Of a stretch of 64,000 bases of DNA, positions 1-64,000 are shown in pieces. The stretch covers positions 1 to 64,000 of the forward strand of contig JAIDFQ010000072.1 of the NCBI GenBank assembly GCA_029054245.1, given 5' to 3'. Within the stretch, counting starts at the first letter, position 1. Each line of letters opens with the position of its first letter. The position numbers were made by a program, and so were the translations under genes. This stretch comes from Lachnospiraceae bacterium. Its GTDB lineage: Bacteria; Bacillota; Clostridia; Lachnospirales; Lachnospiraceae. The notes beneath the pieces are model-generated. The model worked only from the letters and a program-made list of their open reading frames with translations, did no database searches and was not told the DNA's origin.

Positions 1-4
1 AAAT

Positions 5-46
5 GGCTACAGCCCGCATAATTACTGGAACTGTAGCCGTTTTTTA
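5..46 (+). terminator. Rho-independent terminator of an upstream gene
   Basis: GGCTACAG (5-12) pairs with CTGTAGCC (31-38) and is followed by a T tract (40-45). It probably ends a rightward gene lying before the window. From 47 to 273 I see no gene. Confidence 0.7.
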
Positions 47-273
47 CGTTCACAAGTGTCAAACTCGGGATTATACACAAAATGTCTTCCTTTATCAATT
101 TGTCACTTTGCCGAAACATGTATACTTGATTCTGAAAGTTACGCTGCCCACGTTGTTGTTTGCGGTAGTTTGTCATAGCTGTATCTCATTACTGGAACTG
201 ATGTAATGAATAATTGCCGTATCAAAGTGGACAAACTTAGGCAAACTATAAACAAGACATGCGTTAAACGGTG

Positions 274-302
274 TTGACGCTGCCAACGCCCTTTGTTACA
301 AT
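274..302 (+). promoter_or_regulatory. Sigma-A promoter of the M20 amidohydrolase gene
   Basis: A -35 box TTGACG (274-279) and a -10 box TACAAT (297-302) are separated by exactly 17 bp. An imperfect inverted repeat, GGTGTTG (270-276) and CAACGCC (284-290), overlaps the -35 box and spacer and could be an operator. Confidence 0.7.
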
Positions 303-353
303 TTATTAACACATGTTTCTTAATTTTTCGTGGCAAATGAAGGAGGTAATGTT

Positions 354-1526
354 ATGAATTTTTATGAACGGGCACTAGAACTGCGCGAGGAAACAATCAC
401 CCACCGCCGCTGGCTGCACAGCAACGCAGAGGTGGGTCTGCATATGCCCAAAGGACAAACCTACGTCATGAATCAGTTAAGAGAATATGGTCTGGATGCG
501 CATCCCTGCGGGCATGGCGTGACCGCAGAATTAGGTCCGAAAGGGGGCAGGACGATCCTGCTCCGGGCGGATATGGATGCGCTGCCCATGCCGGAGGAAA
601 GCGGCGAAAGCTTTGCCTGCCCAACCGGCACGGAGGCCCATACCTGCGGTCACGATTTCCATGCGGCAATGCTGCTGACAGCGGCAAAGATGCTAAAAGA
701 AAAGGAAGACATACTCTCTGGCAGGGTCCGGTTTATGTTCCAGTCTGCGGAGGAAACCTTTGAAGGGGCAAAGGATATGCTGGCAAATGGAATACTTGAT
801 GGTGTGGATGCCGCCCTTGCCTATCATGTCGGTTCCGGCAGGATGCCGGTGGGCTTATTCATGTACAACAGCGGCGGAACCATGATGTACTCGGTGGATG
901 GTTTTCGTATCACGGTTCATGGTAGGGGTGCCCACGGCGCATATCCTCACAGCTCCATCGATCCAATCAATATCGGCGTCCATATTTACCTTACCCTGGA
1001 ATCGTTGATTGCCCGGGAGGCAGATCCCAGCAAAGCCTGCGTGCTGACCATCGGCAATTTTTCTGCAGGTTCGGCACCTAACATAATCCCTGATACCGCC
1101 GTCCTCCAAGGAACCCTGCGCACCAATGACAGCGCCAGCCGTGAAAAACTAGTCCATCGGCTGAAGGAAACTGTCCAAAAAACCGCAGAGGTATTCGGGG
1201 GGTCAGCAAAGATCGAGATGATCTCTGAAGTGCCGCCGCTAATCTGTGATCCCGCCATGACCGACGAGGTAGTAGGCTATATGGAAGAGCTGCCGATACC
1301 CGGTCTGACTCCTGTTCCCGACACGTCAGCCAGTGCTTCTGAGGACTTTGCGACTATTGCGGAGAAAGTCCCCAGCGTATTCATGTATCTCTCGGCAGGG
1401 TATGAAGATGAACGGGGTGATGCCCCTGCCCACAACCCGAAGGTTCGGTTCAATGAGAATGTCTGTCCAATCGGTTCCGCCTGTTTGGCGCACTGCGCGG
1501 TCCGCTGGCTGAAAGAGCATCAATAA
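354..1526 (+). CDS. M20 family metallo-amidohydrolase
   Basis: 390-aa cytosolic zinc amidohydrolase of the peptidase M20D type, which removes acyl groups from N-acyl amino acids or related amides. Visible metal-site motifs are CGHDFHAAM near residue 98, the Glu pair in SAEETFEGA near 133, the YHVG histidine, and HNPKVRFNE near the C-terminus. The length suits the family (about 380-400). The start at 354 is chosen because AGGAGG (341-346) lies 7 bases upstream. A GTG at 330 is in frame but lies before that ribosome site. The gene is monocistronic behind a clear sigma-A promoter. The substrate cannot be read from the sequence; hippurate- or N-acetyl-amino-acid-type substrates are typical. Confidence 0.9.
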   Translation: MNFYERALELREETITHRRWLHSNAEVGLHMPKGQTYVMNQLREYGLDAHPCGHGVTAELGPKGGRTILLRADMDALPMPEESGESFACPTGTEAHTCGHDFHAAMLLTAAKMLKEKEDILSGRVRFMFQSAEETFEGAKDMLANGILDGVDAALAYHVGSGRMPVGLFMYNSGGTMMYSVDGFRITVHGRGAHGAYPHSSIDPINIGVHIYLTLESLIAREADPSKACVLTIGNFSAGSAPNIIPDTAVLQGTLRTNDSASREKLVHRLKETVQKTAEVFGGSAKIEMISEVPPLICDPAMTDEVVGYMEELPIPGLTPVPDTSASASEDFATIAEKVPSVFMYLSAGYEDERGDAPAHNPKVRFNENVCPIGSACLAHCAVRWLKEHQ

Positions 1527-1554
1527 ATAAATTTCGACTTAATGATTTTTGTTT

Positions 1555-2148
1555 TTACTTGATTATTTCTAACATAGTGGCAATGTCCTCGGTTGCCATT
1601 GTTACTTTTGACTTTTCAATTAAAATATTTCCCCCTGTCATTATGTAGGACGGCATCACTCTAATACCCTCATAATAGATTTCGCTACTTCGCAATTTAT
1701 AGGTGGAAACAGCAGGAATAACATTTTTCTTTGTTGACTTTTTCGTAATCATGTTAAAGGCTTTCTTTGCAACATCCCCCATCAGCATAATAACCTTTAC
1801 ATTGGGGAATAAAGAAAGTTCTGCTTCTAAATAAGGCAGACTATTTTCAATACTGCTTTTGTCAATGGCATATTCTGTCTTTGGGGTTTTTACAGCATTT
1901 GTGATATAGATACCCATTTGTAATATGTCTTGTATAGAATTCACCTCTGTTCCCGCCCCTTGCAAAAGAGGAATCGTTGTTTTCAGATAATCAGCGTCGG
2001 GGATTCCATAAAAATCCTGTAAGGGGTCAGCGGGGACAACTTCATTTATCATAATTGCCTTAATTGTGAGTGGGTCAATTTCAATGTTATTTAGATAGAT
2101 ACTGTTTGCTATACCTACTTTCGTTTCAAGTTCTTTTTTTATATTCAT
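1555..2148 (-). CDS. Uracil-DNA glycosylase superfamily-like protein
   Basis: 197-aa soluble protein. Its order of motifs resembles the UDG superfamily: an N-terminal segment with EVVPADPLQDFYG, a central TNAVKTP strand, a hydrophobic KVIMLMGDVAKKAF strand and a C-terminal MPSYIMTGGN in the position of the HPS loop. The usual His of that loop is Met here, so activity on uracil is doubtful. ATG at 2148 is preceded by AAGGAG (about 8 bases upstream). It is convergent with the amidohydrolase gene (28 bp apart) and sits among mobile-element debris behind tRNA-Leu, so it may be element cargo. The superfamily call is moderately sure; the exact function is not. Confidence 0.6.
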   Translation of the reverse strand: MNIKKELETKVGIANSIYLNNIEIDPLTIKAIMINEVVPADPLQDFYGIPDADYLKTTIPLLQGAGTEVNSIQDILQMGIYITNAVKTPKTEYAIDKSSIENSLPYLEAELSLFPNVKVIMLMGDVAKKAFNMITKKSTKKNVIPAVSTYKLRSSEIYYEGIRVMPSYIMTGGNILIEKSKVTMATEDIATMLEIIK

Positions 2149-2205
2149 ATCTTTATTCTCCTTATATCATCATATATACTCCATGATGGAGAACGATGAG
2201 AAAAC

Positions 2206-2234
2206 TAAAAGGGCGGCGGCGGAACGCCCTTTTT
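2206..2234. terminator. Bidirectional terminator hairpin
   Basis: AGGGCG (2210-2215) pairs with CGCCCT (2225-2230), flanked by an A run on the left and a T run on the right, so it can act on either strand. It separates the UDG-like gene from the Xre remnant. Confidence 0.6.
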
Positions 2235-2361
2235 CTTAGAACATTTCATGACAAAAAATGTTATTTTTAATGCAAATATCATTTCGTTTTACTGTCAATC
2301 AGTCTTTGCCGCTGTTCCCGCTTTGTCACATCAAATTTTCGGAAACGGTATATAAAGAAAG

Positions 2362-2565
2362 CTATCTGTTCTCTTGTAAGCATAGGCTTGTGCCGCTTTC
2401 AGCTACTTTTAATTTATCACTACTGACCGTCTTTGTTTCCCCACTGACGATCCGGCTCAACTGGGAGGGGGAAATTCCTATTTTCTTTGCCAGTTCCTTT
2501 TGTGGGATATGCCGCCCGTTGCAAAGGTCTGAAATCCGCTGTCCGGGAGTTCCGGGTAAAGCCAT
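2362..2565 (-). pseudogene. Truncated Xre/Cro-type HTH regulator
   Basis: 67-aa open frame. Residues 1-50 form a typical Xre helix-turn-helix (IPQKELAKKIGISPSQLSRI). After VSSD (about residue 49) the expected rest of the protein (helix IV onward and C-terminal domain) is replaced by an unrelated short tail ending in CLQENR. Intact mobile-element relatives I know of are roughly twice this length or longer, so I read this as an internally deleted remnant. ATG at 2565 has an upstream AGGAGG. Its promoter region keeps two matching palindromes (see 2593-2656), so the DNA-binding half could still be expressed. Confidence 0.6.
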
Positions 2566-2592
2566 AAATACGCACCTCCTCCATATGTTTCC

Positions 2593-2656
2593 ATTATACA
2601 GGTTAATTGCAGAAATGCAATTTCAAAAGTATAGACTTTGAGAAAATGCAATTCTC
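2593..2656 (-). promoter_or_regulatory. Promoter and paired operators of the Xre remnant
   Basis: On the minus strand, TTGCAT (+ strand 2615-2620) and TATAAT (+ strand 2593-2598) are 16 bp apart. Two palindromes sharing the core AAATGCAATT lie at 2612-2624 (GAAATGCAATTTC, over the -35) and 2640-2656 (GAGAAAATGCAATTCTC). This is the expected layout for autorepression by an Xre protein. Confidence 0.55.
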
Positions 2657-2715
2657 GCAACAATCCGTGATTTACATTTTTTTCTGATAAACTGGATTTA
2701 CGAACGTTCGGAATA

Positions 2716-2916
2716 GTGACGATTGCGGATTTACTGGAAGAAAACAAAAAGCTGGAAGCGAGAGCCAGAGCCAGCGAAAGCGGCAAGATGAAAGACCGCA
2801 TGGAACGGGCGAAGCTGGAAAGCAAATTGCAGAACATTCAAAGGCTGGTTGACCGTATCCCGCCGGAGGTGCTGGCGGAGTTAAAGCGGCAGCAGCGGTA
2901 CACAAAGGAAATGTGA
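2716..2916 (+). pseudogene. Relaxase/mobilisation-protein C-terminal remnant
   Basis: 66-residue open frame with a GTG at 2716 and no clear ribosome site. It is highly charged and predicted helical or coiled-coil (ENKKLEARARASES, LQNIQRLVDRIPPEVLAEL). It resembles the C-terminal tails of Mob/Pre-type relaxases from clostridial mobilisable elements. No relaxase catalytic motifs precede it, so it is a leftover fragment. The family is judged from memory of such tails; it could also be a small independent coiled-coil protein. Confidence 0.4.
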
Positions 2917-2992
2917 TTGATTATAAGCAAAATTTCACGCCGCCCCTGTGCGGCATTGTACCTTGACAACTGAATAAGAAAGGCGATATATG

Positions 2993-3032
2993 GCAAAAGT
3001 GGCGGTATCATTTACGATACTGCCACTTTTGC
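2993..3032. terminator. 17-bp hairpin downstream of the relaxase remnant
   Basis: The arm at 2993-3009 pairs with 3016-3032 over 17 bp with one G-T wobble, around loop ATTTAC. Terminator-like, and probably the distal end of the mobile-element debris. Confidence 0.5.
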
Positions 3033-3052
3033 TTTAGCACTCAAGATATACT

Positions 3053-3092
3053 AAAAATCCGAAGCCGTCCCCGATTGGAACCGGGTTCGGAT
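3053..3092 (-). terminator. Terminator of the tRNA-Leu gene
   Basis: On the minus strand ATCCGAA (+ strand 3086-3092) pairs with TTCGGAT (+ strand 3057-3063), followed by TTTTT. It lies 11 bases beyond the CCA end of tRNA-Leu. Confidence 0.65.
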
Positions 3093-3102
3093 TATCATTA
3101 TC

Positions 3103-3185
3103 TGGTGCGGGTAACAGGACTTGAACCTGCACGGTCTCCCACCAGAACCTAAATCTGGCGCGTCTGCCAATTCCGCCATACCCGC
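3103..3185 (-). tRNA. tRNA-Leu (anticodon UAG)
   Basis: 83 nt including an encoded CCA (+ strand TGG at 3103-3105). The acceptor GCGGGTA pairs near the 3' end, the anticodon stem CCAGA/TCTGG holds loop TTTAGGT with anticodon TAG, and there is a long variable arm typical of a class II tRNA. It is the only tRNA in the window with a genomic CCA. Its 3' end faces the mobile-element debris at 1.5-3.05 kb. Confidence 0.95.
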
Positions 3186-3227
3186 TCATACAAGTCTTTG
3201 TGCAGACTTGTCATACCCACGTAGACT

Positions 3228-3256
3228 ATCTTATCATTCACTAAAGATGCTGTCAA
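3228..3256 (-). promoter_or_regulatory. Promoter of tRNA-Leu
   Basis: Minus-strand TTGACA (+ strand 3251-3256) and TAAGAT (+ strand 3228-3233) with a 17-bp spacer. A hairpin in the 5' leader (ACAAGTCT 3190-3197 with AGACTTGT 3204-3211) lies just before the mature tRNA. Confidence 0.75.
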
Positions 3257-3291
3257 CTTTTTCTTAAATATTATACCGCCGAATAATCCAC

Positions 3292-3810
3292 CTAAAAAAT
3301 CCCCTGCCCATAGGCTGCCTTCGTCTTTTCAAACATCTTTATAAAGGTTTTAGCGCCATCCGGTATGTGAAAATAGATCTTTTCCTTTTTCCCCTGCTCC
3401 GTATGATATTTGATGGTTATATATTTTTGCTTCACCACCCTGCTTGATTTCCCACTGGGCAGGGAAAACATAATACTGCACCAATAGATCAGTATGATTG
3501 CAAAAGTAGGCATAATCTCTCCGCTGCCCTTTAAACCGGAAGCCTGCTCCCAAGTTTCAATCTCGATGCTGTCGATTTCCCTTAGTACGAATGCAAAATG
3601 AGTCTCATAAGTCCCGTCAAAATTATCCTCCAACACATATAAATGTTGACTTGTCAGTACCAGCATGCAGATGCAGTCAGGATAATGATTGTTCGGCGGC
3701 ACTAGCTTTGCCGAGAGCTCTGCAATGATTTTTTGTCCTCTGTACTCCTTCGGTCTTCCCCTCATTCCCTGTCCTCTCATTTCATCAAAACAACACCCGC
3801 GGGATGCCAT
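3292..3810 (-). CDS. Hypothetical protein with a PH-like fold, linked to an ABC transporter
   Basis: 172-aa protein I cannot assign to a named family. It alternates predicted strands (LVLTSQHLYVLEDNFDGTYE, YITIKYHTEQGKKEKIYF) with one hydrophobic stretch near residues 105-120 (FAIILIYWCSIMF), and ends in an amphipathic helix (AKTFIKMFEKTKAAYG). This resembles bacterial PH-like membrane-associated domains. It starts 8 bases after the ABC permease stop, with a weak ribosome site (GGGA) overlapping that stop, so it is translationally coupled as the third gene of the ABC operon. It may be an accessory factor of that transporter. Confidence 0.5.
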   Translation of the reverse strand: MASRGCCFDEMRGQGMRGRPKEYRGQKIIAELSAKLVPPNNHYPDCICMLVLTSQHLYVLEDNFDGTYETHFAFVLREIDSIEIETWEQASGLKGSGEIMPTFAIILIYWCSIMFSLPSGKSSRVVKQKYITIKYHTEQGKKEKIYFHIPDGAKTFIKMFEKTKAAYGQGIF

Positions 3811-3818
3811 TTCGTCCC

Positions 3819-5795
3819 TTATCTCAAAAGTTCCTTCAGCACTTCATTCTCTGCCGGATCCGCCTGCGCCCTGCACTTTACATGGTCTACCGTCCTTCCG
3901 TCTGAATCACGGTAATATACGGTAAATTCCATTTGAAAGTTCTTCTCATTTAATTGATAATCCTCGCACAATTCCTCGCAGAAAAGCACTTCGGCCAATG
4001 TCTTTACGGATTCCTTGTCCGTGATTGTCTTTTCCCATTCCAGCGAATTTACGTTATAGAAAAGCCCCTCCGTCAACATATATTTGTCCACTACGATTTT
4101 CATGATGTCATAATCCTTCAGCTCTTTTTGCGCGGCAATGCCGTATTCCTCTAAGAGCGAACAAATGCGTGTATATCCGGGATAAATGTCTGCCGTCACA
4201 TCCCCTTGGCTTTTTGTGGAAACAAATGTGATACGCCCAATCGGTGTCTGCCGCCGGACATCCGAAAACGATAGTCTGCCCAGATCTTCCCTATATGCCT
4301 CCCATAATTCCTGACGCTCCTGCTCCTTTAAATCCAAGGTGTAGCTTTCTATGCCGTTGGTCCAGCGGATCTCGTAATACTTCATAGAATCCAGACGAAG
4401 CCCCTGATACGTTCCCTCCTTGTACGCCCAGCTTGCAAAAATCTCCTCAAAGCCGTAAAGCGCATACCAAGGGATATCATACCTGAAATAGCTTTGCTTC
4501 CCATTCGTCTCCTCGTACTTTACCAGAACTTCATAATCCGCTGCTTTTTCCCCATCATTTCCATTGATCCAGTCATAGGCTGCCTGCATCTGCCTGCCGG
4601 TAAGCTGCATGTTCTGCAATATCTGCTCACTGTCATCTCCGCTTTTAAGTGCCGTCAGGGCAACTGCCATGGAAGACACATTCTCCTTCGCAGGAATCGT
4701 CCGTTCCCATTTTCCCCACAAAGAAAAACCAATGAGCAAAAGAAACATCAGCACTGTTTCCGCCAGCAAATGCCATTTGCCGGACAAAAACCTTTTTGCA
4801 TCCTGGGCGATAAGGATATTTACAAGTCCATGCACAAGCACAGTACCTATCAGTACCCCCGCAATCACCGGTGCCCACGAAAAAACGCCAAAAGAAAAAA
4901 TCTGAAGAAGATCTACAAACCAGAGCACCGCAAGAATCACACAGCTATATCGCACAAACCACCTTGCAACACGGAAGGTAAATGCCCCGCTTTTAGGCTC
5001 TGCAGGACGTATCCTGAAAAAGATCAGATTTATCAGCAAAAGAAAGACAACTGCAACTGCCAAATACAGAAGATAAGGCAAATGTGCATCCATCGCCCAG
5101 CCAGCGCCGTCCGCATATTCCTCTATTCCCGTTATGTTTTTAAGCAACGTAACGGGGGAAAGATAACCTTTTAATCGTTCCAGTATTTCCAAACGGTAAA
5201 AGGAAGGCACAAACATCTCAAGCATCTTTTCTGCCAGTGTAAGCCCCGCTCCCGGTCCCAAAACAAACAGCACCAGCAGACTGCCCACATACACACCGCC
5301 CCTCGCCCAAATGGCAGCAAGCATGGACAAACTCATCACAAATAAAAATCCCAGCACAAGAACCAGACATCCTGCCCACACCGAAGATACACTGTCCTCG
5401 TACTTACAATATCCCATGGAAAGAGAAATGCGGAAAAATAAAAGTCTGCATATCACCGCCGGAATTGCAAAAATCAAAAAATTATTCAGATATCCCACCG
5501 CAAACAGCTGACTTCTTGAAAAAGGCAGGCTCAAATACAGATCCGCCTGCGGCTCTGTGTACAGATAGCGAAATGCGCCTGTCCCCATCAAAATTCCCAG
5601 CACGATCATTGCGGCAAAAAAAGACGTATTTCCAGGTCCCACATAAAGGCTCCTCACCTCTCCAACGGGAATCGTCATCTTGGCGGAAAAAAGCAGGCAA
5701 AGCATCCCCAGCAGATACCAGACCGCCACGATCATCCATAGCTTACTTTTTAGATCTTCCATCCAAAGACCCAGCAGTACCTTAAGCCTTTTCAT
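3819..5795 (-). CDS. ABC-2 type transporter permease with large C-terminal domain
   Basis: 658-aa membrane protein. The N-terminal half (to about residue 390) has roughly ten hydrophobic segments separated by short loops, as in ABC-2 permeases. The C-terminal 270 residues are soluble, rich in Tyr, Glu and Asp, similar in layout to the DUF6449-type tail of YtrC/YtrD-like permeases. The start is set at 5795 because ATG there overlaps the ATPase stop in an ATGA junction; an in-frame ATG at 5828 would add 11 residues inside the upstream gene. It forms an exporter or extruder with the upstream ATPase. The substrate is unknown; Ytr-type systems respond to cell-wall stress in bacilli. Confidence 0.8.
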   Translation of the reverse strand: MKRLKVLLGLWMEDLKSKLWMIVAVWYLLGMLCLLFSAKMTIPVGEVRSLYVGPGNTSFFAAMIVLGILMGTGAFRYLYTEPQADLYLSLPFSRSQLFAVGYLNNFLIFAIPAVICRLLFFRISLSMGYCKYEDSVSSVWAGCLVLVLGFLFVMSLSMLAAIWARGGVYVGSLLVLFVLGPGAGLTLAEKMLEMFVPSFYRLEILERLKGYLSPVTLLKNITGIEEYADGAGWAMDAHLPYLLYLAVAVVFLLLINLIFFRIRPAEPKSGAFTFRVARWFVRYSCVILAVLWFVDLLQIFSFGVFSWAPVIAGVLIGTVLVHGLVNILIAQDAKRFLSGKWHLLAETVLMFLLLIGFSLWGKWERTIPAKENVSSMAVALTALKSGDDSEQILQNMQLTGRQMQAAYDWINGNDGEKAADYEVLVKYEETNGKQSYFRYDIPWYALYGFEEIFASWAYKEGTYQGLRLDSMKYYEIRWTNGIESYTLDLKEQERQELWEAYREDLGRLSFSDVRRQTPIGRITFVSTKSQGDVTADIYPGYTRICSLLEEYGIAAQKELKDYDIMKIVVDKYMLTEGLFYNVNSLEWEKTITDKESVKTLAEVLFCEELCEDYQLNEKNFQMEFTVYYRDSDGRTVDHVKCRAQADPAENEVLKELLR

Positions 5796-6454
5796 GCTCT
5801 CCCCGCCTCCAACGCCAATCCATCCCATTCCTCTTTACTAAGAACCCTGCCGCGGTGCAGAAATCCCCTCATACTGCAGATTTTGTTAAGCTCCTCCAGA
5901 TAATGTGACACAATCAGAATCGTCATATTTCTGCCTGCTGCTGCATTCTTTAAAAGGTCATTCACCGTGATTCTGATCTGCGGATCCAGCCCGTCAAAAA
6001 CCTCATCACACAAGAGATATTTGGTGTTGGCACAAATTGCCGCTCCAATGAACATCTGCTTTTTCATTCCTTTGGAAAAAGTCTCTACCAAGGCACCCTC
6101 ATCCAGTCCGAATTGCTCTAAAAGATAGCGGTATTCCTCCATGGCAAATTCAGGATAAAACTTCCTGTAAAAGCCCCCTATGGTAAGGGGCGTTGCCTTC
6201 TTCTCATAATACTGGCTATCCGGCATATAAAAAACCTTTTGCTTTGCCGCCACATGAGGGAGCTTGTCTCCATCAATCCTGATCTCGCCTTCATCTGGTC
6301 TATAGATATCAGCAATCAAACGTAGGAGCGTACTCTTTCCTGCCCCATTCTCCCCCACCAGCCCGTAAATCGTTCCGTCAGGAATGGTCATGGACACACG
6401 ATCAAGACAAATGAAATGTTCAAATTTCTTTGTGATGTTAGAAATTTCAATCAT
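5792..6454 (-). CDS. ABC transporter ATP-binding protein
   Basis: 220-aa nucleotide-binding subunit. Walker A GENGAGKS is near residues 34-41, the signature FSKGMKKQ near 124-131, and Walker B YLLCDEVFDGLDP near 145-157, with an H-loop SHYLEEL. The signature is the degenerate type (SKGMKKQ rather than LSGGQ) common in ABC-2 drug or bacitracin-type exporters. ATG at 6454 has a strong AGGAGG site. It overlaps the permease by 4 bp. No GntR regulator, often present in Ytr loci, is visible. Confidence 0.9.
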   Translation of the reverse strand: MIEISNITKKFEHFICLDRVSMTIPDGTIYGLVGENGAGKSTLLRLIADIYRPDEGEIRIDGDKLPHVAAKQKVFYMPDSQYYEKKATPLTIGGFYRKFYPEFAMEEYRYLLEQFGLDEGALVETFSKGMKKQMFIGAAICANTKYLLCDEVFDGLDPQIRITVNDLLKNAAAGRNMTILIVSHYLEELNKICSMRGFLHRGRVLSKEEWDGLALEAGRA

Positions 6455-6547
6455 CCCTTTCCTCCTTCACAAAACGTCATAGATTTACACCCTCTCTATC
6501 TTATCCCGTGCAATCCTACTATGTTGTGTCATTGCGGTAATGCACTG

Positions 6548-7921
6548 TTACGCCTCATTACCGATATGTTTAATCACCTTATGATATATACGCACCAAAA
6601 AGAACGCAGAAAGTATCAAAGACATCAGTTCTGCAATGGGAAAAGCAAGCCAGACATAGGTTACATTCCCCGTCAGGGATAAAAGATACGCCACTGGCAG
6701 CAGCACCACAAGCTGTCTTGCAATGGATACGACCATGCTGTACACCCCATTTCCCAGCGCCTGGAACATAGTTCCGCAGATAATACAAAAGCCCGCCAAA
6801 AGGAAGCTGCAGCTGATGATGCGCAGTGCCGGAACACCAATTGCAAGCATCGTGTCGGACGCGTCAAACATCAGAAGGAGCTGCGTGGGAAATACCTGAA
6901 AGACCACAAATCCAATGAACATCAGACAGATTGCATAAAAAATACTTAATTTTACCGTCTTGATCAGCCTGTCCTTTTTGCCTGCGCCGTAATTATAAGC
7001 CACAATAGGCACCATGCCGTTGTTAAGACCAAATACTGGCATAAAAATAAAACTCTGAAGCTTAAAGTAAGCGCCGAATACCGCCGCTGCAGTGTTCGTA
7101 AACCCTAGCAAAATCTTGTTCATGCCATAGGTCATGACAGATCCGATTGCCTGCATGATAATAGACGGAATTCCCACCTGATAGATCTGTTTGATAATGG
7201 TTAAGTCGGGACGAAATCCCCGAAGCTGTACCTTGATCTCTGTATTCTTCTTTTCGTTAATGATAAAGGCAATCACACCGGCAATAATCTGCCCAATAAC
7301 AGTGGCAACTGCCGCACCGGCAACTCCCATACGTGGAACACCAAAATATCCAAAAATGAAAATAGGATCTAAAATAATATTGATGATTGCGCCTACCCCC
7401 TGCGTAATCATGGTGTAAAAGGTATTTCCTGTTGACTGCAGGAGCCGCTCATAGACGAACTGCGCATACACGCCAAAAGAACAGCAGCAGACAATGGTCA
7501 GATACGCCCTGCCGTATTCCAGAATCTGGGCATCATTCGTCTGGCTTAAGTAAAAAGGACCTGTCACAAATAGTCCCACCAGCAGGAAAATAATATAATT
7601 GACCACCGCCAGGAACACACCGTTGGCAGCCGATTTATTAGCCTTTTCATAATCCTTTTCCCCCAGTGACCGTGACAATAGTGCATTGATTCCCACGCCC
7701 GTTCCTGCCCCAAGGGCAATCATCAGGGTCTGTATCGGAAACGCCAACGATACCGCTGTCAAAGCATTTTCATTAATTCTAGACACAAAAATACTATCAA
7801 CAATGTTATATAGCGCCTGCACCAGCATGGAAATCATCATGGGCAGGGACATGCTGACAAGCAATTGATTGACCGGCATAATTCCCATTTTGTTTTCTCT
7901 TGTTATTTCTGCTGTTTCCAT
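6548..7921 (-). CDS. MATE family multidrug efflux transporter
   Basis: 457-aa protein with about twelve transmembrane segments in two homologous halves. The first helix region reads MSLPMMISMLVQALYNIVDSIFV, and the GAGTGVGINALLSR and GNTFYTMITQG motifs match NorM/MepA-type MATE proteins. These exchange Na+ or H+ for cationic drugs at the inner membrane. ATG at 7921 has AAGGAG 9-10 bases upstream. The gene stands between the tRNA cluster and the ABC operon on the same strand, and no dedicated regulator is adjacent, unlike the second MATE gene at 58.8 kb. Confidence 0.9.
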   Translation of the reverse strand: METAEITRENKMGIMPVNQLLVSMSLPMMISMLVQALYNIVDSIFVSRINENALTAVSLAFPIQTLMIALGAGTGVGINALLSRSLGEKDYEKANKSAANGVFLAVVNYIIFLLVGLFVTGPFYLSQTNDAQILEYGRAYLTIVCCCSFGVYAQFVYERLLQSTGNTFYTMITQGVGAIINIILDPIFIFGYFGVPRMGVAGAAVATVIGQIIAGVIAFIINEKKNTEIKVQLRGFRPDLTIIKQIYQVGIPSIIMQAIGSVMTYGMNKILLGFTNTAAAVFGAYFKLQSFIFMPVFGLNNGMVPIVAYNYGAGKKDRLIKTVKLSIFYAICLMFIGFVVFQVFPTQLLLMFDASDTMLAIGVPALRIISCSFLLAGFCIICGTMFQALGNGVYSMVVSIARQLVVLLPVAYLLSLTGNVTYVWLAFPIAELMSLILSAFFLVRIYHKVIKHIGNEA

Positions 7922-7968
7922 ATTAATATAATCTCCTTCCTACAATACTTATTGATCAACATTTGGGT

Positions 7969-8000
7969 AAAAAAAGAAAACCAGATAAACTGATTTTTCT
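7969..8000 (-). terminator. Terminator of the tRNA cluster
   Basis: On the minus strand an A-rich arm ending CAG (+ strand 7990-8000) pairs with CTGGTTTTCT (+ strand 7975-7984), followed by a run of T. It lies just after the 3' end of tRNA-Lys. Confidence 0.6.
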
Positions 8001-8006
8001 TTTAGA

Positions 8007-8079
8007 TGAGCCACCGGGGACTCGAACCCCGGACAACTTGATTAAAAGTCAAGTGCTCTACCACCTGAGCTAGTGGCCC
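8007..8079 (-). tRNA. tRNA-Lys (anticodon UUU)
   Basis: Acceptor GGGCCAC/GTGGCTC, anticodon stem CTTGA/TCAAG around CTTTTAA, T-loop GGTTCGAGTCC. CCA is not encoded. Last gene of the six-tRNA cluster. Confidence 0.95.
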
Positions 8080-8093
8080 ATATTTATATGTAA

Positions 8094-8165
8094 CTGGGCT
8101 AGCTGGATTCGAACCAGCGAATGCAGGAGTCAAAGTCCTGTGCCTTACCGCTTGGCGATAGCCCA
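8094..8165 (-). tRNA. tRNA-Gln (anticodon UUG)
   Basis: Acceptor TGGGCTA/TAGCCCA, anticodon stem CAGGA/TCCTG around CTTTGAC, discriminator G. CCA is not encoded. Confidence 0.95.
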
Positions 8166-8226
8166 TTAAAAACACCAAGCCTGTGCTTTGGACAATAGCC
8201 TGTCTGATTAACAAGCCTTGGCAAAG

Positions 8227-8301
8227 GGTGGATAGAGGGACTCGAACCCTCGGCCTCCAGAGCCACAATCTGGCGCGCTAGCCGACTGCGCCATACCCAC
8301 C
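8227..8301 (-). tRNA. tRNA-His (anticodon GUG)
   Basis: Acceptor GTGGGTA/TATCCAC with the extra 5' G(-1) opposite C73, the identity element of tRNA-His. The anticodon loop is TTGTGGC. Confidence 0.95.
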
Positions 8302-8331
8302 ATGCATTGATGATATGATCAACATACCAAA

Positions 8332-8405
<74 letters not shown>

Positions 8406-8454
8406 ACAGCACATGGCAACATGACATCTTCTGTCATGATACTACATATGCAAA

Positions 8455-8525
8455 AGCGGGTGATGGGAATCGAACCCACGTATCCAGCTTGGAAGGCTGG
8501 TGTTCTACCATTGAACTACACCCGC
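8455..8525 (-). tRNA. tRNA-Gly (anticodon UCC)
   Basis: Acceptor GCGGGTG/CACCCGC, anticodon stem CCAGC/GCTGG around CTTCCAA, discriminator U. 71 nt, CCA not encoded. Confidence 0.95.
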
Positions 8526-8545
8526 AGATTATAATGCGCTTTAAG

Positions 8546-8620
8546 TCGGGGTGACAGGATTCGAACCTGCGACCTCCTGGTCCCAAACCAGGCGCTCTAG
8601 CCAAGCTGAGCCACACCCCG
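8546..8620 (-). tRNA. tRNA-Pro (anticodon UGG)
   Basis: Acceptor CGGGGTG/CACCCCG, anticodon stem CCTGG/CCAGG around TTTGGGA. First gene of the cluster, about 35 bases after the predicted transcription start. Confidence 0.95.
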
Positions 8621-8659
8621 CTGGTTTCCTGTTGCACACTCTTACGCAACGCAAGATAT

Positions 8660-8730
8660 ATTATAAGATATGACTATGCTTCTGTCAACAAGAAACTTTT
8701 AAAAAATATATTTTTTTTAAAAATGTTTCC
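8660..8730 (-). promoter_or_regulatory. Promoter and UP-like element of the tRNA cluster
   Basis: Minus-strand TTGACA (+ strand 8683-8688) and TATAAT (+ strand 8660-8665) are perfect consensus with a 17-bp spacer. The stretch 8696-8725 just upstream is almost pure A/T in short tracts, as in a stable-RNA UP element. Confidence 0.8.
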
Positions 8731-8739
8731 ACACTTAAG

Positions 8740-9219
8740 TTAGAGATAGTGAATGGTAAAGTGTGCCTTCCCATCTCTGTCAAGATCCATGATTGCATAG
8801 GAAGGTCTTCTCCCCTCCTGTCTGGGGTATGTAAGGCTGCCTGGGTTGACTGCTACTATATCTCCTGATAAGTCGATTACCGGTCTATGTGTATGCCCAT
8901 ACATCACAATATCCACCCCGCGCATCCTCGCCTCATGCTTTAGATTTTCATTGCTCATGGAAACATAATAATTATGCCCGTGGGTAAGCCAGATTTTGTA
9001 CTTTCCTATCATAAATTCCTTTTCCCTCGGAAGATCCGAAAAGAAGTCATTATTTCCTGTTACCATCTGGACCGGACAGCCGGCACTCTCTGCAATCAGA
9101 TATTCGCTGCCTTCAATGTCCCCACAGTGGATAACCATGTCCACCGGTGCTACTCTCTCCAACACTTTTATGTAATTGTCATTTTTGCGATGCGTATCGC
9201 TGACAATCAAAACCTTCAT
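8740..9219 (-). CDS. YfcE/MJ0936-type metallophosphoesterase
   Basis: 159-aa cytosolic calcineurin-like phosphoesterase. All dimetal motifs are present: SDTH near residue 8, CGDIEG near 33, GNND near 55, the THGH motif near 80 and GHTHRP near 109. The size and motif set match the YfcE/MJ0936 group, which cleaves phosphodiesters in vitro and whose natural substrate is unclear. ATG at 9219 has GGAGA upstream. It is the last gene of the 8.7-12.1 kb run, 32 bases after rdgB; pairing of rdgB with a yfcE homologue is common in Firmicutes. Confidence 0.88.
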   Translation of the reverse strand: MKVLIVSDTHRKNDNYIKVLERVAPVDMVIHCGDIEGSEYLIAESAGCPVQMVTGNNDFFSDLPREKEFMIGKYKIWLTHGHNYYVSMSNENLKHEARMRGVDIVMYGHTHRPVIDLSGDIVAVNPGSLTYPRQEGRRPSYAIMDLDRDGKAHFTIHYL

Positions 9220-9251
9220 ATATGCTTCTCCACATTTCTTCCATTTTCCGT

Positions 9252-9869
9252 CTATCTGCCAAAATAATCTTGCAATTCTTCCTTCATTGCACGCAACGCC
9301 TTTCCTCTATGGCTGATTGCATTTTTCTCCTCTTCCGCCAGCTCTGCAGTGCTTTTTCCATAGGCAGGTACCATAAAAATCGGATCATATCCAAAACCGT
9401 TTTCGCCTTTTTCCTCATATCCGATTCTGCCTTCTATCGTCGCTTCCTTCGTCAACACATTACCGTCTGGAAGGACACAGGCAATGGCACATACAAATCT
9501 TGCCGTCCGTTCTTCCTCCCTGACCCCGTCAAGACGTTCGATCAGATTTTTGTTCTTTTCACTATATGGTGTATCTTCCCCCATATATCTGGCTGAGTAA
9601 ATTCCCGGTTCCTTGTTCAGATAGTCAACCTCCAGCCCAGAATCATCCGCCAATACAAGCGCCCCCTGTGCGACCGCAGCAACTGCTTTTGCTTTTATGA
9701 CCGCATTTTCCACAAAGCTTTTTCCAGTTTCCTCTATCCTCGGCTCAATTCCTGCCTCTTTCATGGAGAGAATCTCCACGGCTTGACCTTTCACTTCAAG
9801 GTCAGACAAGATCATTCTAATTTCCTTCATTTTCCCGGCATTACCTGTGGCAAAAATAATCTTTTGCAT
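9252..9869 (-). CDS. rdgB: XTP/dITP diphosphatase (Ham1/RdgB)
   Basis: 205-aa house-cleaning enzyme that hydrolyses dITP, dXTP and related non-canonical purine triphosphates. The N-terminal IIFATGNAGKMKEI, the central LVLADDSGLEVDYL and C-terminal SHRGKALRAM are the conserved family motifs. The start at 9869 is chosen because AAGGAG lies 9 bases upstream and the family begins at this Met. An in-frame start at 9926 would add 19 residues that do not belong to the family. It lies between the amidase-like gene and the phosphoesterase, on the same strand and probably co-transcribed. Confidence 0.93.
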   Translation of the reverse strand: MQKIIFATGNAGKMKEIRMILSDLEVKGQAVEILSMKEAGIEPRIEETGKSFVENAVIKAKAVAAVAQGALVLADDSGLEVDYLNKEPGIYSARYMGEDTPYSEKNKNLIERLDGVREEERTARFVCAIACVLPDGNVLTKEATIEGRIGYEEKGENGFGYDPIFMVPAYGKSTAELAEEEKNAISHRGKALRAMKEELQDYFGR

Positions 9870-9922
9870 AATAAACAACTCCTTTACCTTTTCCGCTATC
9901 GAAAACTTTTTCACAGAAACCT

Positions 9923-10972
9923 TCAATCTGTTTCTTCGTACACTTTTATAATCGCATTGTAAATGCCGGAAGCTATTTTTTCCTGATAATCATCTCTCCC
10001 GAGCAGGATCGCCTCCTGCATATTCGTAATATATCCCGTTTTGACACAGGCTCCCGGTATCTTCACATTATTTAGTGTGTACTCCTGCGTTTCCGCTTCT
10101 TCAAGCCCCAGTGCCTTCCCTTTTATGCTGGTCACAACTTCTCTTTCCAAAAGATCTGCCAGTTCCACATTTCCAAAACCCGGAATGAAATAATCTCTGT
10201 TATACACCACAGTCGTTCCATAAACGTTGCTGTCCTCATCTGCATCTACCTGAATGCGGATATACATGTCGGCTCTGGTCTCGTTCGCCAGCTTCACCCG
10301 CTCTTCCTGTGTGGGATTTACATCATCCATCCTTGTATAATATGCTTTAATATCGGTTCCGTCCAGCTTTTCCTTTAGTTTCTGAGCAATCTTTAGATTA
10401 ATTTCCTTTTCATAAAAGCCGTCTTTTATATAACCGCTGTCTGCTCCTCCACAGGCAGGATCGATTACAACGATTTTATCATACATTTCCCTTGGGTTTA
10501 GAAAGCTGATAAATAAATCATTATTTTCTAAAATAGTACGGTATTCAAATATGCCTGTCAACATAAATCGAAGCTGTATACCGTCTTCTATCTCTTCGCA
10601 TACGCCCTGTCTTATCATTTCACGATTTCCTAAAATTGCATTCTCCTCGTAAAATTCTGACGTAACCCCATTTATCAATATGCAGAGTTCCTGATCCATA
10701 TAGTGATTTTCAATAACGATGTCCTCCGCCCTGCACTCCTTGGGAAGAGGAATGCCAAGATCGCTGTTATCCTCCTTGCCGGAAGCAAATATAAGTCCCT
10801 GCTCATCGGATGCGTCTTCCTGCATATAAGAATCATCCCTGCGCACTTCATCCTGTGCCACATCTGAAATCGTTATGACTTTCCCTGCAGACATATATAG
10901 AATCAATCCCATCGCGGCGGCAGCAAAAACAGCGCTGCCTATCGCCGCCTTTTTCATCAAATCAAGCTGCAT
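9923..10972 (-). CDS. Membrane-anchored amidase_3 homologue lacking catalytic residues
   Basis: 349-aa protein with one N-terminal transmembrane anchor (residues 8-27), an acidic linker (30-75) and a C-terminal domain that follows the zinc N-acetylmuramoyl-L-alanine amidase fold. The usual metal and catalytic residues are mostly replaced. The first motif reads VVIDPACGGADSG where active enzymes have a GHGG-type His. The Glu in FYEKEINLK is kept. The second zinc His motif reads IRIQVDAD instead of SIHANA. The catalytic Glu motif reads CVKTGYITN instead of a VE-G-F-N type. These codons read cleanly and the frame is open, so this is probably a pseudoenzyme on the outer face of the membrane, perhaps binding peptidoglycan or regulating another amidase. 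Confidence 0.75.
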   Translation of the reverse strand: MQLDLMKKAAIGSAVFAAAAMGLILYMSAGKVITISDVAQDEVRRDDSYMQEDASDEQGLIFASGKEDNSDLGIPLPKECRAEDIVIENHYMDQELCILINGVTSEFYEENAILGNREMIRQGVCEEIEDGIQLRFMLTGIFEYRTILENNDLFISFLNPREMYDKIVVIDPACGGADSGYIKDGFYEKEINLKIAQKLKEKLDGTDIKAYYTRMDDVNPTQEERVKLANETRADMYIRIQVDADEDSNVYGTTVVYNRDYFIPGFGNVELADLLEREVVTSIKGKALGLEEAETQEYTLNNVKIPGACVKTGYITNMQEAILLGRDDYQEKIASGIYNAIIKVYEETD

Positions 10973-10984
10973 CGAATACTCCTA

Positions 10985-12130
10985 TTACTTTCTCTTCGGC
11001 GGCTTAGGACCAGGGAACTGGTAAAAATAAGTTTTCATCATTCCATTATATATTTTCCTGTTCTTTGCCGCCTTGATTCCAATCATATCTTCTGCCTGTT
11101 CATATGCTGTGATCAGATACAACGACCATGCGTCCAATGCTCTGAACCGCTCTCCGATTGCGCCATATAATTCAGGCAGATTTTTCTTTTCTTCTATCCG
11201 TTCTCCATAAGGAGGATTGGTAATAATGAAACCGTACTTTTTGCTGTGACGAAGCTCCCTTAAATCTCTTTTCTGAAAGTGAATCATCTTATCCACCCCT
11301 GCAAGTCTTGCATTTTCTCTTGCAATGGACACCATTTTATCATCAATATCATACCCTTGGATATCCGTATGTACATCCATCACAATCTCTTCTCTTGCCT
11401 CATCTACTGCATCATACCACTCCTTCGCCGGAATCATATGCGTCCAGCTCTGGGCGGTAAAATTCCGGTTCATACCCGGCGCGATATTTGCCGCCATCAT
11501 AGCTGCTTCAATCGGAAAAGTGCCGCTCCCACAAAAAGGATCCACCAAAATACGGTCCCCCTTCCATGGCGTAAGCATAATGAGCGCCGCCGCAAGATTT
11601 TCTGCGATAGGCGCTTTTGCCGTCAGCTTCCGGTATCCCCTTTTGTGCAAGGACTCCCCCGTGGTATCCAGCGCCGCCGTCACTTCATCCTTCATCAAGA
11701 ACACCCTGATCGGGAATGATGCGCCGCTTTCAGGAAACCACTCCATATGGTAAACCTCTTTCATACGCTCTACCATAGCTTTTTTCATAATGGACTGAAT
11801 ATCCGAAGGACTAAACAGCTTACTCTTGACACTTGCCGCCTTGGTGACCCAGAATCTTCCATCTGAAGGTATCATCTCCTCCCAAGGTATGTTTTTCGTA
11901 CCCTGGAAAAGTTCCTCGAAGGTCTCTGCCCGAAAGCTTCCCGCTTTAATTAAAATACGTTCTGCCGTGCGCAGGAATATATTGGCTCGGCAGACCGCCT
12001 CCGCATCGCCTATGAAGGTGACTCTGCCATCTTCCACTTTTATAACATCATACCCTAAATCTGTAATTTCACGTTTTAATACGGATTCCAGACCGAAATG
12101 GCAGGGAGCTATCAGTTCATATCGTTTCAT
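10985..12130 (-). CDS. THUMP-domain rRNA methyltransferase, RlmL/YpsC type
   Basis: 381-aa class I SAM-dependent RNA methyltransferase. The N-terminal region (about 1-160) is ferredoxin-like plus THUMP. The methyltransferase core shows DPFCGSGTFPIEAA near residue 195 and the NPPYGERI catalytic motif near 305, as in N2-guanine rRNA methyltransferases of COG0116. The start at 12130 is preferred because the family begins MKRYELIAPC and GAGG lies just upstream; an ATG at 12163 would add 11 residues. It heads a leftward run with the amidase-like gene (12-bp gap). Confidence 0.88.
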   Translation of the reverse strand: MKRYELIAPCHFGLESVLKREITDLGYDVIKVEDGRVTFIGDAEAVCRANIFLRTAERILIKAGSFRAETFEELFQGTKNIPWEEMIPSDGRFWVTKAASVKSKLFSPSDIQSIMKKAMVERMKEVYHMEWFPESGASFPIRVFLMKDEVTAALDTTGESLHKRGYRKLTAKAPIAENLAAALIMLTPWKGDRILVDPFCGSGTFPIEAAMMAANIAPGMNRNFTAQSWTHMIPAKEWYDAVDEAREEIVMDVHTDIQGYDIDDKMVSIARENARLAGVDKMIHFQKRDLRELRHSKKYGFIITNPPYGERIEEKKNLPELYGAIGERFRALDAWSLYLITAYEQAEDMIGIKAAKNRKIYNGMMKTYFYQFPGPKPPKRK

Positions 12131-12248
12131 AAACGCCTCATTTCTTAAATGTATCATTATCATACAAATTTCTTAAGAATTATACCACAATCGATTTTTT
12201 TTGTATAGAAAGAGCTTAGGTTTGTTATGTTAATCAAAAAGCTGCCGT

Positions 12249-12434
12249 TTTGCAAGGCTCTGGCGAAAAATCAGTAATTTCACTTGCAGAATGTAAAACC
12301 CCTAGGGAAAAATCGCCATGGATGGCGATTTTAGGAGCCACGCGGCACGGATGCCGCCAGCTCCGACCCGTACGCATTGAAACACATAAATCCATTCTGT
12401 TAGTGAAATCTGATTTGAAGACGAGACTTGCAAA
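12249..12434. repeat. 186-bp palindromic element with GGA-loop hairpins (possible RNA)
   Basis: The outer arms 12249-12293 and 12393-12434 pair imperfectly (CTTGCAAA, CTGATTT, AGTGAAAT and CATTCTG blocks match). Inside, AAAATCGCC (12309-12317) pairs with GGCGATTTT around hexaloop ATGGAT. GGAGC/GCTCC (12334-12338, 12360-12364) encloses GCGGC/GCCGC around hexaloop ACGGAT. Both loops match the ANGGAU recognised by CsrA when read on the + strand. The layout fits either a dispersed palindromic repeat or a structured RNA. An 82-codon open frame on the minus strand across it is probably an artefact. Confidence 0.6.
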
Positions 12435-12529
12435 GATGAAATATGCGCCGCCTACAGATACCATCGCCTTTCCTAACCTCACGCCGTCCTATCCTGCTCC
12501 CCTTGCGGTCTGAACAAACTATAACATCG

Positions 12530-12557
12530 AAAAGGCACCCACAAAAGGGTGCCTTTT
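12530..12557. terminator. Terminator between palindromic element and small Asn-rich gene
   Basis: AAAAGGCACCC (12530-12540) pairs perfectly with GGGTGCCTTTT (12547-12557) around a 6-base loop. The T tract is in the stem on both strands, so it can stop transcription from either side. Confidence 0.7.
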
Positions 12558-12605
12558 CTGCAAATCCACTAAATACCGATACAAGATGCCAATCGGTCCG
12601 CCGAA

Positions 12606-12749
12606 CTAAAACTCGTTGTTCTTTTTGTTGTTGTCTTTGCAGTTAGAAGAATTAGAAGAGCTGTTCTTCTGGCTGTTCTGGCTATTCTGGTTGGATTTGT
12701 TTTCCTGATTCTGATTGTTCTGGTTGTTCTGATAATCATTCTTAGACAT
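12606..12749 (-). CDS. Small Asn/Gln/Ser-rich protein (47 aa)
   Basis: Short reading frame with ATG at 12749 and AGGAGG about 8 bases upstream. The product is 47 residues, more than half Asn, Gln or Ser (for example QNNQNNQNQ and SSSNSSN), with a lone Cys at position 36 and no hydrophobic segment. A strong terminator follows. The ribosome site, terminator and position between genes support a real gene. I do not recognise a family; low-complexity polar peptides of this kind occur in spore-forming clostridia, but a spore role here would be a guess. Confidence 0.7.
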   Translation of the reverse strand: MSKNDYQNNQNNQNQENKSNQNSQNSQKNSSSNSSNCKDNNKKNNEF

Positions 12750-12846
12750 ATTTGTTTCCTCCTGATTCTTTAGGTTACAGGAGTAGTATTTTCTAAACAG
12801 GAACCTTTTATACTTTTGTTTTGTAGTACTTTAGTACCCATTTTCA

Positions 12847-13191
12847 TTATAACTGTTTAAACCATACTTTTGCTTTATCCACAGCATTTAGTCCAAACTC
12901 TGCACAGCGTTTTCCTGCTTTTATTCCAAATTTCAAAATTTGCGTACCATATTCTAATGCCTTTTCGCCATATGAATTCCCCTGTTTGTTCCGGTCCGCC
13001 AGATCTGCAATGCTTTTTGCAATCAGTCTTGGACTTCCAAGTTCATCGATGACCTCCTCTTCCGTCCTGCCGCCGCGCACTTCAATTTCAATATACTGCT
13101 GATAATACTCCACATGCGGCGCCGCCTCCACGCTTCCCAACCTTCCGTTCAACGCTCTGTGCAGCTGCGTCATAAATTCAGTTTTTGTCAT
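12847..13191 (-). CDS. DUF1700/HAAS-domain protein, short form
   Basis: 114-aa protein. Residues 1-70 (MTKTEFMTQLHRAL, VEYYQQYIEIEVRGG, EEEVIDELGSPRLIAKSI) match the N-terminal DUF1700/HAAS helical domain. Most relatives continue into several transmembrane helices and pair with a PadR repressor. Here the protein ends after an amphipathic helical tail (KFGIKAGKRCAEFGLNAVDKAK), and no PadR is adjacent. It follows the gene at 13222-13608 by 30 bases. The domain call is fairly sure; its role without membrane part or PadR partner is unknown. Confidence 0.7.
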   Translation of the reverse strand: MTKTEFMTQLHRALNGRLGSVEAAPHVEYYQQYIEIEVRGGRTEEEVIDELGSPRLIAKSIADLADRNKQGNSYGEKALEYGTQILKFGIKAGKRCAEFGLNAVDKAKVWFKQL

Positions 13192-13221
13192 ACTCCCCTC
13201 CGCGGTCTTCCCTATGGCAAA

Positions 13222-13608
13222 TCACAGTTTATCCATGCCCTGCCCATAATCCAGTTTTCTTAGCCCTTTTTCAGGATTCTCCATTAAATCTGCCATCGTC
13301 CGAAATGCCTGCATTGCCATTTTCTCTTTGTTACAGGTTCTGGAGTTCTTTCCCGTATCTTTAATCAGATTATATCGGTTCATCTGCCATACATACAGAT
13401 CGCAGAGCGTATAACCGCATACATTCAATTTATCCATAAACGTATGATGCTCAATATAGTATATGAGTTCCTCGTAAATCTGCCCTTGGGACAAAATATC
13501 CTTCCACAGCGCATCTGCCCATTCCCTGGAAAGTCCCGCATAATCACAGATTTCATAAAATGCCTGGCATACCTTTATTTTCGTCGCATCATACACAATT
13601 CCCTGCAT
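13222..13608 (-). CDS. Hypothetical protein, 128 aa
   Basis: I do not recognise a family. The protein is predicted mostly helical, with YEICDYAGLSREWADALWKDIL near residues 18-39 and a Cys-containing central part (NVCGYTLCDLYVWQMNRYNL). It has no transmembrane segment or signal peptide. ATG at 13608 has GAGGAAG upstream. It is followed at 30 bases by the HAAS-domain gene on the same strand, suggesting a two-gene transcript. Confidence 0.6.
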   Translation of the reverse strand: MQGIVYDATKIKVCQAFYEICDYAGLSREWADALWKDILSQGQIYEELIYYIEHHTFMDKLNVCGYTLCDLYVWQMNRYNLIKDTGKNSRTCNKEKMAMQAFRTMADLMENPEKGLRKLDYGQGMDKL

Positions 13609-13754
13609 GGATCCACTTCCTCTTCAAAATCATTTGTGTTCAGCATATTCCTTTTTTTATTAGAAGTCAACCGCTGTATTTTTTATATATGATTTACCAA
13701 AAGCATTTTTATTCTTTTCTGCCTTATTCTTACAGAAATATCATTTTTTATCAC

Positions 13755-13780
13755 AAAAATGAGCCGGCAAATGCCGGCTC
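13755..13780 (-). terminator. Terminator of the cellobiose ABC operon
   Basis: GAGCCGGC (13761-13768) pairs with GCCGGCTC (13773-13780) around a 4-base loop. On the minus strand it is followed by ATTTTT. It lies 17 bases after the last permease gene. Confidence 0.85.
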
Positions 13781-13796
13781 TCAAAGCTTTTCAATA

Positions 13797-14675
13797 TTAT
13801 CCTTTCACACTTCCCATCGCCACTCCCTGCACAATGTACTTTGAGAGGAACATATAGATGAGAATAATCGGCAAAATCGAAAATACAATCATCACGTATA
13901 CCTGCCCCATATCAAATTTCAGCCAGTCGGTGGAACGCAGCTGTGCAATCAAGATAGGCAGTGTCTTCTTTTTATCTGTGTGCAGAATCAGCGCAGGTGT
14001 AAAATAATTGTTCCAGCTGGAAACAAATGTGAAAATTGCCTGCACTGCAATTGCCGGCTTCATCAGCGGAAGCACGATGGAATTAAAGGTCCTAAATTCT
14101 CCCGATCCGTCAATGCGTGCTGCTTCTATCAATGATAGCGGCAGAGAACTTTCCATATACTGCTTCATATAAAAGAAGGTGATCGGTGCCGCTATCGAAG
14201 GCACGATTAACGGAATGAATGAGTCATCCAACTTCATCTTTCCTACCAGCTGCAAGAATCCTAATGCCGTCACCTGGGTGGGTATCATCATAATCATGAG
14301 GATAAAGGTAAACATAAATTTCTTCAATTTAAATTCATAAGCATGAATCGCGTATGCCGTCATTGTTGAAAAATAAGTGCACAAGGCTGCACTGAGCGTC
14401 GATATGAAAAAGCTGTTGAATAAGCCATACCATATAGGCAATGCGCTTGCCGCCCTGCCAGCGCTTAAATTCTTCCAGTTCGTCCACAGATTCGATCCGG
14501 GAATAGGTGTAAATCCTTTGGTCAGTTCAGCATGCGCCCTAGTCGCATTAATGAAAAGTACATAAAACCAGAACAGACACAGGAAAGAAATAACAATCAA
14601 CACAATGTAAGCGATGGTTCTTCTTGCATTTACGTTCATGCCCTTTTTCAGTTTTGAATCTTTATTATTTCTCAT
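13797..14675 (-). CDS. Carbohydrate ABC transporter permease, MalG type
   Basis: 292-aa inner-membrane protein with six predicted helices. The EAA loop (EAARIDGSGEFRTFNSIVLPLMKP region, near residues 195-218) contacts the ATPase. The family is MalG/CUT1. AGGAGG at the start ATG (14675) is strong. It follows the MalF-type permease by 11 bases and ends the operon before a terminator. As in most clostridial CUT1 importers no dedicated ATPase is encoded here, so a shared MsmK-like ATPase elsewhere is likely. Cellobiose import is inferred from the divergent cellobiose phosphorylase. Confidence 0.88.
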   Translation of the reverse strand: MRNNKDSKLKKGMNVNARRTIAYIVLIVISFLCLFWFYVLFINATRAHAELTKGFTPIPGSNLWTNWKNLSAGRAASALPIWYGLFNSFFISTLSAALCTYFSTMTAYAIHAYEFKLKKFMFTFILMIMMIPTQVTALGFLQLVGKMKLDDSFIPLIVPSIAAPITFFYMKQYMESSLPLSLIEAARIDGSGEFRTFNSIVLPLMKPAIAVQAIFTFVSSWNNYFTPALILHTDKKKTLPILIAQLRSTDWLKFDMGQVYVMIVFSILPIILIYMFLSKYIVQGVAMGSVKG

Positions 14676-14686
14676 ACCATCACCTC

Positions 14687-15598
14687 CTAATCGACCTTCT
14701 TATTTGTAAACTTATATACAATCATACTAAGGATAGCCGTGACAATGAACATAACCACTGAAAGCGCTCCGCCCAATCCATAGTTTTTACTGTACAAATG
14801 TTTATTCAGATACATAATGAGCGTCATAGTCGAACGCATGGGATCACCGGTAGCATTGGTCAGAATCTGGGGAACGTCGAACATCTGCAATCCGCCGATC
14901 AGGGAAGTGATCATCACATAAACCAAAATAGGACGCAGCAGAGGCAGCGTAATCTTAAAGAACGCCTGCGCGGAGGTTGCCCCATCCACTTCCGCTGCTT
15001 CAAAAAGCGCCGTATCGATTCCCATCATACCAGCCATCAGCAAAATCGTCGTATTGCCAAACCACATCAGGAAGTTCATGAACGCAACCAACGTTCTTGC
15101 GCTCCAGACATTCGACATAAATTTGTAAGGTTCTTTCAATATACCCGCCTGCATCAATATGGAATTGACTGGACCGCCGTCTGCAAACAAGGTGAAAAAC
15201 AACATAGCAAACGCAGATGCCATGATCAGATTCGGCAGATAAATAACCGTCTTGAAGAACCTCTGCCCCTTAAGCCTTAAACTTGGATTTGAAAACCATG
15301 CCGCAAGCAGGAGCGATACAATAATCTGCGGGACAAAACCCATTACCCACATAATCAGCGTATTTTCCGCATATGTAATGAGATCCCCGTTTACCACAAT
15401 GGTTTTGTAGTTTTCAATTCCCACAAAATTAGGTCCAATCTGGGTAAGACCAGAACGATAATTTTCAAAGAAGCTATTATAGATCGTACTCGCCAGAGGG
15501 ATAAACTGAAAAATCAGATACACTGATACAAACGGAATCAGAAAAATGTACCCCCATTTATTATAGCTTACAACCTTTCCTCTCCTTGCAGTCTTCAT
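14687..15598 (-). CDS. Carbohydrate ABC transporter permease, MalF type
   Basis: 303-aa CUT1 permease with six predicted helices and an EAA loop (FEAAEVDGATSAQAFFKITLP). Start ATG at 15598 is preferred since GGAGGTGG lies 5 bases upstream; a GTG at 15613 is also in frame. It sits between the binding protein gene (176-bp gap) and the MalG-type permease. Together they form the membrane channel of a disaccharide importer. Confidence 0.88.
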   Translation of the reverse strand: MKTARRGKVVSYNKWGYIFLIPFVSVYLIFQFIPLASTIYNSFFENYRSGLTQIGPNFVGIENYKTIVVNGDLITYAENTLIMWVMGFVPQIIVSLLLAAWFSNPSLRLKGQRFFKTVIYLPNLIMASAFAMLFFTLFADGGPVNSILMQAGILKEPYKFMSNVWSARTLVAFMNFLMWFGNTTILLMAGMMGIDTALFEAAEVDGATSAQAFFKITLPLLRPILVYVMITSLIGGLQMFDVPQILTNATGDPMRSTMTLIMYLNKHLYSKNYGLGGALSVVMFIVTAILSMIVYKFTNKKVD

Positions 15599-15774
15599 AG
15601 CAACCACCTCCACCTATTTATCTTCTTTTATCACAAAGCTCGCAGCAACCCTTTACTTCCTCTGTAAAACCCTGCTGCCAATTCTGTTTTGCCCTTTTGA
15701 AAAGCCATGCCTGCCTGTTCATTCAGGCAGGCACAGCCATAAACATATAACTTTCTATAAGAGTAGATTTATGA

Positions 15775-17199
15775 TTAATATGTTAAATCGGGATATTTCT
15801 CTACCACTGCTTTGTAGAACAAATCCAATGCTCCGTTTAAGTCTGTATTACCGTCAAAGTAATTCTTCATCGCATTTTGGAATTCCTCATTACATCCCTG
15901 ATCGTAAATCGACAGATTACTTAAGTCAAGACCTTCAACGCCTGCGCAGTACATACCAAGGGGATTCTGTCCTCCAAGAATCTTGCTGGAGTAACCTGTA
16001 TCAGCTGCCATCGCTTCCATTGCCGGCTTATTGTTTACAAAGTCATCATCAGCCACTACGATTTCCTTCATAATATCTTCGTTGCACGTCATTTGAAGCA
16101 TGATATCCTTAATAAGGCTTGCATTGTCTGTGCCAGTTGCTGCGCAGATCCATGTACCGCCCCAGAAGAATCCCTGCGGTCCTTCTGTTGCTGCCCATCC
16201 GCCGGCATTACCGATGCTGCCCTCAGCATCAGCCGCCATAGAGAAGTTGATGAACCATGCAGGACCAAAGTAACAAAATACCTTGCCTTCAGGATAGAAA
16301 CCTTTGCTCCAGTCATCGCTCCACAATTCATACGTATTCGTTTCGCCTGCATCTACCATAGCTTTAGAATCTTCCACCCATTTCATGATGTTATCGTCGA
16401 TATTGATCTTGCCGCCTTCTACCCACTTAGAGGTTACATTGTTAGAATATACGCGGTAACTGTCATTTACAGAAGAAATGATGGAATAGCCTGCATCCTT
16501 AAGTGTTGCAGCTGTCTCGGTAAAGGTATCCCAGTCAGCAACATATTTCTGCACTTCTGCCGGATCGTCTGTCCCAAATACTTCTTTGGCAACTTCACGG
16601 CTGTAGAACATTGCGCCAGGGCAGCCCTGCCATGAAACGCCTTTCAATACGCCGTTTGAATCTGTAACGATATCTTTAGTGTACTGATACTGATTTGCAA
16701 GATCGGCATCTGTAATGCCAAGATCAGCAACCGGCATGGTATATTCTGTGTCTACATATTTTAATGCATAATCTGCCTCCACAAGGAAGATATCAATTTT
16801 GCTGTCAGCTGCTGCATCTGCTTGTTTAAGCAATGTTTCATCCAGATTGTTCTGATAAGCGTTGTCATCATTCGGCGTAATATTCCAAACCACCGTCACA
16901 TCACCTATCGTCCCTTTCGTCGCATCACTGGCATCGGCTGTATAACCTGGATAGTGATCCTGAATACGTCTCTTAAATTCATCATTCCAGCAATAAATGT
17001 TCAGGACTTTTCCCTCATCTGCTGCCGCTGCTTCAACCTGCGCAGGCGCCTCTTCTTCAGGCGCTGCCGCTTCCTGCTGCTGTTCCTGGGCGGGTGTACC
17101 TGCATCCGCATTTGTTTCATCCTTAGCGCCGCCGCATCCTGCTAATAAGCCGGCGGTCATCGCTGTAATAAGCATTGCACTGAGTAATTTCTTCTTCAT
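15775..17199 (-). CDS. Extracellular sugar-binding lipoprotein of the cellobiose locus
   Basis: 474-aa CUT1 solute-binding protein. A lipoprotein signal peptide ends in LLAGCGG (Cys at residue 22), followed by an acidic Ala/Glu/Gln-rich linker to about residue 65 and then the bilobal domain (VLNIYCWNDEF onward). ATG at 17199 has GGGAGG upstream. The gene lies 106 bases after lacI on the same strand and heads the transporter genes. The ligand is presumably cellobiose or a short cello-oligosaccharide from context; specificity cannot be read directly. Confidence 0.88.
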   Translation of the reverse strand: MKKKLLSAMLITAMTAGLLAGCGGAKDETNADAGTPAQEQQQEAAAPEEEAPAQVEAAAADEGKVLNIYCWNDEFKRRIQDHYPGYTADASDATKGTIGDVTVVWNITPNDDNAYQNNLDETLLKQADAAADSKIDIFLVEADYALKYVDTEYTMPVADLGITDADLANQYQYTKDIVTDSNGVLKGVSWQGCPGAMFYSREVAKEVFGTDDPAEVQKYVADWDTFTETAATLKDAGYSIISSVNDSYRVYSNNVTSKWVEGGKINIDDNIMKWVEDSKAMVDAGETNTYELWSDDWSKGFYPEGKVFCYFGPAWFINFSMAADAEGSIGNAGGWAATEGPQGFFWGGTWICAATGTDNASLIKDIMLQMTCNEDIMKEIVVADDDFVNNKPAMEAMAADTGYSSKILGGQNPLGMYCAGVEGLDLSNLSIYDQGCNEEFQNAMKNYFDGNTDLNGALDLFYKAVVEKYPDLTY

Positions 17200-17305
17200 G
17201 GTTTATCCTCCCTTTATAATTTGAATCAAATTTAATTGCTGCTGCATTTATATAAAGAATAATAGAACCTGTTGTATCTATTCTTCTAAATGCCATTACG
17301 AAAAC

Positions 17306-18316
17306 CTAAATTTTCTTCACCGAAGTTCCAGGAATCACTTCTCCCGTCACAACAATCTGCTCAATCAAGGTCGTCTTTGGTCTTTCGATCAGGTTAATAA
17401 GTTTCTCAGCTGCCAGACTTCCAAGCTGTCGTGTATCCTGCTTTAAAGTTGTAAGCTGCGGTTCAAAATGCCTTGCAATCCTTGCTCCATCGTATCCTGC
17501 AATTGAGATATCTTCCGGTATCTTCATTCCCCTTGCATGAATCGCATTGATTCCACCCAGGCAGGCAAAGTCATCCGGATATAAAATACAAGTGGGCGGG
17601 TTCTTAAGTGCAAGGAGTTTTTCTGTTTCCTCGTAGGTTCCTTTGGTATCACGGTAGGGAGCCTCCCTTACATACTGTGCCGGAATATCGATTCCAAGTT
17701 CCTCACAGGTATGATGAAAAGAAGATAGCCTGCTTTGCGTAACCGCTGAGTCGGCGCCATGTATGTATGCGATTTTCCGGTGCCCCATGTCATATACATA
17801 ATGAACCAGATCTTTCATTCCTTTAATGTTATCCGAGATGATGGCACATCGATTGTTAAAAAGGTGATCGATGGTCACCACCGGTATCTCACTTCTGACC
17901 AATTCCTCCACCTCTGGATCATAGAAATCCACACAAGCAATCACAACTCCATCAAACCCCCGGTACCTGCTGTGCTCCAAATAAGACATTCTTCCAATTC
18001 TCTTTTTGGAGCAGTTAATGAAGGTGATGTCATACCCATTTTCTTCTACCGTATTCTTAAAACTGTCCAGCACATGGGAAAAGTAATCATGCGTAAGACC
18101 GCTCATGGCTTCATCTGCAAAGAGCACCCCCAGATTATAAGTCCTGTTGGTCTTTAACGACTTTGCAGCTGCATTGGGGGAATATCCCAATTCTTTTGCC
18201 ACCTGTCTGATATGCGCTTTTGTTTCCTCACCAATGTCCTTGTGATCATTCAACGCCTTACTCACTGTCGCTACAGACACCCCACAGAGCGTTGAAATAT
18301 CCTTCATCGATACCAT
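17306..18316 (-). CDS. LacI family repressor of the cellobiose locus
   Basis: 336-aa regulator: an N-terminal LacI helix-turn-helix (MKDISTLCGVSVATVSKAL) with hinge helix (AAAKSL near residue 52) and a periplasmic-binding-protein-like effector domain. It is transcribed away from the cellobiose phosphorylase gene and towards the transporter genes. Two nearly identical sites containing AACGTTTTC or ATCGTTTTC (18346 and 18652) lie before lacI and before the phosphorylase gene, the expected arrangement for control of both units. The effector is probably cellobiose or a derivative, by inference. Confidence 0.9.
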   Translation of the reverse strand: MVSMKDISTLCGVSVATVSKALNDHKDIGEETKAHIRQVAKELGYSPNAAAKSLKTNRTYNLGVLFADEAMSGLTHDYFSHVLDSFKNTVEENGYDITFINCSKKRIGRMSYLEHSRYRGFDGVVIACVDFYDPEVEELVRSEIPVVTIDHLFNNRCAIISDNIKGMKDLVHYVYDMGHRKIAYIHGADSAVTQSRLSSFHHTCEELGIDIPAQYVREAPYRDTKGTYEETEKLLALKNPPTCILYPDDFACLGGINAIHARGMKIPEDISIAGYDGARIARHFEPQLTTLKQDTRQLGSLAAEKLINLIERPKTTLIEQIVVTGEVIPGTSVKKI

Positions 18317-18345
18317 GCTTTCCTCTTCCTTTATCCCTCATCTAT

Positions 18346-18398
18346 TTACTTAATCGTTTTCGTATGTTAAGTGTATAATATTTTTCACAGTTTTGCAA
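18346..18398 (-). promoter_or_regulatory. lacI promoter with LacI-type operator
   Basis: Minus-strand TTGCAA (+ strand 18393-18398) and TACACT (+ strand 18370-18375) are 17 bp apart. The site TTACTTAATCGTTTTC (18346-18361) lies across the transcription start, so its occupant would autorepress. The stretch 18399-18600 is A/T-rich and holds no gene I can see. Confidence 0.55.
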
Positions 18399-18608
18399 CA
18401 TTATTTTTGATTTTTTTATGCATTTTTGATATTTTTAGTAATGATGCACATATTAAAGCATACTTTTTTGCATATTTTATACCTGAGTAGTGGTGTTTTT
18501 TACTTAATAAATACGAAAACTGCCCTTCAACATAATTATTTTCTTATGTTTCTTTTTTGCTTTTTTCTATTTTATGTTCAAAATTATATAAAATGTATAA
18601 TTATTCCT

Positions 18609-18667
18609 TGCGTAACCCCAATATTTTATGTATAATTCTGATTATATCAATTACTTAAACGTTTTCT
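18609..18667 (+). promoter_or_regulatory. Cellobiose phosphorylase promoter and operator
   Basis: TTGCGT (18609-18614) and TATAAT (18632-18637) with a 17-bp spacer, followed at 18652-18667 by TTACTTAAACGTTTTC, identical at 15 of 16 positions to the site before lacI. An operator just downstream of the -10 box would block elongation or initiation. Confidence 0.65.
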
Positions 18668-18752
18668 GTATTTAATTTCCACTTATTCAGCAGATTGATT
18701 AGGAAGAAACCTTAAAGATTGCTCAAAGAATCAAGGAAAAGGAGAAAACATT

Positions 18753-21188
18753 ATGAAATATGGCTATTTTGATGATTCAAACCGGGAATATGTAATCACT
18801 ACCCCGAAAACACCGCTGCCCTGGATCAACTATCTGGGCTGCCGGGATTTTTTTAGTCTGATATCCAACACCTGCGGCGGTTATTCCTTTTATAAAGATG
18901 CAAAGCTGCTCCGCCTGACCCGCTACCGCTACAATAATGTACCGCCAGATGCAAACGGCAAATATTTCTATATAAAAGAAGGCGATACCATCTGGAATCC
19001 AGGATGGCAGCCTACACAGACTCCTCTCGACACCTACGAATGCCGTCACGGCACTGGATATAGCCGCTTTACCTCATCCAAAAACAATTTAAGCGCATCC
19101 GTGCTCACTTTTGTTCCCATGGACGACGCCTGCGAAATCAGCCAGCTAAAGCTGACCAACGAATCCGCTATAACCAAGACCGTTTCCATCTTCTCTTATG
19201 TTGAATGGTGCCTGTGGAATGCCGATGATGACATGAAAAACTTTCAGCGTAATCTAAATACTGGAGAAGTAGAAATTGTTGATTCCACTATTTTTCATAA
19301 AACCGAATACCGAGAGCGCCGTAATCACTACGCTGTATATTCCGTCAATGCCAAAATAAATGGTTTTGATACAGACCGCGATGCCTTCCTCGGCGCTTAC
19401 AGGGGGAATCCTCTGCCCGAAGTGGTCGAAAAAGGTGCATGTACCAACTCTGTTGCAAGCGGCTGGTCTCCCATCGCTTCCCATCAGATTGATCTCACCC
19501 TTGCACCCGGCGAAACCAGATCCCTTGTCTTCGTCCTCGGCTACATAGAAATCCCAGCGGAAAACAAATGGGAGCAATGCGGTATCATCAACAAGGCTCC
19601 TGCCTTTGCCTTGCTGGACAAATACCGTACAGACGCAGATGTGGAAAATGCGTTTACCAAGCTGAATATGTACTGGACAGAACTTCTGTCCAAATTTACC
19701 ATTAAATCTTCCAACGAAAAAGTTGACCGTATGGTCAATATCTGGCACCAGTATCAATGCATGGTAACTTTCAATATGTCCCGCTCTGCATCTTACTATG
19801 AATCGGGCATCGGAAGAGGTATGGGATTTAGGGATTCCTGCCAAGATCTGTTAGGCTTCGTACACTTAATCCCCGACCGTGCAAGGGAAAGGATCATAGA
19901 CATTGCTTCCACCCAGTTTCCTGACGGCAGTGCCTACCACCAATATCAGCCCCTTACCAAAAAGGGCAATTCCGATATCGGAAGCGGCTTTAACGATGAT
20001 CCCTTATGGCTGATTGCCTGTACCAGTGCCTATATCAAAGAAACCGGCGATTTCTCAATCTTAACCGAACAGGTTCCCTTTGACTGTGATGAAGGCTTAA
20101 GTGCGCCGCTTATGGACCACTTAAGACGTTCCTTCGACTACACTTTAACTCATAAAGGTCCCCATTCCCTTCCCCTGATCGGGCGGGCTGACTGGAACGA
20201 TTGTCTGAACCTGAACTGCTTTTCAGAGCATCCTGGCGAATCCTTCCAGACCTTCGGTCCCAGCGAAGGTCCCGTTGCAGAATCAATCTTTATTGCCGGC
20301 ATGTTCGTCAAATATGCAGAAGAGTACGCTAAGCTGTGCGAACTATGCGAAAATCAGTCGGAAGCTGACCGGGCAAGGCAGGAAGTGCAGATCATGTATG
20401 ATGCGATATTAAAAGACGGCTGGGACGGCGAATGGTTTCTGCGCGCATATGATGCATATGGGCAAAAAGTAGGCTCTAAAGAATGCGAAGAAGGACAGAT
20501 TTTTATTGAACCCCAGGGATTTTGCGTGCTTGCCGGAATCGGCGTAAAGGAAGGCTTTGCCGAAAAAGCCCTTGACTCTGTAAAAGAAAAACTGGATACC
20601 GAATATGGCGTGATGATTCTTCAGCCCGCATACACCAAGTATCATTTAGAGCTTGGCGAAGTCACCTCATATCCTCCTGGGTACAAGGAAAATGCTGGTA
20701 TCTTCTGCCATAACAATCCTTGGGTTTCCATTGCTGAAACCATAATCGGACGGGGAGAACGCGCCTTTGAAATTTACCGGAAGACTTGTCCGTCCTATCT
20801 TGAAGAGATCAGCGAGATACACCGGACGGAACCTTATGCATATTCCCAGATGATTGCCGGAAAAGATGCCAAAAACCACGGCGAGGCAAAAAATAGCTGG
20901 CTCACTGGCACTGCCGCATGGACCTTTATCAATATTTCCCAATATATTCTGGGTGTATCCCCTACCCACAAGGGTCTTTGCATCAATCCCTGTGTCCCCA
21001 AAGAATTCGGTGACTTTGAAATCACAAGAAAATTCCGGGAAGGAACCTATCATATCAAAGTCACAAATCCCGGCAAAGTGGAAAAGGGCATCAAGAGCAT
21101 TTATGTAGACGGCAGTCCCATTGAAGGCTGCATTATCCCTTATGTGCCAGGAAAAGAATCCTATGAGATCCTAGTTACCATGGGTTAG
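18753..21188 (+). CDS. Cellobiose phosphorylase (GH94)
   Basis: 811-aa cytosolic inverting phosphorylase: cellobiose plus phosphate gives alpha-glucose-1-phosphate and glucose. The length equals clostridial cellobiose phosphorylases, and the N-terminal [18 protein letters not shown] and the RYRYNNVP and [11 protein letters not shown] blocks are characteristic. The general acid Asp is in [12 protein letters not shown] near residue 480. Phosphate-contact and subsite motifs include [20 protein letters not shown] and [16 protein letters not shown] at 18753 has AAGGAGAAA upstream. It is divergent from lacI and the transporter. Cellodextrin phosphorylase is the main alternative, but those are usually longer (about 980). 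Confidence 0.93.
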
Positions 21189-21212
21189 CTCCACTTTGAC
21201 CCTTGCGGCAGT

Positions 21213-21310
21213 CGCCAAATGTCTGCAAGCAGCCACTTGGCGCGTTGCTCGCGGGAATAAACTGACAGTACCGGCAGTAAAAGGACAGCGTCCATATACT
21301 GCCGGTACTG
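21213..21310. repeat. Two hairpins in the gap between convergent genes
   Basis: CGCCAA (21213-21218) pairs with TTGGCG (21237-21242) around an inner CTGC/GCAG. A perfect 14-bp stem follows, CAGTACCGGCAGTA (21266-21279) with TACTGCCGGTACTG (21297-21310), whose loop holds a further GGAC/GTCC pair. There is no T tract. It probably acts as a shared terminator between the convergent phosphorylase and cardiolipin synthase genes. Confidence 0.55.
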
Positions 21311-21320
21311 CTGCATCTAT

Positions 21321-22868
21321 CTACAAAAGCGGCGCCAGCAACCTTGACACCCTCCCTACCATCTTCTGATAAAGCGGAATCTTCTTGTAATAATCCATAG
21401 TAACTTTCTGGCACTTCAACAATGTATTCTGAAAATCCTCTTCCACCTTCGCCACCACAGAATGATTATAAAAATAAACACCGCATTCAAAATGATGATA
21501 AAAGCTCCGATAATCTAAATTGATGGTTCCCACGGTTGCACTGATGTCATCCGAAACGAATGCTTTGGCATGTACAAATCCCGGCGTATATTCATATACG
21601 TTAATCCCCGCTTCAAGCAACTCCGGATAAAAAGTTCTGGCAATATAATAGACTACCTTCTTATCAGGAATATGGGGAAGTATCATAGAGACTTCGACGC
21701 CTCTGCGCGCCGCGTACCGCATGCTGTCCAAAAACTCTCTATCCACAATAAAATACGGTGTCATGATATGCACATATTTTACTGCGCTTTCAATAATCGA
21801 TTCGTAAACCGTCTTCCCGACTTCTGTGCTTCTGGTCGGCGTCTCCCCATAAGGAATCACAAATCCATCATGGAAGAGGGGACTTTCATAAGTAATACCC
21901 TTAAGATATTTTTCGTAATCTTCGCTGCCTTTTTCTGAAACATTCCACATCTGAAGATACATAATCGTAAAGCTTCTGACCGCATCCCCTGTAATTTTGA
22001 CCGCCACATCTTTCCAATGTCCGAACCGCTCTACCTGATTAATATACTCATCTGCCAGATTCACACCACCTGTAAATGCGACCTTTCCATCGATCACCAC
22101 TACTTTTCTGTGATCGCGATTGTTCTGGCTAGTGGATAAAAACGGGACAATTGGCGCGAACATTTTCGCTTTGATTCCATATGCCCGCAGCTTTTCTGGA
22201 TATTTATAAGGCAAAAGCATGATAGAACACATCCCGTCATACATGATGCGAACCTCCACTTTCTCTTTTACCTTTTCCTTCAAAATATCAAGCACCGCAT
22301 TCCACATAGTGCCCCGCTCTATAATAAAATACTCCAGAAAAATAAATCTTTCCGCCTTTTTCAGCTCAGTCAGCAAATCTGCAAACTTATCCTCCCCTAT
22401 CGGGTAATATACCGCGCCGGACTCATGATAGGCTGCAAACCCTGCCGTATGCTCCATATAATGCGCAAATCCTTTCAAACGGACGGAGCAATCCTTGATC
22501 GCCTCCTTCGTCTCCTTCTTTGTATAAAGCAACCCTTTCGTCTCATTCATGCGCCTGTCCAGCTTGGTTTTCAATCCGATTCCGCTAAAATTTCCTACAA
22601 CAAAAATATAGATCAATGCACCTAGCACCGGAAACAGGCACAGCGGAATAATCCAGCTCATTTTGAACTCCGCAGGCTCATCCCGATTAACAATAAAAAT
22701 AATCAGCAACGCCCCTAACACATTCATGCTTTCCCAGATGAAAGGAACGTAGCTGCGAAGTTCAAGAAAACTTGCGATCAGAACAAAGATCTGCAATAAT
22801 ACCATTAAAATAATAATCAGTGTACGCCCAAATATAATTTTGAACAAGCAATTGAAAAATCGTTTCAT
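21321..22868 (-). CDS. cls: Cardiolipin synthase
   Basis: 515-aa membrane enzyme of the phospholipase D superfamily that joins two phosphatidylglycerols into cardiolipin. Two N-terminal hydrophobic segments (about 12-34 and 40-60) and a PLD nuclease N-terminal region precede two HKD motifs: HRKVVVIDGKVAFTGGVN near residue 255 and HAKAFVSDDISATVGTINLD near 430. Length and order match bacterial Cls (about 480-520). It is monocistronic; its 3' end faces the phosphorylase gene across two hairpins. Confidence 0.93.
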   Translation of the reverse strand: MKRFFNCLFKIIFGRTLIIILMVLLQIFVLIASFLELRSYVPFIWESMNVLGALLIIFIVNRDEPAEFKMSWIIPLCLFPVLGALIYIFVVGNFSGIGLKTKLDRRMNETKGLLYTKKETKEAIKDCSVRLKGFAHYMEHTAGFAAYHESGAVYYPIGEDKFADLLTELKKAERFIFLEYFIIERGTMWNAVLDILKEKVKEKVEVRIMYDGMCSIMLLPYKYPEKLRAYGIKAKMFAPIVPFLSTSQNNRDHRKVVVIDGKVAFTGGVNLADEYINQVERFGHWKDVAVKITGDAVRSFTIMYLQMWNVSEKGSEDYEKYLKGITYESPLFHDGFVIPYGETPTRSTEVGKTVYESIIESAVKYVHIMTPYFIVDREFLDSMRYAARRGVEVSMILPHIPDKKVVYYIARTFYPELLEAGINVYEYTPGFVHAKAFVSDDISATVGTINLDYRSFYHHFECGVYFYNHSVVAKVEEDFQNTLLKCQKVTMDYYKKIPLYQKMVGRVSRLLAPLL

Positions 22869-22932
22869 TTCCTACTCCCATCTATACGCTTCATCACACG
22901 TACAAATCAATTACCTCCTCATTGAATGCGAT

Positions 22933-23766
22933 CTAGCATTTCAACAGATGCAGTATTTCCTCAAAGCAAACACCGTTCTTTTGCTCAACTCCCATCTCCA
23001 TGGATCTTATGATACATTTTTTGACAAACAACGAAGCTTTTTTCACCGATTCCACAAAAGACACTCCATTCACCGCATCCGCCGCAATGATTGACGCAAA
23101 TAAATCCCCTGTCCCGCATCGCTCAGTTCCCTCCCTGTAAGTCCTAAACAGCACTGGTTCTTCTTTTTCCTGATACATATAGTTTGCTATGAATTTTCCT
23201 TGAGGTATACCAGTAATTACAATTTTTTCAGGTCCCATGCCACGCAGCTTTTCTGCCATCGCAAATAATTCCGTCTTTTTCCATCCCTTCTCCCGATAAG
23301 GCGTATCTGTTAATTTGCATGCTTCCGTCAGATTCGGCGTAATGATATCTGCAAGGGATACCAAACGGCGCATACCACAGCACATTTCTTCCGTATAAGT
23401 TTCAGCAATTTTGCCATGATCTCCCATCACTGGATCAACAATAACGATCGTCCCTTCCTTTGAAAACTGTCCCACAAACTTCTCCACAAGCGCAATCTGC
23501 GCACTCGATCCGAGAAATCCTGACATAATACCATCAAACTTTAAATCCAGCTTTTCCCACATTGCAAAGTATGCCGGCAGCTTCTTTGTATAATCATCAA
23601 AAAAATATTCCTGATACCCCACATGATTAGATAAAATAGACGTCGGTACCGGACAGCACTGAACTTTCAGATGAGAAATGACCGGTATCGATACCGCAAG
23701 TGCGCATCTTCCAAAACCGGTCAAATCATTGATTGCTGCAATTTTCTTCTGTCTGCTTTGCTCCAT
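22933..23766 (-). CDS. pdxY: Pyridoxamine/pyridoxal kinase
   Basis: 277-aa ribokinase-fold kinase that phosphorylates pyridoxal or pyridoxamine in the vitamin B6 salvage pathway. Start IAAINDLTGFGRCALAVSIPV, DPVMGDHGK near residue 110, TPNLTEACKL near 145 and the anion-hole GTGDLFAS near 225 are the family motifs. Start at 23766 is chosen since upstream in-frame codons to 23829 carry no family sequence and GGATGG lies just before this ATG. It is monocistronic between cls and tRNA-Arg. Confidence 0.85.
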   Translation of the reverse strand: MEQSRQKKIAAINDLTGFGRCALAVSIPVISHLKVQCCPVPTSILSNHVGYQEYFFDDYTKKLPAYFAMWEKLDLKFDGIMSGFLGSSAQIALVEKFVGQFSKEGTIVIVDPVMGDHGKIAETYTEEMCCGMRRLVSLADIITPNLTEACKLTDTPYREKGWKKTELFAMAEKLRGMGPEKIVITGIPQGKFIANYMYQEKEEPVLFRTYREGTERCGTGDLFASIIAADAVNGVSFVESVKKASLFVKKCIIRSMEMGVEQKNGVCFEEILHLLKC

Positions 23767-23944
23767 CGTCTTCCATCCTTTTCCTGATTTCCTATCACGT
23801 ATCGGCAAGCGCCGCGCTTTAAGGACCATCCTTATGAAACTTTTCTATAAAAAAAGTGCCCACGTTTAAAACATGCGCACCATTCCCCGCTCTTTTTGCA
23901 AATTATCATCCAAAAACCCGCAGGTACCTTATGGGACTTAGAAA

Positions 23945-24018
23945 CGTGCGTTAGAGGATTCGAACCCCCGACCTTTTGGTCCGTAGCCAAACGCTCTATC
24001 CAGCTGAGCTAAACGCAC
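23945..24018 (-). tRNA. tRNA-Arg (anticodon ACG)
   Basis: Acceptor GTGCGTT/AACGCAC, anticodon stem TTTGG/CCAAA around CTACGGA, discriminator G. 74 nt, CCA not encoded. The A34 is expected to be edited to inosine by TadA. Confidence 0.95.
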
Positions 24019-24047
24019 ATCCATTGCTATTATCTGCAACAAAAAAT

Positions 24048-24076
24048 ATTTTATTATAAGATGATCGCTTTGTCAA
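24048..24076 (-). promoter_or_regulatory. Promoter of tRNA-Arg(ACG)
   Basis: Minus-strand TTGACA (+ strand 24071-24076) and TAAAAT (+ strand 24048-24053) with a 17-bp spacer. Confidence 0.7.
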
Positions 24077-24197
24077 GGGGATTCCCATTTTTTGTTTTTA
24101 GATTTGTGGCTATCGGTTATTTTTCACAGGCAGACCAATCGTCCGCACAGGATAGCTCTGGTCAAACTGCGAAAAGTAACTGACACTCCCTATTATC

Positions 24198-24911
24198 TCA
24201 ATATCGATAGTAAGGGCTACCGCCGCAGCACAATCCTCCGCCTCCGCAGCAGAGATTGCAGAGCAGGTTCGCAATACATAATTTCAGGCAAAAGCTGCTC
24301 CCGCCTGTATATGGCTGACCATAAGTATACTGCCTTTGACGGTACCAAGTACCTCCGTTTTCAAATTGATAAACCAGATTACTGTAATCCCGATTATCTG
24401 GTTCTAATGCCTGCGCCCGTCTGGCATGCTCTAGCGCGGACACCTGATTGCCAAGTCCTGCGTGTGCCAATGCACTGTAATAATACCACCTTGCACTGCG
24501 CACATGCTCCTCCATGCCATCAAGCACATTTCTTGCTTCCTTGTAATAGCCGTTTCTCACGTAATTACCTGCTGCACGCAGATGACCATCCTCTTCATAT
24601 CCTGTTCCCGTATTGCCATATCCAAAACCTCCGAAACTTCCAAAATCTCCAAATCCCCCAAAGTCTCTGTAAGTTCCTCCATACCCCCCAGATGCATTGC
24701 TGTTTTGATAACTATATCCTTCTGTGCGTTCCTTCATAATCTGCTGATAAGCCTGCTGTATCTCCTTGAACCTTTCCTCTGCCTCTTCTTTATGCGGATT
24801 ATTGACGTTTGCATCAGGATGATATTTCCTGCTGAGCGCTTTATACGCTTTTTTTATCTCTTCCTCTGTGGCCGTTCTGGAAACACCCAGAACTTCATAC
24901 GGATCACGCAT
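24198..24911 (-). CDS. J-domain protein with TPR-like and Cys-rich tail
   Basis: 237-aa DnaJ-like co-chaperone. The J domain occupies residues 1-65 with the HPD motif (YHPDANV near 31). A Gly/Phe-rich stretch follows (about 73-105), then a helical TPR-like part ([29 protein letters not shown]) and a C-terminal hydrophobic Cys-rich tail ([19 protein letters not shown]). It lacks the DnaJ zinc-finger domain, so it is a specialised rather than housekeeping J protein. It starts 3 bases after the DUF5685 gene. The tail may bind the membrane or metal. The pairing suggests it recruits DnaK to the neighbour proteins. Confidence 0.85.
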
Positions 24912-24914
24912 TTT

Positions 24915-25772
24915 CTATTCCCCGTTTCCTGCTGTTTTTCTTATCTGGTCCGCTTCCCTTTTCTGTCTGACCATTTCATACCGATACCAGATACCGGAAT
25001 ACAAAATATTTCTTAAGATTTCCGAATTTTCTATGATGGGAAGCTTTTCAAATTCCCTGCAGCATCCCGCCATCATCATGGTAAGAAGGGTTTTGATTTC
25101 CTCTTCAAAATCCGGATCATGATATTTTTTAAAAAGAGGATTATACCTTTTCTCCTTTATATCCTCCTCCACATCCTCATAGGCATCCAGAAGATAAATA
25201 AACTTCCCCAGATAGTTCCCCATAATCTGTAGATTTTCCTGCCATTCATCCTCCCGAACAGCCATGACCTCCCCCATGATCTTCCCAAAAATCCCTGCCA
25301 TAAGGTCGATATCTTGGTTTTGCTTCTTCTCCTCCATTGTAAATTCGCGCATAAGAGCGGTGATCCTTCTTGCTTTTTCGCCGTATTTGATGCAGATTTT
25401 CCTGCTTGCGCGTTTCAGAAGCTTTCCATATGCCAACCGCGTTATCTTTTTTTCATCCTCCCAATCATCCCTGCACTTATAATAAGCAAAAAGCACATTC
25501 ATGTCTGCTCCATATTCCGAAAACACATTCGTCCTGACCGCGTGCTTTTCAAAAGGATGGACCACACACTTCACCGCCGCCTCCTCCGTTTCCGGCTCAT
25601 ACAGACTGCCGAGCAGCATCACCAAGAAGGTCATGTCATACGTCAGGCAAAGCTGTCCTGCCATTCCATGCTGCTTTCTTAAAGTCTGACAAAGCCCGCA
25701 GTAATAAGAATGATAAATATCAAACTCTTTAAATTTCATATCCCCCTTATTGACAATGATATATCCGAACAT
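24915..25772 (-). CDS. DUF5685 family protein
   Basis: 285-aa protein of unknown function resembling DUF5685: it opens MFGYIIVNKGDMKFKEFDIY and contains YYCGLCQTLRK near residue 25, a conserved Cys pair, and an Asp-rich segment DAYEDVEEDIKEKRYNPL near 205 that recalls the metal-binding helices of all-alpha isoprenoid synthases. It is entirely helical with no strong transmembrane segment. It lies between the zinc-ribbon gene (27-bp gap) and the J-domain gene (3 bp), forming one transcription unit. Its function is not known; the fold comparison is my inference. Confidence 0.75.
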   Translation of the reverse strand: MFGYIIVNKGDMKFKEFDIYHSYYCGLCQTLRKQHGMAGQLCLTYDMTFLVMLLGSLYEPETEEAAVKCVVHPFEKHAVRTNVFSEYGADMNVLFAYYKCRDDWEDEKKITRLAYGKLLKRASRKICIKYGEKARRITALMREFTMEEKKQNQDIDLMAGIFGKIMGEVMAVREDEWQENLQIMGNYLGKFIYLLDAYEDVEEDIKEKRYNPLFKKYHDPDFEEEIKTLLTMMMAGCCREFEKLPIIENSEILRNILYSGIWYRYEMVRQKREADQIRKTAGNGE

Positions 25773-25799
25773 GGCATTCTCCTGTCTGACTTACAATAC

Positions 25800-26192
25800 T
25801 TAACTTTTTTTAATAAAGGTCTGACCGCACTTGGGGCATCTGATTTCGATTTTTCCTTTGCCCCTGGGAATCCTTATCTTCTGTCTACAGGATGGACATT
25901 TGTAAATATGATGTGTCCTGCGCTGTTCCATATCCCTTTTCCAAGTGGCAATATTCTGCCGCACCTTATACGTATAGCGCAGATAAGCTGTATTTTCTGC
26001 TCTTCGTTTATATATATTCTTAGAAAATATCCTAAAATAAGCATATACCAGAAGAGCCGTCCCAATCAGATAAAACACTCTTCCGCCAAACAGTGATACG
26101 GCAAAGCAGAGCAAAACCATCACCATCAAAAAACGATTCAGCTGGTCTCCTCCATATCTGCCCTGCATGAACCGATATATTTTTTCTCTCAT
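25800..26192 (-). CDS. Small membrane protein with C-terminal zinc ribbon
   Basis: 130-aa protein. Two adjacent transmembrane segments at about residues 20-58 (FLMVMVLLCFAVSLF and FYLIGTALLVYAYF), a basic linker, then a zinc ribbon with CPSCRQK near 99 and CPKCGQTF near 120. ATG at 26192 is preceded by only a weak ribosome site. It is first gene of the trio with DUF5685 and the J-domain protein. The zinc ribbon could bind metal, nucleic acid or protein. A membrane-linked quality-control role is a guess from context. Confidence 0.75.
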   Translation of the reverse strand: MREKIYRFMQGRYGGDQLNRFLMVMVLLCFAVSLFGGRVFYLIGTALLVYAYFRIFSKNIYKRRAENTAYLRYTYKVRQNIATWKRDMEQRRTHHIYKCPSCRQKIRIPRGKGKIEIRCPKCGQTFIKKS

Positions 26193-26289
26193 TTACAGTC
26201 ACACCCTTTAATTTATTCTGTTTTCTATCCTACTTCTTTCTATGTCATAAATCAATTAACGTAATATAAAGGAATCTAAATTATTTCTT

Positions 26290-26341
26290 AAAAAAGATCC
26301 TGCATACGGAAAAATCCAAAAGATACCCCGTAAGCAGGATC
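26290..26341 (-). terminator. Terminator of the chemoreceptor gene
   Basis: The 14-base arms 26296-26309 and 26328-26341 pair with one mismatch (GATCCTGC block). On the minus strand they are followed by TTTTTT. The hairpin lies 18 bases after the stop. Confidence 0.85.
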
Positions 26342-26359
26342 CAATTGTAAAAAACCCTT

Positions 26360-28495
26360 TTAAACTTTAAATACTTCCAGCAATTCAGAGAGCTCTTTGG
26401 ATCTCTTTTCAAGTATTTCAGCCGCCTTGTCTAGTTCTTCCACTGCTATCAGCTGCTGTTTTGCAGTGTCGTAAACATTCTCTGACCCTGCCGCTGTCTG
26501 TGCCGAAACTGCTGAGATTGCAGATATCGCAGACAAGGTTGCATTGCGGTCATCTTCCATGTTTGCAACATTGTCATTAATCAGATTAAGCGCCTTTAAA
26601 AGCTCTGATACCTGTTCGCCAATACGGTCAAAGGAAGCCGTCGTCATAGATACAGCCCTTTGCTGCTCATCCACAATGCCTTCCGCCTGTTTCGCCACTG
26701 CTGCTGCCTCTTTCGTCTGATTCTCAATTTCCTCCACAATCCGGGCAATCTGTGATGAAGAAGAAATCGACTCATCCGCCAGCTTCTTGATTTCCTGTGC
26801 CACTACGGCAAACCCTCTGCCTGCGCTTCCCGCTCTTGCCGCTTCAATGGATGCATTCAAAGATAGCAGATTTGTCTGCTCGGCAATCTCATTGATTGCT
26901 TCAATAATCGTTCCGATTGATTTCGACTTATCTTCCAGATTTTCAATTGAGTCAATAATATTAGATGTTATCGTTATAGTCGATCCCGTACTGTCTTTGA
27001 GCTGCGTCACAGAATCCATACCTGTTTCAATCACCTGCTTTGCCCCTTTTGCCAACACATTGATCTGACCGGAATTATCCGCCACTTCCCCGATTCTACC
27101 GGACAGTGCATCCATCTGTTTCAGACAGTCTTCCGATTCATCGTCCATCTTCCCGATTCCCTGTCTCATTTCCGAAATCTCCAACTGGATATCCCTTGAA
27201 GATTTCACAAAGCTGTCAGAAGCTGCCGACATACCGCTAACTGCTCCGGTCAATTCCCCATTGACATCCTTGACACTGGCAACAAGCTTTTTCATGTGTG
27301 TGGTCATATCTGTAATCCCTTCCGCAAGCAAGTTGAATTCATCCTTGCGTCTGGTCTTCACCTCAACGGTAAGATCACCTTCCGATACCTTTTTCAGCTT
27401 GCGGATCATATCGTAAATTGCGCCGCCATACTGCCCCGCCAGTATAGAACCAAGCAAGATCGCAATCAAACTGGCAAGTACCACCAGGAAAATGGAAAAC
27501 TGCTGTATATCCGCCGTCTGTCCAATAATCGTCTCCCTCGGAATCAAGGCACAAATCAGCGCATTTCTGCCTTCGATCGCCGAGTACAGGAATAAATATG
27601 TATTATCCTCCACATAAGAAAATCCACTGGTCTCTTCGCTGGCAAATGCCGCATCCACATAAGATTTTCCAACAAAAACATTCCCTTCAATCCCTTCAGA
27701 CGCCGAAGAGATATATTCTGTTCCGTCACAAGTAACAAAGCCTGTCACGCTGCCTTCACCCGCATCTAAGGAAGCAATGGTATCTTCAATCACACTCTTA
27801 CTGATATCAATCATCAGGACAGCCCGCTCATTGGTAAAATACCTTACCATTCTCGCCCCATACTGGTCCTGATCCGTCCTTAGCTGTTCATCAATTCCGC
27901 ATTGATTGCCAAACAAAAAGAATTTGTACTGATCATCATATACCATCTGACCCTGAGGCGTCTCTATAAACGCCGTGTACAGATTAGGCTCCGACGTCTG
28001 CGTGGTCGTGATGGATGCCTGGGTATCTGACAACATATAAATGTTGGAAACCAACGCATCCCCCGTTGCTGCTTTACTGAATGTATCCCGATACTCTACA
28101 GGAACATAGGAATGCTTCACATTGTCATTATCATAAAGCCCTCTGTAAAACTGTTTAAGCGTATCATCATTTAAGTATTCTTTATACTTGGTCTGTACTG
28201 TATCAAAAGCAAGGGACAAATATTGATTCATCATACCAACCGTCTGCTCCGCTGACGTTTCATAGCTCGCTATAATCTGACTGGATGCTTTTTGATAAGA
28301 GATCACACCCAGTACAATAATAAAAATAACCGGTATCAGGAAAGACGCAATCAGTTTAAAGCGGATTCTTCTAAAGAAAAGAATTGGATTTTTACTTTTC
28401 TTTTGTTTATTCTCAGATGTCTTCTTCTGTTCTTTTGGTGCTTTTTCAGGCACTTTCACTGCCTGTTTCTTTAAATCCATACCTTTTTTCTTCAC
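26360..28495 (-). CDS. Methyl-accepting chemotaxis protein
   Basis: 711-aa transmembrane chemoreceptor. A Lys-rich cytoplasmic N-terminus (1-45) precedes TM1 (about 48-68), an extracellular dCache-like sensor domain (70-325), TM2 (about 335-355), a HAMP domain, and the signalling helices with the hairpin tip [21 protein letters not shown] near 545-565. A GTG at 28495 follows GGAGG by 8 bases. The long basic N-terminus is unusual for the family. No che or flagellar genes are in the window. The ligand is unknown; clostridial dCache sensors often bind amino acids. Confidence 0.93.
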
Positions 28496-28647
28496 TCTAT
28501 GATCCTCCCATGTCCCATAGCTTTCACGCCGCTATTTTATAACATTTTACCAGATTTCATTTTCATTTTCCACCTATTTATGTGCAAAAAATGCAAAACA
28601 GCTAATTTCTTTCTGAATCTTTCACATCAAACGTTGAAACCCTTTGT

Positions 28648-28707
28648 GAATCAGCTTATTGAATCAAACGGGGCTGCCGCACAAATTTCAATTCGTGCGA
28701 CAGCCCC
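28648..28707. repeat. Repeat-family segment with 13-bp hairpin
   Basis: TCAGCTTATTGAATCAAACG (28651-28670) is nearly the same as a stretch in the tandem repeat at 44541. It runs into a hairpin, 28670-28682 with 28695-28707 (GGGGCTG/CAGCCCC core, one mismatch). It could also terminate the small peptide gene on the minus strand. Confidence 0.5.
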
Positions 28708-28723
28708 TAAAAAATCTGCTGTA

Positions 28724-28837
28724 TTAGTCTTCTATGTCCTGATCTGCTGCTACAGCCGAAACCACGGAAGACACCACCGAAACAACCACTGCAATGATAA
28801 TAACAAGTAATCCTCCTGCCAACAACATAAACTCCAT
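28724..28837 (-). CDS. Small single-pass membrane peptide (37 aa)
   Basis: Short frame with ATG at 28837 and AAAGGAGAG upstream. The product has one strong transmembrane segment (residues 4-24: MLLAGGLLVIIIAVVVSVV) and ends with an acidic tail (ADQDIED). A hairpin follows within 17 bases. Translation signals are good but no family is recognised. It may be a small regulator of a membrane complex or a type I toxin-like peptide; no antitoxin RNA is evident. Confidence 0.55.
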   Translation of the reverse strand: MEFMLLAGGLLVIIIAVVVSVVSSVVSAVAADQDIED

Positions 28838-29084
28838 CTCTGCCTCTCCTTTTCGTCCAAGTATAACACTCTGCAAATCACGCAGACCGTCCGCATCACA
28901 TTTGCATCAACAAATTAATTGTACTAAATAGACAACCGATTTTCAACTATAAAATCAATAAAATCTTACTCCAAAACCTGCTCAATAAAGACAGTCCTCT
29001 CTTTTGACAGATCCACGATAATTGATTTACCCAATGTTCACATTATAGCGTATTTCCCCGGAAAAGAATAGTAGGTCCTTCAGA

Positions 29085-31082
29085 TTATTTATGCTGTCGC
29101 CGGAACTGTACTGGTGTCATACCGTAAGATTTTTTAAAAAGCCTGTTAAAATGCTCTACCGTCTCATACCCCACGCCTGCTGCAATGCTTTCAACCGTCT
29201 GATTCGTCTCTCTAAGCATGGCTCTTGCTTTCTTCATCCTCGCCTTTTTGACCGCCTCCTGGAACGTTGCTCCGGTATGCTCTTTAATGTATTTAGAAAG
29301 ATATGGACTGGAAAGGTGGAAATTCTCGGAAAGGTTCTCTAATGTCACATCTTTATAATGGTTCTGCACATAACGCATAATATCCACGATCCGCTCTTCC
29401 CTTCCTTCTCTCACATTCTCTCCCCGCGCGGTCTTGTTCCCTGCAGAAACCAGTGCAGCAACAGAACTTTTAATGATATCTTCATCGATTCCCACTCCCC
29501 AATACATTTTTCCGTTGCATAGAATCCCCACATACGCAGCGGCCTTTGACGAAGATCCTCTTGACACGGCATGCTCCTCATAGACTGACAATTCATAGCT
29601 GATACCAAAATAAAGCTTGATCGCATTGCTGACCGCATCCAATCTGCCGTTTCCCGACGTCTCTATCACTCTACGCTCTTTGTTCTGTTCAATGGTCACC
29701 TCTGCAATAATTCCATCCTCCACTTGTCTGAAATGGCATTCAGGAATATCAAAGATCTCCCTCTGATTAATGTAATGATCCTCAAAAATCCGATAAATGT
29801 CTTCCGGCAAAAGCTCCTTATGCCTCTGATCGGAAATTCCTTTCATCAGATATCCCACTTCTTCCTTCATCTTATCCGGCAGGCCTATACCAAAATTTTG
29901 TTTTAAAATAAATGCAATGCCGCCCTTTCCTGACTGGCTGTTGATTCGGATCACATCAGATTCATATTCTCTTCCTAAATCTTCCGGGTCAATCGGAAGA
30001 TAGGGCACATCCCACCGTTTTCCGCTCTTTCCGGCAGCACGCCATGCCATCCCTTTAGAAATGGCATCCTGATGTGAACCTGAAAAAGCTGTAAAAACAA
30101 GATCCCCTGCATAGGGTGTCCTTTCATAGACCTTCATTCCTGTAAGCAGTTCATAAGTTTCCCTCACTTTGCTGATTTCTGTAAAGTCAAGTCCTGAATC
30201 CACGCCATGACATACCATATTCATCGCCAAGGTAACTACATCCACATTGCCAGTCCTCTCGCCGTTTCCAAAAAGCGTCCCTTCCACGCGGTCAGCACCT
30301 GCCAGAACGCCAAACTCCGCATCACTTATACCACACCCTCTGTCATTGTGTGGATGTACGCTCAGTATCACTGCATCTCTGTATTTCAAATGTTTATGAA
30401 TATATTCAACCTGGCATGCGAACACATGAGGCATTGCAATCTGCACTGTAGTTGGGATATTGATAATCGCCTTGCAGTTTTCGTCCGGCTGCCACACATC
30501 AAGCACTGCATTACAAACCTCCACCGCATAATCGACTTCCGTTCCCGGAAAGCTCTCCGGACTATATTCAAAGATATAATTTCCTTCTGTTTCCTCTGCA
30601 ATCTCCCGAAGCAGCTTTGCCCCGTCCACAGCCAGCTGCTTTACTTCTTCCTTCGATTTTTTAAATACCTGCTCTCTTTGTGCCACAGAAGTAGAATTAT
30701 ACAAATGCACCACCGCCGAAGGAGCACCCTCCAAAGCCTCAAAAGTTTTTCGGATGATATGTTCCCTTGCCTGCGTCAGAACCTGAATGGTCACATCTTC
30801 CGGTATCATCTTTCGTTCTATAAGCGCCCTCACAAATTGATATTCCGTATCAGATGCTGCTGGAAATCCCACTTCGATTTCCTTAAATCCAATCCGCACA
30901 AGCATCCTAAAAAACGCCAGCTTCTCCTCAAGACCCATAGGCTCTATAAGCGCCTGATTTCCATCCCTTAAATCCACACTGCACCAGATAGGCGGTGCGT
31001 CAATCGTATCTTTCTTCACCCAGTCATAGGTCACCTCGGGGGGCATAAAATAAGATTTTCCATACTTTTCTGCTGCATTCAT
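29085..31082 (-). CDS. leuA: 2-Isopropylmalate synthase fused to an AraC-type DNA-binding domain
   Basis: 665 aa. Residues 1 to about 545 are a complete class of leucine-pathway enzyme condensing acetyl-CoA and 2-oxoisovalerate: catalytic [10 protein letters not shown] near 37-46, metal HPHNDRG near 245, NGERTGNVD near 275, and the C-terminal leucine-sensing LeuA domain (about 430-545) ending ALVSAGNK. Instead of stopping there, the frame runs through a short charged linker into a full AraC/XylS double helix-turn-helix (563-665: [20 protein letters not shown] and [20 protein letters not shown]). No frameshift is seen. ATG at 31082 has GGAGGAA upstream. It likely synthesises isopropylmalate and may directly control transcription in response to leucine. 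No other leucine genes are adjacent. Confidence 0.93.
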
Positions 31083-31109
31083 AATGATTCCTCCGTCCTT
31101 AGTTCCTCT

Positions 31110-31121
31110 TTTACATGTAAA
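31110..31121. promoter_or_regulatory. Perfect 12-bp palindrome before the LeuA-AraC gene
   Basis: TTTACATGTAAA lies 28 bases upstream of the leuA-araC start codon in the predicted 5' region. It is a candidate operator for the fused AraC domain. No T-box or leucine attenuator (stacked Leu codons) is visible in 31083-31200. Confidence 0.35.
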
Positions 31122-31227
31122 CCATATGAGGCTTAAACTTTATCATAGTCAACTGCTCCTTACAAGGTGTGTTTTTAATCAATTTTATTGACTTTTTTTA
31201 TCCCATTATATTTTTTTACTGTTCCCC

Positions 31228-31256
31228 ATGACATATATCGCTTTTTTGTGTATAAT
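31228..31256 (+). promoter_or_regulatory. Promoter of the flavodiiron gene
   Basis: ATGACA (31228-31233) and TATAAT (31251-31256) with a 17-bp spacer. The roughly 88-nt leader can fold: GAGCA-GTC (31280-31287) with GAC-TGCTC (31311-31319) enclosing GCAAA/TTTGC. Confidence 0.7.
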
Positions 31257-31350
31257 GATGCTTGAGTTGGTCACTTAGAGAGCAGTCTTAGGCAAATACC
31301 GTGTTTTGCGGACATGCTCATATTAAAATACAAAAATTGGAGGTATCGAC

Positions 31351-32499
31351 ATGATTACAGATGACATTTTCTATATTGGGGTGAATGATAAGGATATCGA
31401 CCTTTTTGAAGGACAGTATATCGTGCCTAACGGCATGTCTTATAATTCCTATGTCATACTCGATGAAAAAATCGCAGTAATGGACACGGTTGACCAAAGG
31501 AAAAAAGACGAATACCTTACAGCGCTTGAAACAGCTCTAAACGGCAGACGCCCTGACTATCTGGTGGTTTCCCACGTGGAACCCGACCATGCATCCAGCA
31601 TCAAGGCATTTCTTGAAAAATATCCCGGCGTTCAGCTGGTAGGCAATGCCAAAACCTTTCCAATGCTTGCACAATACTTTGATTTAAATTTCGACTCCGC
31701 CCTTACGGTAAAAGAAGGGGATGTTCTCTCTCTTGGTAAGCATGAACTTCACTTCATCATGACCCCGATGGTCCACTGGCCGGAAGTCATGTTCACTTAT
31801 GACAGCTTCGACAAGGTTTTGTTCAGTGCAGATGCTTTTGGCAAATTCGGTTCTTTGGATACAGAAGAAGACTGGACTTGCGAAGCAAGGAGATATTACT
31901 TTAATATTGTAGGTAAATTCGGCGCACCTGTGCAGACCGTACTGAAAAAAGCTGCTGCTTTGGACATTCAGATTATTTGCCCTCTTCATGGTCCCGTATT
32001 AACGGAAAATCTGGACTACTATTTAAGCAAATACCAAATCTGGAGCAGCTATGAACCCGAATCAGAAGGCGTCTTTATTGCCTACGCTTCCCTTCATGGC
32101 AATACTGCCGGCGCCGCTCATAAATTAAAAGATATCTTAGCTGACAAAGGCTGCCCCAAAATTACTATCGCCGACCTTGCAAGGGTTGATATGGCAGAGG
32201 CTCTGGAAGACGCTTTCCGCTACGGAAAGATCGTTCTTGCCGCTTCTTCCTACAATGGCGGCGTCATGCCCTTTATGGAAGATTTCCTGCATCATTTGAA
32301 GGGCAAAAATTATCAGAAGCGAACCGTTGCATTGATTGAGAACGGCTCTTGGGCTCCTTCTGCCAGCCGGGCCATGACCGAACTTCTTTCCCAGATGAAA
32401 GACATTTCTATGCTGGATACTTCTGTGACGATCCGCGGTGCACTGAAGGAAGAAGATGTGAAAGCACTTTCCAATCTGGCAGATGCGCTCTTAAGGTAG
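31351..32499 (+). CDS. FprA-type flavodiiron protein
   Basis: 382-aa cytosolic protein combining an N-terminal metallo-beta-lactamase-like diiron domain (1-250) and a C-terminal flavodoxin domain (from about 253, VFIAYASLHGNTAGAAHKL). Diiron ligands are visible: HVEPDHAS near 80, MVHWPEVM near 146, SADAFG near 164 and CPLHGPV near 225. Such proteins reduce O2 to water or NO to N2O, protecting anaerobes. It lacks the rubredoxin or flavin-reductase extensions of larger forms. GGAGG precedes ATG 31351. It is monocistronic behind its own promoter. Confidence 0.92.
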   Translation: MITDDIFYIGVNDKDIDLFEGQYIVPNGMSYNSYVILDEKIAVMDTVDQRKKDEYLTALETALNGRRPDYLVVSHVEPDHASSIKAFLEKYPGVQLVGNAKTFPMLAQYFDLNFDSALTVKEGDVLSLGKHELHFIMTPMVHWPEVMFTYDSFDKVLFSADAFGKFGSLDTEEDWTCEARRYYFNIVGKFGAPVQTVLKKAAALDIQIICPLHGPVLTENLDYYLSKYQIWSSYEPESEGVFIAYASLHGNTAGAAHKLKDILADKGCPKITIADLARVDMAEALEDAFRYGKIVLAASSYNGGVMPFMEDFLHHLKGKNYQKRTVALIENGSWAPSASRAMTELLSQMKDISMLDTSVTIRGALKEEDVKALSNLADALLR

Positions 32500-32534
32500 C
32501 ATACTGGCTGCGCACCCGCCTCCATTTTCAAATA

Positions 32535-33110
32535 TCAGAACAGATAATTGACTGCTAATATCACACTTCCAAGAACCGCCAATATCACACCTGTTGCGCG
32601 GTTTAGGGTGATTGCAGATGCCTTGTTGGCAAACCGGGCTGCAATCCTTGCCCACAATAAGGTAAAGACCACGCACATAATCAAAATCATGATATCCGGT
32701 GCACCGCCGATTGCAAAATGCGAAAGTGCACCGGTAAATGCTGTAAACGCCATAATAAACACACTGGTACCTACCGCTGTCTTCAATTCATATCCCAATA
32801 CAGAGGTTAAAATCAGAAGCATCATCATGCCTCCGCCAGCCCCCACAAAACCGCAGATAAAGCCAATCATACATCCGCATATAACGGACTGGATTACCCT
32901 CTTGCGGGCTGACACCGCCTCCATTGCCTCCTTAGTCGTCATAACCGGTCTGACAATAAACTTGATTCCTAAAAGAAGCGTCATGAACACAGAAAAATTT
33001 CCCATTGCTGTATTGGGAACCAAGCTGGATACATAGCTGCCAACCATGGTAAACACTAAAACCGTTGCCATCATCACCAGCCCGTTCTTTATATCCAGAT
33101 TTTTATACAA
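32535..33110 (-). pseudogene. 5'-truncated TauE/SafE family exporter gene
   Basis: 191-residue open frame from a TTG. It corresponds to roughly the C-terminal three quarters of a TauE/SafE sulfite-type anion exporter: the second-half motif GFVGAGGGMMMLLILTSVLGY is present near residue 90 and about six hydrophobic helices remain. The N-terminal part with the first GxGGG-type motif is missing (full proteins are near 250 aa). In-frame codons continue upstream (HEIIYNENDGSLYKNLDIKNG) to a stop near 33180 without an ATG. No ribosome site is seen, and the region carries a promoter in the opposite direction. A deletion at the 5' end is likely. Confidence 0.7.
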
Positions 33111-33153
33111 GCTTCCATCGTTTTCATTATATATGATTTCATGCAGAATAAAA

Positions 33154-33182
33154 TTGACATTATTTCTATCATTCTATATTAT
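33154..33182 (+). promoter_or_regulatory. Promoter of the DUF5684-like gene
   Basis: Perfect TTGACA (33154-33159), 17-bp spacer, TATTAT (33177-33182). It lies inside the residual coding frame of the truncated TauE gene on the other strand. Confidence 0.75.
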
Positions 33183-33234
33183 AAATAGATATAGGGACTT
33201 GATGCCCGATTCTTACTAGAGGGAGGAAATAAAA

Positions 33235-33633
33235 ATGATATCTGGTTATGCTACATACGATTCGTATGATGCAATGTATGCTGCAGTTGGTACCGGTGTT
33301 CTTACGGTTTACTCTATTTTTGTACTTGCAATTCTCGTTTTAACTCTCATTGCAATGTGGAAAATATTTGTAAAAGCGGGTAAACCCGGATGGGCATGTC
33401 TGATACCTTTTTACAGCCAATATTGCCTGTTTGACATTGCATGGGGCAGCGGCTGGCTATTCCTGCTTACGTTTGTACCCTGTGTCAATTTTGTCATTAT
33501 GATCATACTGAACTTAAAGCTTGCCAAAGCCTTTGGCAAAGGCACTGGATTCGGGATTGGACTTGTGTTCCTGCCCACTATATTTACCTTAATTTTAGGA
33601 TTAAGCAAAGATGAATATATCGGACCGCAATAG
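33235..33633 (+). CDS. Small membrane protein, DUF5684-like
   Basis: 132-aa protein with about four transmembrane segments (residues 17-42, 60-80, 80-95, 105-122) and the motif KAGKPGWACLIPFYSQYCLFDIAWG after the first helix, characteristic of DUF5684-type proteins. GGGAGG lies 8 bases before ATG 33235. It stands alone between a perfect -35 promoter and a strong terminator. The function is unknown; some relatives are annotated as signal peptidase I-like, but no catalytic Ser/Lys pair is visible. Confidence 0.75.
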   Translation: MISGYATYDSYDAMYAAVGTGVLTVYSIFVLAILVLTLIAMWKIFVKAGKPGWACLIPFYSQYCLFDIAWGSGWLFLLTFVPCVNFVIMIILNLKLAKAFGKGTGFGIGLVFLPTIFTLILGLSKDEYIGPQ

Positions 33634-33672
33634 CAATGTTTCATAAAAAAGCCGATAAACTTGTAAAGCAAG

Positions 33673-33704
33673 CCGCCGCTGTCATATTGACAGCGGCGGT
33701 TTCC
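33673..33704 (+). terminator. Terminator of the DUF5684-like gene
   Basis: A perfect 12-bp stem, CCGCCGCTGTCA (33673-33684) with TGACAGCGGCGG (33688-33699), around a 3-base loop, followed by TTTCCTT. Confidence 0.85.
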
Positions 33705-33742
33705 TTCATAGAAATGTCGTTTCTTTTGTTTACAAATTTTTC

Positions 33743-34558
33743 TTAGCGTATTGCTTTTAATTCAAATGGATATTCCGCATCTTCTCTATAAATCAGATCG
33801 ACTTCAAATATACTACCCTCAATCAATGCTGCTGAAGAATATACCGGCACAAAAATCGCTATCTGTTGTCCTTCTTCAAAACAGCCGGCTTCATCCTTAA
33901 GAACCACTGCCGTATACACAATCCCCATAGACTTAACGTTCTCGTTGTCATCAAGCTGGGCGGTTCCCTCTATGACATCCGCCGTTACCTTTTCTATGAC
34001 AGCGCCATCCTCAAGTTCTGCCACCCCCCTTTGTTTCGGTGCAGACAAAGATTCTGCCTCTGCACTTTGGGCTCTATTCTCCATTTTCTTCTCTTCATCC
34101 TCCATTATATTCGATACGCTTTCTTCCACAGCCGCCATATCCTGCACCGTATCCTCACCGGCATCTGCTGCAGTTTCTGTCATGAATTCCCCTCCGCCGG
34201 CTGTCGCCTCATAGGGCTCCCTATCTGCTTTAACCCCCTCGCCTTCTTCTGGTGCGCATTCTGTCACCTCGCTGCTTGTTTCCGCGCCGCTGTGGTCTTC
34301 CGCCATCTCAAGATAGCTGCTCTTTTGCCCCTGCTGCCCTAAGAATAATGCTGCCGGGACAATCAGCGCAACACAAAGTACCGCTGCTGCCATACCCGTA
34401 TATCTTCTGAAATAAATCTTTTTCTTCTTTTCTGAAGGGATCTCTTCCTTTTTTTCTGGTGTGGATTTTTCCGATAATCCTGCTTCAATTCTGTCCCACA
34501 GATCCGGGATTTCGCTTTGTACCAATTCTTTATACGCCTGTTCAAAATCCTTGCTCAT
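33743..34558 (-). CDS. Putative anti-sigma factor, single-pass membrane protein
   Basis: 271 aa. The N-terminal cytoplasmic part (1-50) reads SKDFEQAYKELVQSEIPDLWDRIEAGL, the pattern of clostridial anti-sigma factors next to ECF genes. One transmembrane segment follows (about 55-72: MAAAVLCVALIVPAALFLG), then a long acidic extracytoplasmic linker (75-175) and a small beta-rich C-terminal domain. Start ATG 34558 has AGGAGG 7 bases upstream and overlaps the sigma gene by 17 bp. It is predicted to hold the adjacent sigma factor at the membrane. No zinc HxxxCxxC motif is present. Confidence 0.7.
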   Translation of the reverse strand: MSKDFEQAYKELVQSEIPDLWDRIEAGLSEKSTPEKKEEIPSEKKKKIYFRRYTGMAAAVLCVALIVPAALFLGQQGQKSSYLEMAEDHSGAETSSEVTECAPEEGEGVKADREPYEATAGGGEFMTETAADAGEDTVQDMAAVEESVSNIMEDEEKKMENRAQSAEAESLSAPKQRGVAELEDGAVIEKVTADVIEGTAQLDDNENVKSMGIVYTAVVLKDEAGCFEEGQQIAIFVPVYSSAALIEGSIFEVDLIYREDAEYPFELKAIR

Positions 34559-35141
34559 ATCCACACCTCCTTAATTTTTTAATCGCATTCTGATATTTCC
34601 AAGTCACAGTTCCCATGGGAATCTCCATGCACTGTGCAATTTCTTTAAATGTAAGTTCTCCTAAAATTTTAAGGCTGACAATCTGGCGTTCCGAAGGCTT
34701 TAGCAGATCGAGCGCCTGCGTGATGGCCATGTTTTCAACCACCTCCTGCTCCACGCTGCTGCCTACATCTTGGGGAGCAAGCCAAGCGCCCTGGCACTTC
34801 TCTTCCTCCGCACCTGCACCTAAATCCTGCATCAGCGCCGTCAATTCCTCTTTTTTGTGTTTTCTCAAAAAATCAATTGCCATATTTCTCGCCATAACGG
34901 CAAGATAGCCTTTGTGACCGCTGCCAGGCTTAAACTGCTCCGCCTTGTCCCAAAGCCTTATAAAAAAATCACTGGTCACATCCTCTGCATTTTCTTTATT
35001 CCGCAGCACCTCATAAATAATCCGGTATATATACCCCACATAGTTTTCGTAAATTTCTTTTAAACCCGTTTTGTCTCCCCGAACCATTCGTGCCACAGCT
35101 TCTTCAAATTGATGTTCGTTCACCTTTTCCTCCCTCTTCAT
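34542..35141 (-). CDS. ECF-type RNA polymerase sigma factor
   Basis: 199-aa sigma-70 family protein with region 2 (GLKEIYENYVGYIYRIIYEVLRNKENAEDVTSDFFIRLWD near residues 22-62) and region 4 (LKPSERQIVSLKILGELTFKEIAQCMEIPMGTV near 148-182). An acidic linker joins them. Start ATG at 35141 has only a weak ribosome site. It overlaps the anti-sigma gene, so the two are translationally coupled. Its regulon is unknown; genes it controls are not marked in this window. Confidence 0.9.
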   Translation of the reverse strand: MKREEKVNEHQFEEAVARMVRGDKTGLKEIYENYVGYIYRIIYEVLRNKENAEDVTSDFFIRLWDKAEQFKPGSGHKGYLAVMARNMAIDFLRKHKKEELTALMQDLGAGAEEEKCQGAWLAPQDVGSSVEQEVVENMAITQALDLLKPSERQIVSLKILGELTFKEIAQCMEIPMGTVTWKYQNAIKKLRRCGYEQGF

Positions 35142-35260
35142 TGGTACGTATAAAGCTGCATCATTTTATGGAATTCATGTTATTTAAATAAAAAAGAAGC
35201 CTGCCCTCAGCTGGTCACTTTAGCTACACGTATCTACTTATCAGGCATCGTATCTTACAG

Positions 35261-35292
35261 AAAAAGTTGTTGCCGGAATCCCCGGTAACAAC
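35261..35292 (-). terminator. Terminator of dapL
   Basis: On the minus strand GTTGTT-CCGG (+ strand 35282-35292) pairs with CCGG-AACAAC (+ strand 35266-35276) with one mismatch, followed by TTTTT. It lies 32 bases after the dapL stop. Confidence 0.8.
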
Positions 35293-35323
35293 TCTTTCTA
35301 AAATTTATAATCATCTTTGTGTA

Positions 35324-36538
35324 TTACAGTGCTTTGATTCGATCCACTGCCTCTACCGTGTTTTCATAGCTTCCAAAAGCAGTCAGCCTGAAGTAAGTCT
35401 CACCGCTAGGTCCAAAGCCTGAACCGGGGGTTCCCACCACATTTGCATTTTCAAGCAGATAATCAAAGAATTCCCAGCTGGTCATCTGTTCAGGCGCTTT
35501 CAGCCAAATATACGGCGCGTTCACGCCGCCGGATACCGTGTAGCCTGCACTCTTTAAACCTTCCAAAATATACTTTGCATTGTTCATATAGTAAGCGACC
35601 TGTTGCTTTAACTGGGCTTTTCCCTCTTTTGAGTAAACAGCTTCTCCGGCACGCTGTACAATGTAAGGCGCTCCGTTATACTTAGTGCCATGCCTTCTTG
35701 CCCACAAGGAATGCAGGGAAACATCACCGCATTTCAGTTCCTTAGGGATTACCGTAAATCCAAGACGCACCCCTGTAAATCCAGCGTTCTTTGAGAAAGA
35801 GCGCAGTTCAATGGCACAGCTTCTTGCACCTTCGCATTCATAAATAGAATGGGGCACATCCTCCTCTGAAATATACGCCTCATAAGCGGCGTCGTAAATG
35901 ATTACTGCCCCTACCTTATTTGCATAATCCACCCATTCCTGAAGCTGCGCTTTCGTGATTGTGGAACCAGTAGGATTATTAGGAAAGCATAAGTAAATCA
36001 AGTCCGGCGTTTCCTTGGGAAGCTGAGGCGCAAAATCATTCTCCGCCACACAGGGCATGTAAATCACATCGCTCCATACCTCTTTTGCGCTGTCATAGGT
36101 GCCAGTTCTTCCTGCCATGACATTGGTATCTACATATACGGGATATACCGGATCGCAGACAGCAATCCTGTTATCTACGCTAAATATTTCCTGAATATTT
36201 CCCGAATCACATTTCGCACCGTCAGATACAAAAATCTCATCCGCAGAGATCTGGCATCCCCTCGCCTTATAATCATTGTCGGCAATGGCGTTTCTAAGAA
36301 ATTCATAACCAAGGTCAGGCGCATAGCCCTTAAATGTCTCTGCCTTTGCCATCTCGTCAACCGCTCCGTGAAGCGCTGTGATGATCGCTGGCGCTAAGGG
36401 CTGTGTCACATCGCCGATTCCAAGGCGGATAATCTTCTTATCGGGGTTTGCCGCCGCATATGCATTTACCTTTTTCCCAATGGTTGAAAAAAGATAACTC
36501 CCGGGAAGTTTTAAATAATTGTCGTTGATCTTGAACAT
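35324..36538 (-). CDS. dapL: LL-diaminopimelate aminotransferase
   Basis: 404-aa PLP enzyme making LL-diaminopimelate from tetrahydrodipicolinate and glutamate in one step (lysine and peptidoglycan precursor). [19 protein letters not shown] at the N-terminus, [13 protein letters not shown] near 185 and the PLP-lysine motif [17 protein letters not shown] near 245 identify the DapL group. Start at 36538 is chosen because AGGAGG lies 8 bases upstream; an earlier in-frame codon at 36598 runs into dapF. It follows dapF by 43 bases, forming a dapF-dapL operon that covers the last two steps to meso-diaminopimelate. Confidence 0.95.
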
Positions 36539-36581
36539 ATTGTTTTCCTCCTGTATCTGCTTTAGACTTTCAGCTTTTCCT

Positions 36582-37421
36582 TTATATGGATATTTCACCT
36601 TTAAAAACAGTGACCGCCGGTCCTGTCATATATACCACATTGTCTTTCCGGTCCCACTGAATCTGCAAATTTCCTCCTAATAGTTTAACAGTAACCTGTT
36701 CCTTAGTCAAACCATTTAATATGCAGGCAACCGTGACAGCACATGCGCCGGTACCGCAGGCTAAGGTTTCCCCTGTCCCTCGTTCCCATACACGCATCTC
36801 CACATGCTCTTTATCCAGCACTTTTACAAATTCTGTATTGATTCGTTTCGGAAAGCGTACATGATTTTCAAAAAGAGGTCCGATTTTGTCGAGAAAGAGA
36901 GTTGACACATCATCCATAAAGATGACAGCATGAGGATTCCCCATTGACACACATGTCATTTCGTAGATTTTGTCCTCTACCTCTATTCGTTCTCTAATGA
37001 CCTTATCCCCATCGGAAATTACCGGAATATCCGACGCCTTCAGTATGGGCGTTCCCATGTTGACCTTTACAGTCGATACCCTCCCATCCTCCAAAAATAA
37101 ATCAAGGTACTTGATTTTGCCGCAGCTGATTACGCTGATGGAGGTTTTATCCGTCAACCCTTCATCATAAACAAATTTTGCCACGCAGCGGATGCCGTTC
37201 CCGCACATTTCTGCTCTTGAGCCGTCCATATTATACATTTCCATCTCGAAATCAGCTTCTTTGGACGGATTGATAAAGATAACGCCGTCTCCCCCAATGC
37301 CGAAATGTCTATCGCTTAGGCGTTTTACGATTTCAGGCTTTTGCTCCTGCGGAATCTGTTCCTTTGCACCATCTACGTATATGTAGTCGTTTCCGCATCC
37401 ATGCATTTTTGTAAACTTCAT
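36582..37421 (-). CDS. dapF: Diaminopimelate epimerase
   Basis: 279-aa PLP-independent epimerase interconverting LL- and meso-diaminopimelate. [17 protein letters not shown] starts the protein, the first catalytic Cys lies in [10 protein letters not shown] near residue 73 and the second in [11 protein letters not shown] near 220, and [10 protein letters not shown] near 160 is also conserved. Length matches the family. ATG 37421 has a short purine-rich ribosome site. The 5' region holds two long inverted repeats instead of a recognisable lysine riboswitch. Confidence 0.95.
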
Positions 37422-37534
37422 AATATCTTCCCCCTGTTCTTTTTGGCTGCTTGATGTGGTTTCACTTTAGTCCGGCAAAGACATTTCTATATGCATAATA
37501 TACCACAATTTTATGCATAGCATTATAGTTTTAT

Positions 37535-37582
37535 ATGCCATGCAGTATGCAAAAAGTGCCTTTTTTGTATACTGCATGGCAT
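37535..37582. repeat. 21-bp perfect hairpin upstream of dapF
   Basis: ATGCCATGCAGTAT (37535-37548) pairs with 37569-37582, and GCAAAAA/TTTTTGT extends the stem to 21 bp (one wobble) around GTGCCT. It lies about 110 bases before the dapF start; it could be an operator, an attenuator-like leader or a small palindromic element. Confidence 0.6.
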
Positions 37583-37598
37583 AGGATACTCGTAAACT

Positions 37599-37640
37599 GA
37601 CAGCACATGAAAGGTTTGTTCTCACCTTTCATGTGCTGTC
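37599..37640. terminator. 17-bp perfect hairpin after the transglutaminase-like gene
   Basis: GACAGCACATGAAAGGT (37599-37615) pairs with 37624-37640 around an 8-base loop, ending 2 bases after the stop of the leftward gene. There is no T tract. It is probably the 3' end hairpin of that transcript. Confidence 0.55.
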
Positions 37641-37642
37641 CC

Positions 37643-39238
37643 TTACTTCATCCTGACTGCGTGCGTGACAAGATATCTGCCGCCTGCAAGTTCTTCGATT
37701 CTCAAATCCATTTCACAGGAAGATGCCAAGACGGCTTCCATCGCATCCTCCATATATCCTTGTCTGTAGCCTTCTGTCCTGTAGGCCGCATCCAGCTCCT
37801 GTGCCAGCGTCTTCCCTTCTATCACATTCGCAAATTCATAATTTCCCTTCCCAATCGCTGCAATCTGATGATAACAGTTATTATAATAATCCGAAAGGTT
37901 GTACAGAATATCTGCCTCCGTCATGCCCGTTTCCTCCAGGCTTCTTAAATTACCCTGCATCCCTGTCTGGTCAGAAGAAGGCGTCTGACTGCGGTAACGT
38001 TGTCCGTTACAAGGCGGGAGATATACGGAAAGTTCCTGCCTTGCGTGGGTTCCCGCGTAATCCTGATCGGTCTTATTAAAATATTCATATCTGCCGCCTT
38101 CCGTATCGTCCCACGTAAGATCCACATTATAATAGCCATCCTCTAATTCAACGATGTTCCACGCATGATTCTCTCCTGCATAGCCGGTACAGTAATAACA
38201 GGGGATTCCCAACTGCTGTAATAAATATTGAAATGCCCTGGCATATCCGGCACAGACTGTCTGACCATTCACCAGTGCCCCATAGGCGCTCTGATTCATC
38301 TCTGCCCTCAGATTATAGGACATTTGATCAAGGAGCGCATCATGAACGAACTTTTCTTTTTCATAATCATTTTCTAGGTTATAAGCCTGATTTAAAATAG
38401 CGTTTACCTTTTCATTAAAAATTTCTTTTGCCTGATCCAAATTCTGGGCTGTGCGGTTAAACTTAAGGTCAATTTCCACGCATTGCCCGTCTCTTCGGTA
38501 TTTGCAGTTATAAACTGTCTCCATCCAGAAAAGCTCGGGGTGGTCATTGTAAACTGCAGCAAAAATATTTCTAAGCTGCGATGCCTGAATCGGTTCCACC
38601 GGTGCAAATACTGAATTAAGTGCATTGGCATTTGCATAAATCTGCCGATAAAGATGGCGCCCCTTTTCATCCAGCATTCCGTAATAAGGATAATAAACGG
38701 CATCAAAAATAAGACCGTCACCTGTTTCACCCACGCCGAGCTGACTTTCCAGTGTCTTTGCGGCATCATCTTCAACCTGTTCTCTTTCATCCTGAACCCG
38801 CTGATAGCCGTTTCTGCCAGATACGTTCTCAGGTATCGTCATGTCAGTCTGCTGTGGCGAAACATATTCGGGACTGACATTGGTCGTTAAACCTAATCCC
38901 GTTTCTTCTGCTTCTTCCGACCCCATGCCCCTTTCCTGCCCGGATGTATCTCCCTGTAGGAACAGATCTATCTGACCCGTCCCATCTGTCTGCTGATCAT
39001 CGTCCATCTCATTAACGGTGTTATAAGACGTTTCCGTTTCCTGCTGTGTGCCCGGTTCCCTCTGCCCGGTATCATCGCTTACGCTTATCACCGTCACCGC
39101 GTCCCTAAATCTGTCCGGATACAAAAATCCTGCCAGTGCCTGCGTAACGTCTGGTCTGAACGCGCAAAGAAGCACCAGACTTGTAAACAACACAAGCAAT
39201 AATAGAAAAAAAGTGCCTATCTTCTTTAAGACCTTCAT
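37643..39238 (-). CDS. Membrane-anchored transglutaminase-like protein
   Basis: 531 aa. One N-terminal transmembrane segment (about 8-28) anchors an acidic, low-complexity linker (45-165) and an extracytoplasmic core. The transglutaminase-like (papain-fold) catalytic triad is visible: Cys in NGQTVCAGYAR near residue 325, His in ENHAWNIVE near 352 and Asp in YYNVDLTWDD near 365. Such domains in Firmicutes act as cysteine peptidases or cross-linkers at the cell surface. It follows recQ by 15 bases on the same strand, which may be chance. The substrate is unknown. Confidence 0.85.
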   Translation of the reverse strand: MKVLKKIGTFFLLLLVLFTSLVLLCAFRPDVTQALAGFLYPDRFRDAVTVISVSDDTGQREPGTQQETETSYNTVNEMDDDQQTDGTGQIDLFLQGDTSGQERGMGSEEAEETGLGLTTNVSPEYVSPQQTDMTIPENVSGRNGYQRVQDEREQVEDDAAKTLESQLGVGETGDGLIFDAVYYPYYGMLDEKGRHLYRQIYANANALNSVFAPVEPIQASQLRNIFAAVYNDHPELFWMETVYNCKYRRDGQCVEIDLKFNRTAQNLDQAKEIFNEKVNAILNQAYNLENDYEKEKFVHDALLDQMSYNLRAEMNQSAYGALVNGQTVCAGYARAFQYLLQQLGIPCYYCTGYAGENHAWNIVELEDGYYNVDLTWDDTEGGRYEYFNKTDQDYAGTHARQELSVYLPPCNGQRYRSQTPSSDQTGMQGNLRSLEETGMTEADILYNLSDYYNNCYHQIAAIGKGNYEFANVIEGKTLAQELDAAYRTEGYRQGYMEDAMEAVLASSCEMDLRIEELAGGRYLVTHAVRMK

Positions 39239-39253
39239 ACTCCGCCTTTCTCA

Positions 39254-41113
39254 TCACGTTTCCTGCAGGCATGCAAGAAATCTCTCTCCATACTTCTCGT
39301 ACTTGTATTCACCAACCCCTGATATCGTAAGCATCTGCGCTCTGTTCTTCGGTCTTGCCATACACATATGGGTCAATGATTTATCCGAAAAAACAATATA
39401 CGGAGGTACCTTTTCTTCTCTTGCAATCTCCATTCTTAGCGCCCTTAATTTTTCAAACAAAAGTTCTTCTTCCTGTGAAAACTCCCTGCCAGGCATGGAA
39501 AGTCCTTTCGCCCCCTTCTTTCCGCCAGCAGATGTCTTATCCGATTTTACCTTTGCCGGATGCTCCTGCTCCTTTGCCATCTTCATTAAAATGGTTTCCT
39601 GCCCGTTCAAAACTGCTGCCGACTTTTCCGAAAGTTTCACAATGGCATATTCATCATTGGTCAATGTCAAGTATCCTTTCATCTGAAGGTAATTCATAAT
39701 CTGCCGCAGTTTATAGGCAGGAACCTGTTTCAGACTTCCGTAGAAGGAATTATTGTTCATCCGGTACCCTCTGATTTTTGCTGTATTTGCCCCGTGAACG
39801 GTATCAATGATGACGTTTACTCCATATCTTTGACGGCATTCCTCCACACATCCAAGCAATGCTTTTGCCATTTGTGTTACTTCTACTGTCTCAAACTGAC
39901 TTAAACAGTTAGAACAGTTCCCACAGTAATTGCTGCCATATTCTCCAAAATACCGCAGAATATAGTCCCTAAGGCACTCATTGGTAAAACAGTAAAAGGT
40001 CATCATGCGCAGCCTTTCCCTGTCCCTTTCCATGACGATCTGCCTTGTGACTTCATCAAGCTCCTGATTGTCCTGATTATGATCAATAAAAAATTGATTG
40101 GTAATCACATCCTGACCGCTGTACAAAAGAATGCACTCCGCCGGCTGACCATCCCTTCCTCCTCTTCCTGCCTCCTGATAATAGGATTCCAGATTTTTCG
40201 GCATGCCGTAGTGAAGTACAAAGCGCACATTTGACTTGTCAATTCCCATACCAAAGGCATTGGTCGCCACCATCACCGGCTTTTTGTCATAAATAAAGTC
40301 TTCCTGATTCCTTTTACGCTCTGCATCCGCAAGCCCTGCATGATATTTCGTGACGACAAAACCGTCATCCATAAGCTTCTCACAAACCTCTTCCACCATT
40401 TTTCTGGTAAGACAGTAGACAATCCCACTCTCATCCGGGTGACATTCCAGATAGTTTTTGATTGCACCATATCTGTCCTTTGGCGACATCACACCGAAAT
40501 ACAGGTTCTTTCTGTCAAATCCAGTGGTGATAAGTGCAGGTTCCCGCAACATTAAAATATCTATGATATCTTCCTTCACTTCCTTTGTTGCAGTTGCCGT
40601 AAACGCTGCCACTACCGGTCTTGCCGAAAGAGTGTCTATAAACTCTGTTATCTTTAAATAGCTGGGTCTGAAATCCTGCCCCCACTGTGAAACGCAGTGG
40701 GCTTCATCCACTGCCACCATCGCAATACGTGTATGCATGGCAAAATCTAGAAATTCTTCCGTCAAAAGCCTTTCCGGCGCCACATAAATAATCGGATATC
40801 TGCCTTCCCTGGCATAAGAAAGCGCCTTTCTGTACTGTCCCGGCGTCAAGGAACTGTTTAGATATGCTGCATGAATCCCCGCCTGATTCAGCCCCTCCAC
40901 CTGATCCTTCATCAGGGAAATAAGCGGAGAAATGACAAGGGTGATGCCTTCCATCATAAGCGCCGGAATCTGATAACACAAAGACTTCCCTGCTCCAGTA
41001 GGCATAATCCCCAGCACATCCTTCCCCTCTAAAATGCTGTCAATCAGATATTCCTGCCCTTCCCGGAAGGAATCATACCCAAAGTACTGTTTTAATAGCT
41101 TTTGTTTTTCCAA
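39254..41113 (-). CDS. recQ: ATP-dependent DNA helicase RecQ
   Basis: 619-aa 3'-5' superfamily 2 helicase. FGYDSFREGQE start, Walker A MPTGAGKSLCYQIP near 38-51, DEAH box VDEAHCVSQWGQDFR near 132, motif VI YYQEAGRGGRDG near 310, a zinc-binding RQC region with YCFTNECLRDYIL and CGNCSNC near 372-398, a winged helix (410-500), and a C-terminal HRDC domain (about 540-610). Domain order and length match RecQ. Role: restart of stalled forks and recombination repair. Its upstream flank contains a transposase fragment. Confidence 0.96.
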   Translation of the reverse strand: MEKQKLLKQYFGYDSFREGQEYLIDSILEGKDVLGIMPTGAGKSLCYQIPALMMEGITLVISPLISLMKDQVEGLNQAGIHAAYLNSSLTPGQYRKALSYAREGRYPIIYVAPERLLTEEFLDFAMHTRIAMVAVDEAHCVSQWGQDFRPSYLKITEFIDTLSARPVVAAFTATATKEVKEDIIDILMLREPALITTGFDRKNLYFGVMSPKDRYGAIKNYLECHPDESGIVYCLTRKMVEEVCEKLMDDGFVVTKYHAGLADAERKRNQEDFIYDKKPVMVATNAFGMGIDKSNVRFVLHYGMPKNLESYYQEAGRGGRDGQPAECILLYSGQDVITNQFFIDHNQDNQELDEVTRQIVMERDRERLRMMTFYCFTNECLRDYILRYFGEYGSNYCGNCSNCLSQFETVEVTQMAKALLGCVEECRQRYGVNVIIDTVHGANTAKIRGYRMNNNSFYGSLKQVPAYKLRQIMNYLQMKGYLTLTNDEYAIVKLSEKSAAVLNGQETILMKMAKEQEHPAKVKSDKTSAGGKKGAKGLSMPGREFSQEEELLFEKLRALRMEIAREEKVPPYIVFSDKSLTHMCMARPKNRAQMLTISGVGEYKYEKYGERFLACLQET

Positions 41114-41175
41114 TCTCTTTTCCTCTCACGGTCTCTTCGGTCTTATCATTATATGCCAGAAATGTTCTTTAGGCA

Positions 41176-41325
41176 ATGCAGGATTTTGAAAATCATACTG
41201 CCGATGCTGGTTATGAAAGCAAGGAGGGGCGCAGCTATTTGCGGGAGAAGGAGACTTGGGCGCCCAAACAAATGATTAGTATGTCAAAAGTCGAAAAAGG
41301 GTCTATAAACAAAAGGGCTAAATGA
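41176..41325 (+). pseudogene. Transposase (DDE, IS1182-like) fragment
   Basis: 49-codon open frame. HTADAGYESKEGRSYL is close to the conserved T/ADAGYESEENY block around the second catalytic Asp of IS1182/IS4-like transposases. The rest of the transposase is missing and the reading drifts into unrelated residues (KQMISMSKVEKG). No inverted repeats are recognisable. It overlaps the 3' end of the DUF2182 gene by 8 bases and marks the left edge of the AT-rich accessory region. Confidence 0.65.
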
Positions 41326-42151
41326 ATGCCATAACACCGCCTAATACAAGGAGCATAATACCTGCAGCCAATAAAAGCCACCCTACAATTTTAGCCAATA
41401 ATGTACCGAACTTAGCATTTTTTTCAAAAAACATAATCAGTGTAAATAAACCCATCCAAAATAAATTCATCATCCCCAAAGGAAAAAGGACAATCATGAG
41501 CGCCCAGCAGCAACCAATGCACTCAATGCCATGCTTCATCCCCATAAGCAAGGCGCCCCAAGCCCCTGTCTTCCAATTATGCATTATGAATGATAATGGA
41601 TGTTGGCATCCTTTCATACATGCATTTTTGAACGGACTTAATTGATAAATTCCAGCAAATAAAAAAACAACCGCCACCCCCCAAAGAGTATGTACCCAAC
41701 TGGTAAACCGATTCCCAATAAGAAGCATGATCCCTTCCCCTGCCAACCAGCATATTATGCCAAACAATACCCACAAAAGTATATAGCCACCAATAAATAA
41801 ATAGCTGGAAGAATTACCAAAACCTTGCTTCCTGCGACGTTTACTGACTGTATCGAATGCGAAAATCATAGGCACTGCTGTAGGGAGCATCATGCCAATA
41901 CACATAACCACCCACATAGGCACAAACATCGAAAAGGGTAACATAGCCGGTTTCCATGCTGTTTCTGTCAAACGCCCGGCCATCTTTGCATCCATTTCCG
42001 GATCTATGGCCCCTGTCATATCCATTGACATGCCATCACTAGATACCGAAGCCCTTGCTGTATATATCCATGACGCTATAGTAAGTATAATAATAATCGC
42101 AAAGACTACAGCCCGCTCTTTATCAAAATATTTTTTTCTTTTCTGATCCAT
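41318..42151 (-). CDS. DUF2182 family membrane protein
   Basis: 277-aa integral membrane protein with about seven helices. DUF2182 (COG5486, predicted metal-binding membrane protein) hallmarks are visible: the Met-rich VPMWVVMCIGMMLPTAVPMI near 75-95, CMKGCQHPL near 175 and MKHGIECIGCCWALM near 205. The Met, His and Cys residues lie in or near helices, suggesting a soft-metal (copper-like) or haem-related role, which is inference. It is the last gene of a five-gene unit, 17 bases after the ABC ATPase gene. DUF2182 commonly neighbours DUF1326, which is also present here. Confidence 0.85.
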   Translation of the reverse strand: MDQKRKKYFDKERAVVFAIIIILTIASWIYTARASVSSDGMSMDMTGAIDPEMDAKMAGRLTETAWKPAMLPFSMFVPMWVVMCIGMMLPTAVPMIFAFDTVSKRRRKQGFGNSSSYLFIGGYILLWVLFGIICWLAGEGIMLLIGNRFTSWVHTLWGVAVVFLFAGIYQLSPFKNACMKGCQHPLSFIMHNWKTGAWGALLMGMKHGIECIGCCWALMIVLFPLGMMNLFWMGLFTLIMFFEKNAKFGTLLAKIVGWLLLAAGIMLLVLGGVMAFI

Positions 42152-42168
42152 GATACCCCCTCAATCTG

Positions 42169-42861
42169 TTATCTCTTTTTATATATCTCAATTTCTTCTT
42201 CTGTCAGCACCCCACTGGACATTTTTAGTACACGCTTTCCGTACTTTATATTTTCAAGCTCATGAGTTGCCATCAGAATTGCTGTTCTGTCAGAGCATAT
42301 TTCAGCAAAAAGTTCCATAATACTGCCCGTTGTTTCCTCATCTATATCAGCTGTCGGCTCATCTGCAAGAAGCAATACCGGATCATTCATCAATGCCCTG
42401 GCTATCGCCACACGCTTCATTTCCCCACCAGAAAGTTCTGATGGGTATCTGTTTTCATAGCCTTTAAGCCCTACCCTTTCCAATAATTCTTTAGCCCGTT
42501 TTACCCCATCACCCTTACGCTTATACAGAAAGTATGGCAACCGCACATTATCAATTGCTGTTAAATTCCCCAATAAACTCGTACCTTGTGGAATATATCC
42601 TAATTTAAAATTTCTCAATAAAGCGATTTTTCTCTCATCACTCGCCCAGACATCATTTCCTTCTATTAAAATAGTTCCAGCTGTAGGGCATAGCAAACCA
42701 GCAATCATATTCAATAAAGTGGACTTTCCACTGCCTGATCTTCCTATAATACTTATAAAATCATCTTTATAAATATCAAAACTTGCATCCTTTACAGCTG
42801 TACACAAAACCTTCCCTTTTTGTCTATATTGCCTCGTTACTTGCACGCATTGTAATAGCAT
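42169..42861 (-). CDS. ABC transporter ATP-binding protein, MacB/LolD type
   Basis: 230-aa ATPase. Walker A GRSGSGKST near residues 40-48, the Q-loop in LGYIPQGTSL near 88, signature LSGGEMKRVAIARAL near 142-156, Walker B LLLADEPTADID near 163, and the H-loop THELE near 200. The sequence type (with GTSLLGNLTAIDNVRLP) belongs to the MacB/LolD group that drives mechanotransmission or lipoprotein and peptide export with FtsX-like permeases. It shares one base with the preceding permease gene, so the pair acts together. Confidence 0.9.
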   Translation of the reverse strand: MLLQCVQVTRQYRQKGKVLCTAVKDASFDIYKDDFISIIGRSGSGKSTLLNMIAGLLCPTAGTILIEGNDVWASDERKIALLRNFKLGYIPQGTSLLGNLTAIDNVRLPYFLYKRKGDGVKRAKELLERVGLKGYENRYPSELSGGEMKRVAIARALMNDPVLLLADEPTADIDEETTGSIMELFAEICSDRTAILMATHELENIKYGKRVLKMSSGVLTEEEIEIYKKR

Positions 42862-44066
42862 TATTCATTCTCCCTCAAAATAAAATATGTATCCGTTTTG
42901 CTCATGCGCATGGCTGAATAAAAGCAGGCAATAGGTCCCATACTGATTGAAATTACCACACTCACAAACAGATTCTTTATTATTGACATGAAGTCTGGCA
43001 TCAAATAGGGCAGCTCCATAGAAACGGATATCAATGTTTGAAATGGAAACAAAATCAAACCTGTAATAAAAATCCCACAAATTGTACCCGCTGCCGCAAT
43101 CATCAACGATTCACACATAATTATGCCAGTTAACCTCTTCCGGTCAGCGCCTAAAGCAGCCAATAGGGCAAATTCCCTTTTACGCTCATTAAAAGTAATG
43201 GAAAAAACAAACAGCAAAACCAAAATAGCAGCAATCCACAAGAAAATAGCCACTACATAGGTAATTCCACTTGTTTTATTAAGCTTGTTTGAAATATTAC
43301 TCATAAAATCATCCGATATCACTACTTCTACGTTTTCATAGCTTTTCGTAATCTGATCTACAATCTGATGTAAATCTGTATCATTTTTAATCTTCAAAAA
43401 AACAGCTGAAATCAGATCTTGTGAATCACCTGCCGGATGCACAGCCCGTTCGCCAGATAAATCAATCATATGTTGTGCCGTATCTGCCGTCATAAAAATA
43501 GAGGAATCAAATCCCATTCCAGTCTTATCCAATTTGGCTGCCACCTTAAAGGGCTGCCCAAAAAATGTAACTTCATCGCCTGGTTCCGCCAATACAAGAT
43601 TCCCCACAACGACATCCCCAAACGAAAGCTCTCCCGTCATACTGTTCACCATCCAAGGCTTTATGATAAAATCCGTTTCCGGATCATAACCGATGAGCTG
43701 AACAGGTTCTGTACAACATGCTGCGTCGAGCGACGCAATAAAAAGCTGATAAGATGCTTTTTCAACACCATCCATCAATGCAAGTCGGCACACTATATTA
43801 TCTTCCATATAGAATGTGCTTGGCTCACTGCGCAATAATGAATTTTCCAAATTTTGATCTGCGCCTTTCGGAATCACCATCAAGTCTGCCCCAAGTCGAT
43901 CTGCCATATTATCTATTCCAGTTTTTAAACTAGTATTCAACATATTCCCACCAAAAATGACAAAAGCAAAAGCAGCAACAATCACAATAAGCCCGATCGC
44001 ACGTACTGGTCTATGGACTATATTTAAAAAAGCTAACCTTGGAACATTCAAACGTTTTGCACCCAT
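42861..44066 (-). CDS. FtsX/MacB-type ABC permease
   Basis: 401-aa permease of the MacB topology: TM1 at about 22-44 (AIGLIVIVAAFAFVIFGG), a large extracytoplasmic domain (50-270), then three helices (about 275-300, 320-345 and 365-385). The conserved cytoplasmic segment NERKREFALLAALGADRKRL near 300 matches FtsX-like permeases. It starts one base after the DUF4418 stop region (44068 to 44066) and overlaps the ATPase gene. The complex is tripartite-like without an outer membrane; the substrate is unknown. Confidence 0.9.
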   Translation of the reverse strand: MGAKRLNVPRLAFLNIVHRPVRAIGLIVIVAAFAFVIFGGNMLNTSLKTGIDNMADRLGADLMVIPKGADQNLENSLLRSEPSTFYMEDNIVCRLALMDGVEKASYQLFIASLDAACCTEPVQLIGYDPETDFIIKPWMVNSMTGELSFGDVVVGNLVLAEPGDEVTFFGQPFKVAAKLDKTGMGFDSSIFMTADTAQHMIDLSGERAVHPAGDSQDLISAVFLKIKNDTDLHQIVDQITKSYENVEVVISDDFMSNISNKLNKTSGITYVVAIFLWIAAILVLLFVFSITFNERKREFALLAALGADRKRLTGIIMCESLMIAAAGTICGIFITGLILFPFQTLISVSMELPYLMPDFMSIIKNLFVSVVISISMGPIACFYSAMRMSKTDTYFILRENE

Positions 44067-44067
44067 A

Positions 44068-44493
44068 CTACACCCCTCCCTTTTTTCTTTTTATCCCCCA
44101 AAAAACCTCTACAGCACCAACTATCGTAATCAATGCACATAACAAAAGAACCGCTGGCTGTGTTCCCATGCGGCATGGCATCTTTGCATTTTTACATGTA
44201 CCAATAACACCGATCGACACTATAACGGTCGCAAAAGAGTCCACGACTGACCAAATCCCTAATACCAATGCTGCATCTGCGCTATGGATAATGGCTAAGG
44301 AAAATCCGGTAAGTGCAGCCAATATACCTCCCATTGTAACAACAATCCCCATGTAATGGCATCCCATTGGTACGAAATTTCCATTTGGTAATCCAACCAT
44401 CGTATCACACACCGGCAAAATGAACTGCGGTACAAGTGCAAGGACCATACCAAGTACGGAAAGGATAATTCCTGCTGCCATTATTTTTTTCAT
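44068..44493 (-). CDS. DUF4418 family membrane protein
   Basis: 141-aa protein with four predicted helices (about 5-25, 45-68, 72-95 and 112-132). Conserved Cys lie in the short extracytoplasmic parts: VCDTMVG near 28, MGCHYMG near 44, and GTCKNAKMPCRMG near 98-110. This pattern matches DUF4418, a family I recall beside FtsX-like ABC transporters in Firmicutes. The paired Cys/Met/His could bind a metal or form disulfides. It starts 166 bases after the DUF1326 gene, across two tandem 37-bp repeats. Confidence 0.75.
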   Translation of the reverse strand: MKKIMAAGIILSVLGMVLALVPQFILPVCDTMVGLPNGNFVPMGCHYMGIVVTMGGILAALTGFSLAIIHSADAALVLGIWSVVDSFATVIVSIGVIGTCKNAKMPCRMGTQPAVLLLCALITIVGAVEVFWGIKRKKGGV

Positions 44494-44515
44494 AATCTAT
44501 CATCTCCTATGAACT

Positions 44516-44589
44516 AACAAACGCTGCCGCGCTTCGCGAGTCAGCTTATTGCAACAAACGCTGCCGCGCTTCGCGAGTCAGCTTATTGT
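44516..44589. repeat. Two tandem 37-bp direct repeats
   Basis: Units 44516-44552 and 44553-44589 differ only at the last base. Each contains CGCG-CTT-CGCG flanked by CTG/CAG, so each can form a small hairpin. Part of the unit (TCAGCTTATTG..AAACG) also occurs at 28651. The pair sits between DUF1326 and DUF4418 in one operon and is also a possible processing or stability element. Confidence 0.85.
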
Positions 44590-44659
44590 AACAGAAACTG
44601 CTATGCCAAGCATAAGTTCAGCATAGCAGTCTCCATTTTCTTTTTATATGTTTCCCGTT

Positions 44660-45337
44660 CTATTTTTCATACCGATCATATTTTATACCGATTGGGGAAT
44701 CCGGAACCCACACATAACGCCCATAAAATGCATTACGTCCCGTATTGTTCATCACCTTCATATTGTCGTTGTACCTTACATCTGTGCCATAGGACTGTGT
44801 AACAACATACGCAATATCACTGGCATTTTCATAAACAATAGGCATATTATCATGCTGCCCTATTTTTGCCTTTATTTTAACTTTCATTATGCCCGGTATT
44901 TCCGCTTCCCTTCCATATATATCTGGACGTTCGTAGCTGATATCTACTAATTTAACCCCATAATTTTCCTCGGTGTGGTCTGCCATCCCAGCAGTCGGAC
45001 CGCCTACTTGTCCTGTTACAATTTTTGTAAGCGCTGCCTGCTGCTTTGCTGTTTTTGCATCAATATAGTAAGCAGTTGTCCAATTTTTTAAACACATCTC
45101 CCGAGGAGTGGAAAACGCTACTACAAATTTACATCCATCTAATACCACATCTTCAAAATGCCCTTTATCAATAATAAAGCTTAATATAACATCACAAGGA
45201 AGATAATCAGGTAATATTGTATTATGCGCTTGCGCACTGACAAGGCATGGGCAGCTTACATCACAACTACAGCTTTCTATATATTCACCATCCAATTTCC
45301 AATCCGGCCATTGTATATTCAACTTTTCTTCACTCAT
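44660..45337 (-). CDS. DUF1326 domain protein
   Basis: 225-aa cytosolic protein. WPDWKLDGEYIESCSCDVSCPCLVSA at residues 10-35 is the DUF1326 signature, with the four-Cys motif CSCDVSCPC that could bind a metal or a cluster. The middle contains alternating strands (VILSFIIDKGHFEDVVLDG) and the C-terminal half a second beta sheet ending in WVPDSPIGI. Start at 45337 is chosen because GGAGG lies 5 bases upstream; an ATG at 45349 would add 4 residues. First gene of the DUF1326-DUF4418-ABC-DUF2182 unit. Cofactor and function are unknown. Confidence 0.82.
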   Translation of the reverse strand: MSEEKLNIQWPDWKLDGEYIESCSCDVSCPCLVSAQAHNTILPDYLPCDVILSFIIDKGHFEDVVLDGCKFVVAFSTPREMCLKNWTTAYYIDAKTAKQQAALTKIVTGQVGGPTAGMADHTEENYGVKLVDISYERPDIYGREAEIPGIMKVKIKAKIGQHDNMPIVYENASDIAYVVTQSYGTDVRYNDNMKVMNNTGRNAFYGRYVWVPDSPIGIKYDRYEK

Positions 45338-45375
45338 TTTTTCCTCCATTCCGAAGCGTTTTACGCTGAGGAGGC

Positions 45376-45398
45376 GAGCGAAATGTCAGATTTCGCTC
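45376..45398. terminator. Hairpin between the sugar transporter and DUF1326 units
   Basis: GAGCGAAAT (45376-45384) pairs with ATTTCGCTC (45390-45398). There is no T tract on the minus strand, so it may only partly stop transcription coming from the binding protein gene into the DUF1326 unit. A second small stem AGCG/CGCT lies next to it. Confidence 0.4.
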
Positions 45399-45410
45399 TG
45401 CCATCCCTGT

Positions 45411-46436
45411 TTATTCAAAATAATCAGCCATGTTCTCTTTTGTAACTAATTCGAACGGAATCCATGTCTCACCCCCTACATTTTCCCCATTCGCCAGCCC
45501 AAAAGCCACTTCCACTGCCTTGAATCCCTGTCCATAGCCATCCTGAAAAACATCTGCATACATTTTGCCGCTTTCAAGATACTCTTTCGATTCCGGTATC
45601 AAATCAATACCTGATACCAAAATTTTTCCTGATAGCCCTGCATTATCCAATGCATTGCAAGTTCCAATTGCCATCTCGTCATTTTGGCAAAATATTGCAT
45701 CTAAACCTTCTTCACCATATTTCTGGATCCAATTCTCTGTCAATGTCATAGCCCCATCCCTAGTCCAGCTTCCAGTATCTTCTACCACTAACTCAACATC
45801 CGGATATTTTTCAGAAAGAAGCCTTTTCGTTGCTTCGCCACGAATTACTTCCGACGATTGGCCTGCAACACCACTGATCATGCCGATTTTCCCTTTGCCG
45901 CCTAACGCCTCACACAAAGCTGACACCGCCAGTTCTGCTGACTGATTATCATTGGATCCCACAAATGCGTCCGGCTGCAAATCTCCACTAAAAGTATTGC
46001 AGACACCAACTACAGGAATATTTGCTGCATTGCATTTTTCAATAATTGGAACACATGCTTCTGCATCAGCCGCTGTCACAATTATTGCATCAACCTGCTG
46101 GCTAATCATACTTTCTGCCTGCGAAATCTGCTTTGCCGGATCCATATCAGAGTCATTCACAATAAGTTTAATCCCCAACTCATCACATTTATCTTGGGTA
46201 CCCTGAATAAGATCCAACATAAATGCCGTCCGCTCATTGCAAATAAGATAGCCAAAGGTCATTTCGTCTGCCATTTCCTCTACTTTTGTGTCCTCCTCGG
46301 CCGTCTCTGATGGCGCCTCCACGGTTTCCTGTGCTGTTGTTTCAGTCGAAACCGGTGTTTCTTCCGCTTGCTGTCCACAGCCAGCAAACATTGCTACTGC
46401 TGCCCCCAACACCATAGCTACTAATAATTTTTTCAT
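45411..46436 (-). CDS. Sugar-binding lipoprotein, RbsB-like
   Basis: 341-aa solute-binding lipoprotein of the CUT2 class. Lipobox FAGCGQQ puts the anchor Cys near residue 20. An acidic Thr/Glu-rich linker (25-58) leads into a ribose/galactose-binding-type domain (FGYLICNERTAFMLDLIQGTQDKC onward, with QVDAIIVTAADAEA and FCQNDEMAIGTCNAL). ATG at 46436 is followed by a Lys-rich signal peptide. It is the last gene of the unit, unusual since the binding protein is often first or directly after a regulator. Ligand unknown. Confidence 0.88.
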   Translation of the reverse strand: MKKLLVAMVLGAAVAMFAGCGQQAEETPVSTETTAQETVEAPSETAEEDTKVEEMADEMTFGYLICNERTAFMLDLIQGTQDKCDELGIKLIVNDSDMDPAKQISQAESMISQQVDAIIVTAADAEACVPIIEKCNAANIPVVGVCNTFSGDLQPDAFVGSNDNQSAELAVSALCEALGGKGKIGMISGVAGQSSEVIRGEATKRLLSEKYPDVELVVEDTGSWTRDGAMTLTENWIQKYGEEGLDAIFCQNDEMAIGTCNALDNAGLSGKILVSGIDLIPESKEYLESGKMYADVFQDGYGQGFKAVEVAFGLANGENVGGETWIPFELVTKENMADYFE

Positions 46437-46506
46437 TTACTTTTCCTCCTATGTTTTTTATTTAAAACTACAGAATAAATCATTCTGTAATCTTATAACG
46501 ATACCA

Positions 46507-47487
46507 TCATTTCTTATCAGCACGGTCCAATAGTACTGCGGCTATAATGATAATCCCGCTGATTACTTTTTGCCAATATGAGGACACGCCTAGCAGGTCA
46601 AGACCATTGCCTAAAACACCAATAATAAATGCACCTACAATTGTTCCCCACATTTTTCCGATTCCACCGGAAAGTGCAGTGCCGCCAATCACAACTGCTG
46701 AAATCGCTTGTAATTCATAACCCTCTCCTGCATTCGGCTGCCCGACTACGACACGGCAAGCCTGCATTATACCTGATAGCCCCGCCATAAAACCACAAAT
46801 TATGTATACCATCATTTTTACATTCGATGCAGGTATCCCAGAAGCCCTGGCAGCCTCTTCATTTCCTCCTACTGCATAAATGTATCTCCCAAACTTTGTT
46901 TTCCCTAAAATGAATATGGCTATGACAGATACCATGATCATTATTATTACAAGATATGGAATACCGCCAATACTACCGCTTCCAAAACTTTTAAATACAG
47001 AAGATATCCCAGAAACAGGTCGTCCATCTGCTACGATAAGCGCTATCCCTCTGGAAATAGTCATGGTTCCTAAAGTCACGATAAAAGGAGCCACTTTTGC
47101 CTTTGCTACAATTAATCCATTCAAAAAGCCAAATAGCACTCCAGTAAAAATCCCTGCAAAAACAGCCAGGATCGGAGGATATAATGCTGCCCCATTACCA
47201 TCCACTTTCGCAATTATTGCAAATGCTACCCCTGATGCCGCCAGCATAGAACCAACAGATAGATCAATCCCGCCTGTTAATATTACAAAAGTAACGCCAA
47301 TTGCCAATAAGGCATTAATTGAAGTTTGTGTCAAAATCGTAACAAAATTTGTAAATGTAAAAAATTTGTCTGAAATAACGGAAAGTATTGCTATCAAAAT
47401 GATTAGTGCAAATACAATAGCATATTTCCGAAAAATAATTTTCATAGTTTCTCCTGCACCTGCCTTTGAGAAATTGTTCCTATTCAT
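46507..47487 (-). CDS. Sugar ABC permease, RbsC type
   Basis: 326-aa CUT2 permease with about ten helices. The motifs TGGIDLSVGSMLAASG near 70, LGTMTISRGIALIV near 140 and AVVIGGTALSGGIGKMWGTI near 265 are conserved RbsC features. ATG at 47487 has GAGGCGGG upstream; a second ATG at 47445 with AGGAG 5 bases before it may be the true start. It is 26 bases after the ATPase gene and 70 bases before the binding protein gene. Confidence 0.9.
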   Translation of the reverse strand: MNRNNFSKAGAGETMKIIFRKYAIVFALIILIAILSVISDKFFTFTNFVTILTQTSINALLAIGVTFVILTGGIDLSVGSMLAASGVAFAIIAKVDGNGAALYPPILAVFAGIFTGVLFGFLNGLIVAKAKVAPFIVTLGTMTISRGIALIVADGRPVSGISSVFKSFGSGSIGGIPYLVIIMIMVSVIAIFILGKTKFGRYIYAVGGNEEAARASGIPASNVKMMVYIICGFMAGLSGIMQACRVVVGQPNAGEGYELQAISAVVIGGTALSGGIGKMWGTIVGAFIIGVLGNGLDLLGVSSYWQKVISGIIIIAAVLLDRADKK

Positions 47488-47513
47488 TCTTTTCCCGCCT
47501 CTCTGTTCTTCTA

Positions 47514-49004
47514 TTATTTCATGACATATTCCATGATTTTTTCTTGGGTAATATTCTGTTTTTCATCGATTTTCCCAACAAGTTTCCCCTCATGCATGAT
47601 TACGATGCGATCTGAAAGACCAATCAGTTCCGGCATTTCCGAAGATATCACGATTACCGCTTTCCCATTTTTAACAAAATTATTTATCAAATGATAGATC
47701 TCCACCTTAGCGCCTACGTCGATTCCTCTCGTAGGCTCGTCCATAATCAATATTTCTGATTCATCCAGCATGACTTTACCTAAAACTACTTTTTGCTGAT
47801 TGCCACCTGAAAGATTGCCCACCGGATAATTCCTCCCTGGCGTTTTAATATATAATTCCTTAATCTCCTTATCAGCAAGTTCATTCTCTTTCCTGCTAAC
47901 CAATAGTGGGGTTTTAAAATATTTATTTAAATTTGAAAGAGTCAAATTATGCTTAACAGATAAAGGCAGAACCAGTCCAACCCCTTTCCGATCCTCATTA
48001 ATCAGCCCAATTCCGTTTGCAATTGCATCCTTAGGTGTCCGAATCTTTACCGCTTTACCATTTACATAAATTTCCCCCCTGTCAAATTTATCTAATCCGC
48101 AAACACATCGCATAACTTCCGTTCTTCCGGCACCCATTAGACCCGCAACACCTAGCACTTCTCCCCGCCGTACCGAAAAAGATACATCCTCAAAAACCCC
48201 TCTTCTTGTCAGACCATCTATTCGGAGCATCTCTTCACCTGGCTCCACGTTCCTCTGTGGAAAAACATCTGTCAATTTGCGTCCTACCATTGCGATAATG
48301 ATCTGATCGATATCTACCTCATTTGACTGAAACGTATCCACCAGACATCCGTCACGGAATACCGTCACTCTGTCGCTGATTCTCAAAATTTCATCCATTT
48401 TATGGGATATGTAAATGATACCTACCCCCTTTGCCTTCAAATCTGCTATAACCTTAAAAAGGTTTTCTACCTCCCTATCCGTAATTGCTGATGTCGGCTC
48501 GTCCATAACAATAATATTGGCATCGTATGATATTGCTTTTGCAATTTCCACCATCTGCTGTTCTGATACCATCAGACTCTTCATAAGCCTCTTCGGATTT
48601 AAATCTACTCCTACATTAGCCAGCCACTCTGCCGCCTTCTCATTCATTTCCTTTTGATGTAAGACTCCATGATGAACAATTTCCCTTCCAAGGAACAAGT
48701 TCTCCGCAATAGTTAAATATGGAACATACGACAATTCTTGATGGATAATTGCTACACCCATCGACAGCATAACTTTTTCGTCTCTTCTTTCAAGTATTTC
48801 ACCTTTATATACGATGTCACCCGAATCCTGTTTATAGGTTCCTGCTAAAATTTTCATCAATGTGGATTTGCCAGCGCCATTTTCACCCATTAATGCATGT
48901 ACTTCTCCTTCATGCAAATCAAAAGAAACGCCATTTAGTGCAACCACTCCTGGAAATGCCTTGCATATATTCTTCATTTCAAGCAATTGTTTTGCATTAC
49001 CCAC
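47514..49004 (-). CDS. Sugar ABC transporter ATPase, RbsA type
   Basis: 496-aa tandem ATPase. The N-terminal half has Walker A GENGAGKSTLMKILAG near 38-53 and MVSEQQMVEIAKAIS signature near 145; the C-terminal half has a degenerate Walker A (GLMGAGRTEVMR near 290), signature NLSGGNQQKVVLGK near 400 and Walker B LIMDEPTRGIDVGAK near 423. This asymmetry is normal for RbsA/MglA. It probably starts with GTG at 49004 (GGGGAG upstream); an in-frame ATG ten codons in is an alternative. Head of the RbsA-RbsC-RbsB unit. Confidence 0.92.
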   Translation of the reverse strand: MGNAKQLLEMKNICKAFPGVVALNGVSFDLHEGEVHALMGENGAGKSTLMKILAGTYKQDSGDIVYKGEILERRDEKVMLSMGVAIIHQELSYVPYLTIAENLFLGREIVHHGVLHQKEMNEKAAEWLANVGVDLNPKRLMKSLMVSEQQMVEIAKAISYDANIIVMDEPTSAITDREVENLFKVIADLKAKGVGIIYISHKMDEILRISDRVTVFRDGCLVDTFQSNEVDIDQIIIAMVGRKLTDVFPQRNVEPGEEMLRIDGLTRRGVFEDVSFSVRRGEVLGVAGLMGAGRTEVMRCVCGLDKFDRGEIYVNGKAVKIRTPKDAIANGIGLINEDRKGVGLVLPLSVKHNLTLSNLNKYFKTPLLVSRKENELADKEIKELYIKTPGRNYPVGNLSGGNQQKVVLGKVMLDESEILIMDEPTRGIDVGAKVEIYHLINNFVKNGKAVIVISSEMPELIGLSDRIVIMHEGKLVGKIDEKQNITQEKIMEYVMK

Positions 49005-49328
49005 TCACACCACTCCCCATTCTTCTTTTTTCTTGCGTTCACGTGCACGCTATCTGTAAATAGCATCGTACAATATTTATATATGCTTGTAAATGTAAGT
49101 ATTATTTTGTATGTTATTTTTGACACAAAAGAAGAAGGTGGTGGATTATTTTTTGGTCAATATATCCAATGCCATTATTTCTACAGGTTTTTTATAACTA
49201 TATTTTTGTGTGTGCACGCGCCCTATATGTTTGACTATTACTCATTTCCATGCTATTTTAATAAGTATAGGACGTGAAACAATCCAAGTTTATGACAAAA
49301 ATATAGGAATAAAGTGTAGGAAGTATAT
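49005..49328. other. Divergent regulatory region of the Rbs-type locus
   Basis: Intergenic 324 bp between rbsA-type and lacI-type genes. The octamer GTGCACGC occurs twice (about 49042 and 49213), once beside CACGTGCACG; these are candidate operators. No additional gene is seen. The region is A/T-rich. No strong -35/-10 pair stood out. Confidence 0.35.
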
Positions 49329-50354
49329 ATGGTTACATCAAAAGAAGTTGCTGCTTTAGCAGGAGTATCTAGGGGAACTGTTGACCGTGTTCTTAACCAC
49401 CGTGGCGCTGTAAAGCCTGAAACAGAACAGCGCGTCCGCGAAATCGCGCGTGAATTGAACTATCAGCCAAATAAAGCGGGGATGGCATTAGCTGCCCAAA
49501 AAAAGAAAATTACAATCGGGATTTTACTTCTTGGTGCAAATAGTAAAAATCTCTTCTGGAAAGACGTTATGGACGGTGTTACTTACCAGCAACGTAACTT
49601 GTCCGGATATGGCTGCCGTATTCTTGTAAAGCAATCAGCCTTTAATGATCAAGAGCAAATTGATATTATTGACGAATTTGTAAGAGATGGCATCAACGGT
49701 CTTATTATAGCCCCTTGCAATACTCCCAAAATAGCCCGTAAAATTGATGAACTATTTGAAATGGGAATTCCTACTGCTACTACTAATACAGATATTCAAA
49801 ATTCAAAACGAATATTTTATGTAGGGAGCAACTATTATGAAAGCGGTCGTGTTGCCGGAGGATTTATGGGGCTGCTTACAGGTGGATCAGCTAAGGCTGG
49901 CATTGTTACTGGATCTTCTATGGTATTTTGCCACACCGAACGTATCGGCGGATTTTTAAGTACAATTTCGAAGCGCTACCCTCAAATAGAACTCCTTGAA
50001 ATTGTAGAAAATCATGATGATGAACTCAAAAGCTACCACGTTACTTGTCAACTTCTTGAAAAATATCCTGATCTGAACGCTTTGTGTTTCACCGCTGCCG
50101 GCGTACATGCAGGATGTCAAGCGGTCCTGGATTTGAAGCGTGAAAAAGAAATGAAAATTATTTGTTTTGATGTGAATAAGCCTGTCAAAGAATTAATACG
50201 TCAGGGAGTTATATCTGCTACGATTTGCCAGCAACCTTTTCAACAAGGTTCCAAACCGATTAAGCTTTTATTTAACTATCTTACTACAGGAATTGCACCG
50301 GAAAATCCATTGCTCTATACAAAAGCGTTTATTAAAATATATGAAAATCTATAA
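49329..50354 (+). CDS. LacI family regulator with sugar-binding domain
   Basis: 341-aa LacI protein: HTH (VTSKEVAALAGVSRGTVDRVLNHRG at the N-terminus), hinge (KAGMALAAQKK near 50) and a type I periplasmic-binding-like domain (ITIGILLLGANSKNLFWKDV onward, with DEFVRDGINGLIIAPCNTPK). The hinge helix is atypical, ALAAQ instead of the usual SLKT-like sequence. ATG at 49329. It is divergent from the RbsA-type operon, which it probably regulates. The ligand is likely the transported sugar. Confidence 0.88.
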   Translation: MVTSKEVAALAGVSRGTVDRVLNHRGAVKPETEQRVREIARELNYQPNKAGMALAAQKKKITIGILLLGANSKNLFWKDVMDGVTYQQRNLSGYGCRILVKQSAFNDQEQIDIIDEFVRDGINGLIIAPCNTPKIARKIDELFEMGIPTATTNTDIQNSKRIFYVGSNYYESGRVAGGFMGLLTGGSAKAGIVTGSSMVFCHTERIGGFLSTISKRYPQIELLEIVENHDDELKSYHVTCQLLEKYPDLNALCFTAAGVHAGCQAVLDLKREKEMKIICFDVNKPVKELIRQGVISATICQQPFQQGSKPIKLLFNYLTTGIAPENPLLYTKAFIKIYENL

Positions 50355-50395
50355 TCTCATCCTGTAGCATTTCAGAATTTTTTGCAAATGCACAT

Positions 50396-50429
50396 CTGAC
50401 CATAAGCTATCGTCGTAGCTTATGGTCAG
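50396..50429. terminator. 14-bp hairpin between convergent genes
   Basis: CTGACCATAAGCTA (50396-50409) and TAGCTTATGGTCAG (50416-50429) form a perfect stem with loop TCGTCG. It lies between the lacI-type gene and pgmB and can serve both strands, although the T tract is weak. Confidence 0.65.
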
Positions 50430-50464
50430 TGCCTTATTCCGAAATCCCGAGCATATGAAATAAA

Positions 50465-51106
50465 TCATAACACAATATCCTTAAGGTTGGCAAAAGTAGC
50501 CAGCCGATAATCCGTTTTTTCATAGGAAGCGGCATCTCCGATCCCAGCAGCTTTCATTCCGCCGCTCTTTGCCGCTTCGATCCCTGCAACAGCATCCTCT
50601 ACCACCAAGCACTCTGACGGTGCAAGAGAAATATACTCTGCCGCTTTTAAGAACACCTCCGGATCTGGTTTTGATTTCCTAATGTTGGTTCCATCAGAAA
50701 CTGCGTCAAATAACCGATAAAGTCCCACTTGCTTTAAGATGAACTTCGTATTTTTGCTGGAAGAACCAATAGCCACTTTCATTCCTGCCGCCTTCAAAGC
50801 ACTCAGCGCTTCTCTGACTTCCTCCGTCACATCTGCCGGCGTCATAGCCTTAAGTTCTTCTTTATAATAAGAATTTTTCTCTTCTGCAATAGCCAGCTTT
50901 TCATCTTCCGAAAGTGCCGGTCCATGATAATTGCGGAGAATAATCTCAAGACTTTCCATTCTGCTTACGCCCCGCAGCAGGTTATTCATCTCTTCATTAA
51001 ATGAGATGCCGCGTGCATCGGCAATCTTTTTCCATGCACGATAATGGAGTTTATCCGTATGGACCAATACTCCATCCAGATCAAATATGATTCCTTTAAA
51101 CTTCAT
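50465..51106 (-). CDS. pgmB: Beta-phosphoglucomutase
   Basis: 213-aa HAD-superfamily enzyme converting beta-glucose-1-phosphate to glucose-6-phosphate. The nucleophile Asp and the acid Asp lie in FDLDGVLVHTDKLHYRAWK near residues 8-26; AIGSSSKN near 111, KSKPDPEVF near 142 and VVEDAVAGIEAAKSGGM near 165 complete the HAD motifs. Start 51106 is chosen because GGAGG lies 5-6 bases upstream; an ATG at 51118 is in frame. Last gene of the GH65 operon and the expected partner of an inverting GH65 phosphorylase. Confidence 0.92.
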   Translation of the reverse strand: MKFKGIIFDLDGVLVHTDKLHYRAWKKIADARGISFNEEMNNLLRGVSRMESLEIILRNYHGPALSEDEKLAIAEEKNSYYKEELKAMTPADVTEEVREALSALKAAGMKVAIGSSSKNTKFILKQVGLYRLFDAVSDGTNIRKSKPDPEVFLKAAEYISLAPSECLVVEDAVAGIEAAKSGGMKAAGIGDAASYEKTDYRLATFANLKDIVL

Positions 51107-51117
51107 TTTTTCCTCCA

Positions 51118-51933
51118 CTACAGGTCAGCTATCCATTTGCCGGCAAGATTGATCCAGTCTTGACAGCGCTTCTGAATGCCGAATCCTTCCTTCGTAATCT
51201 TTGTTTCTTCATTCGCAAGGGACAGTCCATGCAGCCCCTCTGGAAAAATATGCATTTCTACAGAAATTTGGTTCTCTACAAGGGCCTGTGCGAACATTAA
51301 TGTATTCTGTACCGGTACAGACTGATCCGTCAGTGTATGCCAGATAAAGACCGGCGGCACATTTTTACTCACCTGATGTTCCAGACTGAGGAGCTCCTTT
51401 AATTCCACACTTTTTTTCATTCCCATAAGATTTTCAATGCTTCCCTGATGGGCATAGGCTCCAGATGTAATAACAGGATAAGATAAAAGCAATCCATTTA
51501 CTCTCATCTGTTCCCGTGAAAGTCCAGTTTCTTTTTCCAGCCATTCCTGATTCCAGAACACTCCCAGACATGCCGCCAGATGCCCTCCGGCTGAGAAGCC
51601 GGATACAATGATTTTATCTTCTTTTATGCCATATTCTTTCGCATGCTCTCTTAAATAGGAAACACTCCATGCCAGCTCACATAATGACTGGGGAAATTCC
51701 GCCGGCGCTACGCTGTAGCGCAGTATACAGGCATGAAAGCCTCGTGCCATATACTGTACCGCCACCGCTTCACCTTCACGGTCAGAAGTGAATTCATATC
51801 CTCCCCCCGGGCAGATCAGCACCAGCGGACGCCTTCTATTTGCGTCTATCTCTTCAAAATTATCTAAAATATAAGTATGTAATTTTGCATCTGTCGGCTT
51901 CTTTGTCTTTACCGGAATTACACCATGTTGCAT
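51118..51933 (-). CDS. Alpha/beta hydrolase, acetylesterase type
   Basis: 271-aa esterase. The nucleophile Ser is in VSGFSAGGHLAA near residue 112, the oxyanion loop in LICPGGGYEF near 40, an Asp in WHTLTDQSVP near 200 and a His in GLHGLSL near 232. The HGGGY-like PGGGY loop and size match sugar acetylesterases of the HSL/BD-FAE group. It lies between GH65 and pgmB with gaps of 11-15 bases. It probably removes acetyl or other esters from the imported sugar; this role is inferred from context. Confidence 0.82.
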   Translation of the reverse strand: MQHGVIPVKTKKPTDAKLHTYILDNFEEIDANRRRPLVLICPGGGYEFTSDREGEAVAVQYMARGFHACILRYSVAPAEFPQSLCELAWSVSYLREHAKEYGIKEDKIIVSGFSAGGHLAACLGVFWNQEWLEKETGLSREQMRVNGLLLSYPVITSGAYAHQGSIENLMGMKKSVELKELLSLEHQVSKNVPPVFIWHTLTDQSVPVQNTLMFAQALVENQISVEMHIFPEGLHGLSLANEETKITKEGFGIQKRCQDWINLAGKWIADL

Positions 51934-51948
51934 AACGTCACCCTCTTT

Positions 51949-54258
51949 TCATTTCTCTTTACAGGCTACTTCCACTACGCTGTTTTTCTCATCCAACACA
52001 TACTGCTGACCATAGAGCTCTACCGGTACGGCAGCGCCTTCCATCCGCTCTATACGGCAAGTCCTCTTGCCTACGCTGATTTCCAGAAGGCTTCCGTGAT
52101 AGCGAATCCTAAATCGGTATCCTTCCCATGCCTTTGGCAAAGAAGGCGCCAGGATAAGCTTCTCTTCTTCCGCCCGCAGCATGGCAAATCCATTTACAAT
52201 CGCCATATAACACCCGCCCATGTTTGCTGCATGGATGCCATCTTTGGTGTTCTTATGTGTATTTAACAGATCCATCTTGGCGGAATCCCCAAAATATCTG
52301 TAAGCTTTTTCCTTTAGACCTAATTTTGACGCTACGATACTAAACACACAGGTTGAAAGTGAGGAATCGTGTGTGGTGATCTTCTCGTAATATAAAAAGG
52401 ATTTTTCTTCGGTCTGCCTATCCTGATAGTCTGGAAAAAGATAATGTGCCAAAACTGTATCTGCCTGCTTGCACACCTGATAGCGATAGAGATGTAATGG
52501 ATGATAGTGGAGAAGAAGAGGAAAGTTCTCTTTGTCCGTATGGGCAAGATCCCATATGGGCTTTTGCAGGAAAGAATCATCCTGAGGATTGATTCCCAGC
52601 TCCTCATCGTATGGCAGGAACATCTCATCCTGCGCTGCCTCCATTTCCTTTAGCTCTGCATCCGTCAACCTATTTTCTTCCGCAAAACGCTTCCATTCGG
52701 CTTCTTCTTTTGCAAATCTCTCCGCCAACTTTCCAAACCATTCCAAACTGTATTTTGCACAGGCGTTGGTGAAATAATTGTTGTTTACCATACAAGTATA
52801 TTCATCCGGTCCCGTTACACAATTAATGTGAAACTGACCTTTGCAAAAATTTCCAACATCCAGCCACAGCCGGTTGGTTTCCAAAAGGATTTTCATCCCC
52901 ATTTCCTTCATAAACGTCCAGTCGCCTGTTGCCTTATAGTAAAGGATTACCGCATAGGCAATATCTCCATCGATGTGATACTGGGCTGTTCCTGATGGAT
53001 AATAACCGGAGCACTCTCTTCCTGTAATGGTTCGCCAGGGAAACAGGACCCCTTTCTTGTGACCTAAGAGCTTTGCATTATCCTTTGCCTGATTAAGCGT
53101 TTTATACCTAAACTCCAGCAGCTTTCTTGCAATCTTCGGATTTGTCAGTGCAAAGTATGGAACCATGAACATTTCCGTATCCCAGAAATAATGTCCCTCG
53201 TATCCTTCTCCACTTAACCCCTTTGCCGCTATGCTGGAATATCCATCGTAGCCTGCGGACTGCAAAAGCTGATACATATTAAAACAAACCGAAGCATTCA
53301 GCTCCTCATCGCCCATAATCTCCAATGTGGAATTGTTCCAGAATTCCTTTAAGAAATCCTTTTGCTTCTCATAGTAATAATCAATTCCCTGTTCCACCAC
53401 CAGGGCAAGCTTTTCCTCCGCCACTTTCAGACAGTCCTCATGACGAATGGAATCTTCAAAAATACTATACTTTAAGATTCTTACCTCGTCTCCCGGCTTT
53501 ATACGAAAGCGATAGAAAGCGTCGATCTTATGTACCGTCTCATCATATCCTATGTGGTTCGCCTCCTGGTGCACATGATTCAACATCACCACATTCACCG
53601 CCCCGCTTGCCACCTTGAGATTACTCCTTGCAGTAGCGCTGACAAGACAGCCACCGGATTCCCATTTGTGAGCCTCTTCTTTTTTAAGATGTTCATGGCA
53701 CTCACCTGCCAGCCTTGGATCCTTGGGATTAAAATAATTCTTTACCAGCCCCAAATGTTTTGAATGTATCTCTACTATTCCATCAAAATCCACTGACCAG
53801 AAACGATAATCGATGGTAAACAAGGATCTCTCTTCAAAAGAAGCCATTCTGGTAATGTCAAAATTCACTTGCTTTCCTTCTTCACTGACCCAGTCTACTT
53901 TTCGATTTGTAATGCCTTTTTCCATATCCAGCGTTCTTGTGCAGCTGCACCGCTTCTGACCAATCATGGAAAAGGGTTGTCCCCCAAAGTTTATCTCAAT
54001 GGTCTGGGTGTCTGCGGTATTTAACATACTCTCTTTATCTTCAATCAGATTGCAGAGTTTTTCCGCCTGTTTCATCGGTGCAATATCGTAAAATCCATTG
54101 ATATATGTTCCGCGCATAGTATCCCAATCCTTTGGGACTCCTTCTTCCAGAGTTCCCCGGACACCAATATACCCATTTGCATTGTGAAAAATCGTCTCCT
54201 GCAGCTGCAGGTTTTTTTCATCTATTTCAAACTCCCTTACCTGATAAATTTTACCCAT
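51949..54258 (-). CDS. GH65 glycoside phosphorylase
   Basis: 769-aa cytosolic inverting phosphorylase. It splits an alpha-glucoside disaccharide with phosphate into beta-glucose-1-phosphate and a sugar. NANGYIGVRGTLEEG near residues 27-41, HYFWDTEMFMVPYFALTNP near 345, the general acid Glu in NCVTGPDEYTCMVNNNYFTN near 472-491, and KQADTVLAHYLF near 590 with the THDSSLSTC phosphate loop near 626 are GH65 motifs. ATG 54258 has GGAAGC upstream. Maltose, kojibiose, nigerose and trehalose phosphorylases share this family, so the linkage cannot be decided from sequence here. It sits with its importer and pgmB. Confidence 0.9.
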   Translation of the reverse strand: MGKIYQVREFEIDEKNLQLQETIFHNANGYIGVRGTLEEGVPKDWDTMRGTYINGFYDIAPMKQAEKLCNLIEDKESMLNTADTQTIEINFGGQPFSMIGQKRCSCTRTLDMEKGITNRKVDWVSEEGKQVNFDITRMASFEERSLFTIDYRFWSVDFDGIVEIHSKHLGLVKNYFNPKDPRLAGECHEHLKKEEAHKWESGGCLVSATARSNLKVASGAVNVVMLNHVHQEANHIGYDETVHKIDAFYRFRIKPGDEVRILKYSIFEDSIRHEDCLKVAEEKLALVVEQGIDYYYEKQKDFLKEFWNNSTLEIMGDEELNASVCFNMYQLLQSAGYDGYSSIAAKGLSGEGYEGHYFWDTEMFMVPYFALTNPKIARKLLEFRYKTLNQAKDNAKLLGHKKGVLFPWRTITGRECSGYYPSGTAQYHIDGDIAYAVILYYKATGDWTFMKEMGMKILLETNRLWLDVGNFCKGQFHINCVTGPDEYTCMVNNNYFTNACAKYSLEWFGKLAERFAKEEAEWKRFAEENRLTDAELKEMEAAQDEMFLPYDEELGINPQDDSFLQKPIWDLAHTDKENFPLLLHYHPLHLYRYQVCKQADTVLAHYLFPDYQDRQTEEKSFLYYEKITTHDSSLSTCVFSIVASKLGLKEKAYRYFGDSAKMDLLNTHKNTKDGIHAANMGGCYMAIVNGFAMLRAEEEKLILAPSLPKAWEGYRFRIRYHGSLLEISVGKRTCRIERMEGAAVPVELYGQQYVLDEKNSVVEVACKEK

Positions 54259-54273
54259 ACATGCTTCCTTTCC

Positions 54274-55122
54274 TTAGCCCTTTACTGCTCCTGCTGCAAC
54301 ACCTTTGATGATATGTTTCTGGCATAACAGATAGAAAATGATTACCGGAATAATCGTAAATGTCAACGCCGCCATAGCCATATTCCACTCAATGTTATAC
54401 TGTCCAAAGAACAACGACATTGCCAGGGGAATCGTCTTATTCTTAATACTGGTCAGCGTCAATGACGGCAAAAGATAATCGTTCCAGATCCAGATTACAT
54501 CCAGAATAATCACGGTAACCGTAATAGATTTCAAAATCGGAAAAACAATTCTCCAAAAAAGCTGCCATATATTACAGCCATCGATAATTGCCGCTTCTTC
54601 CAACGAAACTGGAACCGATGATTTGATAAACCCGTGGAAAAGAAACACACCCATTCCCGCTCCGAATCCAACATACATGAAAATCAGTCCTCCAAGGGAA
54701 TCCTTAAAAGGAATCCCAAAAAGCTTTCCGAACTGATTCATTTCCTGCATCAAAGGCATCATGATTGTCTGGAACGGAATCAACATAGTCAGGATCAGCA
54801 TGTTATAAAGTATTTTGCTCAGCTTATTTCTAGAACGGACAAACATCCATGCCGTCATTGCACTTAAGACGACAATAATTAGTACTGCAACGATTGTTAC
54901 GATCAGAGAGTTCTTAAACGCCATGATGAAATCCATTTTCTTTAACGCGCCCTGGAAATACGTAAGCGTAAGGCTGCTTGGAAGCGCAAAAATATTTTCA
55001 TACAGTTCAGCGCGGCTTTTAAATGCATTTACAATCACCATATAGACCGGAAATAAATAAATGCAGCAGAACAATATAACCAGAATATTAATTATTACTT
55101 TCCCTACTGGATTTTTTTTCAT
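54274..55122 (-). CDS. Carbohydrate ABC permease, MalG type (GH65 locus)
   Basis: 282-aa CUT1 permease with six helices and EAA loop EEAAIIDGCNIWQLFWRIVFPILK near 175-199. ATG at 55122 overlaps the preceding permease stop by one base (TAATG). It precedes the phosphorylase gene by 15 bases and acts with the MalF-type partner and binding protein. The ATPase is again absent from the operon. Confidence 0.9.
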   Translation of the reverse strand: MKKNPVGKVIINILVILFCCIYLFPVYMVIVNAFKSRAELYENIFALPSSLTLTYFQGALKKMDFIMAFKNSLIVTIVAVLIIVVLSAMTAWMFVRSRNKLSKILYNMLILTMLIPFQTIMMPLMQEMNQFGKLFGIPFKDSLGGLIFMYVGFGAGMGVFLFHGFIKSSVPVSLEEAAIIDGCNIWQLFWRIVFPILKSITVTVIILDVIWIWNDYLLPSLTLTSIKNKTIPLAMSLFFGQYNIEWNMAMAALTFTIIPVIIFYLLCQKHIIKGVAAGAVKG

Positions 55123-55991
55123 TATGCAGATACCTCCTTATCTCCGGTGACCTTAACCTGAATCAATGTAATCAAAGCAATGATGACAAAAAATACAATC
55201 GCTTTTGCCTGTCCATATCCAAAATGACTTTTGGTAAATATTTCATTGAAAATATTCATGGACACCATTTCCGTTGCATTGTTTGGACCTCCGCCTGTCA
55301 GCGAAACGTTAACGTCATAAATTTTGAAGCAGTTGGACAATGTCAAGAACAGGCAAATGGTAATAGAAGACATAATCAGCGGGAGCTTAATGTTCATTAT
55401 GGTCCTCCAAAAGCCTGCCCCGTCAACCTGCGCCGCTTCTATCACGTCATCTGATATCGCCTCAAGGCCTGCAATATATACGATCATCATATAACCCGCC
55501 ATCTGCCACATAGACACTAGGATCATAGCACAAAATGCCATATCCTTATCCACCAGCCAGTTGAAAAATACATTAGTCAGTCCTGTCATTTCCCCCAGGG
55601 CACTCATGGCATCTCCCAAAACATACTGCCAGATGTAGCCTAATATCAGCCCGCCAATCAAATACGGTAAAAACAGCATGGTTCTTGCCACATTACGCAC
55701 CTTCAGTTTTGTTGTTACAAGAACAGCAAATATAAGCGCTAATACATTCACGATCACAACTGTGATCAACGTAAATGCAGTTGTCCTTACGATGGATGTA
55801 AGAAATTGTTTATCTGAAAATATCTTTGTATAATTGGAAACGCCTACGAATACCTTTTCACTTTTTGCAAGCCCATCCCAGGAAACAAGAGAATAACCCA
55901 TTCCCTTAAAAAACGGAATGATTACAATTATCGTGAACATAATCATTAACGGAGCCGTAAATAATGCATACCAGCCTTTTTTTATCTTCAT
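55122..55991 (-). CDS. Carbohydrate ABC permease, MalF type (GH65 locus)
   Basis: 289-aa CUT1 permease with six helices and EAA loop IEAAQVDGAGFWRTIMNIKLPLIM near 195-218. Start at 55991 (MKIKKGWYALF) is the family-like N-terminus with GGTGAT upstream; frames open to 56045 but the extra residues are not family-like. Follows the binding protein gene by 73 bases. Confidence 0.88.
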   Translation of the reverse strand: MKIKKGWYALFTAPLMIMFTIIVIIPFFKGMGYSLVSWDGLAKSEKVFVGVSNYTKIFSDKQFLTSIVRTTAFTLITVVIVNVLALIFAVLVTTKLKVRNVARTMLFLPYLIGGLILGYIWQYVLGDAMSALGEMTGLTNVFFNWLVDKDMAFCAMILVSMWQMAGYMMIVYIAGLEAISDDVIEAAQVDGAGFWRTIMNIKLPLIMSSITICLFLTLSNCFKIYDVNVSLTGGGPNNATEMVSMNIFNEIFTKSHFGYGQAKAIVFFVIIALITLIQVKVTGDKEVSA

Positions 55992-56064
55992 CTTATCACC
56001 CATTCCTTTTGATTGGCCAGACGCCGCGTAGAGCAGCGCCTGCACCTGGTTTATATGTTTTTCA

Positions 56065-57321
56065 TTATTCGTTTGCTGCTGTTACAAATGAATCGTTTAA
56101 TGCTCTTAAAAATGCATCCGTTGTCATATCAGAAGAGAAATATTCCTGTGCATTCTGTACCAGATAAGTTGTGATAATGCCTGCCGGCCACTCTTCGTTA
56201 AATGTCCACGGAATAATATCTCCCTCTGCAATCGCATCCGATACTGCCGAAGATAGCGGATCAAGGTTTTCAGATACCATACCGTCTACCACCGGAATAA
56301 ACCCAAATTTGTTGGTAAGATAATCTGTACCTGTCTCGCTTGTGTATAACCAGTTCAGGAAATCCTTTGCAAGCTGCTTGTCGTTATCAGAAGCATCAAT
56401 GTTCACACACCATACAGAAGGAACGCCTACTGCAATAGATTTATTGCCTGCGATGGGCAGGGGCGCCATTCCCATATCGAAGTCCACCTCATAGGATGAA
56501 AATAAAGAGTAGCACCAATTGCCTTGATGAATCATCTGTGCTTTACCCGTTGCAAAATCGCCACAGTTCTGATCATAGGATACTTCCATTGGATTCTTCT
56601 GGCTTTCCTTTATTGCTTCAAAGACCTTTCCAAGCTCCTTAAACTCTTCAACATCCGCTATGTTTACTTTTCCAGAATATACATCCTGGCAAAACGAAAC
56701 CGGATCCTCCTGTAATGCAAATGGCGTGTTTAGGATTTGTCCAATAAGGAAGTATGCTTCCTGGGAAAGTCCCAATCCTGTCATATTATTTGTTCCCGCT
56801 TCCTGAATCAAAGATACCAGCGCATCTGTAGAACTGATCGTATCTGCGCTCACCAGATCTTTGTTGTAAACAAGTCCGAACCCCTCTGCTGTCATCGGAA
56901 TGCCAATGGTCTTGCCGCTGCTCTTTGCAATAAGATCGTCATTGATCTTGTCCAAGAAACCCAAGTCGCCGATGTCCTCCAGATAATCAGACATCTCAGC
57001 GATCTCCGTGCTGGAAGAAAGTGAAAATACGGTTGGACCAGATTCACTGGACATGTATGTCTTTAAATTCTGATAATAATCATCCCCGGAAATCTGCCAA
57101 ACCTCAACTTCAACACCGGTTTCCTCTTCATAGGCTGCTGCCATTTCCTTAAGCTGATCATAAATCTCTGTCTTCTGCTGGAAGATGGTAATCTTCCCTG
57201 TTGCTTTCCCATCCTCCGAATTGGATGCATCAGATCCTCCCTTAGATCCGCATCCACTTAATAACATGGATGTTCCTAGTACAGCCGTCAAAAACAATGA
57301 TACGATTTTTCCTATTTTCAT
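56065..57321 (-). CDS. Sugar-binding lipoprotein of the GH65 locus
   Basis: 418-aa CUT1 binding protein. Lipobox LLSGCGSK (Cys near residue 24), a Ser/Asp/Gly-rich linker to 42, then ITIFQQKTEIYDQLKEMAAAYEEETGVEVEVW, typical of extracellular sugar-binding proteins. AAGGAGGG lies 8 bases before ATG 57321. It heads the operon of importer, GH65, esterase and pgmB. Its ligand is probably the GH65 substrate disaccharide or an acylated form. Confidence 0.9.
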   Translation of the reverse strand: MKIGKIVSLFLTAVLGTSMLLSGCGSKGGSDASNSEDGKATGKITIFQQKTEIYDQLKEMAAAYEEETGVEVEVWQISGDDYYQNLKTYMSSESGPTVFSLSSSTEIAEMSDYLEDIGDLGFLDKINDDLIAKSSGKTIGIPMTAEGFGLVYNKDLVSADTISSTDALVSLIQEAGTNNMTGLGLSQEAYFLIGQILNTPFALQEDPVSFCQDVYSGKVNIADVEEFKELGKVFEAIKESQKNPMEVSYDQNCGDFATGKAQMIHQGNWCYSLFSSYEVDFDMGMAPLPIAGNKSIAVGVPSVWCVNIDASDNDKQLAKDFLNWLYTSETGTDYLTNKFGFIPVVDGMVSENLDPLSSAVSDAIAEGDIIPWTFNEEWPAGIITTYLVQNAQEYFSSDMTTDAFLRALNDSFVTAANE

Positions 57322-57361
57322 TTTATACCCTCCTTATATTTTCCGGTTACTTGATAACCAT

Positions 57362-57390
57362 ACTTTATATAAATTTTACTAATTCGTCAA
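57362..57390 (-). promoter_or_regulatory. Promoter of the GH65 operon
   Basis: Minus-strand TTGACG (+ strand 57385-57390) and TAAAGT (+ strand 57362-57367) with a 17-bp spacer. An AATTAGTAAAAT motif overlaps the spacer and is related to the direct repeats at 57467-57509. Confidence 0.7.
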
Positions 57391-57466
57391 TCCCTCTTGT
57401 CACTTTTCTACTTTTTACACTATTTAAACCTATATTGTTTATACATAATAACTCATTATTGAAATT

Positions 57467-57509
57467 ATTTTAGTAAAAAATATAAACATTTACTACTATT
57501 TTAGTAAAA
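57467..57509. promoter_or_regulatory. Repeated TTTTAGTAAAA sites upstream of the GH65 operon
   Basis: The 11-mer TTTTAGTAAAA occurs at 57467-57477 and 57499-57509, 32 bp apart (about three helical turns). Candidate binding sites of the upstream LacI protein or an activator. Otherwise 57391-57550 holds no gene. Confidence 0.4.
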
Positions 57510-57550
57510 TCAAAAATTATATTATAGTTAATTTTCGCAGGATTTTGTCC

Positions 57551-57586
57551 AAAACAAAAAGACAGAGAATTTTTTCTCTGCCTTTT
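57551..57586 (-). terminator. Terminator of the second LacI gene
   Basis: CAGAGAA (57563-57569) and TTCTCTG (57574-57580) pair. On the minus strand the stem is followed by a T-rich tail (CTTTTTGTTTT). It separates lacI from the GH65 operon promoter. Confidence 0.75.
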
Positions 57587-57623
57587 CAACTCGATTCGTT
57601 TCTATCATGAAATCTTCTTTTTA

Positions 57624-58580
57624 TTATCTGGTAGACGTTCTCCAATGAACCTTTGCCGCTATTTTAAACACTTCAAAGCTGCTGCCGCCTGCAATATTCT
57701 GTAACAAGAACTGTGCGGCAAGATAGCCTCTCTCGTAATCTGGAATATCTACGGTAGTAAGTCCCATAACCTCCGCCATCTCCGTACCGTCAAAACCTGT
57801 TACTGCAATGTCCCCAGGGATCTTCATTCCCTCCTGTCTTAACGCTTTCATGGCTCCGATCGCCATATTATCATTAGCACACACCAAAACCTCTGGAATA
57901 TTATCGGATAACAGCATCAGCCTCGCCGACCGATAACCACTCTTTTCATAATAATCTCCCAGAAAATAGTTCTCCCGGCTAAATATAATGCCATTCTTCT
58001 GCAATACATCCTTCAAAGCCTGATAACGCTCCTGATTATCCAGCGTATCAATGCCAGCTATATAGCCAAACCGTCGATAGCCCTTATCCACCAGCCCCTG
58101 AACCAGTTCCGACATAGGACTGTAGTTGTTGACTACCACACTCTTGATGTTCGGAACATTCATGATCCGATCCAGCGCCACAATCGGATATCCCTCGTTC
58201 GCCTTCTGAATCAGGGTGGAATCCTTGCACTTCATATCCAGCATAATGGTTCCGCAGGTATGTGATGGATCCATAAATTTCTCGCAGGATCTATTTGTAC
58301 AGATTATCAAATCATAATCTCTGGAATAAACATAATCACTGATGCCATGTATGATCTTCAGATAAAAGTTCCGCTCATAATCACTGAAATTAAACAATAT
58401 CGTATTCGCATCTCCTGCTGGTTTCTTCCTTTTTCCCTTATGAATATCATACCCATTTTCCTGGCAGATCTGCAAAATCCTCTCTCTGGTATCTTCCCCC
58501 ACATTATTACGGTGATTTAGTACATTAGACACTGTTGCCGGAGAAACCTTCGCCATCTCGGCAATTTCCTTGATCGTCAT
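57624..58580 (-). CDS. LacI family repressor of the GH65 operon
   Basis: 318-aa LacI protein with HTH MTIKEIAEMAKVSPATVSNVLNHRN at the N-terminus. The usual conserved hinge helix is replaced by KGKRKKPAGDAN. The sensor domain starts at about residue 60 (TILFNFSDYERNFYLKIIHG) and ends KVHWRTSTR. ATG at 58580. It is followed by a terminator and then the GH65 operon, transcribed the same way. GTAAACGTAT sites flank its start and could mediate autorepression. Confidence 0.88.
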   Translation of the reverse strand: MTIKEIAEMAKVSPATVSNVLNHRNNVGEDTRERILQICQENGYDIHKGKRKKPAGDANTILFNFSDYERNFYLKIIHGISDYVYSRDYDLIICTNRSCEKFMDPSHTCGTIMLDMKCKDSTLIQKANEGYPIVALDRIMNVPNIKSVVVNNYSPMSELVQGLVDKGYRRFGYIAGIDTLDNQERYQALKDVLQKNGIIFSRENYFLGDYYEKSGYRSARLMLLSDNIPEVLVCANDNMAIGAMKALRQEGMKIPGDIAVTGFDGTEMAEVMGLTTVDIPDYERGYLAAQFLLQNIAGGSSFEVFKIAAKVHWRTSTR

Positions 58581-58687
58581 ACGTTTACCTCTATTTCATT
58601 TTTGACTTTATTTCCGCCAGCAATCAGCCAAGTGCTGTGCTTGCTACATAAGCCAACATTATTTATCTCTTTTCTTAGTAAACGTAT
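58579..58687. promoter_or_regulatory. Inverted pair of GTAAACGTAT operators at lacI
   Basis: GTAAACGTAT at 58678-58687 and its inverse ATACGTTTAC at 58579-58588, the latter across the lacI start codon. The core TAAACG resembles LacI-family half sites. 58688-58812 has no gene that I can support. Confidence 0.45.
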
Positions 58688-58812
58688 CACACATTTTATA
58701 TAAAATCAACCCGGTTATTATATGCTGCTCTGTAAATCTGTAACCGTATAGCCCACAGGGGCGGTACATAAATCCAGCAACAGCTCAAACGCTGGACGGT
58801 TTGGAATGCAAG

Positions 58813-60144
58813 TTACAGATAGTGATATTTTTTTCTCTTTGCGGCTAAAAATACGGATGAAATAACCAGTGCAAAAGCTTCCGCAACGGTAATCGCCCAC
58901 CAGATGCCATTGAGTCCAAAAAGGAGCGGCAAGATCAATACTGCAAGCGTCTGAAACAGCAGCGTACGCAAAAAAGCAATTGCCGCCGACACCCCGCCGT
59001 CATTGAGTGCCGTGAAAAAGGAAGATGCAAACACATTAATGCCATACAAAACAAAGGAAAATGCATAGATTGCAAGGGCATTACTGGTCATCAAAAATAA
59101 GTCTGCATCATATCCTACAAAAAAACCAGAAAGCAAAGGGGCGAGGGTTCTTGCCAGAAAAAGCATGGCAGTACCGCTTCCCAGCATAATCAGGATACTC
59201 TTCTTTAACATATTTTTCAGTTCAGCGTGATTGCCTGCACCGTAATGATAACTGATGATCGGTCCTGTTCCTATCGTATAGCCAAGAAAAACAGCGGCAA
59301 AAATCATCTGTGTATACATAACGACACCGTAAGCAGCAATCCCGTTTTCACCTGCATATTTAATCAACTGAAAATTATACAGCATACCTACAATAGATGT
59401 GGATATATTTGTCATCAGTTCAGACGACCCATTCAAGCAGGCTTTCAGTAAGACCGACACTTCAATCCCTGTTTTTTTAAGCTGTAGCAGACTTCCGTTA
59501 GGGTGCAAAAAATAAATGAGCGGTAAAACTCCGCCGATGCACTGCCCAATCACAGATGCCCATGCAGCCCCCGCCACGCCCCAATGAAACACAGCTATGA
59601 ACAAGGCATCCAGCACCATGTTCGTCACCCCTGCTGCCACTGTCGCCATAAATCCAAGTATGGGTTTTTCTGCCGTGACGAAAAAACTCTGAAATAAATA
59701 TTGAAGCATAAACGCAATGTTGAAGGCATTCATGATTCTGCCATACACCACGCAGTCCTCTATCATAGCATCCGTCGCCCCCAGCATATAAGAAATCGGA
59801 CGCATAAAAATAACACCGATCAATGTCAGCGCCATTCCTAAAATAAGGGTGAGGTACACCATCATGGTAAAGTAGCGGTCCGCTCTCTCCCTTGCACCCT
59901 CCCCCAGCGTTTTTCCCACCAGCGCACTGCCGCCTGTGCCAATCATAAACCCGAAACAGCCCAGAATCATAAGAAAGGGCATAATCAAATTGACCGCTGC
60001 AAAGGCTGTCTTTCCAACATAATTTGAGACAAAGTAACCATCAACGATTCCATAAAGAGATGTGCACAGCATCATCGCAATCGTCGGCAGACAAAAGCGA
60101 AATAATTTTTTATAAGTAAAATGTTCTGATAATTGTACGCTCAT
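58813..60144 (-). CDS. MATE family efflux transporter controlled by MarR
   Basis: 443-aa protein with about twelve helices in two halves (FRFCLPTIAMMLCTSLYGIVDGYFVSNYVG at the start; GTGGSALVGKTLGEG near 70; IGTGPIISYHYGAG near 285). MATE/MepA-type Na+ or H+ drug antiporter of the cytoplasmic membrane. ATG 60144 lies 24 bases after the MarR stop. The promoter in front of marR has two operator palindromes, so MarR probably represses both genes and is released by the exported drug or metabolite, in the manner of MepR-MepA. Confidence 0.9.
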   Translation of the reverse strand: MSVQLSEHFTYKKLFRFCLPTIAMMLCTSLYGIVDGYFVSNYVGKTAFAAVNLIMPFLMILGCFGFMIGTGGSALVGKTLGEGARERADRYFTMMVYLTLILGMALTLIGVIFMRPISYMLGATDAMIEDCVVYGRIMNAFNIAFMLQYLFQSFFVTAEKPILGFMATVAAGVTNMVLDALFIAVFHWGVAGAAWASVIGQCIGGVLPLIYFLHPNGSLLQLKKTGIEVSVLLKACLNGSSELMTNISTSIVGMLYNFQLIKYAGENGIAAYGVVMYTQMIFAAVFLGYTIGTGPIISYHYGAGNHAELKNMLKKSILIMLGSGTAMLFLARTLAPLLSGFFVGYDADLFLMTSNALAIYAFSFVLYGINVFASSFFTALNDGGVSAAIAFLRTLLFQTLAVLILPLLFGLNGIWWAITVAEAFALVISSVFLAAKRKKYHYL

Positions 60145-60168
60145 AACTTTCTTTTAACCTCTGTTACC

Positions 60169-60624
60169 TCATTCTTTCTGTGAAATATCCTGCATAGCCT
60201 GTTTCAACAGGTCTGTATATTTATGAAAAAGCGACAAGAACAGTTCTTGTTCCTCAGCCGTCATACACTCTAGCGCTCCGCGCTCACTCTCAATGACTCT
60301 GTCAACCGTTCTTTCGCAAAGGCGGATTCCGCCTGCGGTAAGTGAAATCCGCTTGCTCCTATGATCATTCCCTTGCTCCAGTTTAATGTAACCATCTGAT
60401 TCCATTTTCTTTAATGCGGAATTAATGGTTTGTTTCGGTTGATACATATACGCACATACTTCGCTTTGGACAAGCTCCGTATCGTTGGTCCTAAGCGTAT
60501 ATAAAATCCAAAAACTACATTCCGATAATCCCAATATTTTAGCAAGATTACGGTATATATCCTCATTTTCCTTTATAATGCCGTTGTACTCCGCCAGGCA
60601 TTCACCAGCGCCCCTTTTTTCCAT
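60169..60624 (-). CDS. MarR family transcriptional regulator
   Basis: 151-aa winged-helix repressor. The recognition region SECSFWILYTLRTN and QPKQTINSALKKMESDGYIKLEQGNDHRSKRISLT near 55-95 has the classic MarR wing (DHRSKRISLT). Start 60624 is chosen because GGAGG lies 6 bases upstream; in-frame codons to 60684 are less likely. First gene of the marR-MATE operon. The likely role is drug- or metabolite-responsive autorepression. Confidence 0.9.
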   Translation of the reverse strand: MEKRGAGECLAEYNGIIKENEDIYRNLAKILGLSECSFWILYTLRTNDTELVQSEVCAYMYQPKQTINSALKKMESDGYIKLEQGNDHRSKRISLTAGGIRLCERTVDRVIESERGALECMTAEEQELFLSLFHKYTDLLKQAMQDISQKE

Positions 60625-60691
60625 ATCACACCTCCAGAATAACTTTGACCTTCTGAGTTTTATCTTATTTACCTGCATCCCCATTACACAA

Positions 60692-60741
60692 AGTCCGAAA
60701 ACGGACTCTTATAGTATAGTCCGATTTCGGATTCGTGTCAA
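60692..60741 (-). promoter_or_regulatory. marR-MATE promoter with two operators
   Basis: Minus-strand TTGACA (+ strand 60736-60741) and TATACT (+ strand 60713-60718), 17-bp spacer. A palindrome AGTCCGATTTCGGATT (60718-60733) fills the spacer; a perfect AGTCCG/CGGACT palindrome (60692-60707) covers the start region. Both share the core and are 26 bp apart centre to centre. Confidence 0.85.
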
Positions 60742-60910
60742 GAAACTTTTTTCGTGTTATAAAACAAGGCTATACTGTTACACATGCACAATACAAAATA
60801 TTGAATTTAACTCCGGTATCCAAAAATTTATTTACCATATCTTGTGCTTTGAACAGCAACCTTACTGCCCATGATGAATTTTTTTCTATATCCTTCTAAT
60901 CAAGTAATTG

Positions 60911-60939
60911 TTGTATTCCAGATATTTCTATGCTATAAC
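60911..60939 (+). promoter_or_regulatory. Possible promoter of the Rpn-family gene
   Basis: TTGTAT (60911-60916) and TATAAC (60934-60939) with a 17-bp spacer, about 80 bases before the start codon. 60742-60910 shows no gene. Confidence 0.4.
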
Positions 60940-61025
60940 TCTTTTACAGGCATTTTTCTATTTATATTTCTAAAATTATTCTTTACACAATTCTGTAACA
61001 TCTTTTATTCCAAGGAGGACACTCT

Positions 61026-62030
61026 ATGATTCAAACTACAAACACGCGCCCTGTCGCCTCAAATTCCTTTCCTGATGATAAAAATGAATGGCTTTCGGCA
61101 ACCGGTCCGCTTAAGATTCCTATGACAAATGATTATCTCTTCCGAGCGCTCCTTCAACGCAGCAATCATGTTTTAAAAGGGCTTATCTGTTCTCTTCTCC
61201 ACCTTCTTCCCATCGAAGTCCGGTCGGTAGTCATCACCAACCCAATTATATTAGGTGAATCCATCAACGACAAAACCTTCTTTCTTGATATCTCCGTCAC
61301 ATTGAATGACCACACCCTAATTAATCTGGAAATGCAAGTCATCAATGAACGTAACTGGCCGGAACGTTCTCTAAGTTACCTAAGTCGTACCTTTGATAAC
61401 CTCAATTCCGGCGCTGATTACAGTGCTGTAAAACCTGCTATCCAGATTGGTCTTCTTGATTTTACACTTTTTCCTGAATATCCTGAGTTTTACTCTACCT
61501 ATCAATTTATGAACACCAAAAATTTTACAATATATAGTGACAAAATGTGTCTTTCTGTGTTAAACTTAACTCGTATAGATTTAGCTACCGAGGAAGACCA
61601 ACAGTACCATCTGAACGATTGGGCATCCCTTTTCAAGGCAACCACATGGGAGGAATTAAAAATGATTGCAAAACAAGATGAATTCATTAACGAAGCCTCT
61701 TCTACCATTTACCAGCTCAGCCAGGAAGAAACCATCCGTCTGCAATGTGAAGCAAGAGAAGATTTCTACCGCAGACAACGTTCTGTTCAGAACATGTTAG
61801 ATGCAAAGATAAGTAAAATAGAAAGTCTAAACATTACCATTGAGGACAAAAACACTATTATTGAGAATCAGAATGCTACTATCGAAAATCAAAATGCTAC
61901 TATCGAAAATCAAAATGCCACTATCGAAAATCAGAATGCCACTATCGAAAATCAGAATGCTACTATTAAAGAAATGGCTGATGAACTTGCTTCTCTGCGG
62001 GATCAGCTCTCTCATGCTTCAAGAATGTAA
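61026..62030 (+). CDS. Rpn-family PD-(D/E)XK nuclease with heptad-repeat tail
   Basis: 334 aa. Residues 25-205 match the Rpn/transposase_31-type nuclease: PMTNDYLFRALLQ near 32, the active-site Asp in TFFLDISVTLNDH near 88 and ExQ in INLEMQV near 99. Such enzymes cut DNA and promote recombination. The C-terminus (about 255-320) is a coiled coil whose core is an exact seven-residue repeat IENQNAT, encoded by 21-bp DNA repeats. ATG 61026 has AAGGAGG upstream. No transposon ends are visible. The tail length is probably variable among strains. Confidence 0.85.
   Translation: MIQTTNTRPVASNSFPDDKNEWLSATGPLKIPMTNDYLFRALLQRSNHVLKGLICSLLHLLPIEVRSVVITNPIILGESINDKTFFLDISVTLNDHTLINLEMQVINERNWPERSLSYLSRTFDNLNSGADYSAVKPAIQIGLLDFTLFPEYPEFYSTYQFMNTKNFTIYSDKMCLSVLNLTRIDLATEEDQQYHLNDWASLFKATTWEELKMIAKQDEFINEASSTIYQLSQEETIRLQCEAREDFYRRQRSVQNMLDAKISKIESLNITIEDKNTIIENQNATIENQNATIENQNATIENQNATIENQNATIKEMADELASLRDQLSHASRM
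61860..61964 (+). repeat. Five 21-bp in-frame tandem repeats
   Basis: Units start at 61860, 61881, 61902, 61923 and 61944; each encodes IENQNAT. They differ by single silent changes. A degenerate unit (IEDKNTI) precedes them at 61839. Slippage would change the tail by whole heptads without a frameshift. Confidence 0.95.
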
Positions 62031-62046
62031 TCATATAGAATCCCAC

Positions 62047-62074
62047 TAGACAGAGCCGGAAATTATTGTATAAT
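62047..62074 (+). promoter_or_regulatory. Orphan promoter of a candidate small RNA
   Basis: TAGACA (62047-62052), 16-bp spacer, perfect TATAAT (62069-62074). No open reading frame with a ribosome site follows. Confidence 0.65.
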
Positions 62075-62080
62075 AGATAC

Positions 62081-62174
62081 AGTGCCAGTTCTGGGAAGAG
62101 TGCGGCTATGCCGTATTGCCGGTGTCTCGGTTCACTTTTATGAATATCCCGGAGGAACACACGGCAGCTGGCAC
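62081..62174 (+). ncRNA. Candidate structured small RNA
   Basis: A predicted transcript starting near 62081 folds compactly: GTGCCAG (62082-62088) with CTGGCAC (62168-62174) closes it; CGGC/GCCG (62103-62113) forms one arm; TGCCG-GTGT-CTC-GG-TTCA (62117-62134) pairs back with TGAA-CC-GAG-ACAC-CGGCA (62141-62166) with small bulges. It matches no family I recognise; the SRP RNA signature and common riboswitch cores are absent. The transcript may run on to the hairpin at 62213-62248. Confidence 0.5.
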
Positions 62175-62207
62175 CGCTTAAGATGTCAGTCCCTGTTTTA
62201 CGTATCT

Positions 62208-62248
62208 AAAAAGCTCCGTGCAATCGATTGATTAAGACTGCACGGAGC
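62208..62248 (-). terminator. Terminator of the histidine kinase gene
   Basis: GCTCCGTGCA (62213-62222) pairs perfectly with TGCACGGAGC (62239-62248); on the minus strand it is followed by TTTTT. On the + strand it may also end the candidate small RNA. Confidence 0.8.
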
Positions 62249-62267
62249 ATTCTGTTCTTATATTGTC

Positions 62268-64000
62268 CTACCACCTGATCTTAACCTTAAATAAATCCCC
62301 ATCAATCTCCACCTTCATCTTACCCCCCTGCAATTCCACAAAACTGGTCGCTATGGCGAGCCCTAACCCGCTGCCTTCGGTGTTCCTTGCACTATCGCCG
62401 CGCACAAACCGCTCTGTCAAATTTTCCGCCGGTATGTTCAGTTCCGATGCCGACATATTCTTAATCTCAATATCGATACCGCCTTCCGTCTTCTTGGCAT
62501 TTATATAGACTCTGGTATTGGGCATAGCATATTTAATGATGTTAGTGTATAGATTCTCAAAAATGCGGTATGTTTTCTGCGGGTCAAGCTGAAGGATGAC
62601 TTTCTCCTCCGGTACATAAAATCGGAAAACCAGCCCTGACTCTTCTATCCGGTCCTCATATTCCAGATAGACCTGACGCATCAGGTGGCAGATATCTACC
62701 TCCACCGGATGGAAGGTAATATTACCGCTGCTTGCCTTACTCACTTCAAACAAATCATCTATCAGGTGTTTAAGTCTTGCTGATTTCTTTTTCAGCACTC
62801 CAAGATACTCTTCCCTCTGCTCGGGCGTAAGATTCTCTGATTCAAGCAATTCTATATAAGTCGTGATTGCCGTAAGGGGGGTCTTTAAATCATGGGATAC
62901 ATTGGTAAGAAGCTCTGTTTTCATTCTCTGACTTTTTACCTCCTCTTCCACTGCCATCTTAAAGCCATCCTGTATTTTGGAAAGTTCCTCCTTGTAAGAT
63001 TCAAAGATTCCCCAGTCTTCTTCAAACTGTGTCTGCAGATTTCCCTCCGCAATAGATCTGGTCGCCTGGAAAAGCTTTTGATACTGTTCCTGTATTTTCT
63101 GCACGTACTTTTTCAAAGCAACATAAAGCACAATTGTGTAAAGAATCAGTGCCATCCATCCGAACATCCACATAAAACATACCACTGCAAGGAATATAAA
63201 GTTAATAAAAATCAGTTTCTTGATTGTCTTTTCCGCACTTTCTCCTAAATCCACATGGAGGATTTCTTCCTTGAATCTTTCTTTCCGGTTTCTACATCCA
63301 TCCATGAACCAACGAGCAAGCTTTACGATTATGCTTCGTTCTCTCAAAAATCCCCACAGCCCTAAGTCAAACACTTCCCCAAGGGATGTGGCAAAGTAAT
63401 ACCATACTCCAAAATACACCGCCAGGACTGTCACATTAATTATTCCTGTCAAAATCGCATAATACCCATAGGGCAAAAACGCCAAGTACTTGCCGTATAT
63501 CTCATTCAAAATGCCACTATTGGTATATCCGACCAGCCTCACTATAATATAGCAAAAGCCAAAAAACATACACATCATAGAAAACAGGCTGACTTCAAGA
63601 TGGAGGGAAACGCCCTCTAATTTATGCAGGCAATACCTTTTCGATCTAGTCAGCAGCAGCGCCGCAATGGCAAGCACAATCAAAATGCAATTCAAAATAT
63701 ATACAGCGCCTGCACGCTCATATGCGCTTTCTATTTTCCACTCATATCCCGCCATAGCCGTATTTGCGCTCCCACCCACAGATATACACAGCGCATCCTT
63801 CTGTTCCCCAGTCAATGCATAGATGAAGGTCATATCTTTCGGTCTGTCTGTTACACGATAGGTCACTTGCGTCTTGTCATTATAGAAATTGAAAACCGTC
63901 TGATAATATAGCGAATCGCTCATAAAACTATTAAAATCACTCTTAAGCCACTCTCTTGACATAACACTCTGGAGACACTTTAAAAGTTCGTCCGGTTTTT
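62268..64000 (-). CDS. Sensor histidine kinase (5' end beyond window)
   Basis: The last 564 residues from an internal Met (63962) plus 12 upstream codons are visible; the frame stays open to the window end (reading KPDELLKCLQSV before that Met), so the start lies outside. Several transmembrane segments occur in the N-terminal half (about 85-105, 120-160, 165-195 and 250-280 from that Met). Then a HAMP-like linker, H-box NVSHDLKTPLTAI near 375, N-box FENLYTNIIKYA near 487, and G-box GSGLGLAIATSF near 538. EnvZ/PhoR-type HisKA-HATPase kinase. The response regulator is presumably just upstream. Signal unknown. Confidence 0.9.
   Translation of the reverse strand, partial: KPDELLKCLQSVMSREWLKSDFNSFMSDSLYYQTVFNFYNDKTQVTYRVTDRPKDMTFIYALTGEQKDALCISVGGSANTAMAGYEWKIESAYERAGAVYILNCILIVLAIAALLLTRSKRYCLHKLEGVSLHLEVSLFSMMCMFFGFCYIIVRLVGYTNSGILNEIYGKYLAFLPYGYYAILTGIINVTVLAVYFGVWYYFATSLGEVFDLGLWGFLRERSIIVKLARWFMDGCRNRKERFKEEILHVDLGESAEKTIKKLIFINFIFLAVVCFMWMFGWMALILYTIVLYVALKKYVQKIQEQYQKLFQATRSIAEGNLQTQFEEDWGIFESYKEELSKIQDGFKMAVEEEVKSQRMKTELLTNVSHDLKTPLTAITTYIELLESENLTPEQREEYLGVLKKKSARLKHLIDDLFEVSKASSGNITFHPVEVDICHLMRQVYLEYEDRIEESGLVFRFYVPEEKVILQLDPQKTYRIFENLYTNIIKYAMPNTRVYINAKKTEGGIDIEIKNMSASELNIPAENLTERFVRGDSARNTEGSGLGLAIATSFVELQGGKMKVEIDGDLFKVKIRW

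Follow-up and report, generated by a model that had tools for sequence, protein, structure and literature searches.

A 2-isopropylmalate synthase (LeuA) that ends in a complete AraC-type DNA-binding domain is encoded in the window (the whole 64,000-nucleotide stretch of Lachnospiraceae DNA analyzed here), and we propose that this protein, LeuA-AraC, is both an enzyme of leucine synthesis and a regulator of genes of the same pathway. As a whole, this reading is the best explanation of the sequence patterns described below and we give it a probability of about 70%. The LeuA part would carry out 2-isopropylmalate synthesis and provide the dimer interface and leucine pocket. The AraC part would bind an element, TTAAAATAAATCAATnnAAnTGATTAAA, at the protein's own promoter and, in the genus of the window, also at the promoter of ilvN2-ilvC-leuC-leuD. 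When leucine is scarce, LeuA-AraC would most likely activate these promoters, and leucine on the LeuA domain would switch off both catalysis and activation. The preliminary description had suggested an enzyme and a transcription factor in one protein, and, at the level of sequence, conserved motifs, the helix-turn-helix (HTH) units, and a matching operator support it well.

Leucine synthesis is a textbook case in which enzyme inhibition and gene control are separate, and here a single protein of an abundant gut bacterial group appears to combine the two controls. We give even odds to the proposal in its fullest form, in which one leucine-binding event leads to enzyme inhibition and gene control through an allosteric site that drives the fused AraC domain, in a widespread Lachnospiraceae family; the operator would serve autoregulation, would have reached the ilv-leuCD promoter in one genus, and would tend to vanish with the domain.

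Domain Architecture and the Predicted Signal

The gene is a single open frame with an ATG start (table 1); read on the plus strand, the same stretch contains many stops. All Pfam matches of the protein exceed their own cut-offs and those in the tail include HTH_18 at residues 584–663 (8.3e-22) and HTH_AraC (2.5e-11). The combination of an HMGL-like barrel bearing the metal motif (HPHNDRG, residues 243–249) with a LeuA_dimer domain identifies the protein as a LeuA, and the C-terminal double HTH, with scores over the cut-offs, places its tail in the AraC/XylS family. The first reading of the sequence, that one frame holds a full LeuA and a complete AraC double HTH, is thereby confirmed by the 665-codon frame and Pfam. 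The protein scores 782.6 bits against the NCBIfam PRK03739 LeuA subfamily (cut-off of 455) and 638.5 bits against TIGR00970 (leuA_yeast), below the equivalog cut-off of 697.4. Its best solved sequence relative is LeuA of Mycobacterium tuberculosis (1sr9; E 7.6e-146, query 26–519), AraC-type domains are weaker PDB sequence matches, and a fold search with the predicted model again yielded structures of M. tuberculosis LeuA. The AlphaFold2 model (mean pLDDT of 75.7, pTM of 0.54, and catalytic stretches below 50; its use is limited to the AraC helix count) has seven helices in the tail, from 563–574 to 657–664. In the model, helix 536–554 closes the leucine domain and is followed by the linker and then the AraC part. 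No operon shared with leuBCD was seen in a survey of the neighbors of 79 loci (78 of 80 loci plus the window, many with flanks that end at contig ends), in which the commonest neighbor family occurs at 13 loci; L072 and L082 were excluded, as antisense ORFs took the place of leuA in ORF picking.

Table 1. Coordinates of leuA-araC, its encoded domains, and its presumed control region in the window
Feature	Positions	Strand	Basis
leuA-araC, 665-aa 2-isopropylmalate synthase with C-terminal AraC-type DNA-binding domain	29085..31082	minus	
HMGL-like catalytic barrel, residues 32–308, DLRDGNQ and HPHNDRG motifs	30159..30989	minus	Pfam, E 1.6e-70
IPMS_D2 post-catalytic subdomain, residues 327–394	29901..30104	minus	Pfam
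LeuA_dimer allosteric domain, residues 424–550, GNGR loop 477–480	29433..29813	minus	Pfam, 5.5e-25
Linker, residues 551–562, little conserved	29397..29432	minus	Conservation, model
AraC domain, residues 563–665, two HTH units	29088..29396	minus	Pfam, AlphaFold2 model
Operator-like element ATAAAAAAAGTCAATAAAATTGATTAAA	31174..31201	minus	PWM
Presumed -35 hexamer TTGTAA, separated from the operator core by 8 bp	31160..31165	minus	Sequence, common geometry
Presumed -10 hexamer TAAAGT, TG-extended, spaced 17 nt from the -35	31137..31142	minus	Sequence, common geometry

In the genus, LeuA-AraC should be catalytically active, provided that leucine is made, because 17 of the 28 genomes with the fusion lack another LeuA match at E ≤ 1e-100 (among them some incomplete assemblies) and every one of the 37 genus genomes has an aconitase-family match. 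That leucine is the main effector stands at somewhat better than even, an expectation drawn solely from the leucine site known in the family; we suggest leucine as the signal because the AraC tail follows the leucine domain. A less likely alternative is that the catalytic domain senses 2-ketoisovalerate, acetyl-CoA, or 2-isopropylmalate instead. There is precedent in yeast Leu3, which is controlled by 2-isopropylmalate, and the catalytic motifs are conserved, with DLRDGNQ and GNGERTGN invariant in 133 distinct fused proteins and HPHNDRG nearly so (P244 in 131 and G249 in 132). The position of the AraC part, directly after the leucine domain, argues instead for leucine, as does the GNGR loop of that domain, which is present in all 133. 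Mean pairwise identity is 81% for the catalytic part, 66% for LeuA_dimer, and 64% for the AraC domain (1500 sampled pairs).

A Putative Operator Upstream of the Fused Gene

Fused genes are preceded by the element, with the promoter next after it. At leuA-araC it spans roughly positions -71 to -44 of the promoter, directly upstream of the -35. A position weight matrix (PWM) was trained on 118 unique upstream regions of fused genes. In-sample, 112 of the 118 outscored 99% of dinucleotide shuffles; the scores of 23 unfused leuA did not exceed 2.1. A 48-bp stretch in the window (31154–31201) scores 47.0, and the next best score in the 64 kb is 1.9. The second leuA in the same genome (L002), which is unfused and 49% identical to the fused LeuA, has no operator (-20.8). 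In held-out tests, with a threshold that all 23 unfused leuA and 99% of reversed sequences failed to reach, a motif found de novo in the 55 nearest genes recovered 55 of 63 others and one found in the 34 most distant genes recovered 50 of 55. Fused genes outside of the training set were positive in 14 of 14 cases (L291–L304, scores of 11.4–48.7). A further fused gene outside of training and from another class, L340, scores 41.8, and all 24 unfused genes compared with it score -2.1 or lower.

Across all distinct rows, scores of 10 or more were found for 125 of 133 fused genes, the one contig-truncated fused gene, both split genes, and 1 of 43 unfused genes, in a comparison that ignores kinship. 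The sole unfused positive is weak (L283, 10.9), and one additional unfused row had too little upstream sequence. Some PWM misses have evident features: in L021, the element is present beyond its T-box, and L042 and L078 have just 110 and 124 bp upstream. Among genes encoding an intact HTH, the leuA site is displaced or degenerate in L070 (genome G515) and weak in L102. A search of the window's own genome with the exact long operator pattern gave no match because the window's site differs from the consensus. AraC/XylS binding sites are made up of direct repeats adjacent to the -35. The element has this position, and its 22-bp direct-repeat signal (0.168) is below its inverted-repeat signal (0.239), which makes it more a palindrome than a repeat. 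These patterns indicate that LeuA-AraC very probably binds its own promoter. The operator-like element just upstream of the promoter of the fused gene is new here.

Position and knowledge of the family make it fairly likely that the protein is an activator rather than a repressor. AraC-type activators have sites directly upstream of the -35, and activation is suggested because the element is located there too, like AraC's own activating sites. It is unlikely that leucine-bound LeuA-AraC is instead a repressor or corepressor that uses the same element to block RNA polymerase when leucine is plentiful. Three observations are in keeping with repression. In the window, a 10-of-12 match to a sigma-70 promoter (31234–31205, minus strand) lies directly upstream of the operator; if this promoter is used, the operator would overlap its start and binding would repress. 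In 18 of 125 fused genes, a second operator-like copy, matching AAAAAAAGACAAn(3-6)TTGAT with up to three changes, follows the -10 at a distance of 65–79 nt from where the first copy starts (shuffled rate of 0.7%); these copies may reflect repression or looping, and most are in L013–L035. At the ilv promoter, the -35 is close to consensus, and an activator may be unneeded. Against repression, the element is upstream of the -35, the position familiar from AraC-family activators, and its spacing is steady: in 105 of 122 sites, its TCAA and the TG of the extended -10 are 45–46 nt apart. Inspection by eye of the sequences of other relatives revealed no upstream promoter of comparable quality. In 58 of the 81 sites that have a TTG, the -35 and -10 are 17 nt apart.

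A Second Predicted Target in the Genus

The element recurs at a branched-chain operon of the genus. In genome G000, it is located between ilvN1 and ilvN2 (C38:361460) and precedes ilvN2-ilvC-leuC-leuD by 93 bp; the TTGACT/TAAAAT promoter there has the corresponding geometry. The PWM was never trained on ilv-leu regions, and in 22 of 24 genus genomes with an intact HTH it scores at least 9.9 at ilvN2; a further genome, G508, is without the region. The sites of G505 and G515, with a 1-bp change in spacing, were missed by the ungapped PWM and caught by a 13-mer test (up to three mismatches). In the latter test, the site was found in 24 of 24 genomes with an intact HTH, 0 of 3 with a wrecked HTH, and 3 of 9 with no detected fusion (Fisher P = 2.3e-6, kinship ignored). 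Because the 13-mer has by itself a high chance rate (0 to 0.47 per shuffled region), position and promoter context carry this result. By the PWM, the nine genomes with no detected fusion score 19.2 (G511), 6.3 (G516), and 3.7 or lower (all others). A genus-wide search for the pattern, with up to one mismatch, returned only the ilv site, in 15 genomes that include G511 and G516. Within ilv-leu regions of the genus, further places with scores of 10 or more are in G495, G497 (end of leuD), and G509 (before a MetH-like gene). In L234 (6756–12051), the ilv-leu cluster opens with an 854-aa protein that is MetH-like by eye. The cluster also contains a pair of ilvN-like genes, of which the second has a promoter of its own.

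Conversely, in 24 distant genomes with a fused or split gene, only 1 of 40 regions surrounding leuC or ilvC has an element scoring at least 10, about 2 kb before ilvN2; plain control regions have none (0 of 20 from 12 genomes). A regulon beyond leuA is thus predicted at the level of the genus only, and the shared, older target would be leuA itself. The first reading had proposed to look for an operator shared by neighboring branched-chain operons; such an element is seen at ilvN2-ilvC-leuC-leuD in the genus but hardly at all in the regions from distant genomes.

The Putative Operator Follows the HTH through Losses, Splits, and Decay

Fused proteins cluster on a quick 180-row tree, with nine changes of fused/unfused label, of which six are forced by well-supported branches; none of 500 label shuffles was as low. 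Unfused rows nested inside the fused cluster are read as losses, several of them with moderately supported placements and long branches. In six of these nested leuA (L271, L272, L275, L276, L278, and L279), the element is absent (scores of -10.8 to -27.3) and no AraC tail was found in the stretch around each gene. At two other loci, L274 (1222–1566) and L281 (1192–1509), leuA and araC ORFs adjoin in different frames, their border coincides with the domain border, and the araC ORFs share 57% and 47% identity with the tail. The element is kept at both (37.9 and 20.6). These splits may reflect real fission, a programmed frameshift, or an assembly error.

Three tree sisters, L067, L068, and L083, have decayed tails and count as one event because of this relationship. 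Of 37 key HTH positions, 14, 18, and 17 are changed, respectively, several to acidic residues, and the catalytic part is normal; the next worst of 119 compared proteins has four changes. None of the three has the element at leuA, and in their genomes (G522, G519, and G520) ilvN2 also lacks it and still has its promoter. The operator thus appears to track the HTH through losses and splits, in associations computed with kinship ignored.

Such tracking makes it very improbable that a different regulator binds the element and that the AraC tail has another role or none. A different regulator would account for the ilv site kept in three of nine genus genomes with no detected fused gene (G506, where it is decayed, G511, and G516). 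It would not be expected to lose its element whenever the tail is lost (6/6 nested) or its key residues are wrecked (3/3), nor to keep it where the tail is a separate neighboring ORF (2/2). Lineages in which the tail was lost, split, or wrecked are natural controls for LeuA-AraC as a regulator, and the predicted operator is short.

T-Box and Other RNA Leaders

No T-box or other leader was detected near leuA-araC in the window at Rfam gathering scores, nor was there any Rfam match at E ≤ 1 within 31000–31400, in agreement with the preliminary description, which saw none upstream. Its further idea, that the protein replaces a T-box, is consistent with the window and, by motif, with 87 of 125 operator-bearing fused genes; the other 38 also carry a T-box antiterminator motif. 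This motif is also found in five of the eight fused rows scored as lacking an operator, in all three genes with a wrecked HTH, in four of the six nested unfused genes, and in 20 of all 44 unfused rows. At gathering score, an Rfam T-box is present in 9 of 20 genus loci examined and in L081 and L340. At the branched-chain amino acid operon, no leader reached the gathering score in the 7 of 20 regions submitted to Rfam. T-box and operator therefore seem partly to alternate and partly to combine, and the window would be a case of operator only. A TwoAYGGAY RNA motif occurs in the window (12261–12423, plus strand) and beside the second leuA (L002:1232–1393, plus strand).

Distribution and Conservation

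We mapped the spread of the LeuA-AraC architecture in Lachnospiraceae, as the preliminary description had proposed. In a sample of 200 genomes, one per genus and including that of the window, at least 44 have a match that reaches the AraC end (query 661 or beyond), relative to at least 181 with any LeuA match at E ≤ 1e-60. In the genus of the window, 28 of 37 genomes have the fusion (the copy in G497 is broken over two contigs) and 9 have only an unfused LeuA. Beyond the family, the fusion was found in G413, G275, and G415, among 291 genomes of the class, and in another class in G794, among 398 genomes of the phylum. Named carriers among the best 80 of 309 matches include Eisenbergiella tayi, E. 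porci, and Lachnospiraceae bacterium GAM79.

An assembly error or frameshift that joins two genes is ruled out by independent full-length relatives. Relatives at 61–96% identity reach the AraC end in many assemblies, three of them in single-contig assemblies (G085, G035, and G191), and only 2 of 44 family rows (G047 and G116) have a stop within the matched stretch. A functionless chance fusion or sequencing error, which has nothing in its favor beyond the absence of a description in the portion of the literature that was searched, can be dismissed, given 133 distinct full-length proteins and near-invariant HTH residues (Y598, I599, R615, G638, H644, F645, R647, F649, T656, and P657, each identical in 115 or more of the 119 compared). 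Genes annotated plainly as "2-isopropylmalate synthase" can be regulators, a warning for annotation.

Comparison with Known Systems

Within the portion of the open-license PubMed Central literature that was searched, no description of a LeuA with an AraC tail was found, and the available text of PMC9026213 and PMC2494555 does not mention AraC. For partner domains of AraC, this literature yielded one paper, on an unrelated subject. Enzymes that double as regulators are already known; relative to this literature, LeuA with an AraC tail is a new variant. Judged from genome comparison, one protein makes leucine and appears to set the amount of machinery that is built, in many gut bacteria, and LeuA-AraC is a candidate for a ready-made leucine sensor-regulator.

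LeuA of M. tuberculosis (PDB 1sr9 and 3fig) shares the catalytic barrel, subdomain, and leucine domain, but its chain stops at the leucine domain, where LeuA-AraC adds about 100 AraC residues. Like members of the AraC/XylS family, LeuA-AraC has a complete double HTH and a predicted operator directly upstream of the -35; in contrast to them, an entire biosynthetic enzyme would serve as its sensor part. The T-box leader (RF00230) also precedes leuA in many relatives, but it is an RNA device that reads tRNA charge and is absent from the window. With an enzyme and a DNA-binding part in one chain and a predicted site in its own pathway, LeuA-AraC would belong with the trigger enzymes and enzyme-regulators, which include PutA, NadR, BirA, and Ada. 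These likewise combine enzyme and DNA-binding parts in a single polypeptide and control their own pathway. LeuA-AraC differs from them in that its enzyme catalyzes a committed, end-product-inhibited step of amino acid synthesis and its DNA-binding part is an AraC tail.
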